DNA of 64,000 nucleotides from Collinsella sp. An307. GTDB taxonomy: Bacteria; Actinomycetota; Coriobacteriia; Coriobacteriales; Coriobacteriaceae. The DNA lies in the NCBI RefSeq assembly GCF_002161805.1, contig NZ_NFIP01000001.1, positions 1 through 64,000 of the forward strand. The letters are read 5' to 3'. The position numbers and the translations under genes are program-made. The notes beneath the pieces were generated by a model. That model was not told the DNA's origin. It searched no databases and worked only from the letters and a program-made list of their open reading frames with translations. Position 1 is the first letter of the stretch. The number at the start of each line of letters is the position of its first letter. This document shows, piece after piece, positions 1 through 64,000 of the stretch.

Positions 1-57
1 GGTCCAGCCCTCCTCGAGCGCCATCAGCGCCAGCTCCACGTCCTCCCTGCTGTGCAT
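1..57 (-). CDS. IS3-like transposase OrfA, N-terminal fragment
   Basis: Reading leftward from an ATG at 57-55, the frame gives MHSREDVELALMALEEGWT and runs off the window edge. A GGGAGG ribosome-binding site lies about 6 bases upstream. The peptide resembles the start of the helix-turn-helix OrfA of IS3-family insertion sequences, which begin with a short helix before the recognition helices. Only 19 residues are visible, so the family assignment rests on this start plus the IS-like end sequence beside it. It could also be an unrelated HTH protein. Confidence 0.5.
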   Translation of the reverse strand, partial: MHSREDVELALMALEEGWT

Positions 58-110
58 GCGGACCTCCCGTCCGGACCGCCCCGCGGTCCAACTTTTTGTC
101 CGCAGTCCCA
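1..110 (-). mobile_element. End of an IS3-like insertion sequence, mostly outside the window
   Basis: Upstream of the putative transposase start, the minus strand reads TGGGACTGCGGAC followed by AAAAAGTTGGACC (110 down to 85). The CAAAAAGTTGGAC-type string is typical of IS3-family left ends. An internal GGACCGC/GCGGTCC inverted repeat lies at about 74-88. The outer boundary near 110 is an estimate. The target duplication and far end cannot be seen. Confidence 0.45.
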
Positions 111-111
111 A

Positions 112-148
112 GCGTGCCGATTGCACACAGGGTGTGCCGATTGCACAC
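112..148. repeat. Tandem pair of 17-bp hairpin repeats
   Basis: Two copies of G(C/T)GTGCCGATTGCACAC lie at 112-128 and 132-148 with a 20-bp period. Each can fold as a small hairpin (GTGTGC, loop CGATT, GCACAC), with one mismatch in the first copy. They sit between the IS end and the stop codon of the leftward gene. They could be its transcription end or a target-site feature of the IS. There is no T-tract. Confidence 0.6.
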
Positions 149-151
149 GTC

Positions 152-1285
152 TCAGACCATCGCACTCCATTTGGCGTTCCAGGTTTTCGCCGCCTTAGAA
201 TCTCGCGGGATGCCAGCAGCATCCATAAGGTTGTGAAAACGTGCGGGGCGCAGGAGTTCATCGTTGGTGAACCTCAGCACGGGTATGCCGTAGATGGTCA
301 ATCGGCTTTCACGCTGACGCTCCCGAAGCATGGCTTCCTGCGCCGTTCGGGTGGTGCGTATCTTTGGGTCGAAATACTTGCCCTCTCCGTCGAACTCTCC
401 AATGACCAGGCGCCCGTCGGGCAGACGCCATAGGAAATCGACTCGATAGGTGCGCTGAGGGTCAGTCGGATCGGTTATGGTTACTTGAAGCTCGGGTATC
501 GCATACCCTTCGGAGATGCAGTGTGCGCGTATGCGGGATTCGCCGATACTTTCTGCGGCGCCACAGGCATAGGAAGCGACGAACAGGGGACGCTGTGCAA
601 GGGGCTGTTGCTCCTGCTCGGATTCAAGGAGTTCAGTCAGCGTGCTGGTAGCGAGGCTCCCGCTTCGTATGGCTGCGTCTGCTATGGCAAGGGCGAATTC
701 GAAGGGCAAATCGGAAAGGGATTCCCAAAGGGACTGCCCTATATCGGTGACGGGCATTCCTGATACGGTGACGACGCGGTCGCGCGCCAAAAGACGACGT
801 GCGCTCAGGGCGGAGCGATTTGAGGGAATGCGTTTTGCAATGATGAGAATCAGTCGCTGGAGGATGTACGGGATATCGATATTCCACGCCAGCAGGGCAC
901 TGTGAGATCTGAAGATCCATGCTGGATGCAGCTGGTTTATGCCGCGCATGATATGGAGCGTTTGCTGGGATGTATCAAGCTCCACCCAAGAGGAGCGCCG
1001 GGCATAGAGCCCTTTAAAGGGAGAGACGAGATATTCTGACTTAAGCATGCGGAGGGCAGCCATTGCGTCTGCCCTCGTTGCTGGAACAAAACAGGAGCAG
1101 TCACGCTCTGCGGCAATAAGTCCCCGCTCAAGATCATGCTGGACCTGAAGGTACGTTCGCAGGGGGACGTGAGCGGCGTTGCCGCACGCTTGGGCATCAT
1201 GCAAAGCGGAGCATTGCGCTTCGGTATTTTGCTGCTTGTTCGCGCCGGGCATATCCTGCGGCGCACTCACTCCCTCCGTCATCAT
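152..1285 (-). CDS. AbiEi-like N-terminal domain fused to a DUF559/Vsr-like nuclease fold
   Basis: A 377-residue protein. Residues about 65-105 (TRADAMAALRMLKSEYLVSP, then GLYARRSSW) resemble the winged-helix start of AbiEi-family antitoxin-like proteins. Residues 282-340 show a DUF559/Vsr-like PD-(D/E)XK arrangement: VDFLW (D283), LVIGEFDGEGKY (E297, D299), a run of Arg/Glu, then GIPVLRFTNDELL. Such proteins are common in actinobacterial accessory DNA and are often misannotated; their biochemical role is not settled. No AbiEii-type nucleotidyltransferase toxin is adjacent. The start overlaps the preceding stop as ATGA, so translation is probably coupled to the upstream gene. Base composition is slightly lower in GC than the core genes, and an IS end lies just downstream. 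Confidence 0.6.
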   Translation of the reverse strand: MMTEGVSAPQDMPGANKQQNTEAQCSALHDAQACGNAAHVPLRTYLQVQHDLERGLIAAERDCSCFVPATRADAMAALRMLKSEYLVSPFKGLYARRSSWVELDTSQQTLHIMRGINQLHPAWIFRSHSALLAWNIDIPYILQRLILIIAKRIPSNRSALSARRLLARDRVVTVSGMPVTDIGQSLWESLSDLPFEFALAIADAAIRSGSLATSTLTELLESEQEQQPLAQRPLFVASYACGAAESIGESRIRAHCISEGYAIPELQVTITDPTDPQRTYRVDFLWRLPDGRLVIGEFDGEGKYFDPKIRTTRTAQEAMLRERQRESRLTIYGIPVLRFTNDELLRPARFHNLMDAAGIPRDSKAAKTWNAKWSAMV

Positions 1286-1962
1286 GCGCTAAGGATCGAC
1301 GCGCTCTTGCGGTAACGCCCGTCGATACCGATGGTGTCCCGCAGAAGCCGAAGGTAGAATCCTGCGAGCATTACCTCGGGTTTATCGGCGAGGTCCTCGG
1401 GGTGGATCATGCCGGGGCCGTCGAGAGCGGTGTAGCGCGGCTCGGCAATGTCGTAGAGATACACCTTGCCGACGTGATACCACTTGCCGTCAACCTTGGC
1501 GATGCGCTGGGCGATAGTACCGTCGCGCCAACGCTCAACCGAGCACAGGTAGGAGTCGGCCACCTCGTAGCGACGGTCGTCGCAGACGTCGATGAGAGTG
1601 CACGTGCCACGCTCGAGGTCTTTGCGATGGATCTCAAAGCGCGAGAAGAACTGTGTCCGCTCGATTTGCCTGAGCCGTATGAGCTGGTCCGCGTTCAGGC
1701 GACGCCCCGTCTGCTTGTGGTGCGTGACAAACCACGAGAACGGCGAGCGCCCCTCCACGCCGGGAAACTCAAAGAGAAGCCATTCACTAAAGAGAGGGCT
1801 AATCTCCTCGCGCGTGAGGTGGGGCTCTTTGCCAAAAAGGAATGCGGGTTCCACGAAGCCCATGAACATGGCGTTTGCGAGGTCGAGGACCTCCTCTTTG
1901 TGCGCTTGCCAGTACATGCCCACGATGTCGACGTCGTGCTCGATAGTTTTCTCGTCTGCCAT
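1282..1962 (-). CDS. Conserved hypothetical protein, coupled to the AbiEi-like gene
   Basis: A 226-residue soluble protein of unknown function. It has no signal peptide or membrane segment. It is rich in acidic and aromatic residues (for example WLLFEFPGVEGRSPFSWFVTHHKQTGR) with two modest Cys positions and no recognisable metal motif. The C-terminal half (YHVGKVYLYDIAEP) looks like a beta-rich domain. Its stop overlaps the start of the AbiEi-like gene by four bases, so the two are likely one transcript. A GAGG-type ribosome-binding site (AGGAGG on the minus strand near 1968-1973) precedes the ATG. I do not recognise the family. Confidence 0.6.
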   Translation of the reverse strand: MADEKTIEHDVDIVGMYWQAHKEEVLDLANAMFMGFVEPAFLFGKEPHLTREEISPLFSEWLLFEFPGVEGRSPFSWFVTHHKQTGRRLNADQLIRLRQIERTQFFSRFEIHRKDLERGTCTLIDVCDDRRYEVADSYLCSVERWRDGTIAQRIAKVDGKWYHVGKVYLYDIAEPRYTALDGPGMIHPEDLADKPEVMLAGFYLRLLRDTIGIDGRYRKSASILSA

Positions 1963-2115
1963 AAGACCTCCTCGGTGTCGATGCGCCCGCCTTTTGCGAG
2001 CGCGTCCCCCGAGGATATGCAGGCCGTCAAACAGAATGACGCCGCTCGCTGACGCCGTTTGAACAGTCGCTTGATACGTCTTTGAGCGTTATCTAACCGG
2101 CCAGCTCAGAGGGGT

Positions 2116-2160
2116 CAAAAATGAGGTGCCCCGCCGCGAGGACGCATCCTCGGGCGGGGC
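2116..2160 (-). terminator. Rho-independent terminator
   Basis: On the minus strand GCCCCGCC, CGAGGA, a short loop and TCCTCG, GGCGGGGC fold into a strong hairpin (2128-2160). A CATTTTTG tail follows (plus-strand 2116-2124). It is downstream of the leftward zinc-ribbon gene. Confidence 0.7.
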
Positions 2161-2283
2161 GAATATCCATAGATTGCACAGATTGCGGGCTTTCGGGTTG
2201 CCAGGGGCGGGGACCTCGGGTCGCGAAGTCTTGCGAGCGTCGGCTCCGGGTTTCAAAATCGGACGAGCGAGCGTCCCGGCTTG

Positions 2284-2769
2284 TTAGGACTTGGTCTCCA
2301 TGCGCGCGTGGCACTTGGGGCAGGTGACGATGATCTTGCCCTTGCCGCGTGGGACCGAGAGCATGGTGCCGCAGTTGGGACACTTGAGAAACGCCTTCTC
2401 CTTGCGCTCCTTCCACATCTTCTTGGCAACGCGGGCCTGTCGCTTGAGGTCGCTTGCGGAGGAGCCGGCTGACGACTTGGCGCTACCTGTACTGCGTCCG
2501 GTGCTACCGGCGTGCGAGCTGCCGCCGAAGTACTTGCCGATTACGGGGATGCGCGCGGCGAGGCGGCAAAACGCCTCGTTCTCCTCCCGGCGGGCGGAGA
2601 TGTTTTTGGAGAAGGCGCGCACGAGGGCGAGGACGAGGATCGCGAGCGCAATGTAAGAGGCGGCGCGCACTTGGAACAGGGTGCCGACGAGCGCGAGCAC
2701 CACGCCGATGCCGCCGAGTGCAGCGGAGAAATCGTCGACGCCGTTGCGGCCGTTCATGAAGTTTTGCAT
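2284..2769 (-). CDS. Small membrane protein with C-terminal zinc ribbon
   Basis: A 161-residue protein if started at the ATG at 2769 (MQNFMNGRNGVDDFS). In-frame upstream codons exist up to 2847 but lack a better start signal. Residues about 16-50 form two hydrophobic segments (GGIGVVLALVGTLF and YIALAILVLALV). A Ser/Gly linker and a basic helix follow. A C-terminal zinc ribbon has two CPxC knuckles (CPNCG and CPKCHA) separated by about 20 residues. The FMNGRxGxD start followed by two membrane helices is common in small Gram-positive membrane proteins of unknown role. The ribbon suggests nucleic-acid or protein contact on the cytosolic side; this is inference. Confidence 0.65.
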   Translation of the reverse strand: MQNFMNGRNGVDDFSAALGGIGVVLALVGTLFQVRAASYIALAILVLALVRAFSKNISARREENEAFCRLAARIPVIGKYFGGSSHAGSTGRSTGSAKSSAGSSASDLKRQARVAKKMWKERKEKAFLKCPNCGTMLSVPRGKGKIIVTCPKCHARMETKS

Positions 2770-2943
2770 GTAAGACCTGCTCTTTCTGCTTTGGTTAGAC
2801 TCGTGCATCTTACCCTTGCGCGCCGCATCCATCCGCATGAAGCGCAAAGACGCGCGAATCTGCGCAGGTCATTCACGGGTGTGGAGGGTGGCGCCGCGCG
2901 CTTGGCGCCTGTGCAGGTGAACAAGTGCAGGCGCGGCAGCCTC

Positions 2944-3792
2944 TTAGTATTTGCCGCGCAGGGCGTACCAGCCGTTATGCTCCTCGACCTCAAGCGGCAC
3001 GCCAAACAGCTCGCTCAACACGTCGTCGCGCATGAGCTCAGCTTTGGGGCCGTCGGCAAAGACCTCGGCATCCTTGATGAGCAGGACACGGTCGATAGCG
3101 GGGATGATGTCCTCGGGGTAGTGGGTGACGAGTACCACGGAGCGCCCCTCGGCGGCGAGTAGGCTCATGGTCTCGCGCACGTGATACATGCCCTCGGGGT
3201 CAAGACCCGTGCAGGGCTCGTCGAAGATGAGGATCTTGGGGTCGCTCATGAGCTCGCGCGCCACGAGCACGCGGCGCACCTGGCCAGTCGAGAGGGTCAT
3301 GACGTCGCGGTCGGCAAGGTCGGCAATGCCCAAGCGGTCGAGGGCCTCGATTGCGCGTGGGAGGGCAGACTCGGGCACGTCGACATGCTTGGGGAGTCCC
3401 AGTGTGCCAAAGATGCCGCCCATCACGATCTGGTCAACAGGCAGATGGACACGCACCTGGTCGTGCATGGTGGCGGACACGATGCCGAGCGCCTGCTTGA
3501 TATCGGAGAGGAGGGGACGCGCCTGGCCGCGGAAGCGCACGGGCGGCTCGTCGCGATGGAGGGGGAAGACCTCGCGCGTGAGGAGCTGGATGAAGGTGGA
3601 CTTGCCGGCGCCGTTGGGGCCGAGCAGGGCCACATGCTCGCCCTCGGCAAGGTCGAAATTGCCTACGGAGAGAATGGTGCGGCCAGCGCGAACCACCTCG
3701 GCATCGCGAATCTGAAAGAGCGGCTGCGTATTCGTTGCGTTCCGCGCGTCTGTTGCGTTCTGTGCGCTGGGTGCGCCCTGCGTCTCGTCCAT
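2944..3792 (-). CDS. ABC transporter ATP-binding protein (orphan)
   Basis: A 282-residue ABC ATPase. It has a variable N-terminal tail of about 20 residues, Walker A GPNGAGKST (about residue 58), a degenerate signature LSTGQVRRV (for LSGGQ), Walker B ILIFDEP and the H-loop VTHYPEDI. The signature and the HYPEDI region are like the ModF/YlmA subgroup of stand-alone ATPases rather than a classical importer. No permease or binding protein is next to it. The gene is divergent from ilvA with about 220 bp between. Substrate is unknown. Confidence 0.85.
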   Translation of the reverse strand: MDETQGAPSAQNATDARNATNTQPLFQIRDAEVVRAGRTILSVGNFDLAEGEHVALLGPNGAGKSTFIQLLTREVFPLHRDEPPVRFRGQARPLLSDIKQALGIVSATMHDQVRVHLPVDQIVMGGIFGTLGLPKHVDVPESALPRAIEALDRLGIADLADRDVMTLSTGQVRRVLVARELMSDPKILIFDEPCTGLDPEGMYHVRETMSLLAAEGRSVVLVTHYPEDIIPAIDRVLLIKDAEVFADGPKAELMRDDVLSELFGVPLEVEEHNGWYALRGKY

Positions 3793-4011
3793 AACGTACC
3801 CCCGTTGCTGCTGTTGCGTTTGTAACTGTACTACGGCTGCGCGCCGCCTCGCCTGTGCCCGCCGCGGATTGTTTCCAACCGTTTTCGCCCCGGGTGCGCC
3901 CGCACGCCGCGAAGAGGGCGGGCTCTGCTATGATGCTACTTTATCTAACAAAAGTATTTCATTGCCGTTTGCGCCCCCGACCGCGCGCAGGCGGCCAGGG
4001 GAGGGGGCGCC

Positions 4012-5232
4012 ATGCCCGAGATGCTCACGCTCGACGCCTTTGAGGAGGCCTCGCAAAAGGTCAAAGAGGTCACGCAGGAGACCAAGCTCGTTGAGAGCCC
4101 GTATTTCTCCGCGCAGTGCGGCAACCGCGTATGGCTCAAACCCGAGAACATGCAGCGCACGGGAGCCTACAAGGTGCGTGGCGCGTACTACAAGATTTCG
4201 ACGATGGGGCCCGAAGAGCTCGAGCGCGGCATCGTCACGGCAAGTGCCGGTAACCATGCGCAGGGCGTGGCCTTTGCCGCCACGCGCGCCGGCGCCCGTT
4301 CGGTGGTGATCATGCCCACGACCACGCCCCTTATCAAGGTGGAGCGCACCAAGGGCTACGGTGCCGAGGTCCTGCTTTCGGGCGATGTGTACGACGAGTC
4401 GTGCGACTTTGCCCTTGAGCTCGCCGAGCGCGAGGGCATGACCTTTATCCATCCCTTCAACGACCCCGTGGTGGCGACCGGCCAGGGCACCATCGCGATG
4501 GAGATCGTGCAGGAGCTGCCGCTGGTCGACACCATCCTCGTGCCCGTGGGCGGTGGCGGGCTCTCCTGCGGCGTGGCGACGTTTGCCAAGCTCTACAACC
4601 CCAAGATCCGCGTCATCGGTGTGGAACCGGCGGGCGCGCCGAGCCTCACGGCCGCGCTCGAGGCGGGCAGCCCCGTGAAGCTTCCTGGCGCGAACACCAT
4701 CGCTGACGGCACCGCGGTGCTCGAGGTGGGCGATAAGGTCTTCCCGTACCTCCAGAAGAACCTCGACGACGTTATCACCGTGCCGGACGACGAGCTCATC
4801 GTGGCGTTCCTCGACATGGTGGAGAACCACAAGATGATTGTCGAGAACTCGGGTCTGCTCACGGTGGCGGCGCTCAAGCATCTAGCGCCCGAGAACCGCC
4901 GCGTGGTGTCGATTCTTTCCGGCGGCAACATGGACGTCATCACCATGAGCTCGGTGGTGCAACACGGCCTCATCCAGCGCGGGCGCATCTTCACGGTAAG
5001 CGTGCTTTTGCCGGACCGTCCGGGCATGCTCGTGAAGGTAGCCTCCGCCATCGCCGATGAGAACGGCAACGTCATCAAGCTCGAGCACAACCAGTTTGTC
5101 TCGACCAACCGCAACGCCGCTGTGGAGCTGCGCGTCACCATCGAGGCGTTTGGCGAGGAGCACAAGCGCCAGATCGTCGAGGCGCTCGAGCGCGCCGGCT
5201 TTACCCCCACGGTGGTCCAGACCGCGCTGTAG
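4012..5232 (+). CDS. ilvA: Threonine ammonia-lyase with C-terminal ACT domain
   Basis: Converts L-threonine to 2-oxobutanoate and ammonia, feeding isoleucine synthesis. The 406-residue protein has the fold-type II PLP core: the PLP lysine in TGAYKVRGA (K54), the Ser-Ala-Gly-Asn loop SAGNHAQGVA, and the glycine-rich phosphate loop VGGGGLSCG. A single ACT domain covers about residues 328-406 (FTVSVLLPDRPGMLVKVASAI), as in the short TdcB/IlvA form. The long E. coli IlvA has two regulatory repeats instead. The start is set by AGGGGAGGGGG 5 bases upstream. Its position ahead of ilvDBNC supports a biosynthetic role, although ACT-bearing catabolic forms exist. Confidence 0.92.
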   Translation: MPEMLTLDAFEEASQKVKEVTQETKLVESPYFSAQCGNRVWLKPENMQRTGAYKVRGAYYKISTMGPEELERGIVTASAGNHAQGVAFAATRAGARSVVIMPTTTPLIKVERTKGYGAEVLLSGDVYDESCDFALELAEREGMTFIHPFNDPVVATGQGTIAMEIVQELPLVDTILVPVGGGGLSCGVATFAKLYNPKIRVIGVEPAGAPSLTAALEAGSPVKLPGANTIADGTAVLEVGDKVFPYLQKNLDDVITVPDDELIVAFLDMVENHKMIVENSGLLTVAALKHLAPENRRVVSILSGGNMDVITMSSVVQHGLIQRGRIFTVSVLLPDRPGMLVKVASAIADENGNVIKLEHNQFVSTNRNAAVELRVTIEAFGEEHKRQIVEALERAGFTPTVVQTAL

Positions 5233-6059
5233 CGATTGCATCAATTCGCGCGTCTTGCACCTATCGGCACATTTCACGCCGGTAGGTACGACGCAGACAC
5301 TGGGAGAATTGTGTATACCGAAAGATTGTGTATACCGAAACTTTCCCAGCGAATAGATGGCCCGTTGACGACACGTCCTTTAGCTGGGATTTTGCGAGCA
5401 ATTCCGCGGCGACTTGCCCAGACGAGGGTGTTTGCGGCCTGTTTCGGTATACACAATTTGTTTCGGTATACACAATCTTTCAGCGCGCGCGACTGCGCTA
5501 GACGCTTCCGGCCTTGCGTACTTTGGCCTGATTTAGACATCTGCATCTCTTGCCGAAGTTGCCCATCCGAGCAATTGTGTTTGACTAAGAAACGGGTGCA
5601 AGCAATTCTAGGTAGAGCGCGCCTTTCGGGAAGTGCCTCCATATCCCGCGTGCGTTCCGTTCAGCCGTCGCCCGCTGCCGCCTGCCGATTGCCTTGTTTC
5701 GAGCTGGTTACCGTTGTTGCATACCACCGCGGGCACGCCTGCGCTCGGCGATACTTGCCAAACTCAGCAAATGCGTTGACAGGGCGAGTACCGGGCGTTC
5801 GTGCCACAGCGAGCGGGACAGTGTGAGAACCCGCGGCGGGTGACCGGGAACATACCCTCGAGCAGCTCGGCTGAACGCGTGCGAGCCAGCGCGGGCGATC
5901 CCCGCGAAGCACCGCCGCCAGTATGCCGCGCCGGAGCCCCCGTTACGGGCATCGCGCTTCGAGGGCCGCGCAACATGCGGCGCCTTACCTCGCATTTCTG
6001 ATACATGTGAGCGAGCCGGCAGGAAGGCTCGCCTAACGGGAAGCGAGGCGTGAAGCAAG
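5233..6059. other. Long intergenic region between ilvA and ilvD
   Basis: 827 bases with no convincing gene on either strand. It contains the double-inverted 16-mer element (5308-5476), a lower-GC stretch to about 5620, and several GC hairpins. A perfect GCGAGCC/GGCTCGC hairpin lies at 6010-6033, just before the ilvD ribosome-binding region. I looked for a T-box (TGGNACC element) and did not find one. Confidence 0.6.
5308..5476. repeat. Double-inverted 16-mer repeat element, copy 1
   Basis: ATTGTGTATACCGAAA occurs at 5308-5323 and 5325-5340 (period 17). Its reverse complement TTTCGGTATACACAAT occurs at 5442-5457 and 5461-5476 (period 19). The four 16-mers are identical. The 101-bp spacer shares short blocks (CGACACG, then CTGGGATTTT) with the spacer of copy 2 in the same orientation. 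A and D, and B and C, could pair into a long stem. Confidence 0.9.
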
Positions 6060-7718
6060 ATGCGAAGCGATGCCGTAAAGAAGGGGCTGGCGCGTGCCCC
6101 CCACCGGAGCCTTCTCAAGGCGGACGGGCTCACCGACGAGGAGCTCGAGCGCCCGCTCGTTGCCGTGGTCTCGGCGCAAAACGAGGTTATCCCCGGCCAC
6201 ATTCACCTGCAGCAGATCGCCGACGCCGTAAAGGCGGGCATTCGCATGGCGGGTGGAACGCCGCTTCAGGTCAACACCATCGGCGTATGCGACGGCATCG
6301 CCATGAACCACGAGGGCATGCACTACTCGCTCACGAGCCGCGAGGTCATTGCCGATTCCGTTGAGTGCGCCATCCAGGGTCATCAGTTCGACGCGATGGT
6401 GCTCATCCCCAGCTGCGACAAGATCGTGCCCGGCATGCTCATCGCTGCGGCGCGTCTGAACATCCCCACAATGCTCGTCTCTGGCGGTCCCATGCTCGCC
6501 GGGCGTGACAAGTGCGGGCGCCAAACCGATCTCAACACGCTTTTTGACGCGGTGGGCGCCGTCACGGCGGGCACCATGACGCCGGAGGAGTGCGCCTGGC
6601 TCGAGAACACGGCCTGTCCTACCTGCGGCAGCTGCTCGGGCATGTTCACGGCAAACTCCATCTGCTGCCTCGCCGAGGCACTCGGCCTTGCCCTTCCCGG
6701 CAACGGCACCGTGCCCGCGGTGTACGCGGAGCGCATCCGCCTCGCCAAGAAGACGGGCATGAAGGTGATGGAACTCGTCGAGCAGGGCACCTGCGCGCTC
6801 GATATCCTGAACGAGGCCTCCGTCTACAACGGCATGGTGCTCGACATGGCCTTTGGCGGCTCCACCAACACGATGCTCCACCTGACGGCCATCGCGCACG
6901 AGGCGGGCTGCGACATCTCGATGCAGGATTGGGACGAGGTCTCTGCCAAGACCCCCAACATCGTGCGCATTGCGCCGGCGTCGAACCTCCACATCGAGGA
7001 CCTGAACGCCGTGGGCGGCATCCCCGCCATCATCGGCGAGCTCGGCCGCGCGGGCCTTCTGCGCGAGGACGCCCTCACCTGCCATGGCACCATGGCGGAG
7101 TGGATTGCCGAGATTCCGCCCGCGGACGGCGAGATCGTTCGCACGGTCGACAACGCCTTCTCGCCCGTGGGCGGCCTCAAGGTCATGCAGGGCAACCTCG
7201 CGCCCGACTGCGGCGTGGTCAAGAAGAGCGCCTGCGCGCCCGACATGTGGCAGTTTGAGGGCACGGCGCGCGTGTTTGATAGCGAGGAGGCCGCCTGCGA
7301 GGCCATCTTTGGCGGCAAGATCAACCCGGGTGACGTGGTGGTTATCCGCTACGAGGGGCCGGCCGGTGGCCCGGGCATGCGCGAGATGCTCACGCCCACC
7401 TCGGCCATCTGCGGCATGGGGCTCGACCGCTCCGTCGCGCTCATCACCGACGGCCGCTTCTCCGGCGCGAGCAAGGGCCCGTGCATCGGTCACGTCTCGC
7501 CCGAGGCCGCGGCGGGCGGTCCCATCGCGCTTGTGAAGGAGGGCGATCGTATCGCCATCGACATCGAGGCCGGAACGCTTGAGCTCAAGGTGGCAGACGA
7601 GGAGCTCGCCCGCCGCCGCGCCGCTTGGCAGCCGCCGGCGCCCAAGTACACCCGCGGCGTGCTCGCGCGTTATGCCAAGCTCGTCACTTCTGCAGACAAG
7701 GGGGCGTATCTCTCATGA
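6060..7718 (+). CDS. ilvD: Dihydroxy-acid dehydratase
   Basis: Dehydrates 2,3-dihydroxy-isovalerate and its homologue to the 2-oxo acids, the third common step of valine and isoleucine synthesis. The 552-residue length matches the family. Iron-sulfur cluster cysteines lie in [10 protein letters not shown] and [16 protein letters not shown]. The substrate/metal motifs [11 protein letters not shown] and [13 protein letters not shown] are present, as is the C-terminal [20 protein letters not shown]. The start [19 protein letters not shown] is the family's usual N-terminus. The stop overlaps a candidate ilvB start as ATGA, so ilvD, ilvB and ilvN form one transcription unit. Confidence 0.97.
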
Positions 7719-9847
7719 TCGACCAGACGAACACCAGCGCTTGTGCCGCAGCTTCCATGGCGGGCAGCCCGCGCACGCCCGACATGCCCGACGACATCCG
7801 CCAGCACCGGTGCACGAGCGCCGTGGCGCCGCGCGAGGGCGCGGGCGACGGCACCACGCGTGAGGAGCGCCTCGCCTTAAAGGAGCTCGCCATCTCGGGC
7901 AAGCCCTTTGGTCCGGGCAGCCATACGGACAAAGAGGGCAAGACCATGACCGGCGCGCAGGCGATCATCGCCTCGCTTGAGGCCGAGGGTGTGGACGTGC
8001 TCTTTGGCTACCCCGGCGGCCAGGCCATCAAGATCTACGACGCACTTTACGACTCGACCAAGATTCGCCACATTCTGGCCCGCCACGAGCAGGCCGCTGT
8101 GCACGAGGCCGACGGCTATGCGCGCGCGACCGGGCGTGTGGGCGTGGTGCTGGTGACCTCGGGCCCCGGCGCCACCAACACGGTGACGGGCATTGCCACG
8201 GCCTACATGGACTCTGTGCCGCTCGTGGTCATCACCGGCCAGGTGACGCGCGGCGTCATCGGCACCGACGCGTTCCAAGAGGCGGACATCGTGGGCATCA
8301 CCATGCCCGTGGTGAAGCACAGCTTCTTGCTCCAGAGCAACGACGACCTCACCCGGACGTTCCGCGAGGCGTTCTACATCGCCTCGACCGGGCGCCCCGG
8401 CCCCGTGCTCATTGACATCCCCTCCGACCTTGCGGGCGAGGAGATGGTCTTCCATTACCCCGATCAGGTGAATATTCCGAGCTACCGGCCCACGTACCGC
8501 GGCAACGCCAAGCAGGTGCGCCAGGCGGTCGAGCTCATTCGCGAGGCCGAGCGCCCCGTGCTCTACGTGGGCGGCGGCTGCGTGACGAGCCATGCCTGCG
8601 CCGAGGTGGTTGAGCTCGCCGAGAAAATGCAGATTCCCGTGGTGACGACGCTCATCGGCAAGGCCGCCGTGCCGTGCTCGAACCCCTTGAACCTCGGGCC
8701 CGTGGGCATGCACGGCTCCAAGTACGCCAACATGGCCATGACCGAGGCGGACCTTATCATCGCTGTGGGCGCGCGCTTCTCGGACCGCGTGACGGGCAAG
8801 CTCTCTGAGTTTGCGCCGCACGCCACGTTCATCCACATCGATATCGACCCGGCAGAGATTGGCAAGGTAGTGGACCCCCGCGTGCCCATTGTGGGCGACG
8901 CGCGCAACATCGTGTCCGCCATCAACGAGCGGCTCGATCGCGTAGGCGCAAAGCCCTGTGACGAGGAGTGGGTGAAGACCGTCTTCTCGTGGCGCGAGCG
9001 CTGGCCGTTCTATACCGAGGACTTTGCCGACTACCCGGACCGCATTGCCCCCGAGCAGGTGCTCGAGGCGCTCTCCGCCAAGCTCGACCCGCACGCGAGC
9101 GTGGTCACCACCGAGGTGGGCCAGCACCAGATGTGGGCGCATCAGCACATCCATCGCGAGGAGTCGCGCACGTTCATCTCCTCCGGTGGCCTCGGCACCA
9201 TGGGCTTTGGCTTTCCCGCGGCGGTTGGCGCCAAGATCGGCCGCCCCGGCGCGCAGGTGGTCTGCATCGCCGGTGACGGTTCCATCCAGATGAACATTCA
9301 GGAGATGGCAACGGCCGTGGGCAACGGCGTCGCGGTGAAGATCCTGCTCATCGACAACAACGCGCTCGGCATGGTGCACCAGTGGCAGCGCCTGTTCTAC
9401 CACGAGCGCTACAGCTGCACCGAGTTCACCGCCAACCCCGATTTTGTCAAACTCGCCGAGGCGTACGGCTGGGGCGCAGAGCGCATCAACCATCCCGACC
9501 AGATCGACGCCGCGCTCGACCGCATGCTCGCCTCCGACGGCCCGTACCTGCTCGACGTGATCATCCCCACGGCGCAGACGGTCTACCCGATGGTCGCCCC
9601 CGGTGCCGCCATCGACGACATCATCGGCGCCATCGACGTGACCTTGGGCGGCGTGCGTGTGACCGAGAAGGGCATGAGCCCGGCGGGCGAGACGGCGGGC
9701 GACATCGCCCATCCGTTGCCCCTGAACGAGCGTACCGACGGCGCATCGCGCACGGGCGGCGCCACGCACGTCTCCGACCCTGCGATGGGCGCCGAGGCGC
9801 GCCCGGCGATCGCCGCAGATGACGAGGCCCCGAAGGGAGGCGAGTAG
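7715..9847 (+). CDS. ilvB: Acetolactate synthase large subunit, with N- and C-terminal extensions
   Basis: A thiamine-diphosphate enzyme condensing pyruvate with pyruvate or 2-oxobutanoate. Core motifs are [15 protein letters not shown], the catalytic glutamate in [20 protein letters not shown]-binding segments, and the TPP motif [15 protein letters not shown] ending in DNNALGMV. The family's normal start is [15 protein letters not shown], here at 7946 with its own AGAGGG site. The frame is open back to 7715, where an ATG overlaps the ilvD stop and has AGGGGG upstream. The longer form has 710 residues, with about 77 extra low-complexity residues in front. About 65 extra disordered residues follow the catalytic domain in either form. 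Which start is used is undecided; 7715 is given because of coupling. Confidence 0.93.
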
Positions 9848-9849
9848 CG

Positions 9850-10335
9850 ATGAAATACATCCTCTCTGTACTCGTTGAGAACAAGCCCGGTGTGCTCAGC
9901 CGCGTGACGGGACTCATCAGCCGCCGCGGGTTCAACATCGACTCGCTCACGGTTGCCCCCACCGAGGACGTGACCATGAGCCGCATGACCATCATCGTCA
10001 ACGCCGACGAGGTCGCCTACGAGCAGCTCACCAAGCAGCTGCACAAGCTCGTCTCCGTCTACAAAATCTCGGACCTCACCGAGGAGGACGCCATCGAGCG
10101 CGAGCTCGTGCTCTTCAAGGTGGTGGCTCCGCCCGACCGCCGGCACGAGATCATCGAAATCGCCAACATCTTCCGCGCCAACATCGTCGACGTGGGCAAA
10201 AACTCGCTCACGGTGGAGGCGACGGGCACGGCGAGCAAGCTGGACGCGATGGAAGACCTCTTCCGCAGCTACGGCATCCGTCAGCTCACGCGCACCGGCA
10301 AGATTGCGATGAGCCGCGGGGCGCGGGACGCCTAA
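9850..10335 (+). CDS. ilvN: Acetolactate synthase small (regulatory) subunit
   Basis: A 161-residue regulatory partner of the large subunit that binds the feedback inhibitor valine. The N-terminal ACT domain (residues 1-75) has SVLVENKPGVLSRVTGLISRRGFNIDSLTV, the most conserved signature of the family. The C-terminal domain ends RSYGIRQLTRTGKIAMSRG. It starts two bases after the ilvB stop with GGGAGGCGAG upstream, so it is translated in step with ilvB. Length is normal for the IlvH/IlvN group. Confidence 0.96.
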   Translation: MKYILSVLVENKPGVLSRVTGLISRRGFNIDSLTVAPTEDVTMSRMTIIVNADEVAYEQLTKQLHKLVSVYKISDLTEEDAIERELVLFKVVAPPDRRHEIIEIANIFRANIVDVGKNSLTVEATGTASKLDAMEDLFRSYGIRQLTRTGKIAMSRGARDA

Positions 10336-10356
10336 GCGTGCCACGGGCTGCCGGAC

Positions 10357-10448
10357 GGTGCCTCGCCATCCGCTTCGGGCAGTCCTGACTCGCACGGAGG
10401 CGCCGCTGGCGCCTCCGGCTCGTGCGGAACTTGCAGACGGTGAGGCAC
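10357..10448. promoter_or_regulatory. Large nested stem-loop in the ilvN-ilvC spacer
   Basis: An outer stem GGTGCCTC (10357-10364) pairs with GAGGCACC (10442-10449). It encloses a GCACG/CGTGC stem and a perfect inner hairpin GGAGGCGCC, loop GCT, GGCGCCTCC. No T-tract follows, so it does not look like a terminator. It may alter relative expression of ilvDBN and ilvC, or protect mRNA. Most of it is a copy of the palindromic repeat described separately. Confidence 0.6.
10370..10440 (+). repeat. 70-bp palindromic repeat element, intergenic copy
   Basis: From CCGCTTCG to GCAGACGG this sequence matches, in opposite orientation, 58305-58373 inside a coding gene. Shared blocks in order are CCGCTTCG, GCAGTCCTG, GGAGGCGCC, GGCGCCTCC, TCGTGCGGAACT and GCAGA. 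Only short substitutions and a 1-base length difference separate them. Confidence 0.85.
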
Positions 10449-10570
10449 CGCCCGGCACCTTGTGCGACCGTACCTGCGTGTGAGTCAACAGTAGGGTTTT
10501 GCCGCAGTGTATCTGGATGCGGTGACCATAGCAGATAGGGTTTTAGAACCGATAAGGTAAGGAGTTGGAA

Positions 10571-11566
10571 ATGGCCGTTACGATCTATTACGAGCAGGAT
10601 TGCAAGCCCGAGGTGATCCAGAACATGAAGGTGGCCGTCATCGGGTACGGCAGTCAGGGCCACGCCCATGCGCTGAACCTGCTCGACTCGGGCTGCGACG
10701 TGCGCGTTGGTCTGCGTGAGGGTTCCAGCAGCTGGGCAAAGGCCGAGGAGGCGGGCCTCAAGGTCATGACGATGGACGCCGCCGCCGAGGAGGCCGACCT
10801 CATCATGATGCTCGTTCCCGATGAGACCCAGCCCAAGGTCTACGAGGAGCACATCAAAGACCATCTCAAGCCGGGCAACACCCTCGCCTTCGCCCACGGC
10901 TTCAACATCCACTTTGGCTACATCAAGGCACCCGAGGACGTGAACGTCATCATGTGCGCCCCCAAGGGCCCGGGTCACATCGTGCGCCGTCAGTTCACCG
11001 AGGGCTCCGGTGTGCCGGATCTGGCCTGCGTGGCGCAGGATGCCACGGGCAACGCCTGGGACATCGCGCTTGCGTACTGCTGGGGCGTGGGCGGTGCCCG
11101 CTCCGGCATCATCAAGGCAACCTTCAAGGAGGAGACCGAGGAGGACCTCTTTGGCGAGCAGGCGGTGCTCTGCGGCGGCCTCGTTGAGCTCGTGAAGGCC
11201 GGCTTCGAGACCCTTACCGAGGCTGGGTATCCGCCCGAGCTCGCCTACTTTGAGTGCTACCACGAGATGAAGATGATCGTCGACCTCATGTACGAGAGCG
11301 GCATCCACTTCATGAACTACTCCATCTCCAACACCGCCGAGTACGGCGAGTACTACGCCGGTCCCAAGGTCATCAACGCAGAGAGCCGCGCGGCCATGAA
11401 GCAGATCCTCGCGCGCATCCAGGACGGCAGCTTTGCGCAGGAGTTTGTGGACGACTGCAACAACGGCCACAAGTGGCTCCTCGAGCAGCGTGAGAAGATC
11501 AACGAGCACGAGATTGAGAAGACGGGCGAGAAGATCCGCTCGATGTTTACCTGGATTAAGAAGTAG
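10571..11566 (+). CDS. ilvC: Ketol-acid reductoisomerase, class I, NADP(H)
   Basis: Isomerises and reduces acetolactate (or acetohydroxybutyrate) to the dihydroxy acid, the step between IlvBN and IlvD. The protein has 331 residues from the ATG at 10571. A TTG six bases upstream is in frame, but GGAG is placed for the ATG. A Rossmann motif [19 protein letters not shown] lies near the N-terminus. The knotted C-terminal domain has the Mg-binding segments ([25 protein letters not shown]) and NTAEYGEY. Length fits the short class I form. The gene is separated from ilvN by 235 bases of structured DNA and is followed by a clear terminator. Confidence 0.97.
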
Positions 11567-12159
11567 CCCGCTCGTTTTTTGTCGTTTGGTCAAATCGGTG
11601 CGCGAGGGGGCAATCGCGCGCTCGGAAAAGCGTCCTCTGCGGTTGGCGGAGGACGCTTTTCTTCTGGCTATGGGTCATGTGGGGCGTGCGCTTGAGGCGA
11701 AATGCGTGTCTCAGCCGGTTCGCCCTCGTGGGAAATGCCCTCTCGCGGGGTGATTTGACCAAACAGGCGCCTGCGAACGCGCGCTGTGGCGTAGACTGGG
11801 AAGCAGGACAGACGGAGGGGGAGCGGCTCGTTGCGGCCCGCGCTGCGTTTGCCGAGCGGTGTGCTCCCCGGCAGCCGTCGTACCGCATCTGAGCGGGGCA
11901 CAAGAGGGCCATACCTCGCAATGGGGTATCGATGGCGCAAATTCGGCGAACGGTATCTTGGGCGCGCGGAGCGTGCGCGCTAGGTTAACACTTGGTGACA
12001 CCCCCGGCGACGCCGGGGGCTTGTCTATTATGGACAGCACCCGGCAAAAGCGCGCGCCGGCCTCTGGCCGATGAGCGTGTGCGGACGGCGGCTCGCATAT
12101 GCACGGTGCCGCACGGAGCCGGTGGGAAGTATTCGTCTTCGAATGGAGGAGCTCGCATC
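11567..12159. other. Intergenic region between ilvC and the ABC importer
   Basis: About 590 bases. It starts with the ilvC terminator (11626-11665). A second, very stable GC hairpin, CCCCCGGC, GAC, GCCGGGGG followed by CTTGTC, lies at about 12002-12026, with a TATTAT box just after it that could be a -10. No open reading frame here has both a start signal and family resemblance. I see no T-box or known riboswitch core. Confidence 0.5.
11626..11668 (+). terminator. Rho-independent terminator of ilvC
   Basis: AAAAGCGTCCTC pairs with GAGGACGCTTTT around a short GC-rich loop and continues into TCTTC. The flanking A and T runs make it potentially bidirectional. Confidence 0.85.
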
Positions 12160-13167
12160 ATGAAGCGACTCAAGACCTTTGGCGCGGCACTTGCTACGGG
12201 AGCCCTTGCTCTTGCGCTTGCTGCCTGCGGCGGAAACGGCGGTACGGTAGGGGGCTCGTCCGCGGCATCGGACGACGCTGCTACCGGTACTACGTATAAA
12301 ATCGGCGTCCTGCAGCTCACGGAGCACGCAGCGCTTGACTCCGCTAACGAGGGCTTTGTGGCCGCACTCGATGACGCGGGTATCGCCTACGAGATCGATC
12401 AGCAGAACGCGCAGAACGATCAGCCTACGTGCCAGACGATCGCGTCCAAGCTTGTGAACGACGGTGACGACCTCATCCTCGCCATCGGCACGCCCGCCGC
12501 TCAGGCTGTCTCGAGCGCGACCACCGACATCCCCGTCATCGGCACCGCCATTACCGACTTTGCCGAGTCCGGCCTTGTTGCCGATAACGACGCGCCCGGC
12601 GGTAACGTAACGGGCACCTCCGACCTCACGCCCGTCGCCGACCAGATCGAGCTCCTCGAGCAGCTCGTCCCCGAGGCAAAGACCGTCGGTTTGCTCTACT
12701 GCACGGCGGAGGCCAACTCTGAGGTTCAAATCAAGATGGCCGAGGAGGCGCTGGACGCGGCGGGTATTGCTCACGAGCGCTACACCGTTTCGAGCTCCAA
12801 TGAGATTCAGCAGGTCGTCGAGTCGATGGTGGGCAAGGTAGACGCCGTCTATACGCCGACGGACAACACCATCGCCGCAGGTATGGCCACCGTCGCCATG
12901 GTCGCCAACGAGCATCAGCTGCCCGTCATCGTGGGCTGCGACACCATGGTTGAGGACGGCGGTCTCGCCTCCTACAGCATCAACTACTACGATTTGGGGT
13001 ACAAGGCCGGCCAGATGGCCGTGCGCATCCTCACCGAGGGCGCCGACCCGGCCGAGATGCCCATTGAGTACCTCGAGGCCGAGGATTGCCAGCTCATTGC
13101 CAACCAGCAGACGGCAGATGAGGTCGGCGTCGATATCTCGGGTCTTGAGGGCGCAGAGATCGTCTAG
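12160..13167 (+). CDS. ABC transporter substrate-binding lipoprotein (ABC_sub_bind family), copy 1
   Basis: A 335-residue binding protein of the PF04392 (TrpX/YtlP-like) family. The N-terminus MKRLKTFGAALATGALALALAAC is a lipoprotein signal with lipobox LAAC, so the protein is anchored outside the membrane. The mature part begins after a Gly/Ser linker with YKIGVLQLTEHAALDSANEGF. It includes the hinge segments LILAIGTPAAQAV and PVIGTAITDF, and VYTPTDNTIAAGM, all typical of the family. GGAGGAG precedes the ATG. The next gene is a close paralogue, followed by permease and ATPase genes. Relatives in Firmicutes have been predicted to carry tryptophan, but nothing here identifies the ligand. Confidence 0.9.
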   Translation: MKRLKTFGAALATGALALALAACGGNGGTVGGSSAASDDAATGTTYKIGVLQLTEHAALDSANEGFVAALDDAGIAYEIDQQNAQNDQPTCQTIASKLVNDGDDLILAIGTPAAQAVSSATTDIPVIGTAITDFAESGLVADNDAPGGNVTGTSDLTPVADQIELLEQLVPEAKTVGLLYCTAEANSEVQIKMAEEALDAAGIAHERYTVSSSNEIQQVVESMVGKVDAVYTPTDNTIAAGMATVAMVANEHQLPVIVGCDTMVEDGGLASYSINYYDLGYKAGQMAVRILTEGADPAEMPIEYLEAEDCQLIANQQTADEVGVDISGLEGAEIV

Positions 13168-13208
13168 CGCACCCCCGCCCTTTGGGGCTTCCAAGAAAGG
13201 ATTTCACC

Positions 13209-14231
13209 ATGGCTACGATTATCGATCGCCGCATGTTTGCTAAGGGTTTTGCCGCTACCGCCGTAGCGACGGGCGCCATCGCGCTCGCCGGTTGCAGTGG
13301 GGAAGAGGCGCCCGCCGGTTCCGGCGCCGCCTCCGGCACCTCCTACAAGATCGGCGTGCTGCAGCTCACCGAGCACAGCGCTCTTGATGCCGCCAACGCC
13401 GGCTTTGTGAAGGCGCTCGACGACTCCGGCATCACCTACGAGATCGAGCAACAAAACGCGCAGAACGACCAGTCCGCCTGCCAGACGATTGCGCAGACGC
13501 TCGTGAACGACGGCTGCGACCTCATCCTCGCCATCGCAACCCCTGCCGCGCAGGCGGTTGCGGGTGCGACGAGCGACATCCCCATCATCGGCACCGCCAT
13601 CACGGACTTTGCCGCCTCCGACCTCGTTGCCGACAACGATGCACCCGGCGGCAACCTCACCGGCACCTCCGACATGAACCCCGTTGCCGATCAGATCGAC
13701 CTGCTCCAGAAGCTCGTCCCCGAGGCAAAGACCGTCGGCCTGCTCTACTGCACCGCCGAGTCCAACTCCGACATCCAGATCGCCATGGCCAAGGAGGAAC
13801 TCGAGGCTATCGGTCTCACCGGGGTCGAGTTCACCGTCTCGAGCTCCAACGAGATTCAGTCCGTGGTGGAGTCCATGGTCGGCCAGGTCGACGCCATCTA
13901 CACGCCGACGGACAACACCATCGCCGCTGCGATGACGCAGGTCGCCTCGATTGCCAACGAGGCCAAGGTCCCCACCATCTGCGGCGAGGTCGGCATGGTC
14001 GAGGCCGGCGGCTTGGCTTCGATCTCCATCAATTACGAGGAGCTCGGTTACCGCGCCGGCGAGATGGCCGTCGAGATCCTCGCCGAGGGCGCCGACCCGG
14101 CCGAGATGCCCGTTGAGACCATGAGCGCTGCCGAGTGCGACCTCGTCTTCAACCAGGCGACGGCCGATGAGATCGGCGTCGATGTCTCGGCGCTCGTGGA
14201 CGAGGGCGGCGAGGACGTGAGCGCGGCGTAA
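13209..14231 (+). CDS. ABC transporter substrate-binding lipoprotein, copy 2
   Basis: A 340-residue paralogue of the preceding protein, with near-identical blocks such as KIGVLQLTEHSALDAANAGF, QNAQNDQSACQTIAQ, VPEAKTVGLLYCTAESNSD and VSSSNEIQSVVESMVGQVDA. The signal peptide includes RRMFAKGFAATAVATGAIALAGC with lipobox LAGC. The start at 13209 follows AAAGGATTTCACC; an in-frame ATG at 13182 has no site. The two copies differ most in their leader and C-terminal 20 residues. This suggests a duplication that kept the binding core, possibly with two ligand preferences for one permease. Confidence 0.9.
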   Translation: MATIIDRRMFAKGFAATAVATGAIALAGCSGEEAPAGSGAASGTSYKIGVLQLTEHSALDAANAGFVKALDDSGITYEIEQQNAQNDQSACQTIAQTLVNDGCDLILAIATPAAQAVAGATSDIPIIGTAITDFAASDLVADNDAPGGNLTGTSDMNPVADQIDLLQKLVPEAKTVGLLYCTAESNSDIQIAMAKEELEAIGLTGVEFTVSSSNEIQSVVESMVGQVDAIYTPTDNTIAAAMTQVASIANEAKVPTICGEVGMVEAGGLASISINYEELGYRAGEMAVEILAEGADPAEMPVETMSAAECDLVFNQATADEIGVDVSALVDEGGEDVSAA

Positions 14232-14315
14232 GGCGCCTGAGCGTTTCCACTCCATTTCGCGACGAGCTCCAGTGGCAGGCTCCCGCGGTCCCTGCTACAC
14301 TGTCACATTACCTGC

Positions 14316-14343
14316 GCCTCGACGGGAGCTCCCCCGTCGAGGC
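14316..14343 (+). promoter_or_regulatory. Stable hairpin between binding-protein and permease genes
   Basis: GCCTCGACGGG pairs with CCCGTCGAGGC around a 6-base loop, followed by ACATTTGG. It is likely an mRNA processing or partial termination structure that lets the binding proteins be made in excess of the permease and ATPase. This is inferred from its position only. Confidence 0.5.
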
Positions 14344-14400
14344 ACATTTGGCTGAACGGAACGGACGGAGCGTCCGTGCAACGATAGGGAGGCTTTCGCT

Positions 14401-15357
14401 ATGGGACTCGCGCTGCTGGGTGCCGTATCCCAAGGTATTCTCTGGGGCATCATGGTGCTCGGGGTGTTTATCACCTATAAGCTGCTCGACATCGCGGATC
14501 TGACGGTCGACGGCAGCTTTGCGCTCGGCGGCTGCGTGTGCGCTGTCATGGTGGTCGGCGGGATGGACCCCCTGCTCGCCATCGTGGTCGCCATGGTCGC
14601 CGGCATGGTCGCGGGCGCCGTCACGGGCTTTCTGCACACCGTGTTTGAAATCCCTGCAATCCTCGCGGGTATCTTGACGCAGATCGGTCTGTGGTCCATC
14701 AACCTGCGCATCATGGGCAAGTCCAACACGCCGCTGCTCAAGAACGAGACCATCTTCAGCTCTGTGACCGATGCCACGGGTCTTTCCACCAATGTGGGCG
14801 CCATCATCGTGGGCGTTGTCATTGCGGTGGTCATCATCGTGGCGCTGTACTGGTTCTTTGGCACCGAGATCGGTTCGGCCTGCCGCGCCACCGGCAACAA
14901 CGAGGCCATGGTGCGCGCGCTTGGCGTCAACACCAAGGTCACCAAGATGATCGCGCTCACGCTCTCCAACGGCCTCGTCGGCCTTTCCGGCGCGCTCATC
15001 TGCGAGAGCCAGAAGTACGCCGATATCGGCATGGGCACGGGCGCCATCGTCATCGGCCTTGCTGCTATCGTGATCGGCGAGGTGCTCTGGCGCGTGCTGC
15101 CGGGCGCCAAACTCCATGCCTTCGGCGGCCGTCTGACCTCTGCCGTGGTCGGCTCGATCGTGTACTTCCTCATCCGCGCCATCGTGCTTCAGATGGGTAT
15201 GGACGCCAACGACATGAAGCTGCTCTCCGCCATCATCGTGGCGCTTGCGCTCTGCGTGCCCGTGGTGTGGGAGAAGTACCAGCTCCGTCGCGCCTACGCC
15301 CGCGCCTCGCGCGAGCTGCCCGAAACCGAAGGCGCCACCACCGAAGGGGGGCGATAG
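14401..15357 (+). CDS. ABC transporter permease (BPD_transp_2-like, TrpY type)
   Basis: A 318-residue integral membrane protein with about eight to nine hydrophobic segments. It begins GLALLGAVSQGILWGIMVLGVFITYKLLDIADLTVDGSF, the characteristic start of permeases paired with PF04392 binding proteins. The motif CRATGNNEAMVRALGVNTKVTKMIAL in the middle is the cytoplasmic loop that contacts the ATPase. It lies downstream of two binding-protein genes and 3 bases ahead of the ATPase gene, forming a complete importer. Substrate is not determined by sequence. Confidence 0.9.
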   Translation: MGLALLGAVSQGILWGIMVLGVFITYKLLDIADLTVDGSFALGGCVCAVMVVGGMDPLLAIVVAMVAGMVAGAVTGFLHTVFEIPAILAGILTQIGLWSINLRIMGKSNTPLLKNETIFSSVTDATGLSTNVGAIIVGVVIAVVIIVALYWFFGTEIGSACRATGNNEAMVRALGVNTKVTKMIALTLSNGLVGLSGALICESQKYADIGMGTGAIVIGLAAIVIGEVLWRVLPGAKLHAFGGRLTSAVVGSIVYFLIRAIVLQMGMDANDMKLLSAIIVALALCVPVVWEKYQLRRAYARASRELPETEGATTEGGR

Positions 15358-15360
15358 GCG

Positions 15361-16155
15361 ATGCTGACACTCTCTCACGTTTCCAAGACCTTCAACGCCG
15401 GCACCATTAACGAGAAGCGCGCCCTTGTGGACTGCAATCTCCACCTCGCGCCCGGCGACTTTGTGACGATCATCGGTGGCAACGGCGCCGGTAAGTCGAC
15501 GCTCATGAACATGGTCGCCGGCGTCTATCCCATCGACGCGGGCACCATCACGCTCGACGGCAAGAACATCTCGCGCCTGTCTGAGCCGGCGCGCGCCAAG
15601 TACCTCGGTCGCGTGTTCCAGGACCCGATGATGGGCACCGCGGCTGACATGCAGATCATCGAGAACCTCGCCATGGCCAAGCGCCGCGGCCGCGCCCGCA
15701 CGCTCGCCTGGGGCGTCACGCGCGCCGAGAAGGAGGAGTACGCCGACCGCCTGCGCGAGCTCGGACTCGGGCTGGAGAAGCGCCCGACCGCCAAGGTGGG
15801 TCTGCTCTCGGGCGGCCAGCGCCAGGCGCTGACGCTTCTTATGGCTACGCTCACCGAGCCCAAGCTGCTGCTGCTCGACGAGCACACCGCCGCACTCGAC
15901 CCCAAGACGGCGGCCAAGGTGCTCGACCTTACCGAGAAGATCGTGGCCGAGAAGAACCTCACCACGCTCATGGTCACACACAACATGAACGACGCCATCC
16001 GCATGGGTAACCGCCTCATCATGATGCACGAGGGCCGCATCATCTACGATGTTCGCGGTGACGAGAAGCGCTCGCTTACCGTGAAAGACCTGCTGCAGAA
16101 GTTCGAGGAGGTCTCGGGCGGGGAGCTCGCCAACGACCGCATGCTGCTGTCGTAG
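15361..16155 (+). CDS. ABC transporter ATP-binding protein (TrpZ type)
   Basis: A 264-residue ATPase of the same importer. Walker A is GGNGAGKSTLMN, the Q-loop is in GRVFQDPMMGTA, the signature is LLSGGQRQALTL, Walker B is LLLLDEH and the H-loop is VTHNMNDA. The DEH in place of DEP, and the long insert after the Q-loop (MAKRRGRARTLAWGVTRAEKEEY), are typical of this subfamily. The gene starts 3 bases after the permease stop with GGGGGG upstream and is followed by a strong terminator, closing the operon. Confidence 0.92.
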   Translation: MLTLSHVSKTFNAGTINEKRALVDCNLHLAPGDFVTIIGGNGAGKSTLMNMVAGVYPIDAGTITLDGKNISRLSEPARAKYLGRVFQDPMMGTAADMQIIENLAMAKRRGRARTLAWGVTRAEKEEYADRLRELGLGLEKRPTAKVGLLSGGQRQALTLLMATLTEPKLLLLDEHTAALDPKTAAKVLDLTEKIVAEKNLTTLMVTHNMNDAIRMGNRLIMMHEGRIIYDVRGDEKRSLTVKDLLQKFEEVSGGELANDRMLLS

Positions 16156-16185
16156 CCCGGCTTTCACCAAGGACGTAGACAACAA

Positions 16186-16212
16186 ACGGCACCCGCGGGG
16201 TGCCGTTTTTTC
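16186..16212 (+). terminator. Rho-independent terminator of the ABC importer operon
   Basis: ACGGCACCC, loop GCG, GGGTGCCGT followed by six T residues. Confidence 0.9.
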
Positions 16213-16247
16213 TGCCGAGGGTGCGGCAACGTGCCCTCTCGCGCAAG

Positions 16248-16384
16248 ATTGTGTATACCGAGAAATATTGTGTATACCGAAACCGCGCCCGTCCGGCGAC
16301 ACGAGGAACGTTTCCTGGGGTTTTCCCGGCTCGCAGGTCGAGGGGCCGAAGTTTCGGTATACACAATGTTTCGGTATACACAAT
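16248..16384. repeat. Double-inverted 16-mer repeat element, copy 2
   Basis: ATTGTGTATACCGAGA (16248-16263, one mismatch) and ATTGTGTATACCGAAA (16267-16282) are spaced with period 19. TTTCGGTATACACAAT follows twice at 16352-16367 and 16369-16384 with period 17. The 17/19 spacings are swapped relative to copy 1. The spacer is 69 bp. Confidence 0.9.
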
Positions 16385-16472
16385 TTCGCCGACAACCGCG
16401 CTTGAGCGGCTGCCTGCCGCCGCTGGTGCCGGGGACGTGGGGCGGGTAAGGTCGGCTGCGCGCAAGAAGTCG

Positions 16473-17288
16473 TTACTTCTCGAGGTAACGGTTCTGCAGC
16501 GTGGCGCGGTCATCCTCCGTAACGCCGAGCGCCTGCTTGAGGTAACCGTCGATGCCGCCGTACTCGCGCTTAAGGAAGCGGACGGCAGAGTTTAGGGCCG
16601 CCATGCGCGCAGCGTAGTCGATCGAGTACTCGAGCGGCGCGAAGAGGTTCGTGGCGAGGTAGTCACCCTCAATCTGGTGCCAGGACACGCCGAGCACCCA
16701 CTCCACGAGCATGGACGCCATGCCGCAACGGTCGCGCCCCACCGAGCAGTGCCAGAGCGCTGCGCCCTCCTCGCAGGCAAGAAGCGCTTCGAAGAACTGC
16801 CGGTATCCCTCAAGACCGCCCGGACCTGCCAGGATAAAGGGATAGAACGCCTCCATAAAGGCATCGGGGTTCTGGGACGCCTGTGCCTTTTGCATGGCGA
16901 CGGTCGCTTTGGTGGCGCGCTCCTGCGTGATGCCCGCCGCCTCCTCGGGCAGGATGTTGGCGTGCACATAGCGCACACCGGGGAAGTAGCGGACGGGGTC
17001 GGGGAGCTCGGAGAGCTCGATGTCGTTGCGCAGATCGACGATGAGGGAGAGATGATAGTCGTCGCGCAGGCGTGCGAGGTCCCCGTCGCTCGCAAAGCCG
17101 AGCGCGCCCGAGCGCAGCAGCAGACCTGGCTTGACGCGCCGTCCGTCGGCGCCAATGAGCTCGCCGAGGTCGCGTGTGTTGGGGAGCACCTCAAAATCAA
17201 TGCGTCCGTAGCCCTCGCGGCCAGCGGGGCCGGGCAGCGCCGGGCGTTCGACGTAATCGGGAAGGTTCTCGGTCAGACCGGTTATCAC
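16473..17288 (-). CDS. Tyrosine-protein phosphatase (Y_phosphatase3/DSP type)
   Basis: A 271-residue cytosolic phosphatase. The P-loop is WHCSVGRDRCGMASML: the catalytic Cys and Arg of the CX5R motif are present. The family consensus HCxxGKDRTG is altered at Lys to Arg and Thr to Cys. An N-terminal NTRDLGELIGADGRRVKPGLLLRSGAL block is the usual start of the family, followed by LIVDLRNDIELSELPDP. The substrate could be phosphotyrosine proteins or phosphoinositides. It stands alone, convergent with the ABC importer and divergent from the EIIA gene. Confidence 0.85.
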   Translation of the reverse strand: MITGLTENLPDYVERPALPGPAGREGYGRIDFEVLPNTRDLGELIGADGRRVKPGLLLRSGALGFASDGDLARLRDDYHLSLIVDLRNDIELSELPDPVRYFPGVRYVHANILPEEAAGITQERATKATVAMQKAQASQNPDAFMEAFYPFILAGPGGLEGYRQFFEALLACEEGAALWHCSVGRDRCGMASMLVEWVLGVSWHQIEGDYLATNLFAPLEYSIDYAARMAALNSAVRFLKREYGGIDGYLKQALGVTEDDRATLQNRYLEK

Positions 17289-17486
17289 GCAATGCTCCTT
17301 TGACGGTTCCGCGCGGGCGCTGCCGGGCGCGGTGGTTTCTCACGGTTATGTATTGTGCCACCACCGTCCGCCGCGAATGTTAGGGAACTGTATGGAATAG
17401 CGTCTAGAGCTTGAGTAAGATAGAGGCGAGCAAAACGCTCAGCGACAACGAGCGCTCGGCCGCTCTGGTATGGCGAGGAGGCCTCC

Positions 17487-18041
17487 ATGAAGCTGTGGGA
17501 CAAGATCAGAAAGACCGGTACGTCCGAGGAAGCCTATCGCCCCGAGCAGGCGACGTTCGCCGTGCGACCGGATACCGTGTACGCTCCGGTCTCGGGCGTG
17601 CTCGTGAGCGTCGAGGAGATTAACGACGAGGTCGTCTCCTCCAAGTTGCTGGGCGAGGGCTACGGCATCCTGCCCGTCGGTGACGCTATCTACGCGCCGG
17701 CAGACGGCCGCGTGGTGATGACGACCGTCACCAACCACGCCATCGGCCTTCTTACCACGACCGGTGCCGAGGTTATCATCCATATCGGCTTGGGTACCGT
17801 GGCGATGAACGGCAAAGGCTTCACCAGCTATGTCAACCAGGGCGACGAGGTCCGTGCCGGCACGCCGCTCATTGGGTTCGATTCCGCGACGATCAAGGAC
17901 GCCGGTTTTGAGGATGTGGTGACCGTGGTGGTGTCCAATGCACCCCAGGTGGGGCACATCGAGTACGCCGCCGTCTCCAACACACTCATCGGCGACCGCC
18001 CGCTCGTAAAGATCGGCGACCCTCTGCTCGTCATTCGCTAA
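17487..18041 (+). CDS. PTS glucose-type EIIA protein
   Basis: A 184-residue EIIA-Glc-like phosphocarrier that receives phosphate from HPr and passes it to EIIB domains. The phosphorylated histidine is in [23 protein letters not shown], in its usual context. [32 protein letters not shown] and [20 protein letters not shown] are the two conserved beta-rich blocks. An extra 25 residues precede the domain. It stands alone without EIIB or EIIC, so it probably serves a permease encoded elsewhere or has a regulatory role. GAGGAGG lies 8 bases before the ATG. A hairpin follows the stop. Confidence 0.92.
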
Positions 18042-18069
18042 CGGCGACAGCGCTCTTTACCCTGAACCC

Positions 18070-18106
18070 CGGCGCCCCGACGGCACGTCTCCGTCGGGGC
18101 GCCGTG
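18070..18106 (+). terminator. Probable terminator after EIIA
   Basis: GGCGCCCCGACGG pairs perfectly with CCGTCGGGGCGCC around CACGTCT. The tail is GTGTTGTC, a weak T-tract. Confidence 0.6.
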
Positions 18107-18201
18107 TTGTCACGCGCGCTTCGGTCGCGTCTTGTCGGTCGCACCTGCTATCATGGTGTGCGCACAACATCGCCCGCACGGCGGGCTCGGAAAGGAATCG
18201 C

Positions 18202-19641
<1,440 letters not shown>

Positions 19642-19656
19642 ACTCCCCTCAACCAG

Positions 19657-19771
19657 AACGGCCCCTCCAGGCACCGTATCTTCGTCCTCGCTCGTCGGTC
19701 GCCGCCCTAAGGCGTGCCCCCTCCGTATTCGGACGAATCTACGGTACTTGGAGGTGCCGTTGTCTTTGTTG
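19657..19771 (+). ncRNA. Candidate structured RNA or complex terminator after asnS
   Basis: A long imperfect stem: bases 19659-19679 (CGGCCCCTCCAGGCACCGTA) pair with 19740-19759 (TACGGTACTTGGAGGTGCCG) at about 18 of 20 positions including one G-U. Inside it TTCGTCC (19681-19687) pairs with GGACGAA (19731-19737), and a CGCC/GGCG hairpin lies at the centre. The 3' side continues into TTGTCTTTGTT. The nested design is more elaborate than a standard terminator. Whether it is an independent RNA, a 3' UTR structure or a repeat is unknown. Confidence 0.45.
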
Positions 19772-19781
19772 GGATAAGTTT

Positions 19782-19831
19782 GGCCTCCCCGGCGCTGTGC
19801 CCTTGTGGGCGGCGCCGGGGAGGCCTGTTTT
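19782..19831. terminator. Terminator between convergent asnS and GH31 genes
   Basis: GGCCTCCCCGGCGC pairs with GCGCCGGGGAGGCC, followed by TGTTTT on the plus strand. The loop is itself a small hairpin (GCCC/GGGC). Confidence 0.8.
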
Positions 19832-19896
19832 CAGGGTCGGGTGCGGCTGCGTTCGCAACCGGGCGTGGCCGCGTCCGCTAACGGGTGCGGTCGCGC

Positions 19897-22038
19897 CTAG
19901 CCGATGAGCTCGACCTGCTTGGTGGCGCAGCGGGCGCCGTCCGCGGTTACCTCGATGGTGTGGAAGTGCTCAGGTGCGTCGATGTCGGTGGTGTAGCCGT
20001 CATCGTCGTAGAGCGTGTAGGTGATGCGCTCGGCGCTGCCCGGATTGGCGAGCACGCGCAGATGGTCGAAGTCCATCGCTTGCGTACTCGGCGCGGGCTT
20101 TGCGACGGGCACCGCGTGCCCGGGACGGATGAAGAAGACCATCTCGTTGAGGTCGGCGCTCACGTAGTGGTCGCCCGCGGCGAGGTCCTCGACGTCGTAG
20201 TCGTCAAGCGCGCGGTAGCGCACCATGCGCATGGGCTCGGGCAGATACACCATGCGGCCGCGCGCATTCTCCTCGATCACGGGCGCGATCATGAGGGACT
20301 CGCCCACAAGCAGCTGGTCCTCGACGCGGCGTGCGCGCTCGTCGTCGCCAAACTCAAAGGCGAGCGGCTTGAAGTAGAGGTCATCGGCAAGCGATGCCTT
20401 CACAAACTCGCTGTAGAGGTAGGGGAGAAGCGCGTAGCGCAGCTCCACGATATGGCGCATGGTGTCGACGTGCTTGAACGTGTCGAGCTCCTGCGCGCGG
20501 CGGCTCGAGGAGTGGTTGCGCATAAGCGGCGTGAAGACCGAGAACTGCAGCCAGCGCGTCATGAGCTCCTCGTTGGTGTCGCTACCAAAGCCGCCGAGGT
20601 CGGGGCCGCAGTAGAGGAAGCCGCACATCTGGATGCCTGGCATCTGGCAGACGGCGAGCTTCAGGTGCGACCACCAGGCCATGTTGTCGCCCGTCCAGAT
20701 CCCGCTCACGCGGTGCATGCCGATCATGGAGCTGCGCGAGAAGAGCAGGATGCGCTTTTCGGGCGAGAGGCGGCAGAACGCCTCGCCCGCGGCACGCGAG
20801 AGGTTCGAGCCATAGAGGTTGTGCACGCGATCGTGGCGCACGCGCTTGCCGTCGATGGTGTGATAGAAGAGCTCGTAGTCGGCGGGGTTGTTGGAAAGGT
20901 TGGAGAAGGTGGCGACCATGTCAAAGAACGTGTTGAGGTCGAGCTCGCCCTGACGCAGCTCGTCTACCTTGGCATACGCCTCGGCGAGGCGTTCCTCGGT
21001 GTAGAAGATCGAGGGCTCGTTCATATCGTTCCAGAAGCCGTCGATCCCGAGATCGAGGAGCTTTTGGTACTGGTCACCAAACCAGCGGCGGTTGTCGGGG
21101 TCCATGACGTCGACCAGGTGGCAGTGGCCGGGCCACACGCCGAGGGTGAAGTCCTCACCGGCGGCGTTCTTGCAGAAGCGGTTCTCGGCCACGCCTTCCT
21201 CGTACACGTCGTAGCCCGGCTCGACCTTGAGGCCCGCGTCGATGATGGGGACGAGGTGGATGCCGTCGTCCTTGAGCTCGGCGGTGAGTTCCTCAAAGTG
21301 TGGGAAGCGCTCGCGGTCGACGGTGAAGCTCTTGTAGCGCTCCATGTAGTCGATGTCCATGTAGATGGCATCGAGCGGGATGCCCGCATCACGGTAGCGG
21401 CGCGCGATGTCACGGAAGTCATCCTCCGTCTTATAGGCCCAGCGGCTCTGCTGGTAGCCGAAGGCCCACTTGGGCGGGATGTAGCTTCTGCCCACGAGCG
21501 CGCGGAACTGGCGAACGATGTCGGTGGGGTCCTCGCCCTCGATGAGATAGAGGTCGCAGTCGGGGTATTCGAGCGCGACCTGGATGCGATCAATGTCGGT
21601 CTCGCCCATGTCGAAGGAGATGATGCCCGCGGTGTCAAAGAAGGCGCCGAAGGTCTCGCGCCCGCTCACGATAAAGAAGTTGTGGGCGCTGTAGAGGCTG
21701 TGGCGGTCCTCGGTGTGGCGCGCGTTGTCCATGCAGCGCGAAACGTAGGTAAAGTTGCGCTTGTTGATGCCGCGCACCTGCTCGCCAAGACCGTAGACGA
21801 TGTCATCGGGATCCATCGTGTAGGTGAAGAAGAGCAGATCGGTGAGGTTGCTGGCGTCGAGCGGGTTTCCCTCCACCTCGCCGGGGTTGCTTACCTCGGT
21901 TGAGCGGTCGTGCTCGTGCTCGACGGGCTCGCCGGGGCGATGCACGGTGAAGCGGCGCACCTCGCCTGTCTCGGCCGCAGGCTTTGTAAGCACGGCATCT
22001 GTCTCGATGGGTTGTCCAAAACGATAGCGAACAATCAT
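19897..22038 (-). CDS. Glycoside hydrolase family 31 alpha-glucosidase-type enzyme
   Basis: A 713-residue cytosolic GH31 enzyme that releases alpha-linked glucose or xylose from oligosaccharides. The catalytic nucleophile is the Asp of FWNDMNEPSIF. The acid/base region is LFSRSSMIGMHRVSGIWTGDNMAWWSHL. WAFGYQQSRWAYKTEDDFRDIARRYRDAGIPLDAIYMDIDYM is the classic substrate-pocket strand. There is no signal peptide. The start ATG at 22038 has AGAAAGG 10 bases upstream; a TTG at 22047 is less likely. It is divergent from an AraC-family regulator, a usual arrangement for substrate-induced control. Confidence 0.93.
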   Translation of the reverse strand: MIVRYRFGQPIETDAVLTKPAAETGEVRRFTVHRPGEPVEHEHDRSTEVSNPGEVEGNPLDASNLTDLLFFTYTMDPDDIVYGLGEQVRGINKRNFTYVSRCMDNARHTEDRHSLYSAHNFFIVSGRETFGAFFDTAGIISFDMGETDIDRIQVALEYPDCDLYLIEGEDPTDIVRQFRALVGRSYIPPKWAFGYQQSRWAYKTEDDFRDIARRYRDAGIPLDAIYMDIDYMERYKSFTVDRERFPHFEELTAELKDDGIHLVPIIDAGLKVEPGYDVYEEGVAENRFCKNAAGEDFTLGVWPGHCHLVDVMDPDNRRWFGDQYQKLLDLGIDGFWNDMNEPSIFYTEERLAEAYAKVDELRQGELDLNTFFDMVATFSNLSNNPADYELFYHTIDGKRVRHDRVHNLYGSNLSRAAGEAFCRLSPEKRILLFSRSSMIGMHRVSGIWTGDNMAWWSHLKLAVCQMPGIQMCGFLYCGPDLGGFGSDTNEELMTRWLQFSVFTPLMRNHSSSRRAQELDTFKHVDTMRHIVELRYALLPYLYSEFVKASLADDLYFKPLAFEFGDDERARRVEDQLLVGESLMIAPVIEENARGRMVYLPEPMRMVRYRALDDYDVEDLAAGDHYVSADLNEMVFFIRPGHAVPVAKPAPSTQAMDFDHLRVLANPGSAERITYTLYDDDGYTTDIDAPEHFHTIEVTADGARCATKQVELIG

Positions 22039-22196
22039 GAAGGCCAAACCTTTCTCGCATCGGTGCCTCGGCAGCGCGCCTTGGCTCTACGTGGGACGTT
22101 GTGCCACAAGATACCCTAGAGGGCCGGGTGGATTCTTGCGTGATTCGGCGGTATAACTATAACGATTATGACTTTTTGGCATGGAGGACGGTGCAT

Positions 22197-23171
22197 ATGC
22201 TCGCTCGCCTCAAAGAGGGTAGGGAACACGGGTCGGACCTTTTTCCGCTTGATACCTTTGACCAGCGTGCCCAAGCGGGGTGCGACATCGGCTACATCCA
22301 CTGGCACGATGAGGTGGAGTGGGTCTATGTAGCCGAGGGCGCGATTGACGTGTTCGAGGACGGCAGCACGCGCCGCGTGGGCGTGGGCGAGCTCTTTGCC
22401 GTCGAGCCCCGCACCCTTCACCGCTACAGCGCAGTCGAGGACTGCCGCCTTCTTGTGATTGTCTTCGACGGTGGGCTTTTGGAGTTTGCGCAGGCAGACG
22501 TCGCATCGCGCCGTTATATCGACCCGTACCGCGCTGGTACCCTGACGGTGAGAAACCCGGTGCGCGACGAGGGCGGCGCCATCGGCGCGGCGTTTGAGCA
22601 GATTCTCTCCGACTGCCGCGATCTACCCCCGTGTTTTACGCTTGACGTGCGGATTTGCCTGCTGCGCATCTTCCAGGAAATCGTCCGCACCGGGAGCCTC
22701 GTGGAAAACGAGCGCGACCGTCACAGCCTTGCAGCAGCGGAGCGGGCGGTTCGCTACGTGCAGGATCATTACGCCGAGCAGATATCGAGCGCCACGCTCG
22801 CCCAGGTGAGCGGGTACCAGCCGCAGTACTTCTCGCGCTTTTTCAAGCGCGCGACCGGTCTCACCCCAACGGCCTTCATCAACCGCTACCGCATCGAGCG
22901 AGCCTGCGACGAGCTGTTGGATACCGACCGCTCGATTATCGATATCGGCCTGTCGTGCGGGTTCCAGTCCACGAGCTACTTCATCAAGAAATTCAAGGAG
23001 TTCAAGGAGGTCTCGCCCCAGCGGTACCGTAAGACGGTGCTCGGGAGCTATGGGGCGAACCGTGAACATTATCAGGCAATCGAGGTCGGTGGAGCAGGCG
23101 TTGACTTTGTCCCGCCTGCTGACAAAAATAGCGTTTGTGTCGCAAGAGGACTTGCCGCCCAGTGCGGCTAG
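22197..23171 (+). CDS. AraC-family transcriptional regulator with cupin sensor
   Basis: A 324-residue regulator. Residues about 10-110 form a cupin-like effector domain (IHWHDEVEWVYVAEGAIDVFEDG). Residues about 175-275 carry two helix-turn-helix units of the AraC DNA-binding domain (ISSATLAQVSGYQPQYFSRFFKRATGLTPTAFINRYRIERA and IDIGLSCGFQSTSYFIKKFKEFKEVSPQRYRK). About 35 residues of unknown role follow. The ATG at 22197 has GGAGG 9 bases upstream and is preferred over upstream in-frame starts. It is divergent from the GH31 gene and 18 bases ahead of the lyase gene, so it probably controls the glycosidase. Confidence 0.9.
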   Translation: MLARLKEGREHGSDLFPLDTFDQRAQAGCDIGYIHWHDEVEWVYVAEGAIDVFEDGSTRRVGVGELFAVEPRTLHRYSAVEDCRLLVIVFDGGLLEFAQADVASRRYIDPYRAGTLTVRNPVRDEGGAIGAAFEQILSDCRDLPPCFTLDVRICLLRIFQEIVRTGSLVENERDRHSLAAAERAVRYVQDHYAEQISSATLAQVSGYQPQYFSRFFKRATGLTPTAFINRYRIERACDELLDTDRSIIDIGLSCGFQSTSYFIKKFKEFKEVSPQRYRKTVLGSYGANREHYQAIEVGGAGVDFVPPADKNSVCVARGLAAQCG

Positions 23172-23189
23172 GTACGGAAGAGGGAGCGC

Positions 23190-24404
23190 ATGAAGTACGA
23201 TTTCACGACCATCATGGACCGCCGCGGGCAGGATGCCGTTGCGGTGGACGGCCTGACCGACACGCCGACCGGCATGGCACCCACCAAGCCCGCCGAGGGC
23301 TTCGACGCCATCCCCATGTGGGTCGCCGATATGAACTTCCCTGTGGTCCCCACCGTGCCCGAGGCGCTTATCGAGCGCGCCCGTCAGCCGCACTTCGGCT
23401 ACTTCGAGCCGCGCGACGAGTACTTCCAGTCCATTATCCGCTGGCACGAGACCCGCAACGGCGTCACGGGACTCCGCCCCGAGCACATCGGCTACGAGAA
23501 CGGCGTGCTCGGCGGTGTGGTGTCGACGCTCCAGGCGTTCGCACGTCCGGGCGACGCGGTGCTGCTGCATAGCCCCACCTACATCGGCTTTACCGGCAGC
23601 ATCGAGAACGCCGGCTTCAAGATCGTGCACTCGCCGCTCGTGCGCGACGAGGCGGGCGTTTGGCGCATGGACTACGCCGACATGGAGCGCAAGCTCGCCG
23701 AGCACAAGATTCACGTCGCGGTGATGTGCTCGCCGCACAACCCCTGCGGACGCGTATGGGAGCGCGCCGAGCTCGAGCAGGCGATGGAGCTCTACCGCAA
23801 GTACGACTGCGTGGTCATCTCGGACGAGATTTGGTCCGACATCATTCTCCCCGGGCACACCCACACGCCCACCCAGTCGGTTTCCGAAGATGCCCGCCAG
23901 CGCACCGTGGCGCTCTACGCTCCGAGCAAGACCTTCAACCTCGCGGGGCTTGTGGGAAGCTACCACATCATCTACAACGACTACCTGCGCGACCGCGTGG
24001 TCGCTGCCTCGTCCAAGGCGCACTACAACGAGATGAACGTGCTCTCCATGCACGCCCTCATTGGCGCCTACAAGCCGGAGGGCTACGAGTGGGTCGATGA
24101 GCTGCGCGAGGTGCTGGGCAAAAACGTCGACTGGGCGTGCCGCTATATCGACGAGCACTTCGAGGGCGTGCACGTAACCAAGCCCGAGGGCACCTACATG
24201 CTTTTCCTCGACTGCACCGAATGGTGCGCCGCACATGGGCGCGACGTCGACTGGCTGCTTACCGAGGGCTGGCGCGTGGGTGTCGACTACCAGGATGGCC
24301 GCCCCTTCCACGGCCCCTGCCATATCCGCGTGAACCTCGCGCTGCCGCTTTCGCGCGTGCAGGAGGCGTTCGAGCGCCTCGACCGCTACGTGTTCAACGC
24401 GTAG
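23190..24404 (+). CDS. PatB/MalY-type PLP aminotransferase-lyase (C-S lyase)
   Basis: A 404-residue fold-type I PLP enzyme of the MalY/PatB group, which cleaves cystathionine or cysteine to pyruvate, ammonia and a thiol. The PLP lysine is in YAPSKTFNLAGL. The aspartate contacting the pyridine ring is in VVISDEIWSDI. CSPHNPCGRVW and the N-terminal PMWVADMNFPVVP are the group signature. AGAGGGAG precedes the ATG. It lies 18 bases after the AraC gene, probably cotranscribed. MalY members can also bind regulators, but that is specific to E. coli. Confidence 0.92.
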   Translation: MKYDFTTIMDRRGQDAVAVDGLTDTPTGMAPTKPAEGFDAIPMWVADMNFPVVPTVPEALIERARQPHFGYFEPRDEYFQSIIRWHETRNGVTGLRPEHIGYENGVLGGVVSTLQAFARPGDAVLLHSPTYIGFTGSIENAGFKIVHSPLVRDEAGVWRMDYADMERKLAEHKIHVAVMCSPHNPCGRVWERAELEQAMELYRKYDCVVISDEIWSDIILPGHTHTPTQSVSEDARQRTVALYAPSKTFNLAGLVGSYHIIYNDYLRDRVVAASSKAHYNEMNVLSMHALIGAYKPEGYEWVDELREVLGKNVDWACRYIDEHFEGVHVTKPEGTYMLFLDCTEWCAAHGRDVDWLLTEGWRVGVDYQDGRPFHGPCHIRVNLALPLSRVQEAFERLDRYVFNA

Positions 24405-24453
24405 GGGCGTTCGCGGCCGGGGTAGGCTGCGCCGCGTGGAGCGAATGACACCC

Positions 24454-24633
24454 CTCTGCGCAAAAATGCGTTTGCTGACCTCCCATGAGCCCCAATGAGC
24501 TGGAATTTCTTTAGTGCCCTTTCGCCCCGGTGGGCAAAGGGCACTTTTTTGGGTAACAAAAGCCCAGATAAGCAGGGGGTTATTTTATAGATAGAGCTTT
24601 CAAAAAGGTCAGCAAACCATTTTTTGCGCAGAG
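24454..24633. repeat. 180-bp element bounded by 28-bp inverted repeats
   Basis: The left arm 24454-24481 begins CTCTGCGCAAAAA and ends TTTGCTGACCT. The right arm 24606-24633 is its reverse complement at 25 of 28 positions, with all three mismatches within the central four bases. The element encloses the lyase terminator. The arms could pair in RNA around that hairpin. Confidence 0.85.
24513..24550 (+). terminator. Rho-independent terminator
   Basis: AGTGCCCTTT pairs with AAAGGGCACT around a GCCCCGG-containing loop and continues into six T residues. The A/T flanks make it usable on both strands. Confidence 0.88.
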
Positions 24634-24673
24634 CGACCACGGCTCGCCGCACACCAAACCTCGTTTGAGGGTT

Positions 24674-25297
24674 TTATTGTTGCCGTGACACGCCGATCGC
24701 CGCAGCGAGCGCCGCGACATCGCCCGTGAAGTGGAACGCCTGCATGCCCGCCACCTTGGCGCCCACACAGTTGTCCGCGTTGTCGTCGACAAAGAGGCAT
24801 TCCGCCGGTACGAGCCCGTAGCGCTTGCAGAGCAGCTCGTAAATGGCGGGGTCCGGCTTCATGAGCTTCTCCTCGGCGGAGACCACGCGTCCCTTCATGA
24901 GAGGGTAGGCGGGGCAGTGGTCGAGCTGCTCATCGATACGGGTGCCGGCGTTTGAGAGCAGATAGAGGTTATAGCCTTGCTCGTAGAGGCGGCGGGCAAG
25001 GTCGTTTACCTCAGGGATAGGCTCGGAGTAGCGTGCCCAGTGCGCCGCCATATCGTGCAGGTTGGGCCAGAGCCGCTCGGGCAGGTGCGCCTCGGCGATG
25101 CGCAACATGGTCGGGTAGCCGATGGTGCCCGAGTCAAGAAGTGCCCATTCGCCGCGGCCAAAGTATGCCGCCTGCAAGAGCGCGGCGTCCTGGTCGTTAT
25201 CAGAGAAGCGCGTCGCAAAGTACGGTCCGTTGAAGGTCATGAGCACGTTGCCCATGTCAAAGGCGATGTTTTTGATGGGGCGGGCGGCTGCGTTCAT
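24674..25297 (-). CDS. HAD-superfamily hydrolase (subfamily IA)
   Basis: A 207-residue phosphatase-like protein. Motif I is IAFDMGNVLMTF; the second Asp of the usual DxD is replaced by Asn (D-M-G-N), as in the YihX-like group. Motif II is LYLLSNAG, motif III the Lys in MKPDPAIYELL, and motif IV FVDDNADNCVGAKVAGM. A four-helix cap lies between motifs I and II. The ATG at 25297 has AGGAGG 5 bases upstream. The substrate is probably a small phosphorylated metabolite. It is divergent from feoAB. Confidence 0.85.
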   Translation of the reverse strand: MNAAARPIKNIAFDMGNVLMTFNGPYFATRFSDNDQDAALLQAAYFGRGEWALLDSGTIGYPTMLRIAEAHLPERLWPNLHDMAAHWARYSEPIPEVNDLARRLYEQGYNLYLLSNAGTRIDEQLDHCPAYPLMKGRVVSAEEKLMKPDPAIYELLCKRYGLVPAECLFVDDNADNCVGAKVAGMQAFHFTGDVAALAAAIGVSRQQ

Positions 25298-25460
25298 GGG
25301 CTCCTCCTGAGGGCGTGTTGTCCCGTACAAAAATATGATAACGATTGGCGCGCGCCGTCGCGAACGTTAGCCGAGGTGTGTATAGTAAGGCGGAATCACG
25401 TGATACTAATGCCCGGCGCGCCCGCTGCCGAGGTGTTTTTATAGGGATGGGGGACCGAGC

Positions 25461-27818
25461 ATGACGCTCGATGAACTCGAGATTGGCAAGGATGCTATTG
25501 TTGCGTCCGTGGACTGTGACGACCCGTCGCTTCGACAGCATATCTTCGATATGGGCCTTACGCCTGGTATCGAGGTCACCATGATCAAGCTCGCTCCCAT
25601 GGGTGACCCCATGGAGATTCGCTTGAGGGGCTACGAGCTCACGCTCCGGCGCGACGACGCGGCGCGCATCACCGTGTCCGACGTGCACGACGCGCATAAC
25701 TGCCCGCGCCACGAGACCCCGGCGGGCGTCACGGCGCATCCCGCGCTTGGCGAGGAGCCGGCGCGCCCACGGCGCGAGGGTGCAGCGCTTTCTGAGTCGG
25801 CGCCCCTCACCTTCGCGCTCGCCGGCAACCAGAACTGCGGCAAGACCACGCTCTTCAACCAGCTCACTGGCTCCAACCAGCATGTGGGTAACTTTCCTGG
25901 CGTAACGGTCGACCGCAAGGACGGACAGATCCGCGGGCATGCAAACGCCACGGTGACCGACCTGCCGGGCATCTACTCGCTCTCGCCGTATACGAGCGAG
26001 GAGGTGGTGAGCCGCCAGTTCATTTTGGAGGAGCACCCCAACGCGATCATCAACATCGTCGATGCCACCAACATCGAGCGCAACCTCTATCTGACGCTCC
26101 AGCTCATGGAGCTCGATTGCCCCATGGTGCTTGCGCTCAACATGATGGACGAGGTGGCGGCAAACGGCGGTACCGTCGACGTGAACGCGCTCGAGGCGGC
26201 GCTCGGCATTCCCGTCGTGCCCATCTCGGCTGCCAAGAATCAAGGTATCGACGAGCTTGTCGAGCACGCGCTCCACGTGGCGCGCTTCCGTGAGCATCCG
26301 GGCCGTATCGATTTCTGTGCCGAGGACGGGCCCGATGGCGGCGCGCTTCACCGCTGCATCCACGGCCTTATCCACCTCATCTCCGACCATGCGGAGGCGG
26401 CCCAGATCCCCACGCGCTTTGCTGCGACGAAGCTCATCGAGGGCGATCAGCTGGTCATCGATGCGCTCGCGCTCGACGAAAACGAACTTGCCGGTGCCGA
26501 GCACATCATCTCGCAGATGGAGGACGAGGCCCACGCCGACCGCCTCGCCGCGCTGGCTGACATGCGCTTCTCCTTTATCGAGAGCGTCTGCGAGCGCTGC
26601 GTGGTGAAACCGCGCGAGAGCCGCGAGCACAAGCGCAGCGTCGCCGCCGACCGCATTCTCACCGGCAAGCACACCGCCATCCCGGTGTTTCTCGGCATCA
26701 TGGCGCTCGTGTTCTGGCTCACGTTCGATGTCATCGGCCAGCGTCTCTCCGACCTGCTTGCCGAGGGAATCGACTGGTTCACCGGCGTGGTCGACGTGGC
26801 GCTCACCAACTTTGGAACGAATCCGGTGGTGCACGCGCTCGTGATCGACGGCATCTTTGCCGGCGTGGGCAGCGTGCTTTCCTTCCTGCCCGTTATCGTG
26901 GTGCTCTTCCTTTTGCTCTCCATCCTCGAGGATTCGGGCTACATGGCGCGCGTCGCCTTTGTGATGGACAAGCTGCTGCGCAAGATCGGCCTTTCCGGCC
27001 GGAGCTTCGTGCCTATGCTCATTGGCTTTGGTTGCTCGGTTCCCGCCATCATGGCGACGCGCACCCTTCCCTCCGAGCACGACCGCAAGATGACGGTCAT
27101 GCTCACGCCGTTCATGAGCTGCTCGGCAAAGCTGCCGGTCTACGCACTCTTTGCGGGGACGTTCTTCCCCGATGCGGCCCCCGCCGTCATGCTCGCGCTC
27201 TATGTGATGGGCATGGTCGTGGGCGTCCTCGTGGCGCTTGTGCTCAAGGGGACGGCTTTCCGTGGCGACCCGGTGCCCTTTGTGATGGAGCTTCCCAACT
27301 ACCGCCTGCCGAGTGCTAAGACGACGCTTCGCCTCGCGTGGGACAAGGCCAAGGGCTTTGCCACCAAGGCGTTTACCATCATCTTTGTGGCGAGCGTGGT
27401 CATCTGGGTGCTTCAGACCTTCGACATCCGCTTCAACGTCGTGGCGGACCAGGCAAACAGCATGCTCGCCGGCGTGGGCGCCCTTCTCGCCCCGGTGTTT
27501 GCGCCGCTCGGCTTTGGCAACTGGATGGCCGCGGCGGCCCTTGCCGCCGGCTTTGGCGCGAAGGAGAACGTGGTCGCCACGCTCACGGTGCTCATGGGCG
27601 GTACGACGGCTGCGCTCACAGGGCTCTTCACGCCGCTTACGGCGTTTGTCTTCCTCACGTTCACGCTGCTCTACACGCCGTGCGTGGCGGCGGTCTCGGC
27701 TGTCAAAAACGAGCTTGGCGTCCGCATGATGTGGGCGGTCATCGCCATGCAGTGCGGGGTCGCCTGGGCGGTTGCCCTCATCGTGCGGCTTGTTGGCATG
27801 GCGCTTGGCCTTGTATAG
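25461..27818 (+). CDS. feoB: Ferrous iron transporter, FeoA-FeoB fusion
   Basis: Imports Fe(II) across the membrane. The 785-residue protein starts with a FeoA SH3-like domain (residues 1-75, LRQHIFDMGLTPGIEVTMIKLAPMGDP). A linker and the GTPase domain of FeoB follow: G1 GNQNCGKTTLFN, G2 region HVGNFPGVTVD, G3 DLPG, G4 NMMD. After the helical spacer come about ten membrane segments with the Gate motifs GFGCSVPAIMATR and TPFMSCSAKLPVYALFAG. FeoA and FeoB are separate proteins in most bacteria; this is a natural single-chain version. The upstream region contains GTTAGCCGAGG, which partly resembles a DtxR/IdeR half-site, too weak to call. Confidence 0.95.
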   Translation: MTLDELEIGKDAIVASVDCDDPSLRQHIFDMGLTPGIEVTMIKLAPMGDPMEIRLRGYELTLRRDDAARITVSDVHDAHNCPRHETPAGVTAHPALGEEPARPRREGAALSESAPLTFALAGNQNCGKTTLFNQLTGSNQHVGNFPGVTVDRKDGQIRGHANATVTDLPGIYSLSPYTSEEVVSRQFILEEHPNAIINIVDATNIERNLYLTLQLMELDCPMVLALNMMDEVAANGGTVDVNALEAALGIPVVPISAAKNQGIDELVEHALHVARFREHPGRIDFCAEDGPDGGALHRCIHGLIHLISDHAEAAQIPTRFAATKLIEGDQLVIDALALDENELAGAEHIISQMEDEAHADRLAALADMRFSFIESVCERCVVKPRESREHKRSVAADRILTGKHTAIPVFLGIMALVFWLTFDVIGQRLSDLLAEGIDWFTGVVDVALTNFGTNPVVHALVIDGIFAGVGSVLSFLPVIVVLFLLLSILEDSGYMARVAFVMDKLLRKIGLSGRSFVPMLIGFGCSVPAIMATRTLPSEHDRKMTVMLTPFMSCSAKLPVYALFAGTFFPDAAPAVMLALYVMGMVVGVLVALVLKGTAFRGDPVPFVMELPNYRLPSAKTTLRLAWDKAKGFATKAFTIIFVASVVIWVLQTFDIRFNVVADQANSMLAGVGALLAPVFAPLGFGNWMAAAALAAGFGAKENVVATLTVLMGGTTAALTGLFTPLTAFVFLTFTLLYTPCVAAVSAVKNELGVRMMWAVIAMQCGVAWAVALIVRLVGMALGLV

Positions 27819-28031
27819 CGGCGTAGCGCCCGACCGTGCGCTCGCCTGCGCCCCGAGCGAGTCTGCCGCGCGCTGGCCGTTCTTGGCCGAGCTTCGCCAC
27901 TCGCCGATTATTCCGACCGTTTGCGAGTGGAGTGGTAACTTGCGCGTTTCCTAACGGCAACAATACATGCGCAGGATGAGAGATACCCCGCGGGGCACCT
28001 CCCGCGCGGCGGAACCGAAGGGAGGACCACC

Positions 28032-28403
28032 ATGATTCGTCCTGCTACTTCTTCCGATGCCGAGCGCGTCTTCCACCTTCTGTGCTGCGCTCAGGGCGCT
28101 CAGCGCCCGTACGGCGAGTTTGCCGAGACCTTTGCGGGCAGGCTCGCCTCGCCGGACGAGGCCTGCCTTGTTGCCGAGGAGGCCGATGGTACGGTCTGGG
28201 GCTTCATCGCCCTGCGCGCGACCGACCCGGCGGACGCGCATGATCCCATGGCAATTTCCGAACTTATTGTTGCCTCGCGCATGCGCGGCATGCAGGCGCA
28301 CCTCATCGCGCGGGCCTACCGTTTGGTGCACGCCCTGCGCCACTGCGCGCGCACCCTCGCGCACCGCTCCCCGGGCGAGGTCCCGCAGCTGCGCATCGCC
28401 TAA
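28032..28403 (+). CDS. Small GNAT-like protein
   Basis: A 123-residue protein that starts like a GNAT acetyltransferase (MIRPATSSDAERVFHLL, then a beta strand CLVAEEADGTVWGFIALRAT). The region matching motif A (ISELIVASRMRGMQAHLIARAYRLVHAL) lacks the usual RGxGxG acetyl-CoA loop; only RGMQ is present. The last 25 residues are Arg/His-rich. It may be a degenerate or non-catalytic GNAT fold. GGGAGG lies 6 bases before the ATG, so expression is likely. Confidence 0.55.
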   Translation: MIRPATSSDAERVFHLLCCAQGAQRPYGEFAETFAGRLASPDEACLVAEEADGTVWGFIALRATDPADAHDPMAISELIVASRMRGMQAHLIARAYRLVHALRHCARTLAHRSPGEVPQLRIA

Positions 28404-28513
28404 GCGCGGTTCCGCCCCGCCATCCGCAGTTGGCCGTCTCGTCCCGCCGTCTGCAGCCGGCCGTTCGCGGTATCATCTGCTCATGGTGGCGCGTAGGCGA
28501 GCAGGGGAAGGCC

Positions 28514-29059
28514 ATGGCGGAGTATCGGCATATCGAGCACAGCTTCGACCCCGTCTTTGACGAGCGGTCGCGCATCCTTGTGCTGGGCTCGTTTCCCTCG
28601 GTGCTCTCACGCGCGAACGCGTTTTTCTACGGTAACCCGCAAAACCGTTTCTGGCGCGTGATCGCCGCATGCACAGGCGAGGTAGTGCCGCCCAACGAGG
28701 GTGACCCGCTTGTCCCGGGCGCGCCGGCGGCGACGCTCGCTCAGTCGATCGAGGCAAAGCGTGCACTTCTCATCCGCCATCGCATCGCGCTTTGGGATGT
28801 GATCGAGAGCTGCGACATCAAAGGCTCGTCCGACGCGAGCATCAAAAACGTTGTGCCCGCTCGCATCGAGCGCATCTGCGACGTTGCCCCCATAGAGCGC
28901 GTGGTGGTAAACGGGGCGACGGCGGGCCGTCTCTACCGGCGCTACCTCGAGGCGCGGGTGGGTATCGAGGCCGAGGTGCTGCCCTCAACAAGTCCCGCCA
29001 ACGCGAGCTGGTCGCTCGAGCGGCTCATCGCGCGCTGGAGCGAGGTACTTGGCGCATAA
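28514..29059 (+). CDS. UDG-superfamily DNA glycosylase (hypoxanthine/deoxyinosine type)
   Basis: A 181-residue base-excision repair glycosylase of the uracil-DNA glycosylase fold, family 6-like. Motif 1 is ILVLGSFPSVLSR with YGNPQNRFWRV following. A middle region reads GLWDVIESCDIKGSSDASI-like (here ALWDVIESC). Motif 2 is LPSTSPANASWS. Members remove deaminated adenine (hypoxanthine) from DNA. The ATG at 28514 follows GGGGAAGG closely. Codon use is that of the core genome. Confidence 0.85.
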   Translation: MAEYRHIEHSFDPVFDERSRILVLGSFPSVLSRANAFFYGNPQNRFWRVIAACTGEVVPPNEGDPLVPGAPAATLAQSIEAKRALLIRHRIALWDVIESCDIKGSSDASIKNVVPARIERICDVAPIERVVVNGATAGRLYRRYLEARVGIEAEVLPSTSPANASWSLERLIARWSEVLGA

Positions 29060-29195
29060 GCGGTTCGGGCATCGGTACCGCCGGCGTCTCCGCCGGCTAG
29101 GCGCAGGCTGCAGGGGCGCCGACGTGTCGGGTGTGTGTGCTTGCCATGGGTTTGCTTGACGCACGCAGCGCCATACGCGATACTATCACGCGTTA

Positions 29196-29345
29196 ACGCA
29201 CGATTCCGCTGCCAGAGACAGCCGGTGCCGCGGGGCCACAAGGCTCCAACGCTCAAAGGGGTAACCCGCCAGCCGAGGTGGTTGAGAGCCTAGACTTGCT
29301 TCTCGCCCCCGTCGCTCTTGCAGCACGGGGGTTTCTTTTTCGAGG
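29196..29345 (+). ncRNA. Ribosomal protein L10 leader (autoregulatory RNA)
   Basis: The mRNA leader bound by the L10-L7/L12 complex to limit its own synthesis. The sequence GCTGCCAGAGACAGCCGG, an AAGGGGTAACCCGCC-like internal block, and CCAGCCGAGGTGG in this order immediately upstream of rplJ match the conserved layout of the L10 leader. The leader ends in an attenuator hairpin (29305-29341). Confidence 0.85.
29305..29341 (+). terminator. Attenuator terminator in the L10 leader
   Basis: CCCCCGT pairs with ACGGGGG around a 12-base loop and is followed by TTTCTTTTT. It lies about 60 bases before rplJ. Confidence 0.85.
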
Positions 29346-29404
29346 CATCCCCGTCACGTCCTGCACGGGGTCGTGCCCGGAAAAGACGAGAAGGAGGTGT
29401 ACGT

Positions 29405-29926
29405 ATGCCAGCACAGTACAAGATCGAGAAGGTTGCCGAGATCGAGCAGCGTATCGAGGCCAACAACGGCGTCTTCGTGGTGAACTACCGCGGTCTCACG
29501 GTCAAGCAGTCCGAGGACCTGCGTCACAAGCTCCGCGAGGCCGGCGCCGAGATGAAGGTCTACAAGAACAACCTCGTTCGTCTCGCTCTTAAGAACCAGG
29601 GTCAGCCCGAGATTGACGATATCCTCGTCGGCCCCGTTGCCTACGTGTTCTATGAGAACGAGCCGGTCGAGTCCGCTAAGGCCCTGAAGGAGTTCGCTCA
29701 GAAGTCCAAGGGCGTGCTCGAGGTCAAGGGTGGTATCTCCGAGGGTAAGGCCGTTACGGCCGAGGAGGTCGCCGCTATCGCCGACCTGCCGACCAAGGAC
29801 CAGCTGCTCGGCCAGATCGCCGGCCTTATCAACGGCTTCGCCCGCGATATCGCCGTCTGCGTCAACGGCGTGTCCTCTGGTCTTGCTCGCCAGATCTCCC
29901 AGATTTCCGAGCAGAAGGCCGCCTAA
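29405..29926 (+). CDS. rplJ: 50S ribosomal protein L10
   Basis: The stalk base protein that anchors L7/L12 dimers to 23S rRNA. 173 residues is the normal length. The N-terminal rRNA-binding domain is recognised by VAEIEQRIEANNGVFVVNYRGLTVKQSEDLRHKLREAGAEMKVYKNNLVRLAL. A C-terminal helix for L7/L12 dimers follows. AAGGAGGTG lies 6 bases before the ATG at 29405; an upstream in-frame start at 29318 would fall inside the leader RNA and is rejected. It is cotranscribed with rplL. Confidence 0.97.
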   Translation: MPAQYKIEKVAEIEQRIEANNGVFVVNYRGLTVKQSEDLRHKLREAGAEMKVYKNNLVRLALKNQGQPEIDDILVGPVAYVFYENEPVESAKALKEFAQKSKGVLEVKGGISEGKAVTAEEVAAIADLPTKDQLLGQIAGLINGFARDIAVCVNGVSSGLARQISQISEQKAA

Positions 29927-30025
29927 CAGGCGTCCCGCGCGGCTTGCCGCGCACCGTGGCATTCGTGCCGCATCGTAGTTTTTCAGCTCCGCGCCATCCG
30001 GCGCGGGAACCGAAAGGATTTTAAA

Positions 30026-30406
30026 ATGGCTAAGCTTACCAATGAGGAGATCATCGAGGCCCTCAAGGAAATGACCCTTCTCGAGGCTTCCGAGCTCGTC
30101 AAGATGATCGAGGACACCTTCGGCGTTTCCGCTGCTGCTCCGGCTGCCGTCGTGGCCGCTGGCCCGGCTGCTGGTGCTGCCGAGGAGGAGGAGAAGACCG
30201 AGTTTGACGTCGTGCTCGAGGGCTTCGGCGACAACAAGATCCAGGTCATCAAGGTCGTCCGTGAGCTCACCAGCCTCGGCCTCAAGGAGGCCAAGGAGGT
30301 CGTCGAGGGCGCTCCCAAGGCCGTTCTCGAGGGTGTCAAGAAGGAGGACGCCGACGCTGCCAAGGAGAAGCTCGAGGCTGCCGGCGCTGCCGTCTCCATC
30401 AAGTAA
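30026..30406 (+). CDS. rplL: 50S ribosomal protein L7/L12
   Basis: The mobile stalk protein that recruits translation GTPases. The 126-residue protein has the dimerisation N-terminus ([32 protein letters not shown]), an Ala/Gly/Pro hinge (about residues 36-55) and the globular C-terminal domain ([44 protein letters not shown]). AAAGGA lies 8 bases before the ATG. It is followed by a strong terminator. Confidence 0.98.
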
Positions 30407-30460
30407 CTCCCGGCAGGTCTGGTACCTGCTCATGGCCGCATAACATAGCGACCGCTTTGC

Positions 30461-30496
30461 AAGGGGTCGAGGGCATAGGTCCTCGGCCCCTTTTTT
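30461..30496 (+). terminator. Rho-independent terminator of rplJL
   Basis: AAGGGGTCGAGG pairs with CCTCGGCCCCTT around GCATAGGT and ends in six T residues. Confidence 0.92.
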
Positions 30497-30512
30497 AATG
30501 CACATTTGCACA

Positions 30513-30528
30513 TTTGGGGACGGGGTCG
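30513..30528. repeat. REP-like half element
   Basis: TTTGGGGACGGGGTCG, matching the GGGGACGGGGCC arm at 43427-43441. A single arm sits directly after the rplL terminator. Confidence 0.5.
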
Positions 30529-30554
30529 TTTTATGCATGCGCACTCTTGGGCGA

Positions 30555-31409
30555 CTAACGGGTGCGCAGCGCCGTATAGGGGAGCGAGCGCTGCAGAAAC
30601 GCCATGTTCTTGCGGTAGTCGCGCGCAAACACGCAGCAAAAAAGCGAGTCGAGTACAAACTGCACGGCGATATGGCTCGCAAACTGCGTGATACGGTGCT
30701 GCAGGCTCTCGCGGTCGCTCACCATGAGGTAGGCGTCGAGACTCGGCAGCGCTCGCCGGGCGCGCTGCGAGCCTACGAGGATGATGGGTGTGCCCTGTTC
30801 CCTCAGCACCGAGATGATGCGCCGATAGCTTGCCTGCAGCCCCGAGTAGCTGATGATGATGGCCGCATGCGTCTTGTCTGAGGCGAGGGCGAGCCTGCTC
30901 ATACGCTCGCCCGAGAGCGGGCAGACGGCTCGTTTGCCGGCCGAGAGCAGCCGCTCCTCAAACATCTGCGCCGGGTAGACATTGTGCGAGCCGGTGTAGA
31001 TCTCTACGCTCTTTGCCTGGGAAACGAGGCGAGCGGCGCGCTCGAGCTCGCTGGGCTCCAGGAGCTTTACCGTGTCGGCGACGGTGGTCTCGTAGAGCGT
31101 GGACATGTTGGCGACGATAGTGCGCTGCGCATCGCCCGGGGCAAAGGGGAAGTTCACATCGACCGTGGCGATTGGATCGGGTCGCGTGGCTTGGATCTTG
31201 CCCATCTCCAGCTTGAGCGCCTTAAAGCCAGAGAGGCCGAGCTTTTTGCAGAGGCGCTGGATGCTCGCCTTTGAGGTCGAGGTTGCGCGTGCAAGCTCCT
31301 CCAGCGTGTAACTGCCAAGACGCGCTCCCAGGTCCAACACGGCGTGGGCGAGCTGGAGCTCGGTGGGGGTGAGGTTCTCCGCTTGGGCGATGCGTTCTTC
31401 GATGGTCAT
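30555..31409 (-). CDS. RpiR-family regulator with SIS sugar-phosphate domain
   Basis: A 284-residue repressor or activator. The N-terminal HTH_6 domain (residues 1-75, YTLEELARATSTSKASIQRLCKKLGLSGFKALKLEMG) binds DNA. The C-terminal SIS domain (about 110-250, SVEIYTGSHNVYPAQMFEERLLSAGKRAV, then IIISYSGLQASYRRIISVLREQGTPIILVGS) senses a phosphosugar. AGAGGGG precedes the ATG. It is divergent from the GH4 gene, and the shared spacer carries an ATACTCA/TGAGTAT inverted repeat that may be its operator. Control of phospho-beta-glucoside use is the likely role. Confidence 0.9.
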   Translation of the reverse strand: MTIEERIAQAENLTPTELQLAHAVLDLGARLGSYTLEELARATSTSKASIQRLCKKLGLSGFKALKLEMGKIQATRPDPIATVDVNFPFAPGDAQRTIVANMSTLYETTVADTVKLLEPSELERAARLVSQAKSVEIYTGSHNVYPAQMFEERLLSAGKRAVCPLSGERMSRLALASDKTHAAIIISYSGLQASYRRIISVLREQGTPIILVGSQRARRALPSLDAYLMVSDRESLQHRITQFASHIAVQFVLDSLFCCVFARDYRKNMAFLQRSLPYTALRTR

Positions 31410-31426
31410 GGGCGCCCCTCTCAGAA

Positions 31427-31456
31427 ATACTCAAAACGATTCAATCTGAGTATAAT
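31427..31456. promoter_or_regulatory. Candidate RpiR operator overlapping a GH4 -10 box
   Basis: ATACTCA (31427-31433) and TGAGTAT (31447-31453) form a perfect 7-bp inverted repeat with 13 bases between. A TATAAT box (31451-31456) for the rightward GH4 gene overlaps the right arm. No good -35 is visible, suggesting regulator-dependent transcription. Confidence 0.55.
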
Positions 31457-31485
31457 CTAAGGCAAATCTGCCCTAAAAAGATGCA

Positions 31486-31540
31486 GAACATCTCAGACTT
31501 GCTGCGCCGCGCGCGAGCGACGGGCACACTGGAGATGTTC
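31486..31540 (+). promoter_or_regulatory. 5' leader stem-loop of the GH4 gene
   Basis: GAACATCTC (31486-31494) and GAGATGTTC (31532-31540) are perfect 9-base complements. They enclose a very GC-rich loop with inner pairing. It lies about 50 bases before the start codon. Function unknown. Confidence 0.5.
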
Positions 31541-31589
31541 GGAAACGCGCGGCGCCGCACGGGGCCGCTGGGGCAGAAAGGACACCCAC

Positions 31590-32990
31590 ATGGCAGACAA
31601 GCAAGGCGTAAAGATCGTAACGATCGGCGGCGGCTCGAGCTACACGCCCGAGCTCATGGAGGGCTTCATCAAGCGCTACGACCGCCTGCCGGTGCGTGAG
31701 ATCTGGCTCGTCGACATTGAGGATGGCCGCGAGAAGGTCGAGACCGTCGGCGCTATGGCGCAGCGCATGTGGGATGCCTCGCCCTACGACGTCAAGGTGC
31801 ACATCTCCTTCGACCGCCGCGAGGCCCTGCCGGGCGCCGACTTTGTGACCACGCAGTTCCGCGTTGGCCTGCTCTACGCCCGCATCAAGGACGAGCGCAT
31901 TCCGCTGTCCTACGGCATGCTCGGCCAGGAGACCAACGGCGCCGGCGGTATGTTCAAGGCGTTCCGCACTATCCCGGTCATCGGCCAGATCATCGACGAT
32001 ATGCGCGAGCTCTGCCCGGACGCCTGGCTCATCAACTTCACCAACCCCTCTGGCATGGTGACCGAGGCCGCCATCAAGCACTTTGGCTGGAAGAAGACCA
32101 TCGGTCTTTGCAACGTGCCTGTGGGTTCCATGATCAACGAGCCCAAGCTCATCGGCTACGAGGAGAACGACCCGCGCCTCACGTTCCGCTTCGCCGGCCT
32201 CAACCACTTCCACTGGCACCGTGTGTGGGACGAGAACGGCCGCGAGGTCACCCACGACATCATCAGCCACCTGAACGACCGCGACAACGGCATGCCCGCC
32301 AACATCGACGAGGTCGAGCTCCCGCTTGAGATGCTCCACTCCATGGGCATGATCCCCTGCGGCTACCACCGCTACTACTACATGCACGAGGAGATGCTCG
32401 CGCAGGAGATCCGCGACTTTGGCAAGGGCGAGTGCCGCGCCGAGGTCGTGAAGAAGACCGAGGACGAGCTCTTTGAGCTCTACAAGAACCCGGAGCTCGA
32501 CCACAAGCCCGAGCAGCTCGCCAAGCGCGGCGGTGCCCACTACTCCGATGCCGCCTGCGAGACCATCGCCTCCATCTACGGCGACACCAACACCCATATG
32601 GTCGTCTCCACGCAGAACAACGGTGCGGTGCCCGACCTTGCCCCGGATTCGATCGTCGAGGTCTCTGCGCTCATTGGTCGCCATGGCGCCGAGCCGCTCG
32701 CTTGGGGTCCCATGCCCAGCCAGGAGCGCGGCTGGCTGCAGTGCATGAAGGCCATGGAGGAGTGCGTCATCGAGGCCGCCATCACGGGCGACTACGGCAA
32801 GGCGCTCGAGGCGTTCTGCCTGAACCCGCAGGTGGAGAACGGCAAGAAGGCCCAGTGTGTCCTGAACGAACTCCTTGTGGCGCACGAGAAGTACCTGCCG
32901 CAGTTTGCCGAGAAGATCGCCGAGCTCAAGGCCGCTGGCGTGACGGTCACCGACGAGACCGCCGCCCGTCTGGTGGCCGAGGGCAAGTAA
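31590..32990 (+). CDS. Glycoside hydrolase family 4, 6-phospho-beta-glucosidase type
   Basis: A 466-residue NAD- and Mn-dependent enzyme that hydrolyses phosphorylated beta-glucosides after PTS uptake. The dinucleotide site is IVTIGGGSSYTPELMEGF. Metal ligands lie in the Cys motif GLCNVPVGSMI and the His motif AGLNHFHWHRVW. DAWLINFTNPSGMVTEA is the substrate loop. These match the CelF-like branch rather than the alpha-galactosidase (MelA) branch. AGAAAGGA precedes the ATG. It is divergent from the RpiR gene and followed by a terminator. No PTS permease is adjacent; an EIIA gene lies 14 kb away. Confidence 0.93.
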   Translation: MADKQGVKIVTIGGGSSYTPELMEGFIKRYDRLPVREIWLVDIEDGREKVETVGAMAQRMWDASPYDVKVHISFDRREALPGADFVTTQFRVGLLYARIKDERIPLSYGMLGQETNGAGGMFKAFRTIPVIGQIIDDMRELCPDAWLINFTNPSGMVTEAAIKHFGWKKTIGLCNVPVGSMINEPKLIGYEENDPRLTFRFAGLNHFHWHRVWDENGREVTHDIISHLNDRDNGMPANIDEVELPLEMLHSMGMIPCGYHRYYYMHEEMLAQEIRDFGKGECRAEVVKKTEDELFELYKNPELDHKPEQLAKRGGAHYSDAACETIASIYGDTNTHMVVSTQNNGAVPDLAPDSIVEVSALIGRHGAEPLAWGPMPSQERGWLQCMKAMEECVIEAAITGDYGKALEAFCLNPQVENGKKAQCVLNELLVAHEKYLPQFAEKIAELKAAGVTVTDETAARLVAEGK

Positions 32991-33299
32991 CAAAGGTTTG
33001 CCGGCACCTCCGGTAACAACTGGTCCCCTCAATAGGCGCGCCCGCTTCCCGCGGGCGCGTTTTTGTGTCCCGCTATCTGGTGCAGGGCCGCGGGGCCGTG
33101 TCGCTCGGCACCACGGGCCGCGCGGCTCAGCGCCACGGGCAGTGCTGGGCACCGCGAGTGGCGCCGCTGCACCGGCGGACGGCGAGCGCCTTACCAAATC
33201 CTGACACGCGCCTCACGCGTGCTTGCCGCGCGCGGGGTAATCCTATCTCGTAACAGATGCCGGACGCGCAAGGCGCGGCCAGAGGATGAGGAGACGGTC
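32991..33299. other. Intergenic region after the GH4 gene
   Basis: 309 bases. The terminator (33037-33065) is followed by GC-rich DNA with several overlapping hairpins (GGCACCACGGGCC and neighbours) and then the ribosome-binding region of the small membrane protein. I see no gene in it. Confidence 0.5.
33037..33066 (+). terminator. Rho-independent terminator of the GH4 gene
   Basis: CGCGCCCGC, loop TTCCC, GCGGGCGCG followed by TTTTT. Confidence 0.9.
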
Positions 33300-33557
33300 A
33301 TGAGCATGTTCGACGATATGGTTGGCGAGCGCGACAGCGAGTTCACCGGTCTCAAGGGCATGATCCTTCGCTATGTGGGCAACGTCTACACGCTGGTGCT
33401 CGTGGGCCTGTTTTTCCTGGCGTTTGCGCAGGCCTACCCGGGCGCTGCGCTGCCGTTGCGCATCTGCGCCGGCATCTCGTTTGTGCTCGCGGTCATCATA
33501 AAGCCCCTCAAGATGTGGTGGCAGGGGCGGCAAAACGTAGACAGCGCGCAAGGTTAG
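33300..33557 (+). CDS. Small two-helix membrane protein
   Basis: An 85-residue protein of unknown function. Residues about 24-43 (MILRYVGNVYTLVLVGLFFL) and 50-70 (ALPLRICAGISFVLAVII) are hydrophobic and likely membrane-spanning, leaving a short acidic N-terminus and a basic C-terminus (KMWWQGRQN) in the cytosol. GAGGAG lies 7 bases before the ATG. I do not recognise the family. Confidence 0.65.
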   Translation: MSMFDDMVGERDSEFTGLKGMILRYVGNVYTLVLVGLFFLAFAQAYPGAALPLRICAGISFVLAVIIKPLKMWWQGRQNVDSAQG

Positions 33558-33661
33558 TAAGGCCGTACCTTCAATATCGTCATACCCCGTATACGTGCGC
33601 CTTTTGTGCGCAGGCGGGTTTCCAGCCCAAAACAACTCCGTTACCCCTAAACTGATTGGTC

Positions 33662-33743
33662 GCCGTCGGAAGACGGCTGATTTGACATGGCCGGAAGGCC
33701 CAAGATGGCGCGGAAGCGCCCCTAAGAGCGCCCGAGGTGGCGC
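33662..33743 (+). promoter_or_regulatory. Array of GGAA-loop hairpins in the 5' leader of the RGG-protein gene
   Basis: Three consecutive perfect hairpins all capped by GGAA: GCCGTC-GGAA-GACGGC (33662-33677), GGCC-GGAA-GGCC (33689-33700) and GGCGC-GGAA-GCGCC (33707-33720). A fourth hairpin, GCGCC-CGAGGT-GGCGC (33728-33743), follows. They end 18 bases before the ATG at 33762. The regularity points to a protein-binding or RNA-tertiary element. Confidence 0.75.
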
Positions 33744-33761
33744 GGAAAGTAGAAGGTCTGC

Positions 33762-34685
33762 ATGGACGAGATGAACGAGACGATGAACGAGACCGTGGAA
33801 GAGACGATCGAGGCTCCCGTGGAGGAGGTCGCTGACGACATCGCTGCCGAGGCTGTTGAGCCCGAGGAGACCGTCGTCGAGGCCGAGGACGCCACCGAGG
33901 ACGAGCCCGAGGTTAAGAACGTTCCCGAGGACCTGGACACCCAGCTCCTCGACAAGCTCAACCGCGCTGCGCGCCTTATGCGCAACCGTCGTAGCGCTCT
34001 CGAGCAGGAGGCCGAGGCCGACCGCGAGCGCAACGACAACCTGATGCGTGCCCTCAAGCTCCTGGAGCTCAAGCCCCGCATGGAGCAGAAGGAGATGGCC
34101 GACCTCATGGGCATGCGCCTGCGCGAGCTCAACGGCATCCTGGCCGAGGCCGAGAAGCACGACATCGTGGGCCGCATCGAGCCCGAGGACAACGACATGC
34201 GCGCCGTGGTGGTCTTTGCAAGCGAGGACGCCCAGGAGCTGGCTCAGGCTCAGGGCGAGAAGCGCAAGAAGTACATCCCCACGCTTTCCTCTGAGGACGC
34301 TCAGGCGCTGCTTGACCTCCTCGACAAGGTGATCGATCCGCTCGTGGGTATGGGTCTGGACGAGGACCGTGGCCCGCGCGGCGGCTTTGGCGACCGTGGT
34401 GGCCGTGGCGGCGACCGTGGTGGCCGCGGCGGCTTTGGCGACCGTGGTGGCCGTGGTGGCGACCGCGGTGGTCGCGGTGGCTTTGGCGGCGGCCGCGGTG
34501 GTGACCGTGGCGGTCGTGGCGGCTTTGGTGATCGTGGCGGTCGAGGTGGTTTTGGTGGCCGTGGCAACGACCGCGGCTTCGGTGGCCGTGGTAACGACCG
34601 TGGCGGCCGTGGTGGCTTCGGCGGCCGTGGCAACGATCGCGGTGGCCGTGGCGGCTTTGGCGATCGCGGCGGCTTCCGCGGCTAA
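33762..34685 (+). CDS. Winged-helix protein with RGG/FGDRGG repeat tail
   Basis: A 307-residue protein in three parts. Residues 1-60 are strongly acidic (runs of Glu/Val/Asp) and likely disordered. Residues about 65-165 form a MarR-like winged-helix unit (LKLLELKPRMEQKEMADLMGMRLRELNGILAEAEKHDIVGRI, then a wing EDNDMRAVVVFAS). Residues about 205-307 are an arginine-glycine domain built from GGFGDRGGRGG, GGRGGDRGG and FGGRGNDRG repeats. RGG tails bind RNA and drive condensates in eukaryotes and appear in some bacterial RNA helicases and cold-shock factors. The combination with a wHTH and an acidic head is unusual. AGAAGG precedes the ATG. The gene is expressed alone, with a terminator after it. 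Confidence 0.8.
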   Translation: MDEMNETMNETVEETIEAPVEEVADDIAAEAVEPEETVVEAEDATEDEPEVKNVPEDLDTQLLDKLNRAARLMRNRRSALEQEAEADRERNDNLMRALKLLELKPRMEQKEMADLMGMRLRELNGILAEAEKHDIVGRIEPEDNDMRAVVVFASEDAQELAQAQGEKRKKYIPTLSSEDAQALLDLLDKVIDPLVGMGLDEDRGPRGGFGDRGGRGGDRGGRGGFGDRGGRGGDRGGRGGFGGGRGGDRGGRGGFGDRGGRGGFGGRGNDRGFGGRGNDRGGRGGFGGRGNDRGGRGGFGDRGGFRG

Positions 34686-34738
34686 GGCATCCCTGCCTTC
34701 TCCGAGTGTCAACTGGCGCCTTGGAACATAGATGATAG

Positions 34739-34776
34739 ACGCGCCCTGGGCATCTGTCCGGGGCGCGTTTTGTTTT
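34739..34776 (+). terminator. Rho-independent terminator
   Basis: ACGCGCCC pairs with GGGCGCGT around a GGG/TCC-containing loop and runs into TTTGTTTT. Confidence 0.88.
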
Positions 34777-34848
34777 CCGGCGGACTGATACGCCGGCAGC
34801 GCCCCAAGCTGGGTATCATCGCTACATGGTCGCGGGGGGGAGGATGGT

Positions 34849-35376
34849 ATGAGGACGTTTATCGCGCTCGAGTTGCCCGAGGCGTTTGAGGACGAGGTGG
34901 CCGACCTCGCGCGCCAACTGTCGGGCATGGTACAGGGCCGTTTCATGAAGCGGGAGACCTACCATCTGACACTTGCGTTTCTGGGCGAGATTGGCGAGGC
35001 GGAGTCTCGCGAGGTTATTGCAGTGCTTGACGAGGTGGCGGGCGTCTGCGGTACCGTTGCCCTGCGACCCACAGGTCTAGGAACGTTTGGCAAGCCACGC
35101 GATTGCACGCTCTGGCTCGGTCTCGCACAAACAGACGCGCTCATGGCTCTTGCAGGCGAGCTACTCACCCGGTTGGATGGGCGGGGCATCGCATACGATC
35201 GCAAGGCCTTCCGCCCACATATCACCCTTGCTCGTCGCGCCGTTCTTCCCAAGGCGCCGCTCGAGGACCTGGTGTTTCCCGCAGCAGACACCGCGTGCCG
35301 GCTAACGTTCTTCAAAAGCACGCTCTCGCAGGAGGGCGCCTCTTACAAACCGTTGTATTCGGTTGAGCTCGGGTAG
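34849..35376 (+). CDS. thpR: RNA 2',3'-cyclic phosphodiesterase / 2'-5' RNA ligase family
   Basis: A 175-residue 2H phosphoesterase. Both catalytic H-x-T/S-x motifs are present: YHLTLAFLG (near residue 42) and PHITLARRA (near residue 124). The N-terminus RTFIALELPE and the block LRPTGLGTFGKPRDCTLWLGL are standard for the family. Substrates are RNA ends with 2',3'-cyclic phosphates. GGGAGGATGGT precedes the ATG. It is the last core gene before the lower-GC R-M island. Confidence 0.92.
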   Translation: MRTFIALELPEAFEDEVADLARQLSGMVQGRFMKRETYHLTLAFLGEIGEAESREVIAVLDEVAGVCGTVALRPTGLGTFGKPRDCTLWLGLAQTDALMALAGELLTRLDGRGIAYDRKAFRPHITLARRAVLPKAPLEDLVFPAADTACRLTFFKSTLSQEGASYKPLYSVELG

Positions 35377-35407
35377 GGTCGCGTCCCATTAGGGTTTGAT
35401 AGAAGAA

Positions 35408-35471
35408 GATCCACGTAGAACATACGATCGATCGATACAATAATCGCGATCGAACTCATGTTCTTACGTGG
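35408..35471. promoter_or_regulatory. GATC-rich palindromic promoter region of the R-M gene
   Basis: CCACGTAGAACAT (35411-35423) is mirrored by ATGTTCTTACGTGG (35458-35471), differing by one inserted base. Four GATC sites occur at 35408, 35426, 35430 and 35448. The core ATACGATCGATCG/CGCGATCGAA is also near-symmetric. TACAAT (35435-35440) could be a -10. CGAACTCATGTTCT (35451-35464) has the GAAC-N4-GTTC form of a LexA site. Confidence 0.6.
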
Positions 35472-35479
35472 TGGTTGCG

Positions 35480-38146
35480 ATGGCCGTTTCTCAAATCGCA
35501 TACGATGAGACCTCAGCGGAATCCATTGCTGCATATGCAAAGCAGCTGGAGGGAAAGACGCTTCGCACTGTTTGCGAGATTGATAGCCTTGCCGATTCCC
35601 ATGTGAGGAAAGGTGCGTTCGGCAACGCCGTCGAGGAGCTGTTCTTCCACTACGATATCAACTCCAAGTCAGCGCCAGATTTTGAAGAAGCGGGCACTGA
35701 GCTCAAGACCACGCCGATAAAGAAGAGGAAGGGTGGTGGCTATTCCGCTAAGGAACGTCTTGTCATCAGCATGATTAACTACATGAAGGTTGTTGATGAG
35801 ACGTGGGAGACAAGTTCGCTCCAAAAGAAGCTGCATAAGATTCTTCTTATTGCCTATCTGTACGATAAAGAGCTCAATCCGGTGGACTACCTCATCAAGC
35901 TGGTCGAGCTGTGGGGAATTCCACCCGAGGACGTTCCGACCTTCAAGAAGGATTGGGATATTGTCGTTAGCAAGATTCGTGCTGGTCACGCGCATGAGCT
36001 CTCAGGGTCGGACACGCTGTATCTGGAAGCGGCAACAAAAGCGTCTTCGGCTAAGGATCGAAGGAAACAGCCATTTTCCTCTGAGCTGGCAAAGCCGAGG
36101 GCTTGGGCGATTAAGCCGTCGTATATGACGGCGACCCTGAATCACATGCTTGACGCTCAGCGTATCGAGCGTCATCGTGGTGAGGACAATCTCGACCTCC
36201 TCAACCTCGTGAAAAAGCGCTTTGAGCCTTATATCGGGCTGACGGAGCTCGAGCTCGCCGACGTCTGTGGCTATGATTTCCGCGGCAAGCGGAAACCCAA
36301 GAATCTCTGCGCGCTCATCACCCGCTCGATTCTTGGTGTTCAAGAGGGTTCAAAGATTGCAGAGTTTGAAAAGGCGGGAATCAAGCCTAAAACGCTGCGG
36401 CTCAAATGCGACGGAGTGCCCAAGGAATCGCTTTCCTTTCCTGCATTCGACTATCGCATCTTGGCAGACACGCCCTTTGCCGAGAGCGATTTCTACGAAC
36501 AACTGCACCAGAAATACCTCTTCGTAATATTCCGAGAACGAAAAAGCGAACGAGGCGTGTATCGCTTGGCAGAGGTGCTTTTCTGGCAGATGCCAGATCG
36601 TGATCTTCTGGAGGCGCGCCGTTGTTACGAGGAGATGCAGCGTCGTGTGCGCAGCGGCCATGCGGATCGATCGGTAAAGTCGACCGAGAACCGTTGTTGC
36701 CATGTTCGTCCGCATGGAAGAAATAAACAGGACGTTCTACCAACGCCCTATGGATCCTTCGAAACGAAAAAGTGTTTTTGGATCAATGCGCGCTATATCG
36801 GCGAGGAGATCGATAGAGTAAAGCGGGAACTTTTTGCCTCGACGTCGCAAGCGCTCGAGGAAAGAATCGAACGGAGAAACGTGTCGGGACATATTATTCG
36901 CGTAGCAGAACTGTTTGCCGGTGTGGGCGGGTTTCGCCTTGGCCTCGAGGGCTATGAGAACAAGGAGCATCCGGAATTCGCCATGCCTTCCGCAGGTCCT
37001 TTTGTGACGGTCTGGGCTAACCAATGGGAGCCGCCGGGATCGCCGGTGAAGCAGTTTGCTGCCCGGTGCTATGAGGCAAGGTTTGGCTACGGGTCGGTGG
37101 TGAACGAGGACGTTCATCTCGTGCTCGACGAATACGAAGCGGGCAAGATCGATATCCCCGATGTCGATATGGTTGTCGGCGGTTTCCCCTGCCAGGACTA
37201 TTCGGTGGCAAAACCGCTTTCCCAGTCGAATGGTATCGAGGGCAAGAAAGGCGTTCTCTGGTGGGATATCTACCGGTTCCTTCAGCTTAAGAATCGGCCA
37301 CGTTTCGTTCTGCTTGAGAACGTTGACCGTCTGCTGAAGAGCCCCGTTGGCCAGCGTGGCCGCGATTTCGCAATCATTCTATCCTGCTTTGCATCTCTCG
37401 GCTACGCGGTCGAGTGGCGAGTTATCAACGGTGCGGATTACGGCTTCCCGCAGAAGCGGCGCCGTGTATACATTTTTGCCGAGAGAACGGATGAGGGCTG
37501 GAACCTTGAGGAGCGCCTGTCTGACGGTGTGATGGCTGACGCATTCCCTGCGGAAGTGGTCGGTGGTGTGAATCGTCTCACGCTCCTTTCTGACCCGTAT
37601 GAGAATTCGGAGCGCTTTGGCGCGGGGGCGAAGAAGTCACCGTTCTTGCGCGCCGGCGTAATGCAGAGCGGGGTGGTGGCGACCGCTGAAATCTCGCCGC
37701 GCTACGATGGCGACATGAAGGTGCTCGGGGACGTGCTTGTTTCTGACCAAGAGGTTCCAGACGACTTCTATGTTGAAGACGAAAAGCTAGACAAGTGGCG
37801 CTATTTCAAGGGTGGAAAGAGCGAGCCGCGCACCAACAAGAAGACCGGCTATACCTATACCTATTCGGAAGGTGCCATGGCGTTCCCGGATCCGGTGGAC
37901 GCGCCGGCACGTACCATCCTCACAAGTGAGGGGGGGGGGTCAGCTTCCCGGAGCAAACATATCGTACAAGCCGGCGATGGCAGGTATCGGCGCCTGGTCC
38001 CCGACGAGCTCGATCAGCTGCAGGGTTTCCCGAAGGGCTGGACGGACACCGGCATGTCGGATGTTCGCCGTGCGTTCTGCATGGGTAACGCGCTGATTGT
38101 CGGTATCCCGCATCGCATCGGTGAGGCGATAGCGAAACGGCTGTAG
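35480..38146 (+). CDS. Single-chain restriction-modification enzyme: Sau3AI-like endonuclease fused to DNA cytosine-C5 methyltransferase
   Basis: An 888-residue fusion. Residues 1 to about 465 match the whole length of Sau3AI. The MutH-like N-domain has catalytic D67, E74 and K76 in SAPDFEEAGTELKTT, and the second half contains CHVRPHGRNKQD and FWINARYIGEEID. Residues about 470-888 are a complete C5 methyltransferase: motif I VAELFAGVGGFRLGL, motif IV VGGFPCQDYSVAKP with the catalytic Cys, motif VI LLENVDRLL, motif VIII FPQKRRRVYIF, motif IX ARTILTSEGGG and motif X GNALIVGIPHRIGEAI. Sau3AI cuts before GATC and its partner methylates C in GATC; the same specificity is inferred. Base composition is near 50% GC, well below neighbours. 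The start ATG at 35480 is used because the earlier GTG codons overlap the promoter palindrome. A G10 tract lies in motif IX. Confidence 0.93.
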   Translation: MAVSQIAYDETSAESIAAYAKQLEGKTLRTVCEIDSLADSHVRKGAFGNAVEELFFHYDINSKSAPDFEEAGTELKTTPIKKRKGGGYSAKERLVISMINYMKVVDETWETSSLQKKLHKILLIAYLYDKELNPVDYLIKLVELWGIPPEDVPTFKKDWDIVVSKIRAGHAHELSGSDTLYLEAATKASSAKDRRKQPFSSELAKPRAWAIKPSYMTATLNHMLDAQRIERHRGEDNLDLLNLVKKRFEPYIGLTELELADVCGYDFRGKRKPKNLCALITRSILGVQEGSKIAEFEKAGIKPKTLRLKCDGVPKESLSFPAFDYRILADTPFAESDFYEQLHQKYLFVIFRERKSERGVYRLAEVLFWQMPDRDLLEARRCYEEMQRRVRSGHADRSVKSTENRCCHVRPHGRNKQDVLPTPYGSFETKKCFWINARYIGEEIDRVKRELFASTSQALEERIERRNVSGHIIRVAELFAGVGGFRLGLEGYENKEHPEFAMPSAGPFVTVWANQWEPPGSPVKQFAARCYEARFGYGSVVNEDVHLVLDEYEAGKIDIPDVDMVVGGFPCQDYSVAKPLSQSNGIEGKKGVLWWDIYRFLQLKNRPRFVLLENVDRLLKSPVGQRGRDFAIILSCFASLGYAVEWRVINGADYGFPQKRRRVYIFAERTDEGWNLEERLSDGVMADAFPAEVVGGVNRLTLLSDPYENSERFGAGAKKSPFLRAGVMQSGVVATAEISPRYDGDMKVLGDVLVSDQEVPDDFYVEDEKLDKWRYFKGGKSEPRTNKKTGYTYTYSEGAMAFPDPVDAPARTILTSEGGGSASRSKHIVQAGDGRYRRLVPDELDQLQGFPKGWTDTGMSDVRRAFCMGNALIVGIPHRIGEAIAKRL
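37930..37939 (+). repeat. G10 homopolymer inside the methyltransferase part
   Basis: Ten consecutive G residues encode the end of Glu and three Gly codons in SEGGGSASR (motif IX). The tract is in frame here. Tracts of this length commonly slip during replication. Confidence 0.85.
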
Positions 38147-38167
38147 TGCGCTATAGGCTCGGGAGAG

Positions 38168-39235
38168 CTAATTGCGTTCCAGAGCGCGTTTTGCTTGAAC
38201 TGCCGTCCGCTCGCGATATTCTGCGAAATGAGCAGCGAGCCTTTGTTGAGACGGCCTGTGCCTCGTTGCGCGCGGATAGAGTATCGTCCGACCTTCAAGG
38301 TCACCGTATTCGCTTTTCATGAGGTTTGATGAGACGTGTACGGTGAGGTTATTGGGATCGATTGATATTAAATGGCGATCGAAGAGCTGGCGGATATCCG
38401 CTCGTAAGCATAGGCCGTTAGAGGGTCGGTTGCTTGCCATCCCAAGGTAAGACACGATACGGGTGACCTGGAGCGCGTTGCTTTCACTGCAGCCCGTGAC
38501 CGCGCAGCGATTCTGATAGGTGGCGAGAACCTCTCTACGATACTGATGTTGACGTGCAGCCTGGATGAGAGGAATGAGGCCCTCTTGCTCCTCGCTGAGT
38601 CGTCCTGTTTTAAGGGCTCGCTCTATCTCTTCGGCGTTATTTTTGTTTATTCCACCGTCAAATTCGATCATGACGCGTTCGATTTCTGGCGTTGCGACAG
38701 ATTCCGTGATGATGGGCGAGAGAGATGCCAGCGGCGTTTCAAGGCACACTGGGCCATGGAGCAGAAAAGACCGTGCGATCGTATCGTAGTGTTCGACAAA
38801 GGCCAGGCCGAGGCAAAGGTAGTCAGAGCTTGTCTTTTTTAGAAAGACTCCAACTGGAAGGCCGTCGCGTAGGCATTTGTGGAGGGCCTCGTTATATTGG
38901 GTGCTGGTAGACGTGCTGCCTTCGTTTTTTCGTTGCTCGCTATACGACATAACCCAAGTGCCGTCATCAAGCTCATGGATGCGATCTTGTGAGTAAAAGG
39001 AGTTGGCAGTAGAGGTGACCGAGAGTGCGTATTCCGCATTGCTTGGCTTATGGATTCCACGCTGAGCAGCGAGTTTAATACTGATATCTTTCGGGGCACT
39101 GCTTCCGTAGGGTCGAGGACCCCTCTCTCCCGCATGCTTATAAAACCATGCGTATGCATCGAGGAAAGCGTGTGGAGCAATACTCGTTGCTCTTTCAAGG
39201 GTTAGCGTTGCACCTTGATAGACCTGGATAGCCAT
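38168..39235 (-). CDS. HNH endonuclease with N-terminal SRA/PUA-like domain
   Basis: A 355-residue nuclease. The C-terminal HNH (HNH_2-like) domain includes YQNRCAVTGCSESNALQVTRIVSYLGMASNRPSNGLCLRADIRQLFDRHLISID. The usual first His is replaced in the ALQVTRIV segment, while N and the final DRHL His are kept. Residues about 85-180 (YALSVTSTANSFYSQDRIHELDDGTWVMSYSEQ, then NEALHKCLRDGLPVGVFLK) have the order of elements of SRA-type domains that read modified bases. It converges on the R-M gene with 21 bases between stops. It may be a second nuclease of the same system or a modification-dependent enzyme. The start ATG at 39235 has GGGAG 5 bases upstream. Low GC. Confidence 0.75.
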   Translation of the reverse strand: MAIQVYQGATLTLERATSIAPHAFLDAYAWFYKHAGERGPRPYGSSAPKDISIKLAAQRGIHKPSNAEYALSVTSTANSFYSQDRIHELDDGTWVMSYSEQRKNEGSTSTSTQYNEALHKCLRDGLPVGVFLKKTSSDYLCLGLAFVEHYDTIARSFLLHGPVCLETPLASLSPIITESVATPEIERVMIEFDGGINKNNAEEIERALKTGRLSEEQEGLIPLIQAARQHQYRREVLATYQNRCAVTGCSESNALQVTRIVSYLGMASNRPSNGLCLRADIRQLFDRHLISIDPNNLTVHVSSNLMKSEYGDLEGRTILYPRATRHRPSQQRLAAHFAEYRERTAVQAKRALERN

Positions 39236-39420
39236 ATGCACTCCCATCGACTGTTCAATTAGATCACGTGGACTAGCTGTGATCAAGTTGTCGGTCGGTA
39301 AGTGGGATGACGCTTAGAAAGGCAAGCGTGGGACCAATTTCTTGTCCGCACGAGCTCGTACGCTTATTCCAGCAGAAAGGGGCACGCCAGCAAGCGCGCC
39401 CGCGAGGTTGGGAGGCAACC

Positions 39421-39759
39421 ATGTACGAACCGTCACGCGTGCTCGCATCGTTTTACGTGGCAGGGTTTCAGTTCGGCGAAGGTGCTCTTGTCTTGGGAGA
39501 TCTTACGGTTGGCGCGAGGCTGGAGATGGTCCTAGAGCCGGACAATCCGCACGATCCGTCTGCCATAGCGCTCCGTTTTGCCGGCAAGCGCATTGGCTAT
39601 ATCCCCGCCGAACATAACGAGCTCTTTGCGACCATGCTCTACTACGGTCATGCCGACGCTCTTGAATGCATCATCCAGCAGGTGTCTCCTGAGCGCAGCC
39701 CGTGGCATCAGGTGCGTGCTGCGGTCTATATCGCGGATGCGCGCTCTGTGCAGCAATAG
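39421..39759 (+). CDS. Stand-alone HIRAN-domain protein
   Basis: A 112-residue protein consisting of one HIRAN domain: SFYVAGFQFGEGALVLGDLTVGARLEMVLEPDNPHDPSAIALRFAGKRIGYIPAEHNELFATML. HIRAN domains recognise 3' ends or damaged DNA in helicases such as HLTF; short bacterial forms are free-standing. GGGAGG lies 6 bases before the ATG at 39421. It follows the R-M/HNH island and may belong to it, or be a DNA-repair accessory factor. Confidence 0.85.
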   Translation: MYEPSRVLASFYVAGFQFGEGALVLGDLTVGARLEMVLEPDNPHDPSAIALRFAGKRIGYIPAEHNELFATMLYYGHADALECIIQQVSPERSPWHQVRAAVYIADARSVQQ

Positions 39760-39763
39760 GCGC

Positions 39764-39798
39764 ATGAAAAGACCCCGCACCCTATAGAGTGCGAGGTC
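39764..39798 (-). terminator. Terminator of the yeiH-like gene
   Basis: On the minus strand GACC-T-CGCAC pairs with GTGCG-G-GGTC and continues into TCTTTTC (plus-strand GAAAAGA at 39765-39771). Confidence 0.75.
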
Positions 39799-39823
39799 AG
39801 TGTGGGTGGAACTGTCTCGTGCG

Positions 39824-40870
39824 TTACCAGATGTCAAGCATGTGCTGCATGCCTAGGCTGACGGCGGCAATGCCAACCCAGCAGCAGAGGCCCATGAGGA
39901 TGGGTTTGCCGCCCGTCCGCACGAGCTTCACCAGGTCGGTGTTGAGGCCGATGGCCGCCATCGCCATGACGATGAAGAACTTAGAGAGCTCCTTCACGGG
40001 TGCGGTGACCGTGCTCGGCAGGGCAAAGACAGTGGTGATGACGCTTGCGAGTACGAAGAAGATGATGAAGTAGGGGAAGATCTTCTTCAGGCTGAACGTG
40101 CCAGCGGACTCAGTGCCTCCCGCCGCTGCCGCCTTCTTGGCACGGCGTAGCTGCAGCACTGCCAGGGCGAGCGTAATGGGGATGATGGCGAGTGTGCGGG
40201 TTAGCTTGACGATGGTCGCGGTGTCGAGCGTGTTAGCGCCCGGATGCATGCCGTCCCAAGCGGACGCCGCCGCGGTTACCGAGGAGGTGTCGTTCACCGC
40301 GGTGCCGGCGAATAGGCCGAAGCCCTCGTTGGTGAGGCCGAGCATGCCGCCGAGTGCAGGGAAGATGAGGGCGGCGATGATGTTGAAGAGGAAGATGACC
40401 GAAATCGCCTGGGCGATCTCCTCGTCATCGGCATCGATGACAGGTGCGGTCGCAGCAATGGCCGATCCGCCGCAGATGGAGGAGCCCACGCCCACGAGCG
40501 TGGAGATCTTGGACGGGATTTTGAGTGTCCGGCACAAGATGAAGGCAATCACGAGGGAGGTGGTAATGGTCGAGATGATGATGGGGAGCGACGTGGCGCC
40601 AACCTGGGCGATCTGAGCAAGGTTGAGGCCAAAGCCGAGCAGGATGACGGCGTACTGGAGCACCTTTTTAGAGGTGTACTTGATACCCGTCTCGAGGGCG
40701 GCGGTGTCGCGGCTGCGCAGGAAGAGCGCGACGGCCATGCCGATGAGAATGGCAAAGACCGGGCCGCCGACTACCTCAAACTGCTTACCGAGCAGCCAGG
40801 CGGGGAGTGCTAGGGCTAGGCAGAGGGCGATGCCGCGGGCGTTGGTGCGTATGCTCTGGGCGAGTTGCAT
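39824..40870 (-). CDS. YeiH-family (UPF0324) putative sulfate exporter
   Basis: A 348-residue integral membrane protein with about ten hydrophobic segments. Family markers are [52 protein letters not shown] and [29 protein letters not shown]. The role in exporting sulfate or sulfonate-derived anions is proposed for the family and not proven. It is divergent from a LysR regulator, the same pairing as yeiE-yeiH in enterobacteria. AGGAGG lies upstream of the ATG at 40870. Confidence 0.9.
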
Positions 40871-40911
40871 ATGACCTCCTCAAAATCGTTTTCTCCATGC
40901 TATGCCCTTTG

Positions 40912-40924
40912 TCTCATAATGAGA
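40912..40924. promoter_or_regulatory. Candidate LysR operator
   Basis: TCTCAT-A-ATGAGA, a perfect 13-bp palindrome in the spacer between the divergent YeiH and LysR genes. It lies 42 bases upstream of the YeiH start. Confidence 0.5.
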
Positions 40925-40975
40925 ATCTACCTAACAGTTATACTTGCATTAGAAATCGCTATAGGTTGGAGACCC

Positions 40976-41875
40976 GTGCTCGATTATCGCGTTCGCAGCT
41001 TTCTCGCCGTCTGCTCGCTCGGCAGCTATACCCGCGCCGCGGCAGAGCTTCATATCACTCAGCCCGCTATCACGCAGCATATTCGTGCCCTCGAGGCGCA
41101 CTATGGGTGTGCGCTCTTTGAGCGAAGCGGGCGCGCGATGCGGCTGACGCCGGCGGGCGAGCTGGCGCAGCGGCGGCTTACCGTTGCGGCGAACGACGAG
41201 GGGCGTTTGCGCCGCGAGCTTGCTGCCCGCGCCGATGAGGGGGAGCGCCGGACGCTCAGACTCGGCTGCACACGCACCATTGCAGACTACCTCGCGCCGC
41301 GCCTGCTCGCCCACATAACAAGGACCGGAGGCCAGGGGAGCGTTGCCATGCGGGTGGGCAACACCGCAGAGCTCACTGCCGCGCTCGATGCCGGGGCACT
41401 CGACCTCGCGCTGGTGGAAGGTTCCTTTGACAGAAGCAGATTTGATGCCGAGGTGCTCTCTCGCGAGTCCTACATCGCCGTCGCCCGCGCCGGCGTGCGC
41501 CCTGCAGCGCTTGATGAGTTGCTCGACCGCGAGCTCGTGGTGCGCGAGGAGGGCTCGGGCACGCGCGAGATTTTAGAGCGTTTGCTTGGCTCCCACGATG
41601 TTTCTTTGGGCGACTTTGCGGGTCTGATCGAGCTCGGTAGCATCCCCGTTATCAAGGCGGTCGTGGAGGAGGGCGACGCGGTGACGTTTATCTATCGCAT
41701 CGCGGTGGAGAACGAGCTCGCAAGTGGCGCGCTCGTTGACGTGACGCCTCCCGACCTCGCCTTGGAACACGACTTCACCGGTATTTGGGAACGCGGGAGC
41801 ATCTACGGGGATGAGCTGCGCGCCCTTGTGGTGCAGTGGCGGGAACATCTTTGTCCGCACGGTGCGGTAGGCTGA
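40976..41875 (+). CDS. LysR-family transcriptional regulator
   Basis: A 299-residue regulator starting at a GTG (VLDYRVRSFLAVCSLGSYTRAAAELHITQPAITQHIRALEAHYGCALFERSGRAMRLTPAGE is the winged-helix domain, residues 1-60). GGAG precedes the GTG by about 5 bases. The longer in-frame ATG at 40865 would overlap the divergent promoter. The periplasmic-binding-like effector domain occupies residues 90-290. Orientation and partner suggest control of the adjacent yeiH-like exporter. Confidence 0.9.
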   Translation: MLDYRVRSFLAVCSLGSYTRAAAELHITQPAITQHIRALEAHYGCALFERSGRAMRLTPAGELAQRRLTVAANDEGRLRRELAARADEGERRTLRLGCTRTIADYLAPRLLAHITRTGGQGSVAMRVGNTAELTAALDAGALDLALVEGSFDRSRFDAEVLSRESYIAVARAGVRPAALDELLDRELVVREEGSGTREILERLLGSHDVSLGDFAGLIELGSIPVIKAVVEEGDAVTFIYRIAVENELASGALVDVTPPDLALEHDFTGIWERGSIYGDELRALVVQWREHLCPHGAVG

Positions 41876-41918
41876 TGATGGGTACAAAGCACGCAAATGC
41901 ATGCGGTTAGGAGCGACG

Positions 41919-43406
41919 ATGAACGAGATTAGATGCCCCAAATGCGGAACGGTCTTTACCGTAGATGAGTCTGGCTATGCAGACATCGTGCGGCAGGTGC
42001 GTGACGAGCAGTTTGCTGCGGAGCTCGCAGAGCGCGCTGAGGCGTTTGAGCGCGAGAAGAGTCAGGCTGTGGCGCTTGCCGAGGCGAGCGTACGCGCGGA
42101 GGGCGACCGAGCTCTTGCTGCCGCCCGCGCCGAGGGGGAGCGTGAGCTTGCCGAGCGCACGGCAAAGATTGGAGAACTTACGGCAAAGCTCGATGCCGCT
42201 GAACGCGAGCGTGTGCTTGCGCAAGAGAGCGCCGTGGCTGCCGCACGTGAGGAGGCGTCGCGGAGTGTGGCCGATCTGCAGCGTGAGGTCGACCGTCTGA
42301 CTGCTGAGTTGGGGCGTCGTGAGGATGCGGCGGCGCTTGAAGCGGCAAACGCCCGTCAGGAGATGGAGCGCAAGATAGCGGAGCGCGATCAGAAGATCGC
42401 CGAGCTCAACCAGAAGATTGCCGGTGAGGGCGCGGCGCGCGAGCTTGCCGTCACGCAAGCCGTTGCGGCGGTGGAGCGCGAGCGCGATGAGGCAAGAAGC
42501 GCCCTCGTTCACGAGAAGGCACTCTACGAGGCAAAGCAACAGCAGATTGAGGCAACCCACACGCTTGAGCTTGAGGAGGCCAAGAAGACCGCAAACGAGC
42601 TCATCCGCTACAAAGACGAAGAGATCGAGCGTCTGCGCGATATGAAGGCGCGCCTCTCCACCAAGATGGTGGGCGAGACGCTCGAGCAGCATTGTGAGAC
42701 GGAGTTTAACCGCCTGCGTATGACCGCTTTCCCGCATGCGTACTTTGAGAAGGACAACGATGCGAGCGACGGCACCAAGGGGGATTTCATCTTCCGCGAG
42801 TGCGATGAGACGGGCAATGAGATCGTCTCGATCATGTTTGAGATGAAAAACGAGAACGATGAGACGGCGACCAAGCACAAGAACGAGGACTTCTTTAAGA
42901 AACTCGACCAGGACCGTAAGAAGAAGGGTTGCGAGTATGCAGTGCTGGTGACGCTGCTGGAGCCCGAGAGCGAGCTCTACAACACAGGCATCGTGGACGT
43001 GTCGTACCGCTACCCCAAGATGTACGTCATCCGTCCGCAGTTCTTCATTCCGCTTATCACGCTTCTGCGCAACGCCGCGATGAACGCGCTCGCCTACAAG
43101 CAGGAGCTTGCGCTCGTGCGCCAGCAAAACATCGACGTCACGAACTTTGAGGAAAAGCTCCTCAAGTTCCAGGACGGGTTTGCGCGCAATTACGGACTTG
43201 CGAGCCGCAAGTTCCAGACGGCTATCGACGAGATCGACAAGACCATCAGCCACCTGCAGAAGGTGAAGGAGAACCTGATTTCGAGCGAGAACAATCTACG
43301 GCTTGCCAACGATAAGGCGCAGGACCTCACCATCCGCAAGCTCACGCGCGGCAATAAGACCATGAAAGAGGCCTTTGACGCCGCACACGCGGAGGCAGGG
43401 GAATAG
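41919..43406 (+). CDS. DUF2130 protein: zinc-ribbon start, long coiled coil, nuclease-like domain
   Basis: A 495-residue protein. Residues 1-20 look like half a zinc ribbon (MNEIRCPKCGTVFTVDESGY). Residues about 25-245 form a long charged coiled coil. Residues 250-395 are the DUF2130 domain (GETLEQHCETEFNRLRMTAFPHAYFEKDND). Within it D289 in KGDFIF and E308-M-K310 in SIMFEMKNE have the spacing of a PD-(D/E)XK nuclease active site. A second coiled coil closes the protein (FQTAIDEIDKTISHLQKVKENL). The layout recalls RmuC. GGAGCGACG precedes the ATG. No partner gene is evident. Confidence 0.85.
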   Translation: MNEIRCPKCGTVFTVDESGYADIVRQVRDEQFAAELAERAEAFEREKSQAVALAEASVRAEGDRALAAARAEGERELAERTAKIGELTAKLDAAERERVLAQESAVAAAREEASRSVADLQREVDRLTAELGRREDAAALEAANARQEMERKIAERDQKIAELNQKIAGEGAARELAVTQAVAAVERERDEARSALVHEKALYEAKQQQIEATHTLELEEAKKTANELIRYKDEEIERLRDMKARLSTKMVGETLEQHCETEFNRLRMTAFPHAYFEKDNDASDGTKGDFIFRECDETGNEIVSIMFEMKNENDETATKHKNEDFFKKLDQDRKKKGCEYAVLVTLLEPESELYNTGIVDVSYRYPKMYVIRPQFFIPLITLLRNAAMNALAYKQELALVRQQNIDVTNFEEKLLKFQDGFARNYGLASRKFQTAIDEIDKTISHLQKVKENLISSENNLRLANDKAQDLTIRKLTRGNKTMKEAFDAAHAEAGE

Positions 43407-43429
43407 CCTCGCTTGGTCGAGCGAGTTTT

Positions 43430-43489
43430 GGGGACGGGGCCAAATCGTGCAACGAGCTGCCCCTTGTTGCACGATTCGAACCCGTCCCC
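43430..43489. repeat. REP-like inverted pair (60 bp)
   Basis: GGGGACGGG (43430-43438) pairs with CCCGTCCCC (43481-43489). An inner ATCGTGCAAC pairs with GTTGCACGAT. GGGGACGG-type ends are typical of REP sequences mobilised by RAYT transposases. It sits between convergent genes and could also end transcription. Confidence 0.75.
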
Positions 43490-43501
43490 ATTTCACGCAT
43501 T

Positions 43502-46168
43502 TCAGTCGAGGAGGTCCTCGATGAAGCCGACGCGGTAGTTGGTGAAGACCGCCTCGCCCTCTGCCTGCGTGGCGTCGAGGTCGACATCGGCCATGATGCC
43601 AAAGTCGCGGTCGCCTGCCTCGTCGGAGAAGATCTGGTGCACGTGCCAGACGTGTGCCGCCTGCTCGTCGGACTCGTCGATGGAGAGGAACGCCGTTGAG
43701 CGGGCATCCGCATCGGTGAGAATCTCCTCGTGCGCCTCGTGGTAGGCGTCGAGCGCCCTCTGCCAGCGGAGCTCGCCCATTCCCCATGCCTCGTCGAGCT
43801 CGCCCAGCTCGCGCATGTGGCCGCGCGAGGCGTGGCGCACGCGCGCGAAGAGCGCGTTGCGCACGAGCAACGTGACGCCGCGACGGTCCGCCACCACCTG
43901 GTCGGCGGCGGTGGGAGGTGCCGCGTCGAGGGCGACGGGGTCGCCTGCTGCCGCCCACTCGTCCACAAGGCTGGAGTCGATGGAGCGCACCATGAAGCCG
44001 AGCCAGCTTATAACCTCGTCGAGCTCGGGCGTTCGCTTGGACGTGGGTACGGTTCGGTCGAGCGCGCGGAACGCCTCGGCGAGATAGCGCAGAAGGATAC
44101 CCTCTGAACGGGCAATCTTATAGCGCTGGATGTAGCCCTTGAAGTCCGACGCGGTCTCGAGCATGTCGCGCAGAACCGACTTGGGGCTGAGTTCGTAGTC
44201 GTTTGCCCACGGCACCTTCTGGCAGTACTCGGCAAAGGCAGCGTCGAGCAGGTCCTCGAGCGGCTTGGGGTAGGTGACCTCGGCAATGCGCTCGAGACGC
44301 TCCTCATAGTCGACGCCGTCCGCCTTCATGGCGGCCATGGCGGCATCGCGCGCGGCGCGCTCCTGGGCGCGCAGCACCTGTTTGGGGTCCTCGAGCGTGG
44401 CCTCCACCATCGAGATGAGGTCGAGCATATAGGTTTCGCTCTCGGGGTCGAGGAGTTCGAGCGCGGCGAGCAGAAACGGCGAGAGGGGCTGGTCGAGCGC
44501 GAAGTCCTCGGGCAGATCGACCGTGAGGGCAAAGTCGCGCTCGGGCTCGGCGTCTGCCGGCGCATCCGCCGCGAGCGGGACCTCGGTTACCACGACCACG
44601 CCGGAGTCGATGAGCGTGGCAAAGATCTCGTCGGCCCGCGCCTCGAGGGCGAGTTTTTCCTCGGGTGTCTGCAGGCTCTCCGCGATGAGCTCCGAGACGC
44701 GTGCGCGCGCGTCGCCGCCGCGCTCAACCATCGACAGCACCATGGAGTGCGTGATGGAAAGGCGCGGACGCAGGGTCTCGGGCGCGGCCTCGCAGAGGCG
44801 CTCGAATGTCTGCTTGTTCCAGGTCACAAAACCCTCGGGCGGCTTCTTGCGTTTGAGTTTACGGAGCTTCTTGGGGTCGTCGCCGGCCTTGGCGACGAGT
44901 TTGGCGTTCTCGATCTCGTGCTCGGGCGCCTCCGCTATGACCATGCCCTCGGTGTCAAAGCCCGCGCGGCCCGCGCGACCGGCGATCTGGTGGAACTCGC
45001 GCGCACGGAGGCGGCGCATCTTGTGGCCGTCGTACTTGGTGAGGGCGGTGAGTACCACGGTGTGGATGGGCACGTTGATGCCGACGCCGAGGGTGTCGGT
45101 GCCGCAGATGACGGGAAGGAGCCCCTGCTGGGCGAGCTTCTCCACAAGCAGGCGGTAGCGCGGCAGCATGCCCGCGTGGTGCACGCCCACGCCGCACGAG
45201 ATGAGGCGCTTCAGGATCTTGCCAAAGGCGGTTGAGAACCGCGTGCCTCGGCTGATCTCTTTGATGCGCTCGCGCTGCTCTTTGGTGGCGACGCCAAAGT
45301 TGGCGAGCGCCGTGGCGGAGGCGAGGGCGGCGTCCTGCGAGAAGTGCACGATGTAAAGCGGAGCCTCTCCGCGGCGCAGCGCGAGCTCGACCGTGCCCTC
45401 GAGCGCAGTGTCGACGTATTCGAAGGCGAGGGGCACCGGGCGCGGCGCGTCGGCAACGGTGTCGACGGTGCGTCCGGTCTTCTGCTCGAGTGCCGCGGCG
45501 ATGGCGGTGGTGTCGCCGAGGGTTGCGCTCATAAGCATGAACTGCGTGTGCGGCAGCGTAAGCAAGGGCACCTGCCAGGCCCAGCCGCGGTCGGGGTCGG
45601 CGAAGTAATGGAACTCGTCCATGGCGACGGTCCCCACGTCCGCCTCGTCGCCCTCGCGCAGCGCCTGGTTGGCGAGGATCTCGGCCGTGCAGCAGATGAC
45701 GGGCGCGCCGGTGTTGATGTGCGTGTCACCGGTGATCATGCCGACGTTGTCGCGCCCGAGGACATCCACGAGGTCGAAGAACTTCTCCGAGACGAGCGCC
45801 TTGATGGGGGCGGTGTAGTACGCGCGGTGCCCCTGTGCCATCGCCATGAAAAGCTGCCCCAGCGCCACGAGCGACTTGCCGGAGCCCGTGGGCGTGCCCA
45901 AGATCACATGGTCGCCCGCGGCGAGGTCCATGAGGGCCTCTTCTTGATGCGGCCAGAGCTCGATGCCACGGTTCTCGCACCAGTCGAGGAAGCGCTCAAA
46001 GGCCTCGTCCGCCGTGAGCCAGGGTTCTGGCTCCTCGCCGTCCTCGGGTTCGAACCAGCTCGGCGAGAGCGCGCCGAGCGAGCCGGGTGCGGCGGGCGCG
46101 GTGCCGCCGGCGGCAAACGAGCTCGCGGCGGTGCGGTCGAGAGGGCTGTCGGTGGGTGTCGGCGTCAT
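43502..46168 (-). CDS. DEAD/DEAH-box helicase with DUF3516 C-terminus
   Basis: An 888-residue superfamily 2 helicase of the Ski2/Lhr-like actinobacterial group. Walker A is LGTPTGSGKSLVAL, motif II DEFH in VAMDEFHYF, motif III MSATLGDTT, motif VI QIAGRAGRAGFD. Motif Ia PIKALVSEKFFDLV precedes. The C-terminal third is DUF3516, containing EEVISWLGFMVRS-like (here LDEVISWLGFMVRSIDSSLVDEW). The likely role is RNA or DNA remodelling. The ATG at 46168 follows GGAAAGGAAG. It is encoded alone. Confidence 0.88.
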   Translation of the reverse strand: MTPTPTDSPLDRTAASSFAAGGTAPAAPGSLGALSPSWFEPEDGEEPEPWLTADEAFERFLDWCENRGIELWPHQEEALMDLAAGDHVILGTPTGSGKSLVALGQLFMAMAQGHRAYYTAPIKALVSEKFFDLVDVLGRDNVGMITGDTHINTGAPVICCTAEILANQALREGDEADVGTVAMDEFHYFADPDRGWAWQVPLLTLPHTQFMLMSATLGDTTAIAAALEQKTGRTVDTVADAPRPVPLAFEYVDTALEGTVELALRRGEAPLYIVHFSQDAALASATALANFGVATKEQRERIKEISRGTRFSTAFGKILKRLISCGVGVHHAGMLPRYRLLVEKLAQQGLLPVICGTDTLGVGINVPIHTVVLTALTKYDGHKMRRLRAREFHQIAGRAGRAGFDTEGMVIAEAPEHEIENAKLVAKAGDDPKKLRKLKRKKPPEGFVTWNKQTFERLCEAAPETLRPRLSITHSMVLSMVERGGDARARVSELIAESLQTPEEKLALEARADEIFATLIDSGVVVVTEVPLAADAPADAEPERDFALTVDLPEDFALDQPLSPFLLAALELLDPESETYMLDLISMVEATLEDPKQVLRAQERAARDAAMAAMKADGVDYEERLERIAEVTYPKPLEDLLDAAFAEYCQKVPWANDYELSPKSVLRDMLETASDFKGYIQRYKIARSEGILLRYLAEAFRALDRTVPTSKRTPELDEVISWLGFMVRSIDSSLVDEWAAAGDPVALDAAPPTAADQVVADRRGVTLLVRNALFARVRHASRGHMRELGELDEAWGMGELRWQRALDAYHEAHEEILTDADARSTAFLSIDESDEQAAHVWHVHQIFSDEAGDRDFGIMADVDLDATQAEGEAVFTNYRVGFIEDLLD

Positions 46169-46310
46169 GCGCGGTAGCTTCCTTTCCAATCGCGTTCGCC
46201 TCCATTATGGCAGAGCGCCGGGTGTGTATATGACCGACGTGTTTCGGGCGTACTTCCCGTTTAGCGATCGTCTGCCGGTACTACCATTACGTGCGAACAA
46301 GAAAGGCGGC

Positions 46311-47348
46311 ATGCGTATGCGCGGCATTCTAAAGATCGGTGACTTCATCGGCGGGCATATGCCTATTGTCGCTCCGCTGTGCGTGACGGCGGGCGTATTG
46401 TTTCCGCAGGTGTTCGGGCGCGTTTCCTGGACGGTGCCCTATCTGTTCGCCCTCATCACCTTCCAAGGGTCGCTCAACGTCACCCTCCGCCAGATTGGCG
46501 CGGCTTTCCGGCATCCGCGCGAGCTCGCCTGCATCCTTGCAACCACCATCGTGGTGATGCCCGCTCTCGCGCGCGTCCTTGCAGGCCTTGTGTTTTCCAA
46601 CGCCGAGATTATCTGCGGCATCGTGATCGAATACAGCATCCCGGTGGCGGTGGTGAGCTTCATGTGGATCGACATCTTCCACGGCAACGCCTCGCTCGGT
46701 CTTGCCGCCGTGATCGTCTCCACGGTGCTCGCCCCCTTTACCATACCCGTCACGCTCCAGCTTCTCATGGGCGTTGCCGTTACAATCGACGCAGGCTCCA
46801 TGATGCGCGACCTCGCCTTCATGGTGGCGCTGCCCGCCGTCGCGGGCGTGGCCGTCAACGAGCTCACCGCAGGCTGGGGGCACGAGCATCTTTCCGGCAC
46901 GCTCTCGCCCTTCTGCCGCATGCTTCTTCTGGTGGTGATCACCTGCAACGCCACGGGGATGAGCTCCTACGTGCTTTCGCTCGACCCTATCGTGCTCGAG
47001 TCTGCCGCCTTCATCCTGCTGTTCGCCTCGCTTGGCTTTGTGCTGGGGATCGTCATCGCCCGCCTGCTCGATGCGCCGCTGCCCGACCTATTTTCCATCA
47101 CATTCTGCACGGGGCTTCGCAACATCTCCTCCGGCTCCGTCATAGCCACAGAGTTCTTTCCCGGTGCCGTCATCATCCCGGTCATGATGGGGACGCTCTT
47201 CCAGCAGATCTTAGCCGCGGTGGCGGGAAGTGTCCTGAGGCGTATGGTGGGCGAGGAACAGGACCGTCAACGGCGACGCCTGCGTTTTACGCGGCTGCTT
47301 ATGCGCTCCCGCCCGCGGCGCGCTCACGGGCACGGCGCCGGCGATTGA
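46311..47348 (+). CDS. BASS-family transporter (bile acid:sodium symporter-like)
   Basis: A 345-residue membrane protein with nine or ten hydrophobic segments. It has the family pattern FALITFQGSLNVTLRQIGAAFRHP early on and CTGLRNISSGSVIATEFFPGAVIIPVMMGTLFQQI late, near the sodium-binding crossover. Bacterial members carry organic anions; bile acid transport is not implied. GAAAGGCGGC precedes the ATG at 46311. Its 3' end overlaps the convergent trmB gene by 50 bases. Confidence 0.85.
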   Translation: MRMRGILKIGDFIGGHMPIVAPLCVTAGVLFPQVFGRVSWTVPYLFALITFQGSLNVTLRQIGAAFRHPRELACILATTIVVMPALARVLAGLVFSNAEIICGIVIEYSIPVAVVSFMWIDIFHGNASLGLAAVIVSTVLAPFTIPVTLQLLMGVAVTIDAGSMMRDLAFMVALPAVAGVAVNELTAGWGHEHLSGTLSPFCRMLLLVVITCNATGMSSYVLSLDPIVLESAAFILLFASLGFVLGIVIARLLDAPLPDLFSITFCTGLRNISSGSVIATEFFPGAVIIPVMMGTLFQQILAAVAGSVLRRMVGEEQDRQRRRLRFTRLLMRSRPRRAHGHGAGD

Positions 47349-48195
47349 TAAGGTTCATGACCGCCGCTTCCATACCGAGTGGAACGTAGTCAAGCAACTC
47401 GAGGTCGTCGGGCAGGTAGGCGACGAGGCTCTGCTCCACGTCGCGCCCGCGCTGAATCTGCGCCTTGGAAGGAGCGTCGCCGGGCGTTGCGCACACGCCC
47501 CATACTGCGGCGCCCTGTGCGGCGAGCCTGGCCTCGTACTCCGTCTCGGGAAAGCCCGGGTGCTCGCGGCGTACATCGTTAGACGACCAGATGATGCGAT
47601 ATCCTGCTGCCTCGAGCTGCACGAGCGTGTAGTCGCGCAGGGGTTGGCTGTCGGTGCGGAGTGTCAGAGTGCCGCTCGCCGCAAGAAGCCGCCGGTAGAC
47701 GAGGAGGTTGTCGACCGTGGTGGTGCGCCGCCGAGCGAAGTGGCGCTTGGGGTAGGGCGTGGGGAAGTTCAAGGTTATGCCCGCGAGCTCGCCTGCGGCA
47801 AAGATGCGCTCGAGTGCAGCGGTCCCGCGTGGGATGACAAGGGCGTTTGGCACCTGCTCCTCGCAGATGCGCTGCGCGGCGTAGGCGATGCAGATGGGCT
47901 CGATGTCCATGCCAATATGGAGCTCGGCCGGGGAACGGCGGGCGCTTTCGACAAGAAACGCCCCTTTGCCGCAGCCAAGATCGAGGTGCACTGCGGCAAA
48001 TCGGTCGCGTGCCGTCTGCGCCGCCCGGTCGGTCCGTGTTTCTTCAGCGGCGGGTGCGGAGGGTTCGAGCGGCCAGCACGCCTCAGCCCAACGTCCGGCA
48101 TATGCCTCCGGGTGGGTTTCCATGGCGGTGCGGTAGCGCTCGAGGCGCTCCTCGAGCACGAAGTTCTTGGGCGTGCGGATGTGCGTGAGTCCCAT
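47299..48195 (-). CDS. trmB: tRNA (guanine-46-N7)-methyltransferase
   Basis: Methylates G46 in the tRNA variable loop. The 298-residue protein has the SAM motif HLDLGCGKGAFLVESARRSP, the acidic residue block GMDIEPICIAYAA, and the TrmB signature NFPTPYPKRHFARRR (usual form NFPDPWPKxRHxKRR). A 40-residue proline/alanine insert (around residues 45-65) and an extended C-terminal tail make it longer than the usual 210-240 residues. The C-terminus overlaps the convergent BASS gene. Confidence 0.92.
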   Translation of the reverse strand: MGLTHIRTPKNFVLEERLERYRTAMETHPEAYAGRWAEACWPLEPSAPAAEETRTDRAAQTARDRFAAVHLDLGCGKGAFLVESARRSPAELHIGMDIEPICIAYAAQRICEEQVPNALVIPRGTAALERIFAAGELAGITLNFPTPYPKRHFARRRTTTVDNLLVYRRLLAASGTLTLRTDSQPLRDYTLVQLEAAGYRIIWSSNDVRREHPGFPETEYEARLAAQGAAVWGVCATPGDAPSKAQIQRGRDVEQSLVAYLPDDLELLDYVPLGMEAAVMNLINRRRRARERAAGGSA

Positions 48196-48256
48196 AGGGG
48201 CCTTTCGGGCAGGTCGATGTCGATCGCTGATAGTATGGTGAGCCTGGGGCGTCCGG

Positions 48257-49081
48257 TCAACCGATGCGTCTGAGGACGAGGTAACGGTTCAGGGCACCCG
48301 ATTTGCCGTCGGCAGAGAACCGCTCGACCTCCTGCGCGCAGTCCGCCACGCCGTGGGCGAGCTCAGAGATCTCGTTCTCGGTGAAGTGGTGGCAGTACCG
48401 CAGCGCCGAGGCATCGTCCTGCCAACCGAGGAGATAGTCGTTCGCGTCGAGTGCCGGCGCCGCCCCGCTTGCGCGGGCCTGTTCGGTGACCGTGCGCGCC
48501 TTGGCGGCCAGGCGCTCGTCATCCATGAAGCGCCAGAAGGAGAGAACGACGGTGCCGCCGGGCGCAGTCGATGTGATAAGCGTACGGATGACGGCGAGGC
48601 GGAGGTCCTTGCTAGGGACGTGGTGCATAAAACCAAAGCAGCACGAGAGGTCGCAGGCGGGGATGCCGGCAAACGACTCGAGGTTGTTGCTGGCCGCCGT
48701 GGGGGCGAGCAGCTCCTCTAGGATGTCGACTTCGCGGAAGTCCATGCGCACCTGTGCCGGCGCGAGTCTATCGCCGTCGCTCGAACAGGCGGAAGGATGA
48801 CCCGCTTCAGCCAGTTCAGCGCACCGGTCGACCCCGTAGTAGTCGATGCGCGTATGGGGGAGGGCGCGGGCGAGGTGCCGTGCGAGACGCATGTTGCCGC
48901 ACGCAAGGTCGAGCACGCGCAGGGGCTCGTCTACCTTGGCGTCAGTCGCCTCGGCGGCAAGTTCGGTTACGCGCGCCCAGCCCCGCCACGGCGCCGAGCG
49001 CGTGGCGGAGAAGGATGCGGCGTGGTCGCGGTAGAAACGGTTGTTGAGCGCAATGAGGGCGCGAGCGTCGTCGGTATCCAT
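48257..49081 (-). CDS. Class I SAM-dependent methyltransferase, target unknown
   Basis: A 274-residue protein with Rossmann-fold motif I LRVLDLACGNMRLARHLA, an acidic residue after strand 2 (DYYGVDRCAEL), and motif IV-like DLSCCFGFMHHVPSKDLRLAVI. GTVVLSFWRFM is strand 6. The N-terminal 45 residues (FYRDHAASFSATRSAPWRGW) resemble TRM9-like tRNA methyltransferases, and the position beside trmB and elp3 would fit a tRNA role. This is contextual only. The ATG at 49081 has GAGAGGA 5 bases upstream. Confidence 0.75.
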   Translation of the reverse strand: MDTDDARALIALNNRFYRDHAASFSATRSAPWRGWARVTELAAEATDAKVDEPLRVLDLACGNMRLARHLARALPHTRIDYYGVDRCAELAEAGHPSACSSDGDRLAPAQVRMDFREVDILEELLAPTAASNNLESFAGIPACDLSCCFGFMHHVPSKDLRLAVIRTLITSTAPGGTVVLSFWRFMDDERLAAKARTVTEQARASGAAPALDANDYLLGWQDDASALRYCHHFTENEISELAHGVADCAQEVERFSADGKSGALNRYLVLRRIG

Positions 49082-49154
49082 GGAGTCCTCTCGGCGCATG
49101 CACACATGCGCCCGGTCGCCGGGGAAAGCGGCTCTTAGTATAGAATCTCAGACT

Positions 49155-51257
49155 ATGGAAGAGATTGTATTGCATATCGTCGAGCGTCTGCGCGCGGGCG
49201 AGCAGGTGGATGACCGCATGCTCGTGAAGCTCATCCATGCGGCGGCAAAGCGCGCGGGCGACGATAAGCGCGCCTTCGCCAAACGGCGTCTTCTGCCCTT
49301 TTACCAGCGTATCAAGACGGAGGAGCCCGAGCGCTGGGCATCGTGGGGCATCACGCCCGCTATTGAGCGCAAGCTCGTCCAGGTGCTTCGCATGAAGCCG
49401 CGCCGTTCGGCCTCGGGTGTGGCGACCATCACCGTCATCACCAAGCCGTGGCCGTGCTCGGGGTCGTGTCGGTTCTGCCCGAGCGACCTGCGCATGCCTA
49501 AGAGCTACCTGGCCGACGAGCCCGCGTGCGAGCGCGCCGCACAAAACGCCTTCGACCCCTACCTGCAGGTGTCTGCCCGTCTTACGGCGCTCGCGCAAAT
49601 GGGGCACGCGACCGACAAGATCGAGCTCATCGTACTCGGCGGTACGTGGAGCGACTATCCGGAGGGGTATCAGACCTGGTTTATCCGCGAGCTTTTCCGG
49701 GCGTTGAACGATGGTGCCATCGCGGGCGTCGCGGAGAACCCGCTGCTGAGGGGTTTTGCCGACGAGGATACCGCCGCCCCCGCAGAGGACGACCCCGTGC
49801 CGCCCGGCGTGCGCCGCCGCCGCGCGGAGCTCGCCGCTTGGGGCATCCTGCCTGCAGCGCTCGAGTCCACTCACGGCGATGCCGCTCAGGCGCACGGTCA
49901 GCAGCCTACCCCATCCGCACCCCCGGCGTATCTGGGGATCGACGCCGCTGAGCTCGCCCGCCTGCAGGCTGAGGTCAACGCGGGCGCTACTGCCTACAAC
50001 GCCGCCGTCACGCACCTCTTTGGCGAGAGTCCCGCCTGGCGCCGTGCCTCTGCCGCGCAGACCGCGTCGATCGAGGAGCTCGAGGCCGAACAGCACCGCA
50101 ACGAGGATGCGCGCCACCGCGTCGTAGGCCTTGTCATAGAGACTCGGCCCGATGCCATCACACCCGCGCGCCTCGCCCTCATCCGCCGTATGGGCGCGAC
50201 CAAGATCCAGATGGGCGTGCAGAGCACCTGCCAGCGAATCCTCGACATCAACGGTCGCAACACCGCGACCGACCGCATCGCCCGCTCCTTTTCGTATCTC
50301 CGCCTCTTTGGCTTTAAGATTCATGCGCACGCCATGGTGAATCTGCTTGGGGCGGACCTGGCGGGCGATAGGGAGGATTACCGTCGCCTCGTTACCGACC
50401 CCGCCTTTATGCCCGACGAGGTGAAGCTCTACCCCTGCGCCCTTATCGACGGCGCGGCACTCTGCCGCGATTGGGAGAGCGGTGCGTGGCGCCCCTATAC
50501 AGAAGACGAGCTTATCGATGTGCTCTGCACCGACGTGCGCGCCACCCCCGCGTGGACGCGCGTGTCGCGCATGATCCGCGACTTCTCTTCGGGCGACATC
50601 AAGGCGGGTAACAAGAAGCCCAACCTGCGCCAGCTTGTGGAGGAGCGCCTACGGGCACAGGAACGCGCGGGCGAGGGGCCCGTGCGTGAGATTCGCTTCC
50701 GCGAGATCGGTACCCACGAGGTCGATGTGGACGAGCTCGTCCTCGATGAGGTCTCCTATCAAACCCAGACGACCGACGAACGCTTTTTGCAGTGGGTGGA
50801 CGGACAGGGGCGCATCGCGGGCTTTCTGCGTCTGTCGCTGCCGCACGCGGACGCGGTCCGCGCGCTTGCGGAGGAGATGGCCGCTGCGGGGCTTGCGGCC
50901 CCTGTCCGGCCGAGCGAGGCCATGATCCGCGAAGTTCACGTATACGGCATGGCGGAGCGTGTGGGCGAGGCAGGCGCGGCGGCGCAGCACCGCGGGCTCG
51001 GCCGCGACCTGGTGGAGCGCGCCTGTGCTATTGCCCACGACGCGGGTTTCATGCACATAAACGTCATCAGCTCGGTGGGCACGCGCGCCTACTATCGACG
51101 GCTTGGCTTTGTCGATTGTGGTCTCTACCAGCGGCGCGACCTCACCAAGACGCAAAACGACGCGCATTCGGGCAAAAATGCTCAAGCCGGTTATGGGCAT
51201 GAAAATCCGCAACACGGGCGGAAAGGTCAAAACGGAGGCTCTCATGAACATGCGTGA
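49155..51257 (+). CDS. Elp3-type tRNA uridine-34 acetyltransferase (radical SAM plus GNAT)
   Basis: A 700-residue bacterial Elp3. The radical SAM cluster is bound by CSGSCRFCPSDLRMPKSYL (C-x3-C-x2-C). TDKIELIVLGGTWSDYPEGYQ and GLVIETRPDAITPARLALIRRMGATKIQMGVQS complete the barrel. The C-terminal third is a GNAT domain (REVHVYGMAERVG, then QHRGLGRDLVERACAIAHD as the acetyl-CoA loop) that supplies the acetyl group for wobble-uridine modification. About 75 extra residues sit between the two barrel halves. No ribosome-binding site precedes the ATG, and a TAGAAT box lies about 10 bases upstream, so the mRNA may be leaderless. Confidence 0.93.
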   Translation: MEEIVLHIVERLRAGEQVDDRMLVKLIHAAAKRAGDDKRAFAKRRLLPFYQRIKTEEPERWASWGITPAIERKLVQVLRMKPRRSASGVATITVITKPWPCSGSCRFCPSDLRMPKSYLADEPACERAAQNAFDPYLQVSARLTALAQMGHATDKIELIVLGGTWSDYPEGYQTWFIRELFRALNDGAIAGVAENPLLRGFADEDTAAPAEDDPVPPGVRRRRAELAAWGILPAALESTHGDAAQAHGQQPTPSAPPAYLGIDAAELARLQAEVNAGATAYNAAVTHLFGESPAWRRASAAQTASIEELEAEQHRNEDARHRVVGLVIETRPDAITPARLALIRRMGATKIQMGVQSTCQRILDINGRNTATDRIARSFSYLRLFGFKIHAHAMVNLLGADLAGDREDYRRLVTDPAFMPDEVKLYPCALIDGAALCRDWESGAWRPYTEDELIDVLCTDVRATPAWTRVSRMIRDFSSGDIKAGNKKPNLRQLVEERLRAQERAGEGPVREIRFREIGTHEVDVDELVLDEVSYQTQTTDERFLQWVDGQGRIAGFLRLSLPHADAVRALAEEMAAAGLAAPVRPSEAMIREVHVYGMAERVGEAGAAAQHRGLGRDLVERACAIAHDAGFMHINVISSVGTRAYYRRLGFVDCGLYQRRDLTKTQNDAHSGKNAQAGYGHENPQHGRKGQNGGSHEHA

Positions 51258-52218
51258 CGCGCATCAGATGCTCGCGACGGTCGGCCTCATCTTGGTGATC
51301 GCCTTCGCCCTGCAGCTTGCGACTCTGCCGCCTGCGGGCATCGCCATCGTCTTGGTGGTGCTGGCGGTGGTCCTAATCGGGCTCTACCTGCACGGTCGCG
51401 CGCAGGCAAAAGCGGGCGCCGCGTCTCCTGCGCCTCAGGTGCGCGAGATCGCCTCTCCCGATGGCGAGCCGGTGCGCGTGCTCGAGAGCGATGGTGTCTA
51501 CCAGTCGGCGACGTATCTTGACGAGCGGCGCTTCGAGCCGGTCTTTGCCTACCAGCGCGCCTTTGAGGTGATGTTTGAGGTAGAGGATGAGATGCGCGCC
51601 GCGTGCGGGCACGGTATCGAGCGCGCGCTCGCTATCGGCGGTGGCGGTTTTGCCTGGCCCAAGTACACCCTCACCCGCCATCCGGAGCTCATGCTCGATG
51701 TGGTGGAGTCCGACCCTTCGGTCATCGAGCTGGCACAGCGCTGGTTTTTTGTTGACGAGCTTAAGCGCCAGGTAGGCGGCAGGCTGTACATCATGGAGGC
51801 GGATGGCCGCGAGCTCATCGACGAGCTTGCACCCGGTATGGAGTTTGCGGCAACGCCCACGGCCGTGCACTGCCGCGCGCCCTACGACGCCGTGGTGAAC
51901 GACACGTTCTCCGGCGCCGAGCCCGTGCTTGCGCTTGCCACCGTGGAGGCCGCGCGTTCCGTGCGCGCGACACTCCGCCCGGGCGGTCTCTACCTCACCA
52001 ACGTGGTCTCGCGCGAAGAGGGGCGCGATCTCGCGTTTCTGCGCGACGAGGCGGCGACGCTCGCCGAGGTGTTCGCCCATGTGCACATCATCCCTGCGAC
52101 CGACGAGCTCTGGGGCGGGGAGGACAACTACCTCATAATCGCAACCGACGGGGCGTATACGTTCACCGATGCCATTCCCTTTGACGAGGACTTTCTGGGC
52201 ACGCCCCTAAGGGACTAA
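51244..52218 (+). CDS. Membrane-anchored spermidine-synthase-like methyltransferase-fold protein
   Basis: A 324-residue protein. Residues about 10-55 contain two hydrophobic helices (MLATVGLILVIAFALQLATLPPAGIAIVLVVLAVVLIGLYL). The remainder is a Rossmann domain of the spermidine synthase group: the glycine loop RALAIGGGGFAWPKYTL, DVVESDPSVIELAQRWF after strand 2, then DAVVNDTFSGAEPVLAL and GGLYLTNVVS. Many such fused proteins lack polyamine activity; the real substrate is unknown. Its start overlaps the elp3 end by 14 bases, with GGAGG inside elp3, so the two are translationally linked. Confidence 0.82.
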   Translation: MNMRDAHQMLATVGLILVIAFALQLATLPPAGIAIVLVVLAVVLIGLYLHGRAQAKAGAASPAPQVREIASPDGEPVRVLESDGVYQSATYLDERRFEPVFAYQRAFEVMFEVEDEMRAACGHGIERALAIGGGGFAWPKYTLTRHPELMLDVVESDPSVIELAQRWFFVDELKRQVGGRLYIMEADGRELIDELAPGMEFAATPTAVHCRAPYDAVVNDTFSGAEPVLALATVEAARSVRATLRPGGLYLTNVVSREEGRDLAFLRDEAATLAEVFAHVHIIPATDELWGGEDNYLIIATDGAYTFTDAIPFDEDFLGTPLRD

Positions 52219-52348
52219 ACGCCCAGCTGAGGCGCGAGCCCCGTTCAGGCGTCAGCGAGTGCAGACGGCGCCGTTGGCGGCACTTGCCGTGCGCGCGGTT
52301 TACCGCGCCGTTGCACCTTGCGTATACTGGCGAGAGAAGGCCGCGTCG

Positions 52349-53644
52349 ATGGAGTGCCCCATGAAGCAGGATATGCCGAGCAACACACCGGACCGTACAG
52401 ACGCGGGGCACCCTGTCCCGCATCTCGTTTCGCGCAGGAGCGTCCTTGCGGCGCTCGGCGGCGGCACAGCGTTGCTGTCGCTCTCCGCTCTTGCGGGGTG
52501 CGCGCCCGACCTTTTGGGTGGCGGCTCTGGTTCCATAGGGGCATCGGCGGGAGGCGGCCTTGCGACCATCGAGGATTCCGTCTCAGCGCCCCGGCGCGTA
52601 TCCATCGCCATGGTGGGCGATGTGCTCGTGCACGAGGGCGTGTGGATGGGCGGCGAGCGTGCGGACGGCACGCGCAACTACGACCACATTTTCGCTCCCG
52701 CGCGCGAGCTTATCGAGGATGCAGACATCGCTATCGTGAACCAAGAGACCGTGCTCGGCGGCGATGCGCTGGGGCTCTCCGGCTATCCGGCGTTCAACAG
52801 CCCGCAGGAGATGGGCGATGCCGAGGCGGCAGCGGGCTTTGACGTGGCGTGCTCGGCCACCAACCATGCGCTCGACAAAGGTTTCGCCGGTATCGAGGCC
52901 ACGCGCGCATTCTGGCGCGAGAACCACCCCGAGGTCGTGAGCGCGGGCATCGCCGAGACGGCCGAGGCAGCTGCCGAGATTCCGCTGATCACACGTGACG
53001 ACATCACCGTTGCCATCTTGAACTACACCGAGAGCACCAACGGCATCCCCATCCCTGTGGCGAGTCCGTGGTGCGTGAACATGCTCGAGCGCGAGGCCAT
53101 CGCCGCCGACGTTACCGCTGCGCGCGAGCAAGGGGCAGACATCGTGGTGGTCTGCCCGCACTGGGGCGTCGAGTACCAGCTCGAGCCCACCGACGGACAG
53201 CGCGAATGGGCGACCTATTTTGCCGAACTTGGTGTCGATGCCGTCATTGGCACGCACCCGCACGTGCTCGAACCGGTTGAGCTCATCGCGCGCTCGGATG
53301 GCGGCCAGATGCCCGTGTTCTGGTCGCTTGGCAACTTCATCTCCTGGCAGGCCCGCAAGGACACCATGGTGGGCGGATTTGCTGAGGTGACCTTTGAGAT
53401 GGCTGGCGACGCGCCGCGCCTGGCCGGCGTTGCCCTCACGCCGGTGGTGAGCCACCTTTCGCTTGATACGCAGATGGCGTCCTATCCCATAGCCTCCTAC
53501 ACCGAGGAGCTTGCCAGCGCCAACGGCATCCGTCGATCGGGCGGGTGCGGCGACTTCACGCTCGCATGGTGCCACGACCTCTGCGCGCAGGTGCTGGGCG
53601 AGGGCTATGACCGCGAACGAGGGGTGTTTGAACTCACTGTCTAG
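52349..53644 (+). CDS. CapA/PgsA-family lipoprotein (metallophosphatase fold)
   Basis: A 431-residue exported protein. The N-terminus has SRRSVLAALGGGTALLSLSALAGC, a twin-arginine-like start followed by lipobox LAGC, so it is probably a lipoprotein. The PGA_cap domain follows with metal-binding blocks IAMVGDVLVHEG, IVNQETVLGG, ACSATNHALDKG, CPHWGVEYQ, GTHPHVLEPVE and FWSLGNFIS. Family members act in capsule poly-glutamate or cell-envelope processes. No capsule genes are adjacent. A second in-frame ATG at 52361 also has a GGAG site and may be the true start. A TATACT box lies at about 52323-52328. A run of eight T residues near 53700 may end transcription. Confidence 0.87.
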   Translation: MECPMKQDMPSNTPDRTDAGHPVPHLVSRRSVLAALGGGTALLSLSALAGCAPDLLGGGSGSIGASAGGGLATIEDSVSAPRRVSIAMVGDVLVHEGVWMGGERADGTRNYDHIFAPARELIEDADIAIVNQETVLGGDALGLSGYPAFNSPQEMGDAEAAAGFDVACSATNHALDKGFAGIEATRAFWRENHPEVVSAGIAETAEAAAEIPLITRDDITVAILNYTESTNGIPIPVASPWCVNMLEREAIAADVTAAREQGADIVVVCPHWGVEYQLEPTDGQREWATYFAELGVDAVIGTHPHVLEPVELIARSDGGQMPVFWSLGNFISWQARKDTMVGGFAEVTFEMAGDAPRLAGVALTPVVSHLSLDTQMASYPIASYTEELASANGIRRSGGCGDFTLAWCHDLCAQVLGEGYDRERGVFELTV

Positions 53645-53768
53645 CGCTCTAAGTGTTGCTTTGCAAGCTCTATATCTAGCGCGCTCTCCGCTAACACGTT
53701 TTTTTTGAGAACGCATCGATGTACCTGACCATGGTAGATGCGCTTCCAAATGTGTGAGCGAAATTAAC

Positions 53769-56198
53769 CTATTGTCCAGTATTCCCGCGCCATTCTCGTA
53801 CGCGCTCCCGCATGCCTGAGATATCGAGCACGCCCTCGGCAAAGCCTTTGCGCACAAGCTCGGCGGGCAAGAACTCGTCGTACTTGTCAAAGTAGGGGAC
53901 CTCGCTCGGGTAGACGAGCTCGATCGGGTTCTCAATCGCTTCCGCCGCGTCCGCCACGGTGGCGAAGAACTCCTCTGAGCTGGCCTTCATCTTGAATTGC
54001 ATGAAGTAGGGGCGGGCGACGTCCACGCCCGAGATGCCAAGGTCCTTGGCGCACTTGATCTTGATGAGGCGCTCGAGGGCGAGGAAGGCGTAGCTCCCGA
54101 GCCAGGGGATAAGGACCCAGGTGTCGCCGCCCAGGTTGATGAGAGGCTCGGTTGCCGCGCCCGAGAGCTCCGCGGTGCGCCGCGCCTGCGCGAGGCGGGC
54201 GCGTGCGTTCTCCAAGAGATAGGGATAGGTCTCGTGCGAGGCGAGGACCCGGCGCATGCGCTCGAGCACATGGGTATGGATGTCTCCCGGGCAGTCGCCA
54301 AAGTAGGCGGGAACGCGCCCCTTGACCTGCGTGCAGTACACGAGGTGGCGCTTCCAGTCGACCTCCTCGACCACCCAGCAGGCGCCCGCGATGGCAATGC
54401 GCTCGCCGGGCGGTGGCGGATTGACGATGGTGCCGAGCTCCGCCGATTCGCAGCGCACCGTGAACTCCTCGTTCTCTTGGAACACCGCGTAGAACTTGAA
54501 CGAGTTGGTGTAGCGCTCGCCCGCAAGGCCGACGATGAGGCCGCCGCCCTCGGTCTGCTCGATATGATCAGTCTCGATGAGGTGGCGCAAAAGCACGCGG
54601 AAGTCGTCCGCCGAGACCCGGTGGAAGTAGGAGAGGGTGAGCACACGTGCGGCGAGTGCGGCCGGTGTGAGCTCGCCGGTCGACGCAAGCGTTGCCATGG
54701 TCTGGTGGTAGAGCAGGCTATAAGGCAAGCGGTCGAGGCGCGTCGGCTCGACCCATTTCTCCTCGCGATAGAGCTCTACGAGCGAGATGCCCTGCAAGAG
54801 TTTCCACGGGATAGTCTCCGGCATGGTGGTACGGGGCTCGGGCTGCTCCTCGCGCATGACAAAGTGCATCTCGGGCGGGCTCCCGCGCCTGCCGGTGCGA
54901 CCCATGCGCTGCAGGAAGCTCGACACGGTGAAGGGGGCATCGATCTGGAAGGCGCGCTCGAGGCGGCCGATATCGATGCCGAGCTCCAGGGTCGCGGTGG
55001 TGACCGTGGTGTCGAGACGGTCCTCGTCGCGCATGATCTCCTCGGCGGTCTCGCGGATGGCGCTGGAGAGGTTGCCATGGTGGATGAGGAAGCGATCGGG
55101 CTCGTGCGCCGCCTCGCAGTAGGCGCGAAGCATCGTGCAGACCGCCTCGGCCTCCTCGCGGGAGTTTACGAAGACGAGGCACTTGGCGCCGCGCGTGCGT
55201 TCGAAGATGTAGCCGATGCCGGGGTCCGCGTCGGCGGGTGCCCGGTCGCTTGGGGCAAGGAGGGCACTTTCCTCAACGGGCGGGATGCGGACCTCATCGT
55301 TCTCGGCGTCGCCGTGCGGGGCTTCCGCGCCCGAGCCTCCCGCTGCGCTCGGCGTGCCGGGCAGCTCGGGCATCTCGTTTGCATCGACGCGCTCGACGGC
55401 AATGACGTCGGCCGCAATGGTACCGTCCGATCTGAGGACACTTGTCGCTGCGCCCGTGTGGCCAAACTCATCCCGCGCGCGCTCCGTCGCCTGTGGGCCG
55501 GTGATGTAGAAGTGCTCCATGGAGAGGCGCCAGGTGCGGCGGGGCTCTTCGAAGCGGGGGATGATGCAGCCCCGACTCGTGCCGGAGGCAAGAAGGGCGC
55601 CCGTGCGCTCGGGGTCGCCGATGGTTGCGGAGAGCCCTATGCGCCGTGGCTCGACGTCCGCCATGCGCGAGAGCCGCTCGATGAGGCAGAGCGTCTGGCC
55701 GCCGCGGTCACCGCGCAAAAGCGAGTGCACCTCGTCGATCACCACAAAGCGAAGGTCGCCGAAGAGCCTGGGCACCGCGGCGTGCTTGTGCATGAGGAGG
55801 GCCTCGAGCGACTCGGGCGTGATCTGGAGGATGCCGCTCGGCTCCTTCATGAGTTTGCGTTTGTGCGAGGCGGCGACGTCGCCGTGCCAGTGCCAGACGG
55901 GGATGTGCGCCTCGTCGCAGAGGTCGTTCAGGCGCAGGAACTGGTCGTTGATGAGAGCCTTGAGAGGACCGATGTAGAGGGCGCCCACGCTTGCGGGCGG
56001 GTCCTCGTCAAAGAGCGTGAGGATGGGGAAGAAGGCCGCCTCCGTCTTGCCCGAGGCGGTCGACGCCGTGAGGAGGACATGGTCATCGGTATTGAAGATG
56101 GCATCTGCCGCCGCAACCTGGATGGAGCGAAGCCCCTCCCAATCGTGGTCGTAGATGAAGTCTTGGATAAACGGCGCGTACCGTTCGAAGACGCCCAT
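53769..56198 (-). CDS. BrxHI/Lhr-like DEAH-type helicase of the TerB module
   Basis: An 809-residue superfamily 2 helicase. Motif I is LLTASTASGKTEAAFFP (K51), motif Ia IGPLKALINDQFLRL, motif Ib QITPESLEAL, motif II DEVH (155-158), motif III LSATIGDPE, motifs IV-VI KCLVFVNSREEAEAV, TTVTTATLELGIDIG and LQRMGRTGRRGSPPEMHF. An acidic, low-complexity insert (residues about 260-310) separates the two RecA folds. The C-terminal half has a winged-helix plus a DUF1998-free region ending in NPIELVYPSEVPYFDKYDEFLPAELVRKGF. These features fit the helicase partner (BrxHI) of BREX type 2-like BrxD. AGGAGGAGGAAAC precedes the ATG at 56198; longer upstream frames cross structured non-coding DNA and are rejected. 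Confidence 0.88.
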   Translation of the reverse strand: MGVFERYAPFIQDFIYDHDWEGLRSIQVAAADAIFNTDDHVLLTASTASGKTEAAFFPILTLFDEDPPASVGALYIGPLKALINDQFLRLNDLCDEAHIPVWHWHGDVAASHKRKLMKEPSGILQITPESLEALLMHKHAAVPRLFGDLRFVVIDEVHSLLRGDRGGQTLCLIERLSRMADVEPRRIGLSATIGDPERTGALLASGTSRGCIIPRFEEPRRTWRLSMEHFYITGPQATERARDEFGHTGAATSVLRSDGTIAADVIAVERVDANEMPELPGTPSAAGGSGAEAPHGDAENDEVRIPPVEESALLAPSDRAPADADPGIGYIFERTRGAKCLVFVNSREEAEAVCTMLRAYCEAAHEPDRFLIHHGNLSSAIRETAEEIMRDEDRLDTTVTTATLELGIDIGRLERAFQIDAPFTVSSFLQRMGRTGRRGSPPEMHFVMREEQPEPRTTMPETIPWKLLQGISLVELYREEKWVEPTRLDRLPYSLLYHQTMATLASTGELTPAALAARVLTLSYFHRVSADDFRVLLRHLIETDHIEQTEGGGLIVGLAGERYTNSFKFYAVFQENEEFTVRCESAELGTIVNPPPPGERIAIAGACWVVEEVDWKRHLVYCTQVKGRVPAYFGDCPGDIHTHVLERMRRVLASHETYPYLLENARARLAQARRTAELSGAATEPLINLGGDTWVLIPWLGSYAFLALERLIKIKCAKDLGISGVDVARPYFMQFKMKASSEEFFATVADAAEAIENPIELVYPSEVPYFDKYDEFLPAELVRKGFAEGVLDISGMRERVREWRGNTGQ

Positions 56199-56320
56199 GT
56201 TTCCTCCTCCTCTCAAAGGCGCAGGCCCGTCAAACGTCAGACGCCCTAGACAACAATGGGCGTCCGACGCCCCGGTGAGACCCCGCGCTGCGTAGGGACG
56301 CGTTGGGGTATACTCGGTAC

Positions 56321-56407
56321 GAGCAGAAGGTTTAAAGCCCTCCTGCGGTAAGGTGATAGGCGGGGAAGCCCGCGCCGAACAGCCGTCTCCGCATAAGGCG
56401 GCTGTTC
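56321..56407. ncRNA. Three-hairpin structured region, candidate small RNA or leader
   Basis: Hairpin A: GCAGAAGG with CCTCCTGC (56323-56346). Hairpin B: GCGGG-GAAG-CCCGC (56360-56373). Hairpin C: GAACAGCCG with CGGCTGTTC (56377-56407). On the plus strand a TATACT box (56309-56314) lies just upstream. On the minus strand this is the space between the peptide gene and the helicase. It matches no RNA family I know (SRP, tmRNA and 6S were considered). Strand is undecided. Confidence 0.4.
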
Positions 56408-56440
56408 CCATTTACGCGGCTTCACCCGTCGGTTAGTGTC

Positions 56441-56524
56441 TTATCCGATCAACAGAATCAGGATAATCACCAGTGCGAGCAGTATGGCTGCGGCGCACAG
56501 GAGACGAGTTAAAGCTGCGAGCAT
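56441..56524 (-). CDS. 27-residue hydrophobic peptide with LexA-like promoter
   Basis: The ATG at 56524 opens a 27-codon frame ending in TAA at 56441: MLAALTRLLCAAAILLALV followed by IILILLIG. It is one hydrophobic transmembrane segment with a single Arg and a single Cys. An excellent ribosome-binding stretch (GAGAGGGAAGGGA) lies 4-12 bases upstream. About 50 bases of leader separate it from a TGG-TATACT extended -10, itself 9 bases from the site CGAACGTTAGTTCT. Length, hydrophobicity and damage-type promoter recall TisB-like toxins, although sequence identity is not implied. Alternatively it is a small regulatory membrane peptide for the neighbouring ATPase or helicase. Confidence 0.65.
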   Translation of the reverse strand: MLAALTRLLCAAAILLALVIILILLIG

Positions 56525-56581
56525 AGGATCCCTTCCCTCTCCCTGCGAGACTCGGAGGGCACCGCCCGCTCGATACGCTAT

Positions 56582-56610
56582 AGTATACCACAGAATAGAA
56601 CTAACGTTCG
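56582..56610 (-). promoter_or_regulatory. Promoter with LexA-like site for the 27-residue peptide
   Basis: Minus strand: CGAACGTTAGTTCT (56610-56597), 9 bases, then TATACT (56587-56582) with TGG before it. The GAAC-N4-GTTC core is an exact match to the palindromic SOS box core of Gram-positive bacteria. Repressor bound here would cover the -35 region. Upstream at 56635-56644 is ATCCAGCA, also found upstream of the TerB promoter. Confidence 0.65.
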
Positions 56611-56659
56611 CTTACGTGATAAGACATGTTATATTGCTGGATACTTCAACCCCGAGTTC

Positions 56660-58030
56660 CTACAGCGTGAACTCGGCAAACGCCGACGCGTCGCGTACGG
56701 GAGAGCCTGGCGCGACCGAGGTGCCTGCTGTCGGCGCCGGAGCGCCGAGTGCGCTTGCGCCGGTACCTTCGCCCTCGTTGGGATCGCGGTCGGTTACTGC
56801 GCTGCCGCCGACCTCGCGCAGCAGATCGTCGACGGTGAGCTTGGGGTTTTGGTAGGCGATGTCAAGCAGCTCGATGAAGTCGCGGATGACCTCGCGCGGG
56901 GTGAGGTGCGTATCCGCTCCCACGCGGCCGAACTCAATCTTGAGGAAGTCAACGAGATTCTGCTCAGTGAGGCGCGGCTCGTACCCAAAGTATCCCGCAT
57001 GAATCTGCTGGAGTTTCTCGATGAGGACGAGCAGCTCCTCGTAGGTGAGCGGATGCAGGTTGATGATGGGGGCGAGCATGTCGCGCATGTCCTCGCGGGC
57101 GAAGCGGCCCTGCGTGAGGCGTGAACGGAGCGCCTCGTAGGAGAAGACGCCGCGCCGCCGGTCCTCGATGGACTGCGGCGTCCCGCCCATGATGACGCCC
57201 AGGTGGTGCGCCTTGCCCTGGAGGGTGTCGTTATACATCGTGAGGATCTTCTCGTAGTTGTACTGGCGCGTGACGGTGTTGGGAATCTTGAAGAGATTCA
57301 CGAGCTCGTCGATGAGGACGAGGAGCCCCTTGTAGCCTGCGCCCACAAGGAACTGCGCAAAGAGCTTGATGTAGTCGTACCAGTCATCATCGGTGATGAT
57401 CGTAGTCGTGCCGAGCTCCGTGCGCGCCTCACTCTTGGTGCGGTATTCGCCGCGCAGCCACTTGATGACGCAGCTTTTGGTCTCGTCGTCCCCCTCGAGC
57501 GATGCCGCGCGATAGCGACGGAGCATGCGCGTGAAGTCGAAGCCGTGGACGAGCTCCTCGAGGGGCGCCATCTGGGCAGCGAGGGTGTCCTCACCGGTGG
57601 CATCATCGCCCGTTGCCGCCACCCAGCGGTCGAGGACGAGTGTTAGCGCACCACCCTCCGGGCGCGTTTTGGTGGAGAGGTTGCGGATGAGTTCTCGGTA
57701 GGTGGCAAGACCCTGACCCTGTCCGCCCTGCAGGCGGCGCTCAGGGGAGAGGTCCGCGTCCGCCACGACGAAGTTCTCGCCCATGGCGTGGGTGCGGATG
57801 GTCTGCAGAAGGAAGCTCTTGCCCGCGCCGTAGCGGCCCACGAGGAAGCGGAAGGACGCGCCGCCGTCCGCGATGAGGGCGAGGTCGGTCAGAAGTGCCC
57901 GAATCTCGACCTCGCGCCCCACGGTGATGTAGGGGAGACCTATGCGCGGCACGACGCCGCCCTTGAGCGAGTTCAGGATGACAGCGGCGACGCGCTTAGG
58001 AACGCGCGGTACAGATGCGGTATCGGTCAT
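56660..58030 (-). CDS. BrxD-like ATP-binding protein (DUF2791)
   Basis: A 456-residue P-loop ATPase of the DUF2791/BREX ATP-binding family. It has Walker A FLVGRYGAGKSFLL (K71) and Walker B GLLVLIDELVNLFK (D241, E242). A sensor region follows (LGVIMGGTPQSIEDRRRGVFSYEALRSRL). A helical C-terminal part (YEELLVLIEKLQQIHAGYFGY, THLTPREVIRDFIELLDIA) precedes a disordered tail of about 50 Gly/Ala/Pro residues. BrxD proteins pair with BrxHI helicases in BREX type 2 loci, and the helicase gene lies 460 bases downstream. The start overlaps the stop of the TerB gene by four bases, so both are made together. No PglZ, PglX or BrxC is present, so this is not a complete BREX system. Confidence 0.88.
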   Translation of the reverse strand: MTDTASVPRVPKRVAAVILNSLKGGVVPRIGLPYITVGREVEIRALLTDLALIADGGASFRFLVGRYGAGKSFLLQTIRTHAMGENFVVADADLSPERRLQGGQGQGLATYRELIRNLSTKTRPEGGALTLVLDRWVAATGDDATGEDTLAAQMAPLEELVHGFDFTRMLRRYRAASLEGDDETKSCVIKWLRGEYRTKSEARTELGTTTIITDDDWYDYIKLFAQFLVGAGYKGLLVLIDELVNLFKIPNTVTRQYNYEKILTMYNDTLQGKAHHLGVIMGGTPQSIEDRRRGVFSYEALRSRLTQGRFAREDMRDMLAPIINLHPLTYEELLVLIEKLQQIHAGYFGYEPRLTEQNLVDFLKIEFGRVGADTHLTPREVIRDFIELLDIAYQNPKLTVDDLLREVGGSAVTDRDPNEGEGTGASALGAPAPTAGTSVAPGSPVRDASAFAEFTL

Positions 58031-59784
58031 GATGCAATCAGCTCCCGTATGTCGTCACGGTAGTCGTCTATGATGCACGGGCCTGTGACGCCAAATTCGA
58101 TGGCGGTGTCGCCGAGCAGGTCGAAGAGCTTCTCGTTGATGGTGTCCACCAGCAGGTCTTCAGAGATGCCGTCAGGTGTTGTTGCAGCCCGTCCGTCCAG
58201 AAGGGCGGTAACGTATGCCACTTCCTCAGGCGTGAGCAGCCCTCCTGATGGCGTCTGCACCATTGTTGGCTGAGTGGGCGCACCAGAGGGCGAGGCGAGC
58301 TCTTCCTCTGCGAGTTCCGCACGAACGGGAGGCGCCAGTGGCGCCTCCCGCAGAGCAGGACTGCTCGAAGCGGAGGGGGAGCCCGCAGCCCCCTCTTCCC
58401 GCTCCTCGTCGATGAGCAGCGCTTCTCGAGTTTCTGCCGCAGCGCTGCGGATGCCCGAGAGCTTGGAGAGGTCGATGTCTATGACGCGCGGTGCGGAAGT
58501 TTCCTTCCAGGTAAGCCACGTCTCTATCTCACGATCGATGATTTTCGCAAGATACTTGGGGCACTTGGCATCTTTGAGCTGTGGTTCGAAGGAAAGCGCC
58601 TCGCGCAGGCGGAAGTCGCAGGCACGAGCGATCTTGCCCCAGGCTTTGCTGCGCCCCTGGCCGCCGTAGATGCGTCGGCAGGTCCAAAGACCGCGACGGC
58701 AGCGGTAGCGGTGAATGGGGTCGAGCTCGTACTCGGCGTCTGCATGAGGGTGCTCCTCAAAGAAGACGGCGGAACCGAACATGGTATAGCCCATCTCGGC
58801 CTCCTCCCCAAACGAGCTTTCCACCAAACCGTGCGTACGGTTCTTTCGATAGTAGGCGAGCATGCGGACAAAGACCGCAGACGCCACATGGCGCAGGTCG
58901 TCAGGGTGCTCGTGGAAAAGGCTCGAGGCGCTCAGACGGTAGGAGGAGTGCAGGTCAATGGCCTCAAAGAGGCGCTGCTCTGTTGTCTCATCCGGTGGCA
59001 GGGGGAGAGCGGGCGCCTGGGTGCGGCGCGCCGACTTCCCGCCACCGGTTACAGTGCTGGATGCCGCTTTCTGCGGCAAGGCGGCATCTGCGAGCGGCAC
59101 GTCCTCACCCAACCAATCGATAAGCGCCGGGTCAAAAGGCGCGAAGGCGCGCGCGATGGCGATGAGCTCGAGATCGAGCTTGCGGACAGGATCGTCGGAC
59201 AGAAGCTCCGGGTCGAGCGCGTGGTAGATCACATAGTCATGGAGCCAGGCGCGCACGTTGCGGTCGATATCGGGGGCGAAGGCGCGAAAGTTCTCCCAGA
59301 AGGAGCGAATCTTGTGGTAGCCGTCGAGCGGGTTCTCGGCGCCGATACCGTTGATGAGCTCGTACAAGTAGACATAGGCAAACGACTTGGGTGCCTCGGC
59401 CACCTCGCCGCGGCGCACGGCAGCGCGCCAGGTGAAGTACCCCCGCAGCTGGCGGTCGCTCATATCGTTGTAGGTGGGGTAGTAGGAGGTGAAGCTCCCG
59501 TGGTAGGGGCAGTCGTCCTCAAAGTCCTCCATAAAGCGAGCCTGCCGGTAGAACAGCTCGGCCTCAGACAGCCAGCGGCCCCGCGACTCGGGCGAGCGCT
59601 CCTGCCAGCGCGAGATGCCGCGCATCTGGCGGTAGCGGTCGGGCAGGTAGCTCGCCATCTGGCGGCCGGTCCGCACGATGGGCTCGTCCTTATAGACGCT
59701 CTTTGAGAAATGGGAGCTCTGGCGCAGGCGCTCGTTAGCGTTGAGCCGTGCGATGAGCTCGTGAATATCGATGTCTGCCGTCAT
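58027..59784 (-). CDS. TerB_N / TerB_C domain protein of the ATPase-helicase module
   Basis: A 585-residue protein. Residues about 60-260 match the TerB_N domain, with GSFTSYYPTYNDMSDRQLRGYFTWRAAVRRGEV and YLYELINGIGAENPLDGYHKI as its hallmark. Residues about 280-450 and the end (EEVAYVTALLDGRAATTPDGISEDLLVDTINEKLFDLLGDTAIEF) fit TerB_C. A Pro/Ala/Ser linker (about 455-510) includes residues 470-493 that derive from a palindromic repeat inserted in frame. TerB-domain proteins are tied to tellurite and phage/stress systems; the TerB_N-ATPase-helicase combination is thought to be DNA-directed. The ATG at 59784 has GGGAGG upstream; an earlier ATG at 59802 would place that site inside the gene. 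The promoter carries a LexA-like site. Confidence 0.85.
   Translation of the reverse strand: MTADIDIHELIARLNANERLRQSSHFSKSVYKDEPIVRTGRQMASYLPDRYRQMRGISRWQERSPESRGRWLSEAELFYRQARFMEDFEDDCPYHGSFTSYYPTYNDMSDRQLRGYFTWRAAVRRGEVAEAPKSFAYVYLYELINGIGAENPLDGYHKIRSFWENFRAFAPDIDRNVRAWLHDYVIYHALDPELLSDDPVRKLDLELIAIARAFAPFDPALIDWLGEDVPLADAALPQKAASSTVTGGGKSARRTQAPALPLPPDETTEQRLFEAIDLHSSYRLSASSLFHEHPDDLRHVASAVFVRMLAYYRKNRTHGLVESSFGEEAEMGYTMFGSAVFFEEHPHADAEYELDPIHRYRCRRGLWTCRRIYGGQGRSKAWGKIARACDFRLREALSFEPQLKDAKCPKYLAKIIDREIETWLTWKETSAPRVIDIDLSKLSGIRSAAAETREALLIDEEREEGAAGSPSASSSPALREAPLAPPVRAELAEEELASPSGAPTQPTMVQTPSGGLLTPEEVAYVTALLDGRAATTPDGISEDLLVDTINEKLFDLLGDTAIEFGVTGPCIIDDYRDDIRELIAS
58305..58373 (-). repeat. 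70-bp palindromic repeat inserted within the TerB coding sequence
   Basis: Minus strand from CCGCTTCGAGCAGTCCTG through GGAGGCGCC-ACT-GGCGCCTCC to TCGTGCGGAACTCGCAGA. It is about 85% identical to 10370-10440 (plus). It encodes the linker stretch PSASSSPALREAPLAPPVRA. Confidence 0.85.
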
Positions 59785-59822
59785 GTCCCACCTCCCGTTC
59801 ATCTGCTACGTGGAATCTCTCT

Positions 59823-59851
59823 ATCATACCACAGAGACAAACAGGTGTTCG
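59823..59851 (-). promoter_or_regulatory. Promoter with LexA-like site for the TerB-DUF2791 operon
   Basis: Minus strand: CGAACACCTGTTTG (59851-59838), 9 bases, then TATGAT (59828-59823) with TGG before it. One base differs from the GAAC-N4-GTTC core. Spacing and the CTGTGGTAT block are the same as at 56582-56610. ATCCAGCA lies upstream. Confidence 0.6.
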
Positions 59852-59892
59852 TTATTGCTGCTGGATATGTTGCTGAGGTGTGGGACGGCGCT

Positions 59893-60138
59893 TCAGCCCA
59901 TGGACCGCGACGGGCTAGCTAGATTCGTTTGTCCTGGAGGTCCCGGGCGCGCTCGATAATCGATGAGCAGGCGCGGGTTCACAAAGACCGTGGTGCCGCG
60001 CGAGACGATGGTGATGCGGTCCTGAGCCTCGCTCCCGTGGCGTCAGGCGCGCTTGCCGAGGTTCGCGCGCATGTCTTCCAGTCCCGAGAAGGTCGGGCCG
60101 CATGCGGTGACAAGCGTGCAGTCGGGCGTGGCGCATCC
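59893..60138 (-). pseudogene. Broken coding fragment with an in-frame stop
   Basis: Minus-strand frame from 60138 reads GCATPDCTLVTACGPTF, then SGLEDMRANLGKRA, a TGA at 60045-60043, then RHGSEAQDRITIVSRGTTVF and VNPRLLIDYRARPG, ending at TGA 59895-59893. Codons are strongly GC-ending, as in real genes of this genome, yet there is no start and one internal stop. It begins right after the 91-residue gene in a different frame and may be the rest of the same ancestral gene after a frameshift. Confidence 0.5.
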
Positions 60139-60143
60139 AGGTT

Positions 60144-60419
60144 TTAAGCCGCGTCACCTCCCGATTGGTAGGCGGTGGCAAGGTAGCGCTGCAGCTGTGC
60201 CTGCGCGGCGTAGGAGGTGAGGGAGGCCTGCGCGGCTGTTCCGCGTGCGGCTGTTGCAAGGCGCTCGGTGACCAGACGCCGCAGAGTGGGGTTGCGCAGT
60301 TCCGCACAGGTAGCGGATACGACACGAATGTTGGGAAACGCGTCCCGGTCAACCGGCATGCTTAGAGGGTCGTCGGTCACATCGAGAGCAACGTTGCTGT
60401 GGGGCCAGTACAGTGCCAT
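60144..60419 (-). CDS. Small hypothetical protein, possibly a truncated accessory gene
   Basis: A 91-residue protein (MALYWPHSNVALDVTDDPLS start) with GGGAGGAG 4 bases before the ATG at 60419. The N-terminal part (VALDVTDDPLSMPVDRDAFPNIRVVSATCAELRN) resembles the end of DUF559-type endonuclease-like proteins, where a beta strand is followed by a 'VxxVT' strand. The C-terminus is alanine-rich and helical. With the decayed reading frame immediately downstream, it may be the intact front end of a broken gene. It is divergent from the dehydrogenase operon. No function can be given. Confidence 0.5.
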   Translation of the reverse strand: MALYWPHSNVALDVTDDPLSMPVDRDAFPNIRVVSATCAELRNPTLRRLVTERLATAARGTAAQASLTSYAAQAQLQRYLATAYQSGGDAA

Positions 60420-60800
60420 GATCTCCTCCCGTCCTTGCGATGCGCCGGGCGCATCGTCTTCTCGCTCGATATGCCAAGCGTACGGACGAGGTCTTACAGA
60501 TATTCGAAGGGGTCCAACCACAATCTGACCGGCCCAGCTCAGAGGCCCCGTTTGCGATTTTTAAAACGCTCGCGTCCGAGATGGGCGCGTGAAGGGGGTT
60601 CTTCCATATTGCGGACATATCCCCTGTATCTGGCACGATTCGCGGCGGCGCTTTCTTTCGGGACCGTTACGGCATTGGCTTGTTTGGGGGCGCATGCGGC
60701 GCGCCCGATACAATGGGGAGCACGCGCTTTTGTTTGGTAAAGTGCATCCTCACAGACGATGGTCCACGCGACGCGCCGGACCGCCCCGCAGGGAGAGACG
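60420..60800. other. Divergent promoter region upstream of the dehydrogenase-ETF operon
   Basis: About 380 bases without a credible gene. Near 60530-60550 is CCGGCCCAGCTCAGAGG, almost the same as CCGGCCAGCTCAGAGG at 2098-2113, possibly a shared short repeat. GATACAAT at about 60708-60715 could be a -10 for the rightward operon. Confidence 0.45.
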
Positions 60801-62402
60801 ATGGCAAGAGACAACGCCCAAGCGCTCATTCATACCTTCGACGCCGAGTTTGAGGACTACGCGCGTGACGAGTCGCGCAGCCGCGGCTGGGCAGAGAGCA
60901 TCTCGTTCCCAACGGATGAGGACGAGGTCCGCGCCGTGCTGCGTGCGCTCGCTGCCGAGGGCGTGCCTGTGACAGTCCAGGGCGCCCGAACGGGCCTTGC
61001 CGCCGGTGCGGTGCCTGCGGGCGGCCATATCATGAACCTCTCACGCATGAACCGCTATCTGGGCTTGCGCAAAGACGGCGAGGGGCGCTTCTACCTGCGT
61101 GTCCAGCCGGGCGTTGTTCTGCTCGACCTGCGCAAGCATCTCTCTGCCCGCGACATTCCCGCAAGCGGGTGGGATGTGGCGTCGCGCGCAGCGCTGGACG
61201 CGTTTGCGCAGGCGCCCGTGCAGATGTTTCCGACCGATCCCACCGAGGCGTCCGCCTGTTTGGGCGGTATGGCCGCCTGCAACGCCTCGGGCGCGCGGAG
61301 CTATCGCTACGGCGCCATGCGCGGCCACGTGAGCGGCTTGCGCCTCGTGCTCGCCGACGGGGACGTGCTCGCGCTTCGTCGCGGCGAGGCGCGCGCCTGT
61401 GGCAGGGCACTTACGCTCACAACCGAGGGCGGTCGTACGATCGCGGTCGAGCTGCCGAGCTACCGCATGCCCGCGTGCAAGAACGCTTCGGGCTACTACG
61501 TTGCGGACGTTATGGACGCCATCGACCTCATCATCGGCTCGGACGGCACCCTCGGCGTCATAACCGAACTCGAGCTCGAGCTTATGCCCGCGCCTGCGGT
61601 CACCTGGGGGGTTAGCTGCTTTTTGACAGAGGAGCGGCAGGCGCTCGACGCCACGTGCGCGCTGCGCGAGCGGCTCTCGTGCGCCTCGGCAATCGAATAC
61701 TTCGACCACGCCGCACTCGAGATTCTGCGCGCCCAGCGTGCGTCGGGCGCGGCGTTTGCCTCGCTTGTGGAGCCGCCTGAGGGGGCGGGGTGCTGCCTGT
61801 TTGTCGAGCTCGAATGCGCCTCTGAGGACGAGGCCATGGCGGAGCTTTCGCTTGTGGGCGAGGTGCTCGCCGCGGTGGGCGGAAGCGAGCGCGATACCTG
61901 GGTTGCCCGTACCGATACCGACCGAGAGGCGCTCACGTTCTTCCGCCATGCGGTGCCCGAGAGCGTGAACATGCTCATTGACGAGCGCCGCCGGACCGAT
62001 TCTGCCATCACCAAACTCGGCAGCGACATGGCGGTGCCCAACGAGCGCCTGCACGAGGTCGTGGCGCTCTACCGCGCGACCTTGGCCGAGGCCGGGCTTG
62101 AGGCCGCCGCGTGGGGGCACATTGGCGACAACCACCTGCACGTGAACGTTTTGCCGCGCGACGCCGCAGATTACGCCGCCGGCAAGGAGCTTTTCGCCCG
62201 GTGGGCGCGCGAGGTCGCTGCCATGGGCGGTGCGGTCTCTGCCGAGCACGGTGTGGGCAAGCTGAAGCGCGACTTCCTCAAGACCATGTACGGCGAGGGG
62301 GCGCTTTGCGAGATGGCGCGCGTCAAGCGCGCGTTCGATCCCGCGGGTATGTTTGGCCGAGGAAACCTCTTTGACGAGAGCCTGCTGGAAGGGGGTGCGT
62401 GA
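60801..62402 (+). CDS. GlcD-family FAD-linked dehydrogenase, probable lactate dehydrogenase of an ETF complex
   Basis: A 533-residue flavoprotein. The FAD-binding PCMH-type domain (residues about 30-215) contains ISFPTDEDEVRAVLRALAAEGVPVTVQGARTGLAAGAVP, FPTDPTEASACLGGMAACNASGARSYRYGAMRGHV and ASGYYVADVMDAIDLIIGSDGTLGVITELELEL. The C-terminal FAD-oxidase domain has AAWGHIGDNHLHVNVLP, a metal/active-site histidine motif, and AVSAEHGVGKLKRDFL. The gene is followed immediately by etfB and ferredoxin-etfA, the same trio as LctD-LctB-LctC of Acetobacterium, which oxidises lactate with NAD by flavin-based electron confurcation. Glycolate or another 2-hydroxy acid remains possible. GGGAGAG precedes the ATG at 60801. 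Confidence 0.88.
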   Translation: MARDNAQALIHTFDAEFEDYARDESRSRGWAESISFPTDEDEVRAVLRALAAEGVPVTVQGARTGLAAGAVPAGGHIMNLSRMNRYLGLRKDGEGRFYLRVQPGVVLLDLRKHLSARDIPASGWDVASRAALDAFAQAPVQMFPTDPTEASACLGGMAACNASGARSYRYGAMRGHVSGLRLVLADGDVLALRRGEARACGRALTLTTEGGRTIAVELPSYRMPACKNASGYYVADVMDAIDLIIGSDGTLGVITELELELMPAPAVTWGVSCFLTEERQALDATCALRERLSCASAIEYFDHAALEILRAQRASGAAFASLVEPPEGAGCCLFVELECASEDEAMAELSLVGEVLAAVGGSERDTWVARTDTDREALTFFRHAVPESVNMLIDERRRTDSAITKLGSDMAVPNERLHEVVALYRATLAEAGLEAAAWGHIGDNHLHVNVLPRDAADYAAGKELFARWAREVAAMGGAVSAEHGVGKLKRDFLKTMYGEGALCEMARVKRAFDPAGMFGRGNLFDESLLEGGA

Positions 62403-62405
62403 GAG

Positions 62406-63212
62406 ATGCATATCGTGGTCTGCGTAAAGGCGGTGCCCGCCTCGACCGAGGTCAAGATGGACCCGGTGACCAACACGATCGTGCGCGACGGCGGCGCGTC
62501 GGTGGTGAACCCATTTGACGCGACGGCGCTCGAGGTCGCGCTCTCTCTGGCCGAGGAGCGGCGGCGCGCGGGCGAGCAGTGTCGGGTGAGCGTGCTCTCC
62601 ATGGGCATCCCGGCTACCGAGGCGCTTCTGCGCGATTGCCTGGCCCGCGGGGCGGACGGCGCGCTCCTTCTGTCTGACCGGGCGTTTGCCGGTGCGGATA
62701 CCCTTGCCACCACCTATGCCTTGAGCTGCGGCATTGCCCATCTGGCAAAGCAGTGGGGCGAGCCTGATCTTGTGCTCTGCGGCAAGATGGCCGTTGACGG
62801 CGACACTGCGCAGATCGGCCCCGAGCTTGCCGCCACCCTTGGCGCGACGTGTGCGACCGATGTACGCGAGGTTCTCACCTGCGGCGCGGGCGCCGTAGCG
62901 GTGCGCGCCGCAGTGGATGGGGGTACCGCCGCGCTCGAGCTCCCACTGCCGGCGGTCCTTACGCTTGCACGCGAGGCGGCACAGCTGCGCATGCCGAGCA
63001 TCGCGGGCGTGCGCGCCGCCGCTGAGATGCCGGTGGAGGTGCTCGGTGCCGCTGCCGTGGGCGCGGACACCGCACGCACGGGCCTTGCCGGGTCGCCCAC
63101 GCAGGTGGTGCGCTCCTTTGTACCCGAGAGCCAGCATGAATCGGTGGCGGTCGACGGAACGCCGGCGGAGCAGGCGCTCCGCCTGGTAGAGATTATCGAG
63201 GGGGTGGCCTGA
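62406..63212 (+). CDS. etfB: Electron transfer flavoprotein, beta subunit
   Basis: A 268-residue EtfB/FixA subunit. The N-terminus MHIVVCVKAVPASTEVKMDP and NPFDATALEVALSLAEE are family hallmarks. LATTYALSCGIAHLAKQWGEPDLVLCGKMAVDGDTAQIGPELAATLG is the nucleotide/FAD-binding core (bifurcating EtfBs bind FAD here, where classical ones hold AMP). LTLAREAAQLRMPSIAGV-like segment follows. It starts 3 bases after the dehydrogenase stop, and its own stop overlaps the etfA start. Confidence 0.95.
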   Translation: MHIVVCVKAVPASTEVKMDPVTNTIVRDGGASVVNPFDATALEVALSLAEERRRAGEQCRVSVLSMGIPATEALLRDCLARGADGALLLSDRAFAGADTLATTYALSCGIAHLAKQWGEPDLVLCGKMAVDGDTAQIGPELAATLGATCATDVREVLTCGAGAVAVRAAVDGGTAALELPLPAVLTLAREAAQLRMPSIAGVRAAAEMPVEVLGAAAVGADTARTGLAGSPTQVVRSFVPESQHESVAVDGTPAEQALRLVEIIEGVA

Positions 63213-64000
63213 TGGCGGGACTCGTAATCGACGCCGAGCGCTGCATTGGCTGCAAGCGCTGCGAGCGCGCCTGCGCCACGGTAGGAATCGAGGTCGTGGA
63301 CCGACTCGCGCGCCCAACGGAGGGCTGCGTGCTTTGCGGGGCGTGCGTCGACGCCTGCCCGGTGGGCGCCATCTCGCTCGTGCGTGATGGGGCGGCTCAA
63401 AGCGATCTGGGGGCGTATCACGATATCTGGGTATTCGCGCAGGTGGACCGCGACGGATACCTCATGCCGGTCGCCCGCGAGCTTACCGCCAAGGCCCACG
63501 AGCTCGCCGCGGCGCGGGGCTGCGAGGTGGTGGCCCTGGTGGCCGAGGGAGAGTTCGCAGACGATGCGGCGGCGCACGAGCTCATAGCCTGCGGTGCCGA
63601 CCGCGTGCTCCGGGCGCACGATGAGCGCTTCGCGCTGGTGGACCCGGAGCTGCTGGCAAGTTGGGTGTGCGCGCTCGCGCGTGCCCGGCGCCCCGAGATT
63701 GTGCTCTTTGGTGCCACGCCGCTGGGGCGCGAGCTCGCCCCGCGCGTGGCAGCGGAGCTCAAGACGGGTCTCACGGCAGATTGCACGGCGCTCTCCATCG
63801 ACAGCGAAACGGGTCTTCTCCATCAGACGCGCCCCGCCTTTGGCGGCAACCTCATGGCGACGATCATGTGCCCCGTGCACCGTCCGCAGATGGCAACGGT
63901 GCGCCCCGGCGTTTTTGCGGCACCGGAGCTCGACTCCTCCCGCACGGGCGCGATTGAAGAGGCACCGCTCGATGCGGACGTACAGCCGCGCGTGCGGACC
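63212..64000 (+). CDS. etfA: Electron transfer flavoprotein, alpha subunit with N-terminal ferredoxin domain (runs off the window)
   Basis: The first 263 residues of EtfA/FixB. An N-terminal domain carries two four-cysteine [4Fe-4S] motifs: RCIGCKRCERAC (residues 11-21) and CVLCGACVDACPVGAI (about 40-55). The EtfA N-terminal domain follows (DIWVFAQVDRDGYLMPVARELTAKAHELA, ADRVLRAHDERFA, RPEIVLFGATPLGRELAPRVAAELKTGLTADCTAL). The ferredoxin extension occurs in confurcating lactate-dehydrogenase complexes and supplies the low-potential electron path. ATG overlaps the etfB stop (TGATG). The C-terminal FAD-binding domain lies outside the window. Confidence 0.93.
   Translation, partial: MAGLVIDAERCIGCKRCERACATVGIEVVDRLARPTEGCVLCGACVDACPVGAISLVRDGAAQSDLGAYHDIWVFAQVDRDGYLMPVARELTAKAHELAAARGCEVVALVAEGEFADDAAAHELIACGADRVLRAHDERFALVDPELLASWVCALARARRPEIVLFGATPLGRELAPRVAAELKTGLTADCTALSIDSETGLLHQTRPAFGGNLMATIMCPVHRPQMATVRPGVFAAPELDSSRTGAIEEAPLDADVQPRVRT

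What the first reader, a model, noticed from the sequence alone, without database searches (positions are those of the whole stretch)
56441..56610. A 27-residue hydrophobic peptide under its own LexA-like promoter
A strong ribosome-binding site, one transmembrane segment and a damage-type promoter resemble SOS-induced membrane toxins such as TisB. It lies between an ATPase and a helicase of a putative defence module. It is far too short for default gene callers and would be missed.
Basis: partly seen in the sequence, partly recalled or inferred. Interest (0 to 1): 0.8.

Follow-up and report, generated by a model that had tools for sequence, protein, structure and literature searches.

The report
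SOS-switched type I toxin–antitoxin cassette
A gene for a 27-amino-acid membrane peptide, easily missed by gene callers, sits under a DNA-damage promoter and faces a small RNA gene that looks like its antidote; the same cassette recurs across a gut-bacterial order, which suggests that these bacteria answer DNA damage with an undescribed E. coli TisB/DinQ-like dormancy or self-poisoning switch.

Summary
It encodes a hydrophobic 27-aa peptide on the minus strand (56524-56441), with a Shine-Dalgarno sequence and a LexA box at 56597-56610. I find 36 intact copies of the same cassette in Coriobacteriaceae and a second family of the order. In the window the sRNA lies at about 56321-56412, plus strand. 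sRNAs persist where the peptide has decayed, but no intact peptide lacks an sRNA. The leader carries an anti-SD element predicted to lock the SD in a hairpin. Best reading: an undescribed SOS-controlled type I toxin-antitoxin family, working like TisB/IstR-1 or DinQ/AgrB, with the layout of Fst/RNAII. The defence module is Shango (SngABC), near-universal in the family. The cassette is an insertion between sngB and sngC in a few genomes, mostly found elsewhere, and not a Shango part. Side finding: Shango itself carries LexA boxes at sngA in 20 of 20 relatives tested, plus this genome. Toxicity, translation and sRNA action are inferred, not shown.

The parts
56441..56524 (-). ORF of 27-aa single-helix membrane peptide (candidate SOS-induced toxin)
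   Evidence: 36 intact relatives with codon-level selection
56597..56610 (-). LexA (SOS) box CGAACGTTAGTTCT
   Evidence: same box type at lexA and recA of the genus; a 7-8/8 core at a fixed distance in all cassettes; third-best site in the window
56582..56587 (-). -10 element TATACT of the peptide promoter
   Evidence: conserved position in relatives
56549..56569 (-). Conserved 5' leader element GCGGGCGGTGCCCTCCGAGTC, including anti-SD CCCTCC at 56559-56554
   Evidence: predicted to pair with the SD; conserved pairs without covariation; single-sequence fold z -0.73
56530..56537 (-). Shine-Dalgarno GGGAAGGG
   Evidence: GGAGGG in nearly all relatives
56321..56412 (+). Convergent structured sRNA (candidate antitoxin): hairpin 1 with CCCUCCUG, hairpin 2, terminator hairpin
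   Evidence: covariation 0/500 shuffles; fold z -3.1. Transcript ends are inferred
56309..56314 (+). -10 element TATACT of the sRNA promoter
56377..56409 (.). Bidirectional terminator hairpin shared by peptide mRNA and sRNA
56660..58030 (-). sngB, Shango ATPase (BrxC/BrxD family); flanking gene
53769..56198 (-). sngC, Shango DEAD/DEAH helicase; flanking gene
58027..59802 (-). sngA, Shango TerB-domain protein; flanking gene
59838..59851 (.). LexA box upstream of sngA (best LexA site in the window)
   Evidence: conserved in 20/20 relatives

Best explanation
This is a chromosomal SOS-controlled type I toxin-antitoxin cassette. Undamaged cells: LexA represses the peptide promoter, and the convergent sRNA, whose promoter has no LexA box, is made constitutively (inferred). 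Leaky peptide mRNA is held off twice: its leader folds so that CCCUCC covers the Shine-Dalgarno GGAGGG, and the sRNA can pair with it at the fully complementary shared terminator and probably at the ribosome-binding site through its own CCCUCCUG. After DNA damage LexA is cleaved, peptide mRNA outnumbers the sRNA, the leader is opened or processed (inferred from tisB and dinQ), and the peptide inserts into the membrane and lowers membrane potential or halts growth. Shown here: the DNA anatomy, its conservation, the coding constraint, the sRNA structure, and the asymmetric decay of toxin versus antitoxin. Inferred: transcription, translation, toxicity, sRNA action, and leader processing.
For: Thirty-two intact cassettes in 21 of 67 family genomes and four in a second family of the order each have LexA box, leader, SD, peptide and convergent sRNA. 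The LexA core is 7-8/8 in all, at -38 to -41 or -50/-51 from the leader motif, one DNA turn apart. The box type is that of lexA and recA in the genus. Codon-position pattern is 82:28:107, pN/pS 0.41. All peptides have one hydrophobic stretch and nearly all have Lys/Arg near the start. The sRNA is structured: 94% of cells paired, 7 pairs with compensatory change, 0/500 shuffles. Decay is one-sided: about 15 of 49 strong sRNAs have lost or broken peptides, while no intact peptide lacks the sRNA. The SD is predicted to be almost fully paired in most of 31 leaders. The same logic is documented for tisB (PMC8309996), dinQ (PMC3567139) and fst (PMC7472228).
Against: Nothing here shows transcription, translation or toxicity. 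Pairing of the sRNA 5' hairpin with the ribosome-binding site is not better than composition-matched controls on average (mean z about -1; -1.7 to -3.3 for the window-type loci and L007), so guaranteed complementarity is limited to the shared terminator. The leader hairpin shows no covariation and no unusual stability in the window (z -0.73). The window box has one weak inner position and scores lowest among the cassette boxes (14.0). No sequence match to any known toxin family.
Confidence: 0.78

Rival explanations
1. The peptide is an SOS-induced regulator of a membrane target, for example a cell-division inhibitor like Caulobacter SidA, not a membrane-damaging toxin; the sRNA only tunes its level.
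For: Size, SOS control and a single helix fit as well (SidA recalled from general knowledge). Some helix positions are conserved (KLTxLLLAAA), as in a protein-protein interface.
Against: Multi-copy cassettes with divergent peptides, decay with orphan sRNAs, and a locked leader are usual for toxin-antitoxin modules.
Confidence: 0.13
2. It is a fourth component of the Shango defence operon, for example its suicide arm.
For: It lies between sngB and sngC here and directly upstream of sngC in six other genomes. Shango is itself LexA-boxed.
Against: Almost all family genomes have Shango and most lack the cassette there; about 25 of 32 family cassettes are elsewhere; in G005 sngB and sngC are 11 nt apart with nothing between.
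Confidence: 0.05
3. It is a leader peptide or attenuator controlling sngC.
For: In seven genomes it lies just upstream of sngC on the same strand, at the place where other species have a LexA-boxed sngC promoter.
Against: Most cassettes are not upstream of sngC, and a strong terminator and a convergent sRNA follow the ORF.
Confidence: 0.02
4. The conserved item is a repeated non-coding DNA or RNA element and the ORF is incidental.
For: The leader and sRNA are more conserved than the peptide; solo sRNAs exist.
Against: Position-2 depletion, SD plus start codon at fixed spacing, and no frameshifts in 36 intact cassettes.
Confidence: 0.02

Closest known systems
tisB/istR-1 (Escherichia coli)
   Same: LexA-controlled small (29 aa) inner-membrane peptide; constitutive sRNA antitoxin; inhibitory 5' UTR structure (PMC8309996).
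   Different: No sequence similarity to TisB (Pfam). Here the sRNA is convergent with a shared terminator, and the toxin has a strong SD covered by an anti-SD.
dinQ/agrB (Escherichia coli)
   Same: LexA-controlled single-transmembrane peptide of the same size (27 aa), sRNA genes in the opposite orientation, multiple sRNA copies, locked full-length mRNA (PMC3567139).
   Different: No recognised sequence similarity; AgrB pairs over about 30 nt at its 5' end with dinQ, whereas here only the terminator is perfectly complementary.
Fst/RNAII (par of pAD1) and the Fst/Ldr family
   Same: Convergent toxin mRNA and sRNA, bidirectional terminator, SD sequestered by a 5' stem-loop (PMC7472228).
   Different: No Fst/Ldr Pfam match. 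Fst loci are not described there as SOS-controlled ('SOS' absent from that review). No clear direct repeats.
Shango (SngABC) anti-phage system
   Same: The flanking genes are Shango by profile.
   Different: The peptide is not a Shango part: Shango is described as a three-gene system (PMC10250203), and most Shango loci here lack the cassette.

Membership tests
Type I toxin-antitoxin (generic) | Small hydrophobic peptide toxin gene | tested here: met
   25-33 aa single-helix peptides under codon-level selection; toxicity itself not testable
Type I toxin-antitoxin (generic) | Adjacent or antisense sRNA antitoxin gene | tested here: met
   Structured convergent sRNA in all 36 intact cassettes; antitoxin action not shown
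Type I toxin-antitoxin (generic) | sRNA base-pairs with toxin mRNA and blocks expression | tested here: inconclusive
   Terminators fully complementary by position; pairing at the ribosome-binding site mean z about -1
Type I toxin-antitoxin (generic) | Overexpression halts growth, sRNA rescues | not testable with these tools
   needs experiment
SOS regulon | LexA box of the host's own type in the promoter | tested here: met
TisB family | Sequence homology to TisB | tested here: not met
   No toxin family matched by any of 31 peptides in Pfam at E<=1; that Pfam holds a TisB model is from my own knowledge
Fst/Ldr family | Sequence homology to Fst/Ldr | tested here: not met
   No toxin family matched in Pfam
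Fst/RNAII-type regulation | Convergent genes with a shared bidirectional terminator and sequestered SD | tested here: met
   (SD sequestration is a prediction)
Known RNA antitoxin families in Rfam | Match at gathering threshold | tested here: not met
Shango component | Consistently linked to sngABC | tested here: not met

The most novel reading that the evidence does not exclude
In Coriobacteriaceae, Shango is a core operon of the SOS regulon, and where this cassette is inserted at sngC a single LexA-controlled region fires both the defence helicase and a membrane-dormancy peptide, so that phage-inflicted DNA damage triggers defence and growth arrest together.
Probability: 0.15. Interest if true: 0.85.

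Novelty: new variant of a known kind. Interest (0 to 1): 0.72.

Why it matters
The SOS-induced type I toxins I could find (TisB, DinQ) are from E. coli. My searches found no description of one in Actinomycetota, nor any match of these peptides or sRNAs in Pfam, PHROGs, NCBIfam or Rfam. Here an apparently unrelated peptide family, in dominant gut commensals (Collinsella and relatives), has the same control logic with the layout of a Gram-positive plasmid addiction module. If the peptide depolarises cells, it would point to convergent evolution of damage-triggered dormancy and give a testable route to antibiotic tolerance in gut Actinomycetota. It also shows how comparative loci can turn a 27-codon ORF into a strong gene call.

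Tried and rejected
Rfam at permissive thresholds gave only chance-level hits; no Rfam family at the gathering score in nine cassette loci apart from a tRNA. Pfam, PHROGs and NCBIfam gave no significant hit for the peptide. Phage, plasmid and viral-contig searches were empty, so a phage lysis peptide or a plasmid addiction module is unlikely; note that records near this genome may be left out of those searches. The automatic RNAalifold structure of model R1 was distorted by the promoter columns; the sRNA structure was therefore counted separately, and R1 was used only as a detector. sRNA-SD pairing was tested against shuffles and left as inconclusive. I rejected 'Shango component' and 'leader peptide of sngC' because of distribution. 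The defence-like neighbours were picked by eye, so they are not an enrichment test. I ran no further search on a 27-residue helix.

Full report
OBSERVATION. The ORF lies on the minus strand, 56524..56441, MLAALTRLLCAAAILLALVIILILLIG. It has an SD-like GGGAAGGG five bases upstream of ATG, a -10 TATACT (56587-56582) and a LexA-like box CGAACGTTAGTTCT (56610-56597). Nine ORFs of 20-40 aa with an SD-like site occur in the window; only this one has a strong transmembrane stretch.

THE BOX IS THE HOST'S OWN SOS BOX. In nine genomes of the genus, lexA has three boxes of the form GAAC-N4-GTTC or close to it, and recA has one. A weight matrix made only from those sites ranks 56597 third in the 64-kb window. 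The first is 36 nt upstream of sngA, and the second is 17 nt upstream of a long ORF at 35468 that I read as a restriction-modification gene.

RELATIVES. A 461-base DNA search in the genus found the same locus in two genomes and divergent copies elsewhere. A search with the leader motif GCRGGCGGYGCCCTCCGAGTC over 67 genomes of the family, reading of the retrieved loci, and an sRNA-model search over order and class gave 32 intact full cassettes in 21 family genomes and four more in a second family of the order, probably Atopobiaceae (inference). In a class-wide sample of 398 genomes from 153 genera only these two families have the sRNA. An independent scan of 84,980 genomes with leader plus SD returned 24 stretches, all Coriobacteriaceae (Collinsella, Enorma and uncultured relatives).

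WHAT IS CONSERVED. In reading order: a LexA core with 7-8 of 8 matches at -38 to -41 or -50/-51 from the leader motif (two positions one DNA turn apart); a -10; the leader motif; GGAGGG; a start codon 45-48 bases after the start of the motif; a 25-33 aa peptide resembling MxKLTxLLLAAAxLxAxxxxLxL; a terminator hairpin; and, on the opposite strand, an sRNA of about 92 nt with its own -10 TATACT. Between disjoint near pairs of ORFs, substitutions fall 82:28:107 on codon positions 1:2:3 and pooled pN/pS is 0.41; the depletion at position 2 is what retention of hydrophobicity demands. The sRNA has three hairpins, 94% of cells paired, 7 pairs with compensatory change and 17 such cells (0/500 shuffles reach either), against 39-51% paired when slid. 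The window copy folds with z -3.1.

ASYMMETRIC DECAY. Of 49 strong sRNA hits in the family (E at or below 1.7e-11), 34 have an intact peptide frame beside them; two of those 34 (L153, L156) have lost the LexA-leader part. About 15 have none or a broken one. For instance L041 keeps the promoter, LexA box and sRNA but its ORF is destroyed by a deletion, and L152 keeps only the peptide's C-terminal end. No intact peptide lacks an sRNA. This is expected if the peptide is harmful without its partner.

HOW IT PROBABLY WORKS. The conserved leader contains CCCTCC, which pairs with the SD GGAGGG; in 31 leaders the predicted unpaired probability of the SD is near zero in most. The helix is conserved, but because both strands are fixed it offers no covariation, and in the window its stability is not exceptional. 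So the lock is a well-motivated prediction. The sRNA carries the same CCCTCCTG in hairpin 1 and could take over the SD once the leader opens, but predicted pairing there does not beat shuffled controls on average. The shared terminator guarantees full complementarity of the two 3' ends. In Fst/RNAII, initial contact is at the terminator loop and an intramolecular stem sequesters the SD (PMC7472228). In tisB and dinQ, LexA gives damage control and only a processed mRNA is translated (PMC8309996, PMC3567139). The cassette combines both designs. The end effect, membrane depolarisation or growth arrest, is inferred from peptide type.

THE DEFENCE MODULE. The neighbours are Shango SngA, SngB and SngC (system described in PMC10250203). 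SngC-like and SngB-like proteins are found in 66 and 64 of 67 family genomes. The cassette is directly upstream of sngC in seven genomes, while in G005 sngB and sngC are 11 nt apart with nothing between. Most cassettes are elsewhere. The peptide is therefore not a Shango part. However, 21 of 34 examined cassette-free sngC genes have their own LexA box upstream, and sngA has one in 20 of 20 relatives (score 13.5-20.3; control windows at most 13.0), plus this genome. Shango thus appears to belong to the SOS regulon in this family, and the cassette at sngC sits where other species have the sngC SOS promoter.

NOVELTY. No match to a known family for the peptide or the sRNA, and no paper found in the held library on type I systems in Actinobacteria with SOS control or on LexA control of Shango (the one paper returned was not read). 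The kind, a type I toxin-antitoxin module, is known; this family and its SOS-plus-convergent design appear new.

LIMITS. All evidence is comparative sequence. Copies are phylogenetically related, so counts are not independent events.

Noticed in passing
window 59838-59851 (sngA promoter); L221-L240: Shango's sngA promoter carries the best LexA site in the window, and a LexA site lies upstream of sngA in 20 of 20 relatives (-35 to -68, once -159), so Shango looks SOS-controlled in Coriobacteriaceae.
   Followed up: yes
L188-L190, L198-L209, L212-L214, L216-L218: Many cassette-free sngC genes (21 of 34 examined) have their own LexA box just upstream; the G034 sngC promoter resembles the peptide promoter at sngC in G050/G055/G056.
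   Followed up: partly
genomes of the family: Shango is present in nearly all 67 family genomes, unlike a typical patchy defence system; it may have a housekeeping DNA-repair role.
   Followed up: partly
window 35451-35464 and ORF 35468-38146 (+): The second-best LexA site in the window lies 17 nt upstream of an 892-aa ORF that by eye looks like a Sau3AI/MutH-type endonuclease fused to a DNA cytosine methyltransferase; possibly an SOS-controlled restriction-modification enzyme.
   Followed up: no
upstream of the sRNA promoter, e.g. L004, L005, L061; weak in window 56265-56314: A conserved inverted repeat (CGAGTATACCCC ... GGGTATGCTCGG around a GC hairpin) overlaps the sRNA -10; could be an operator or a divergent promoter. 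Unexplained.
   Followed up: no
L007/L009 (G007:C29) and L005 (G005:C2): Extra tandem sRNA copies flank the peptide cassette, resembling agrA/agrB at dinQ.
   Followed up: no
L040, L051, L056, L060, L061, L063, L153: Cassettes elsewhere sit beside defence-like genes: AAA_21/AbiLi, Mrr_N, Fic, GmrSD, Schlafen AlbA_2, AbiEii (neighbours picked by eye).
   Followed up: partly
L180 (G011:C3): A divergent cassette with a peptide MDKLIVLLLTAALLVVSIVVFIVIR and sRNA but no recognisable LexA box.
   Followed up: no
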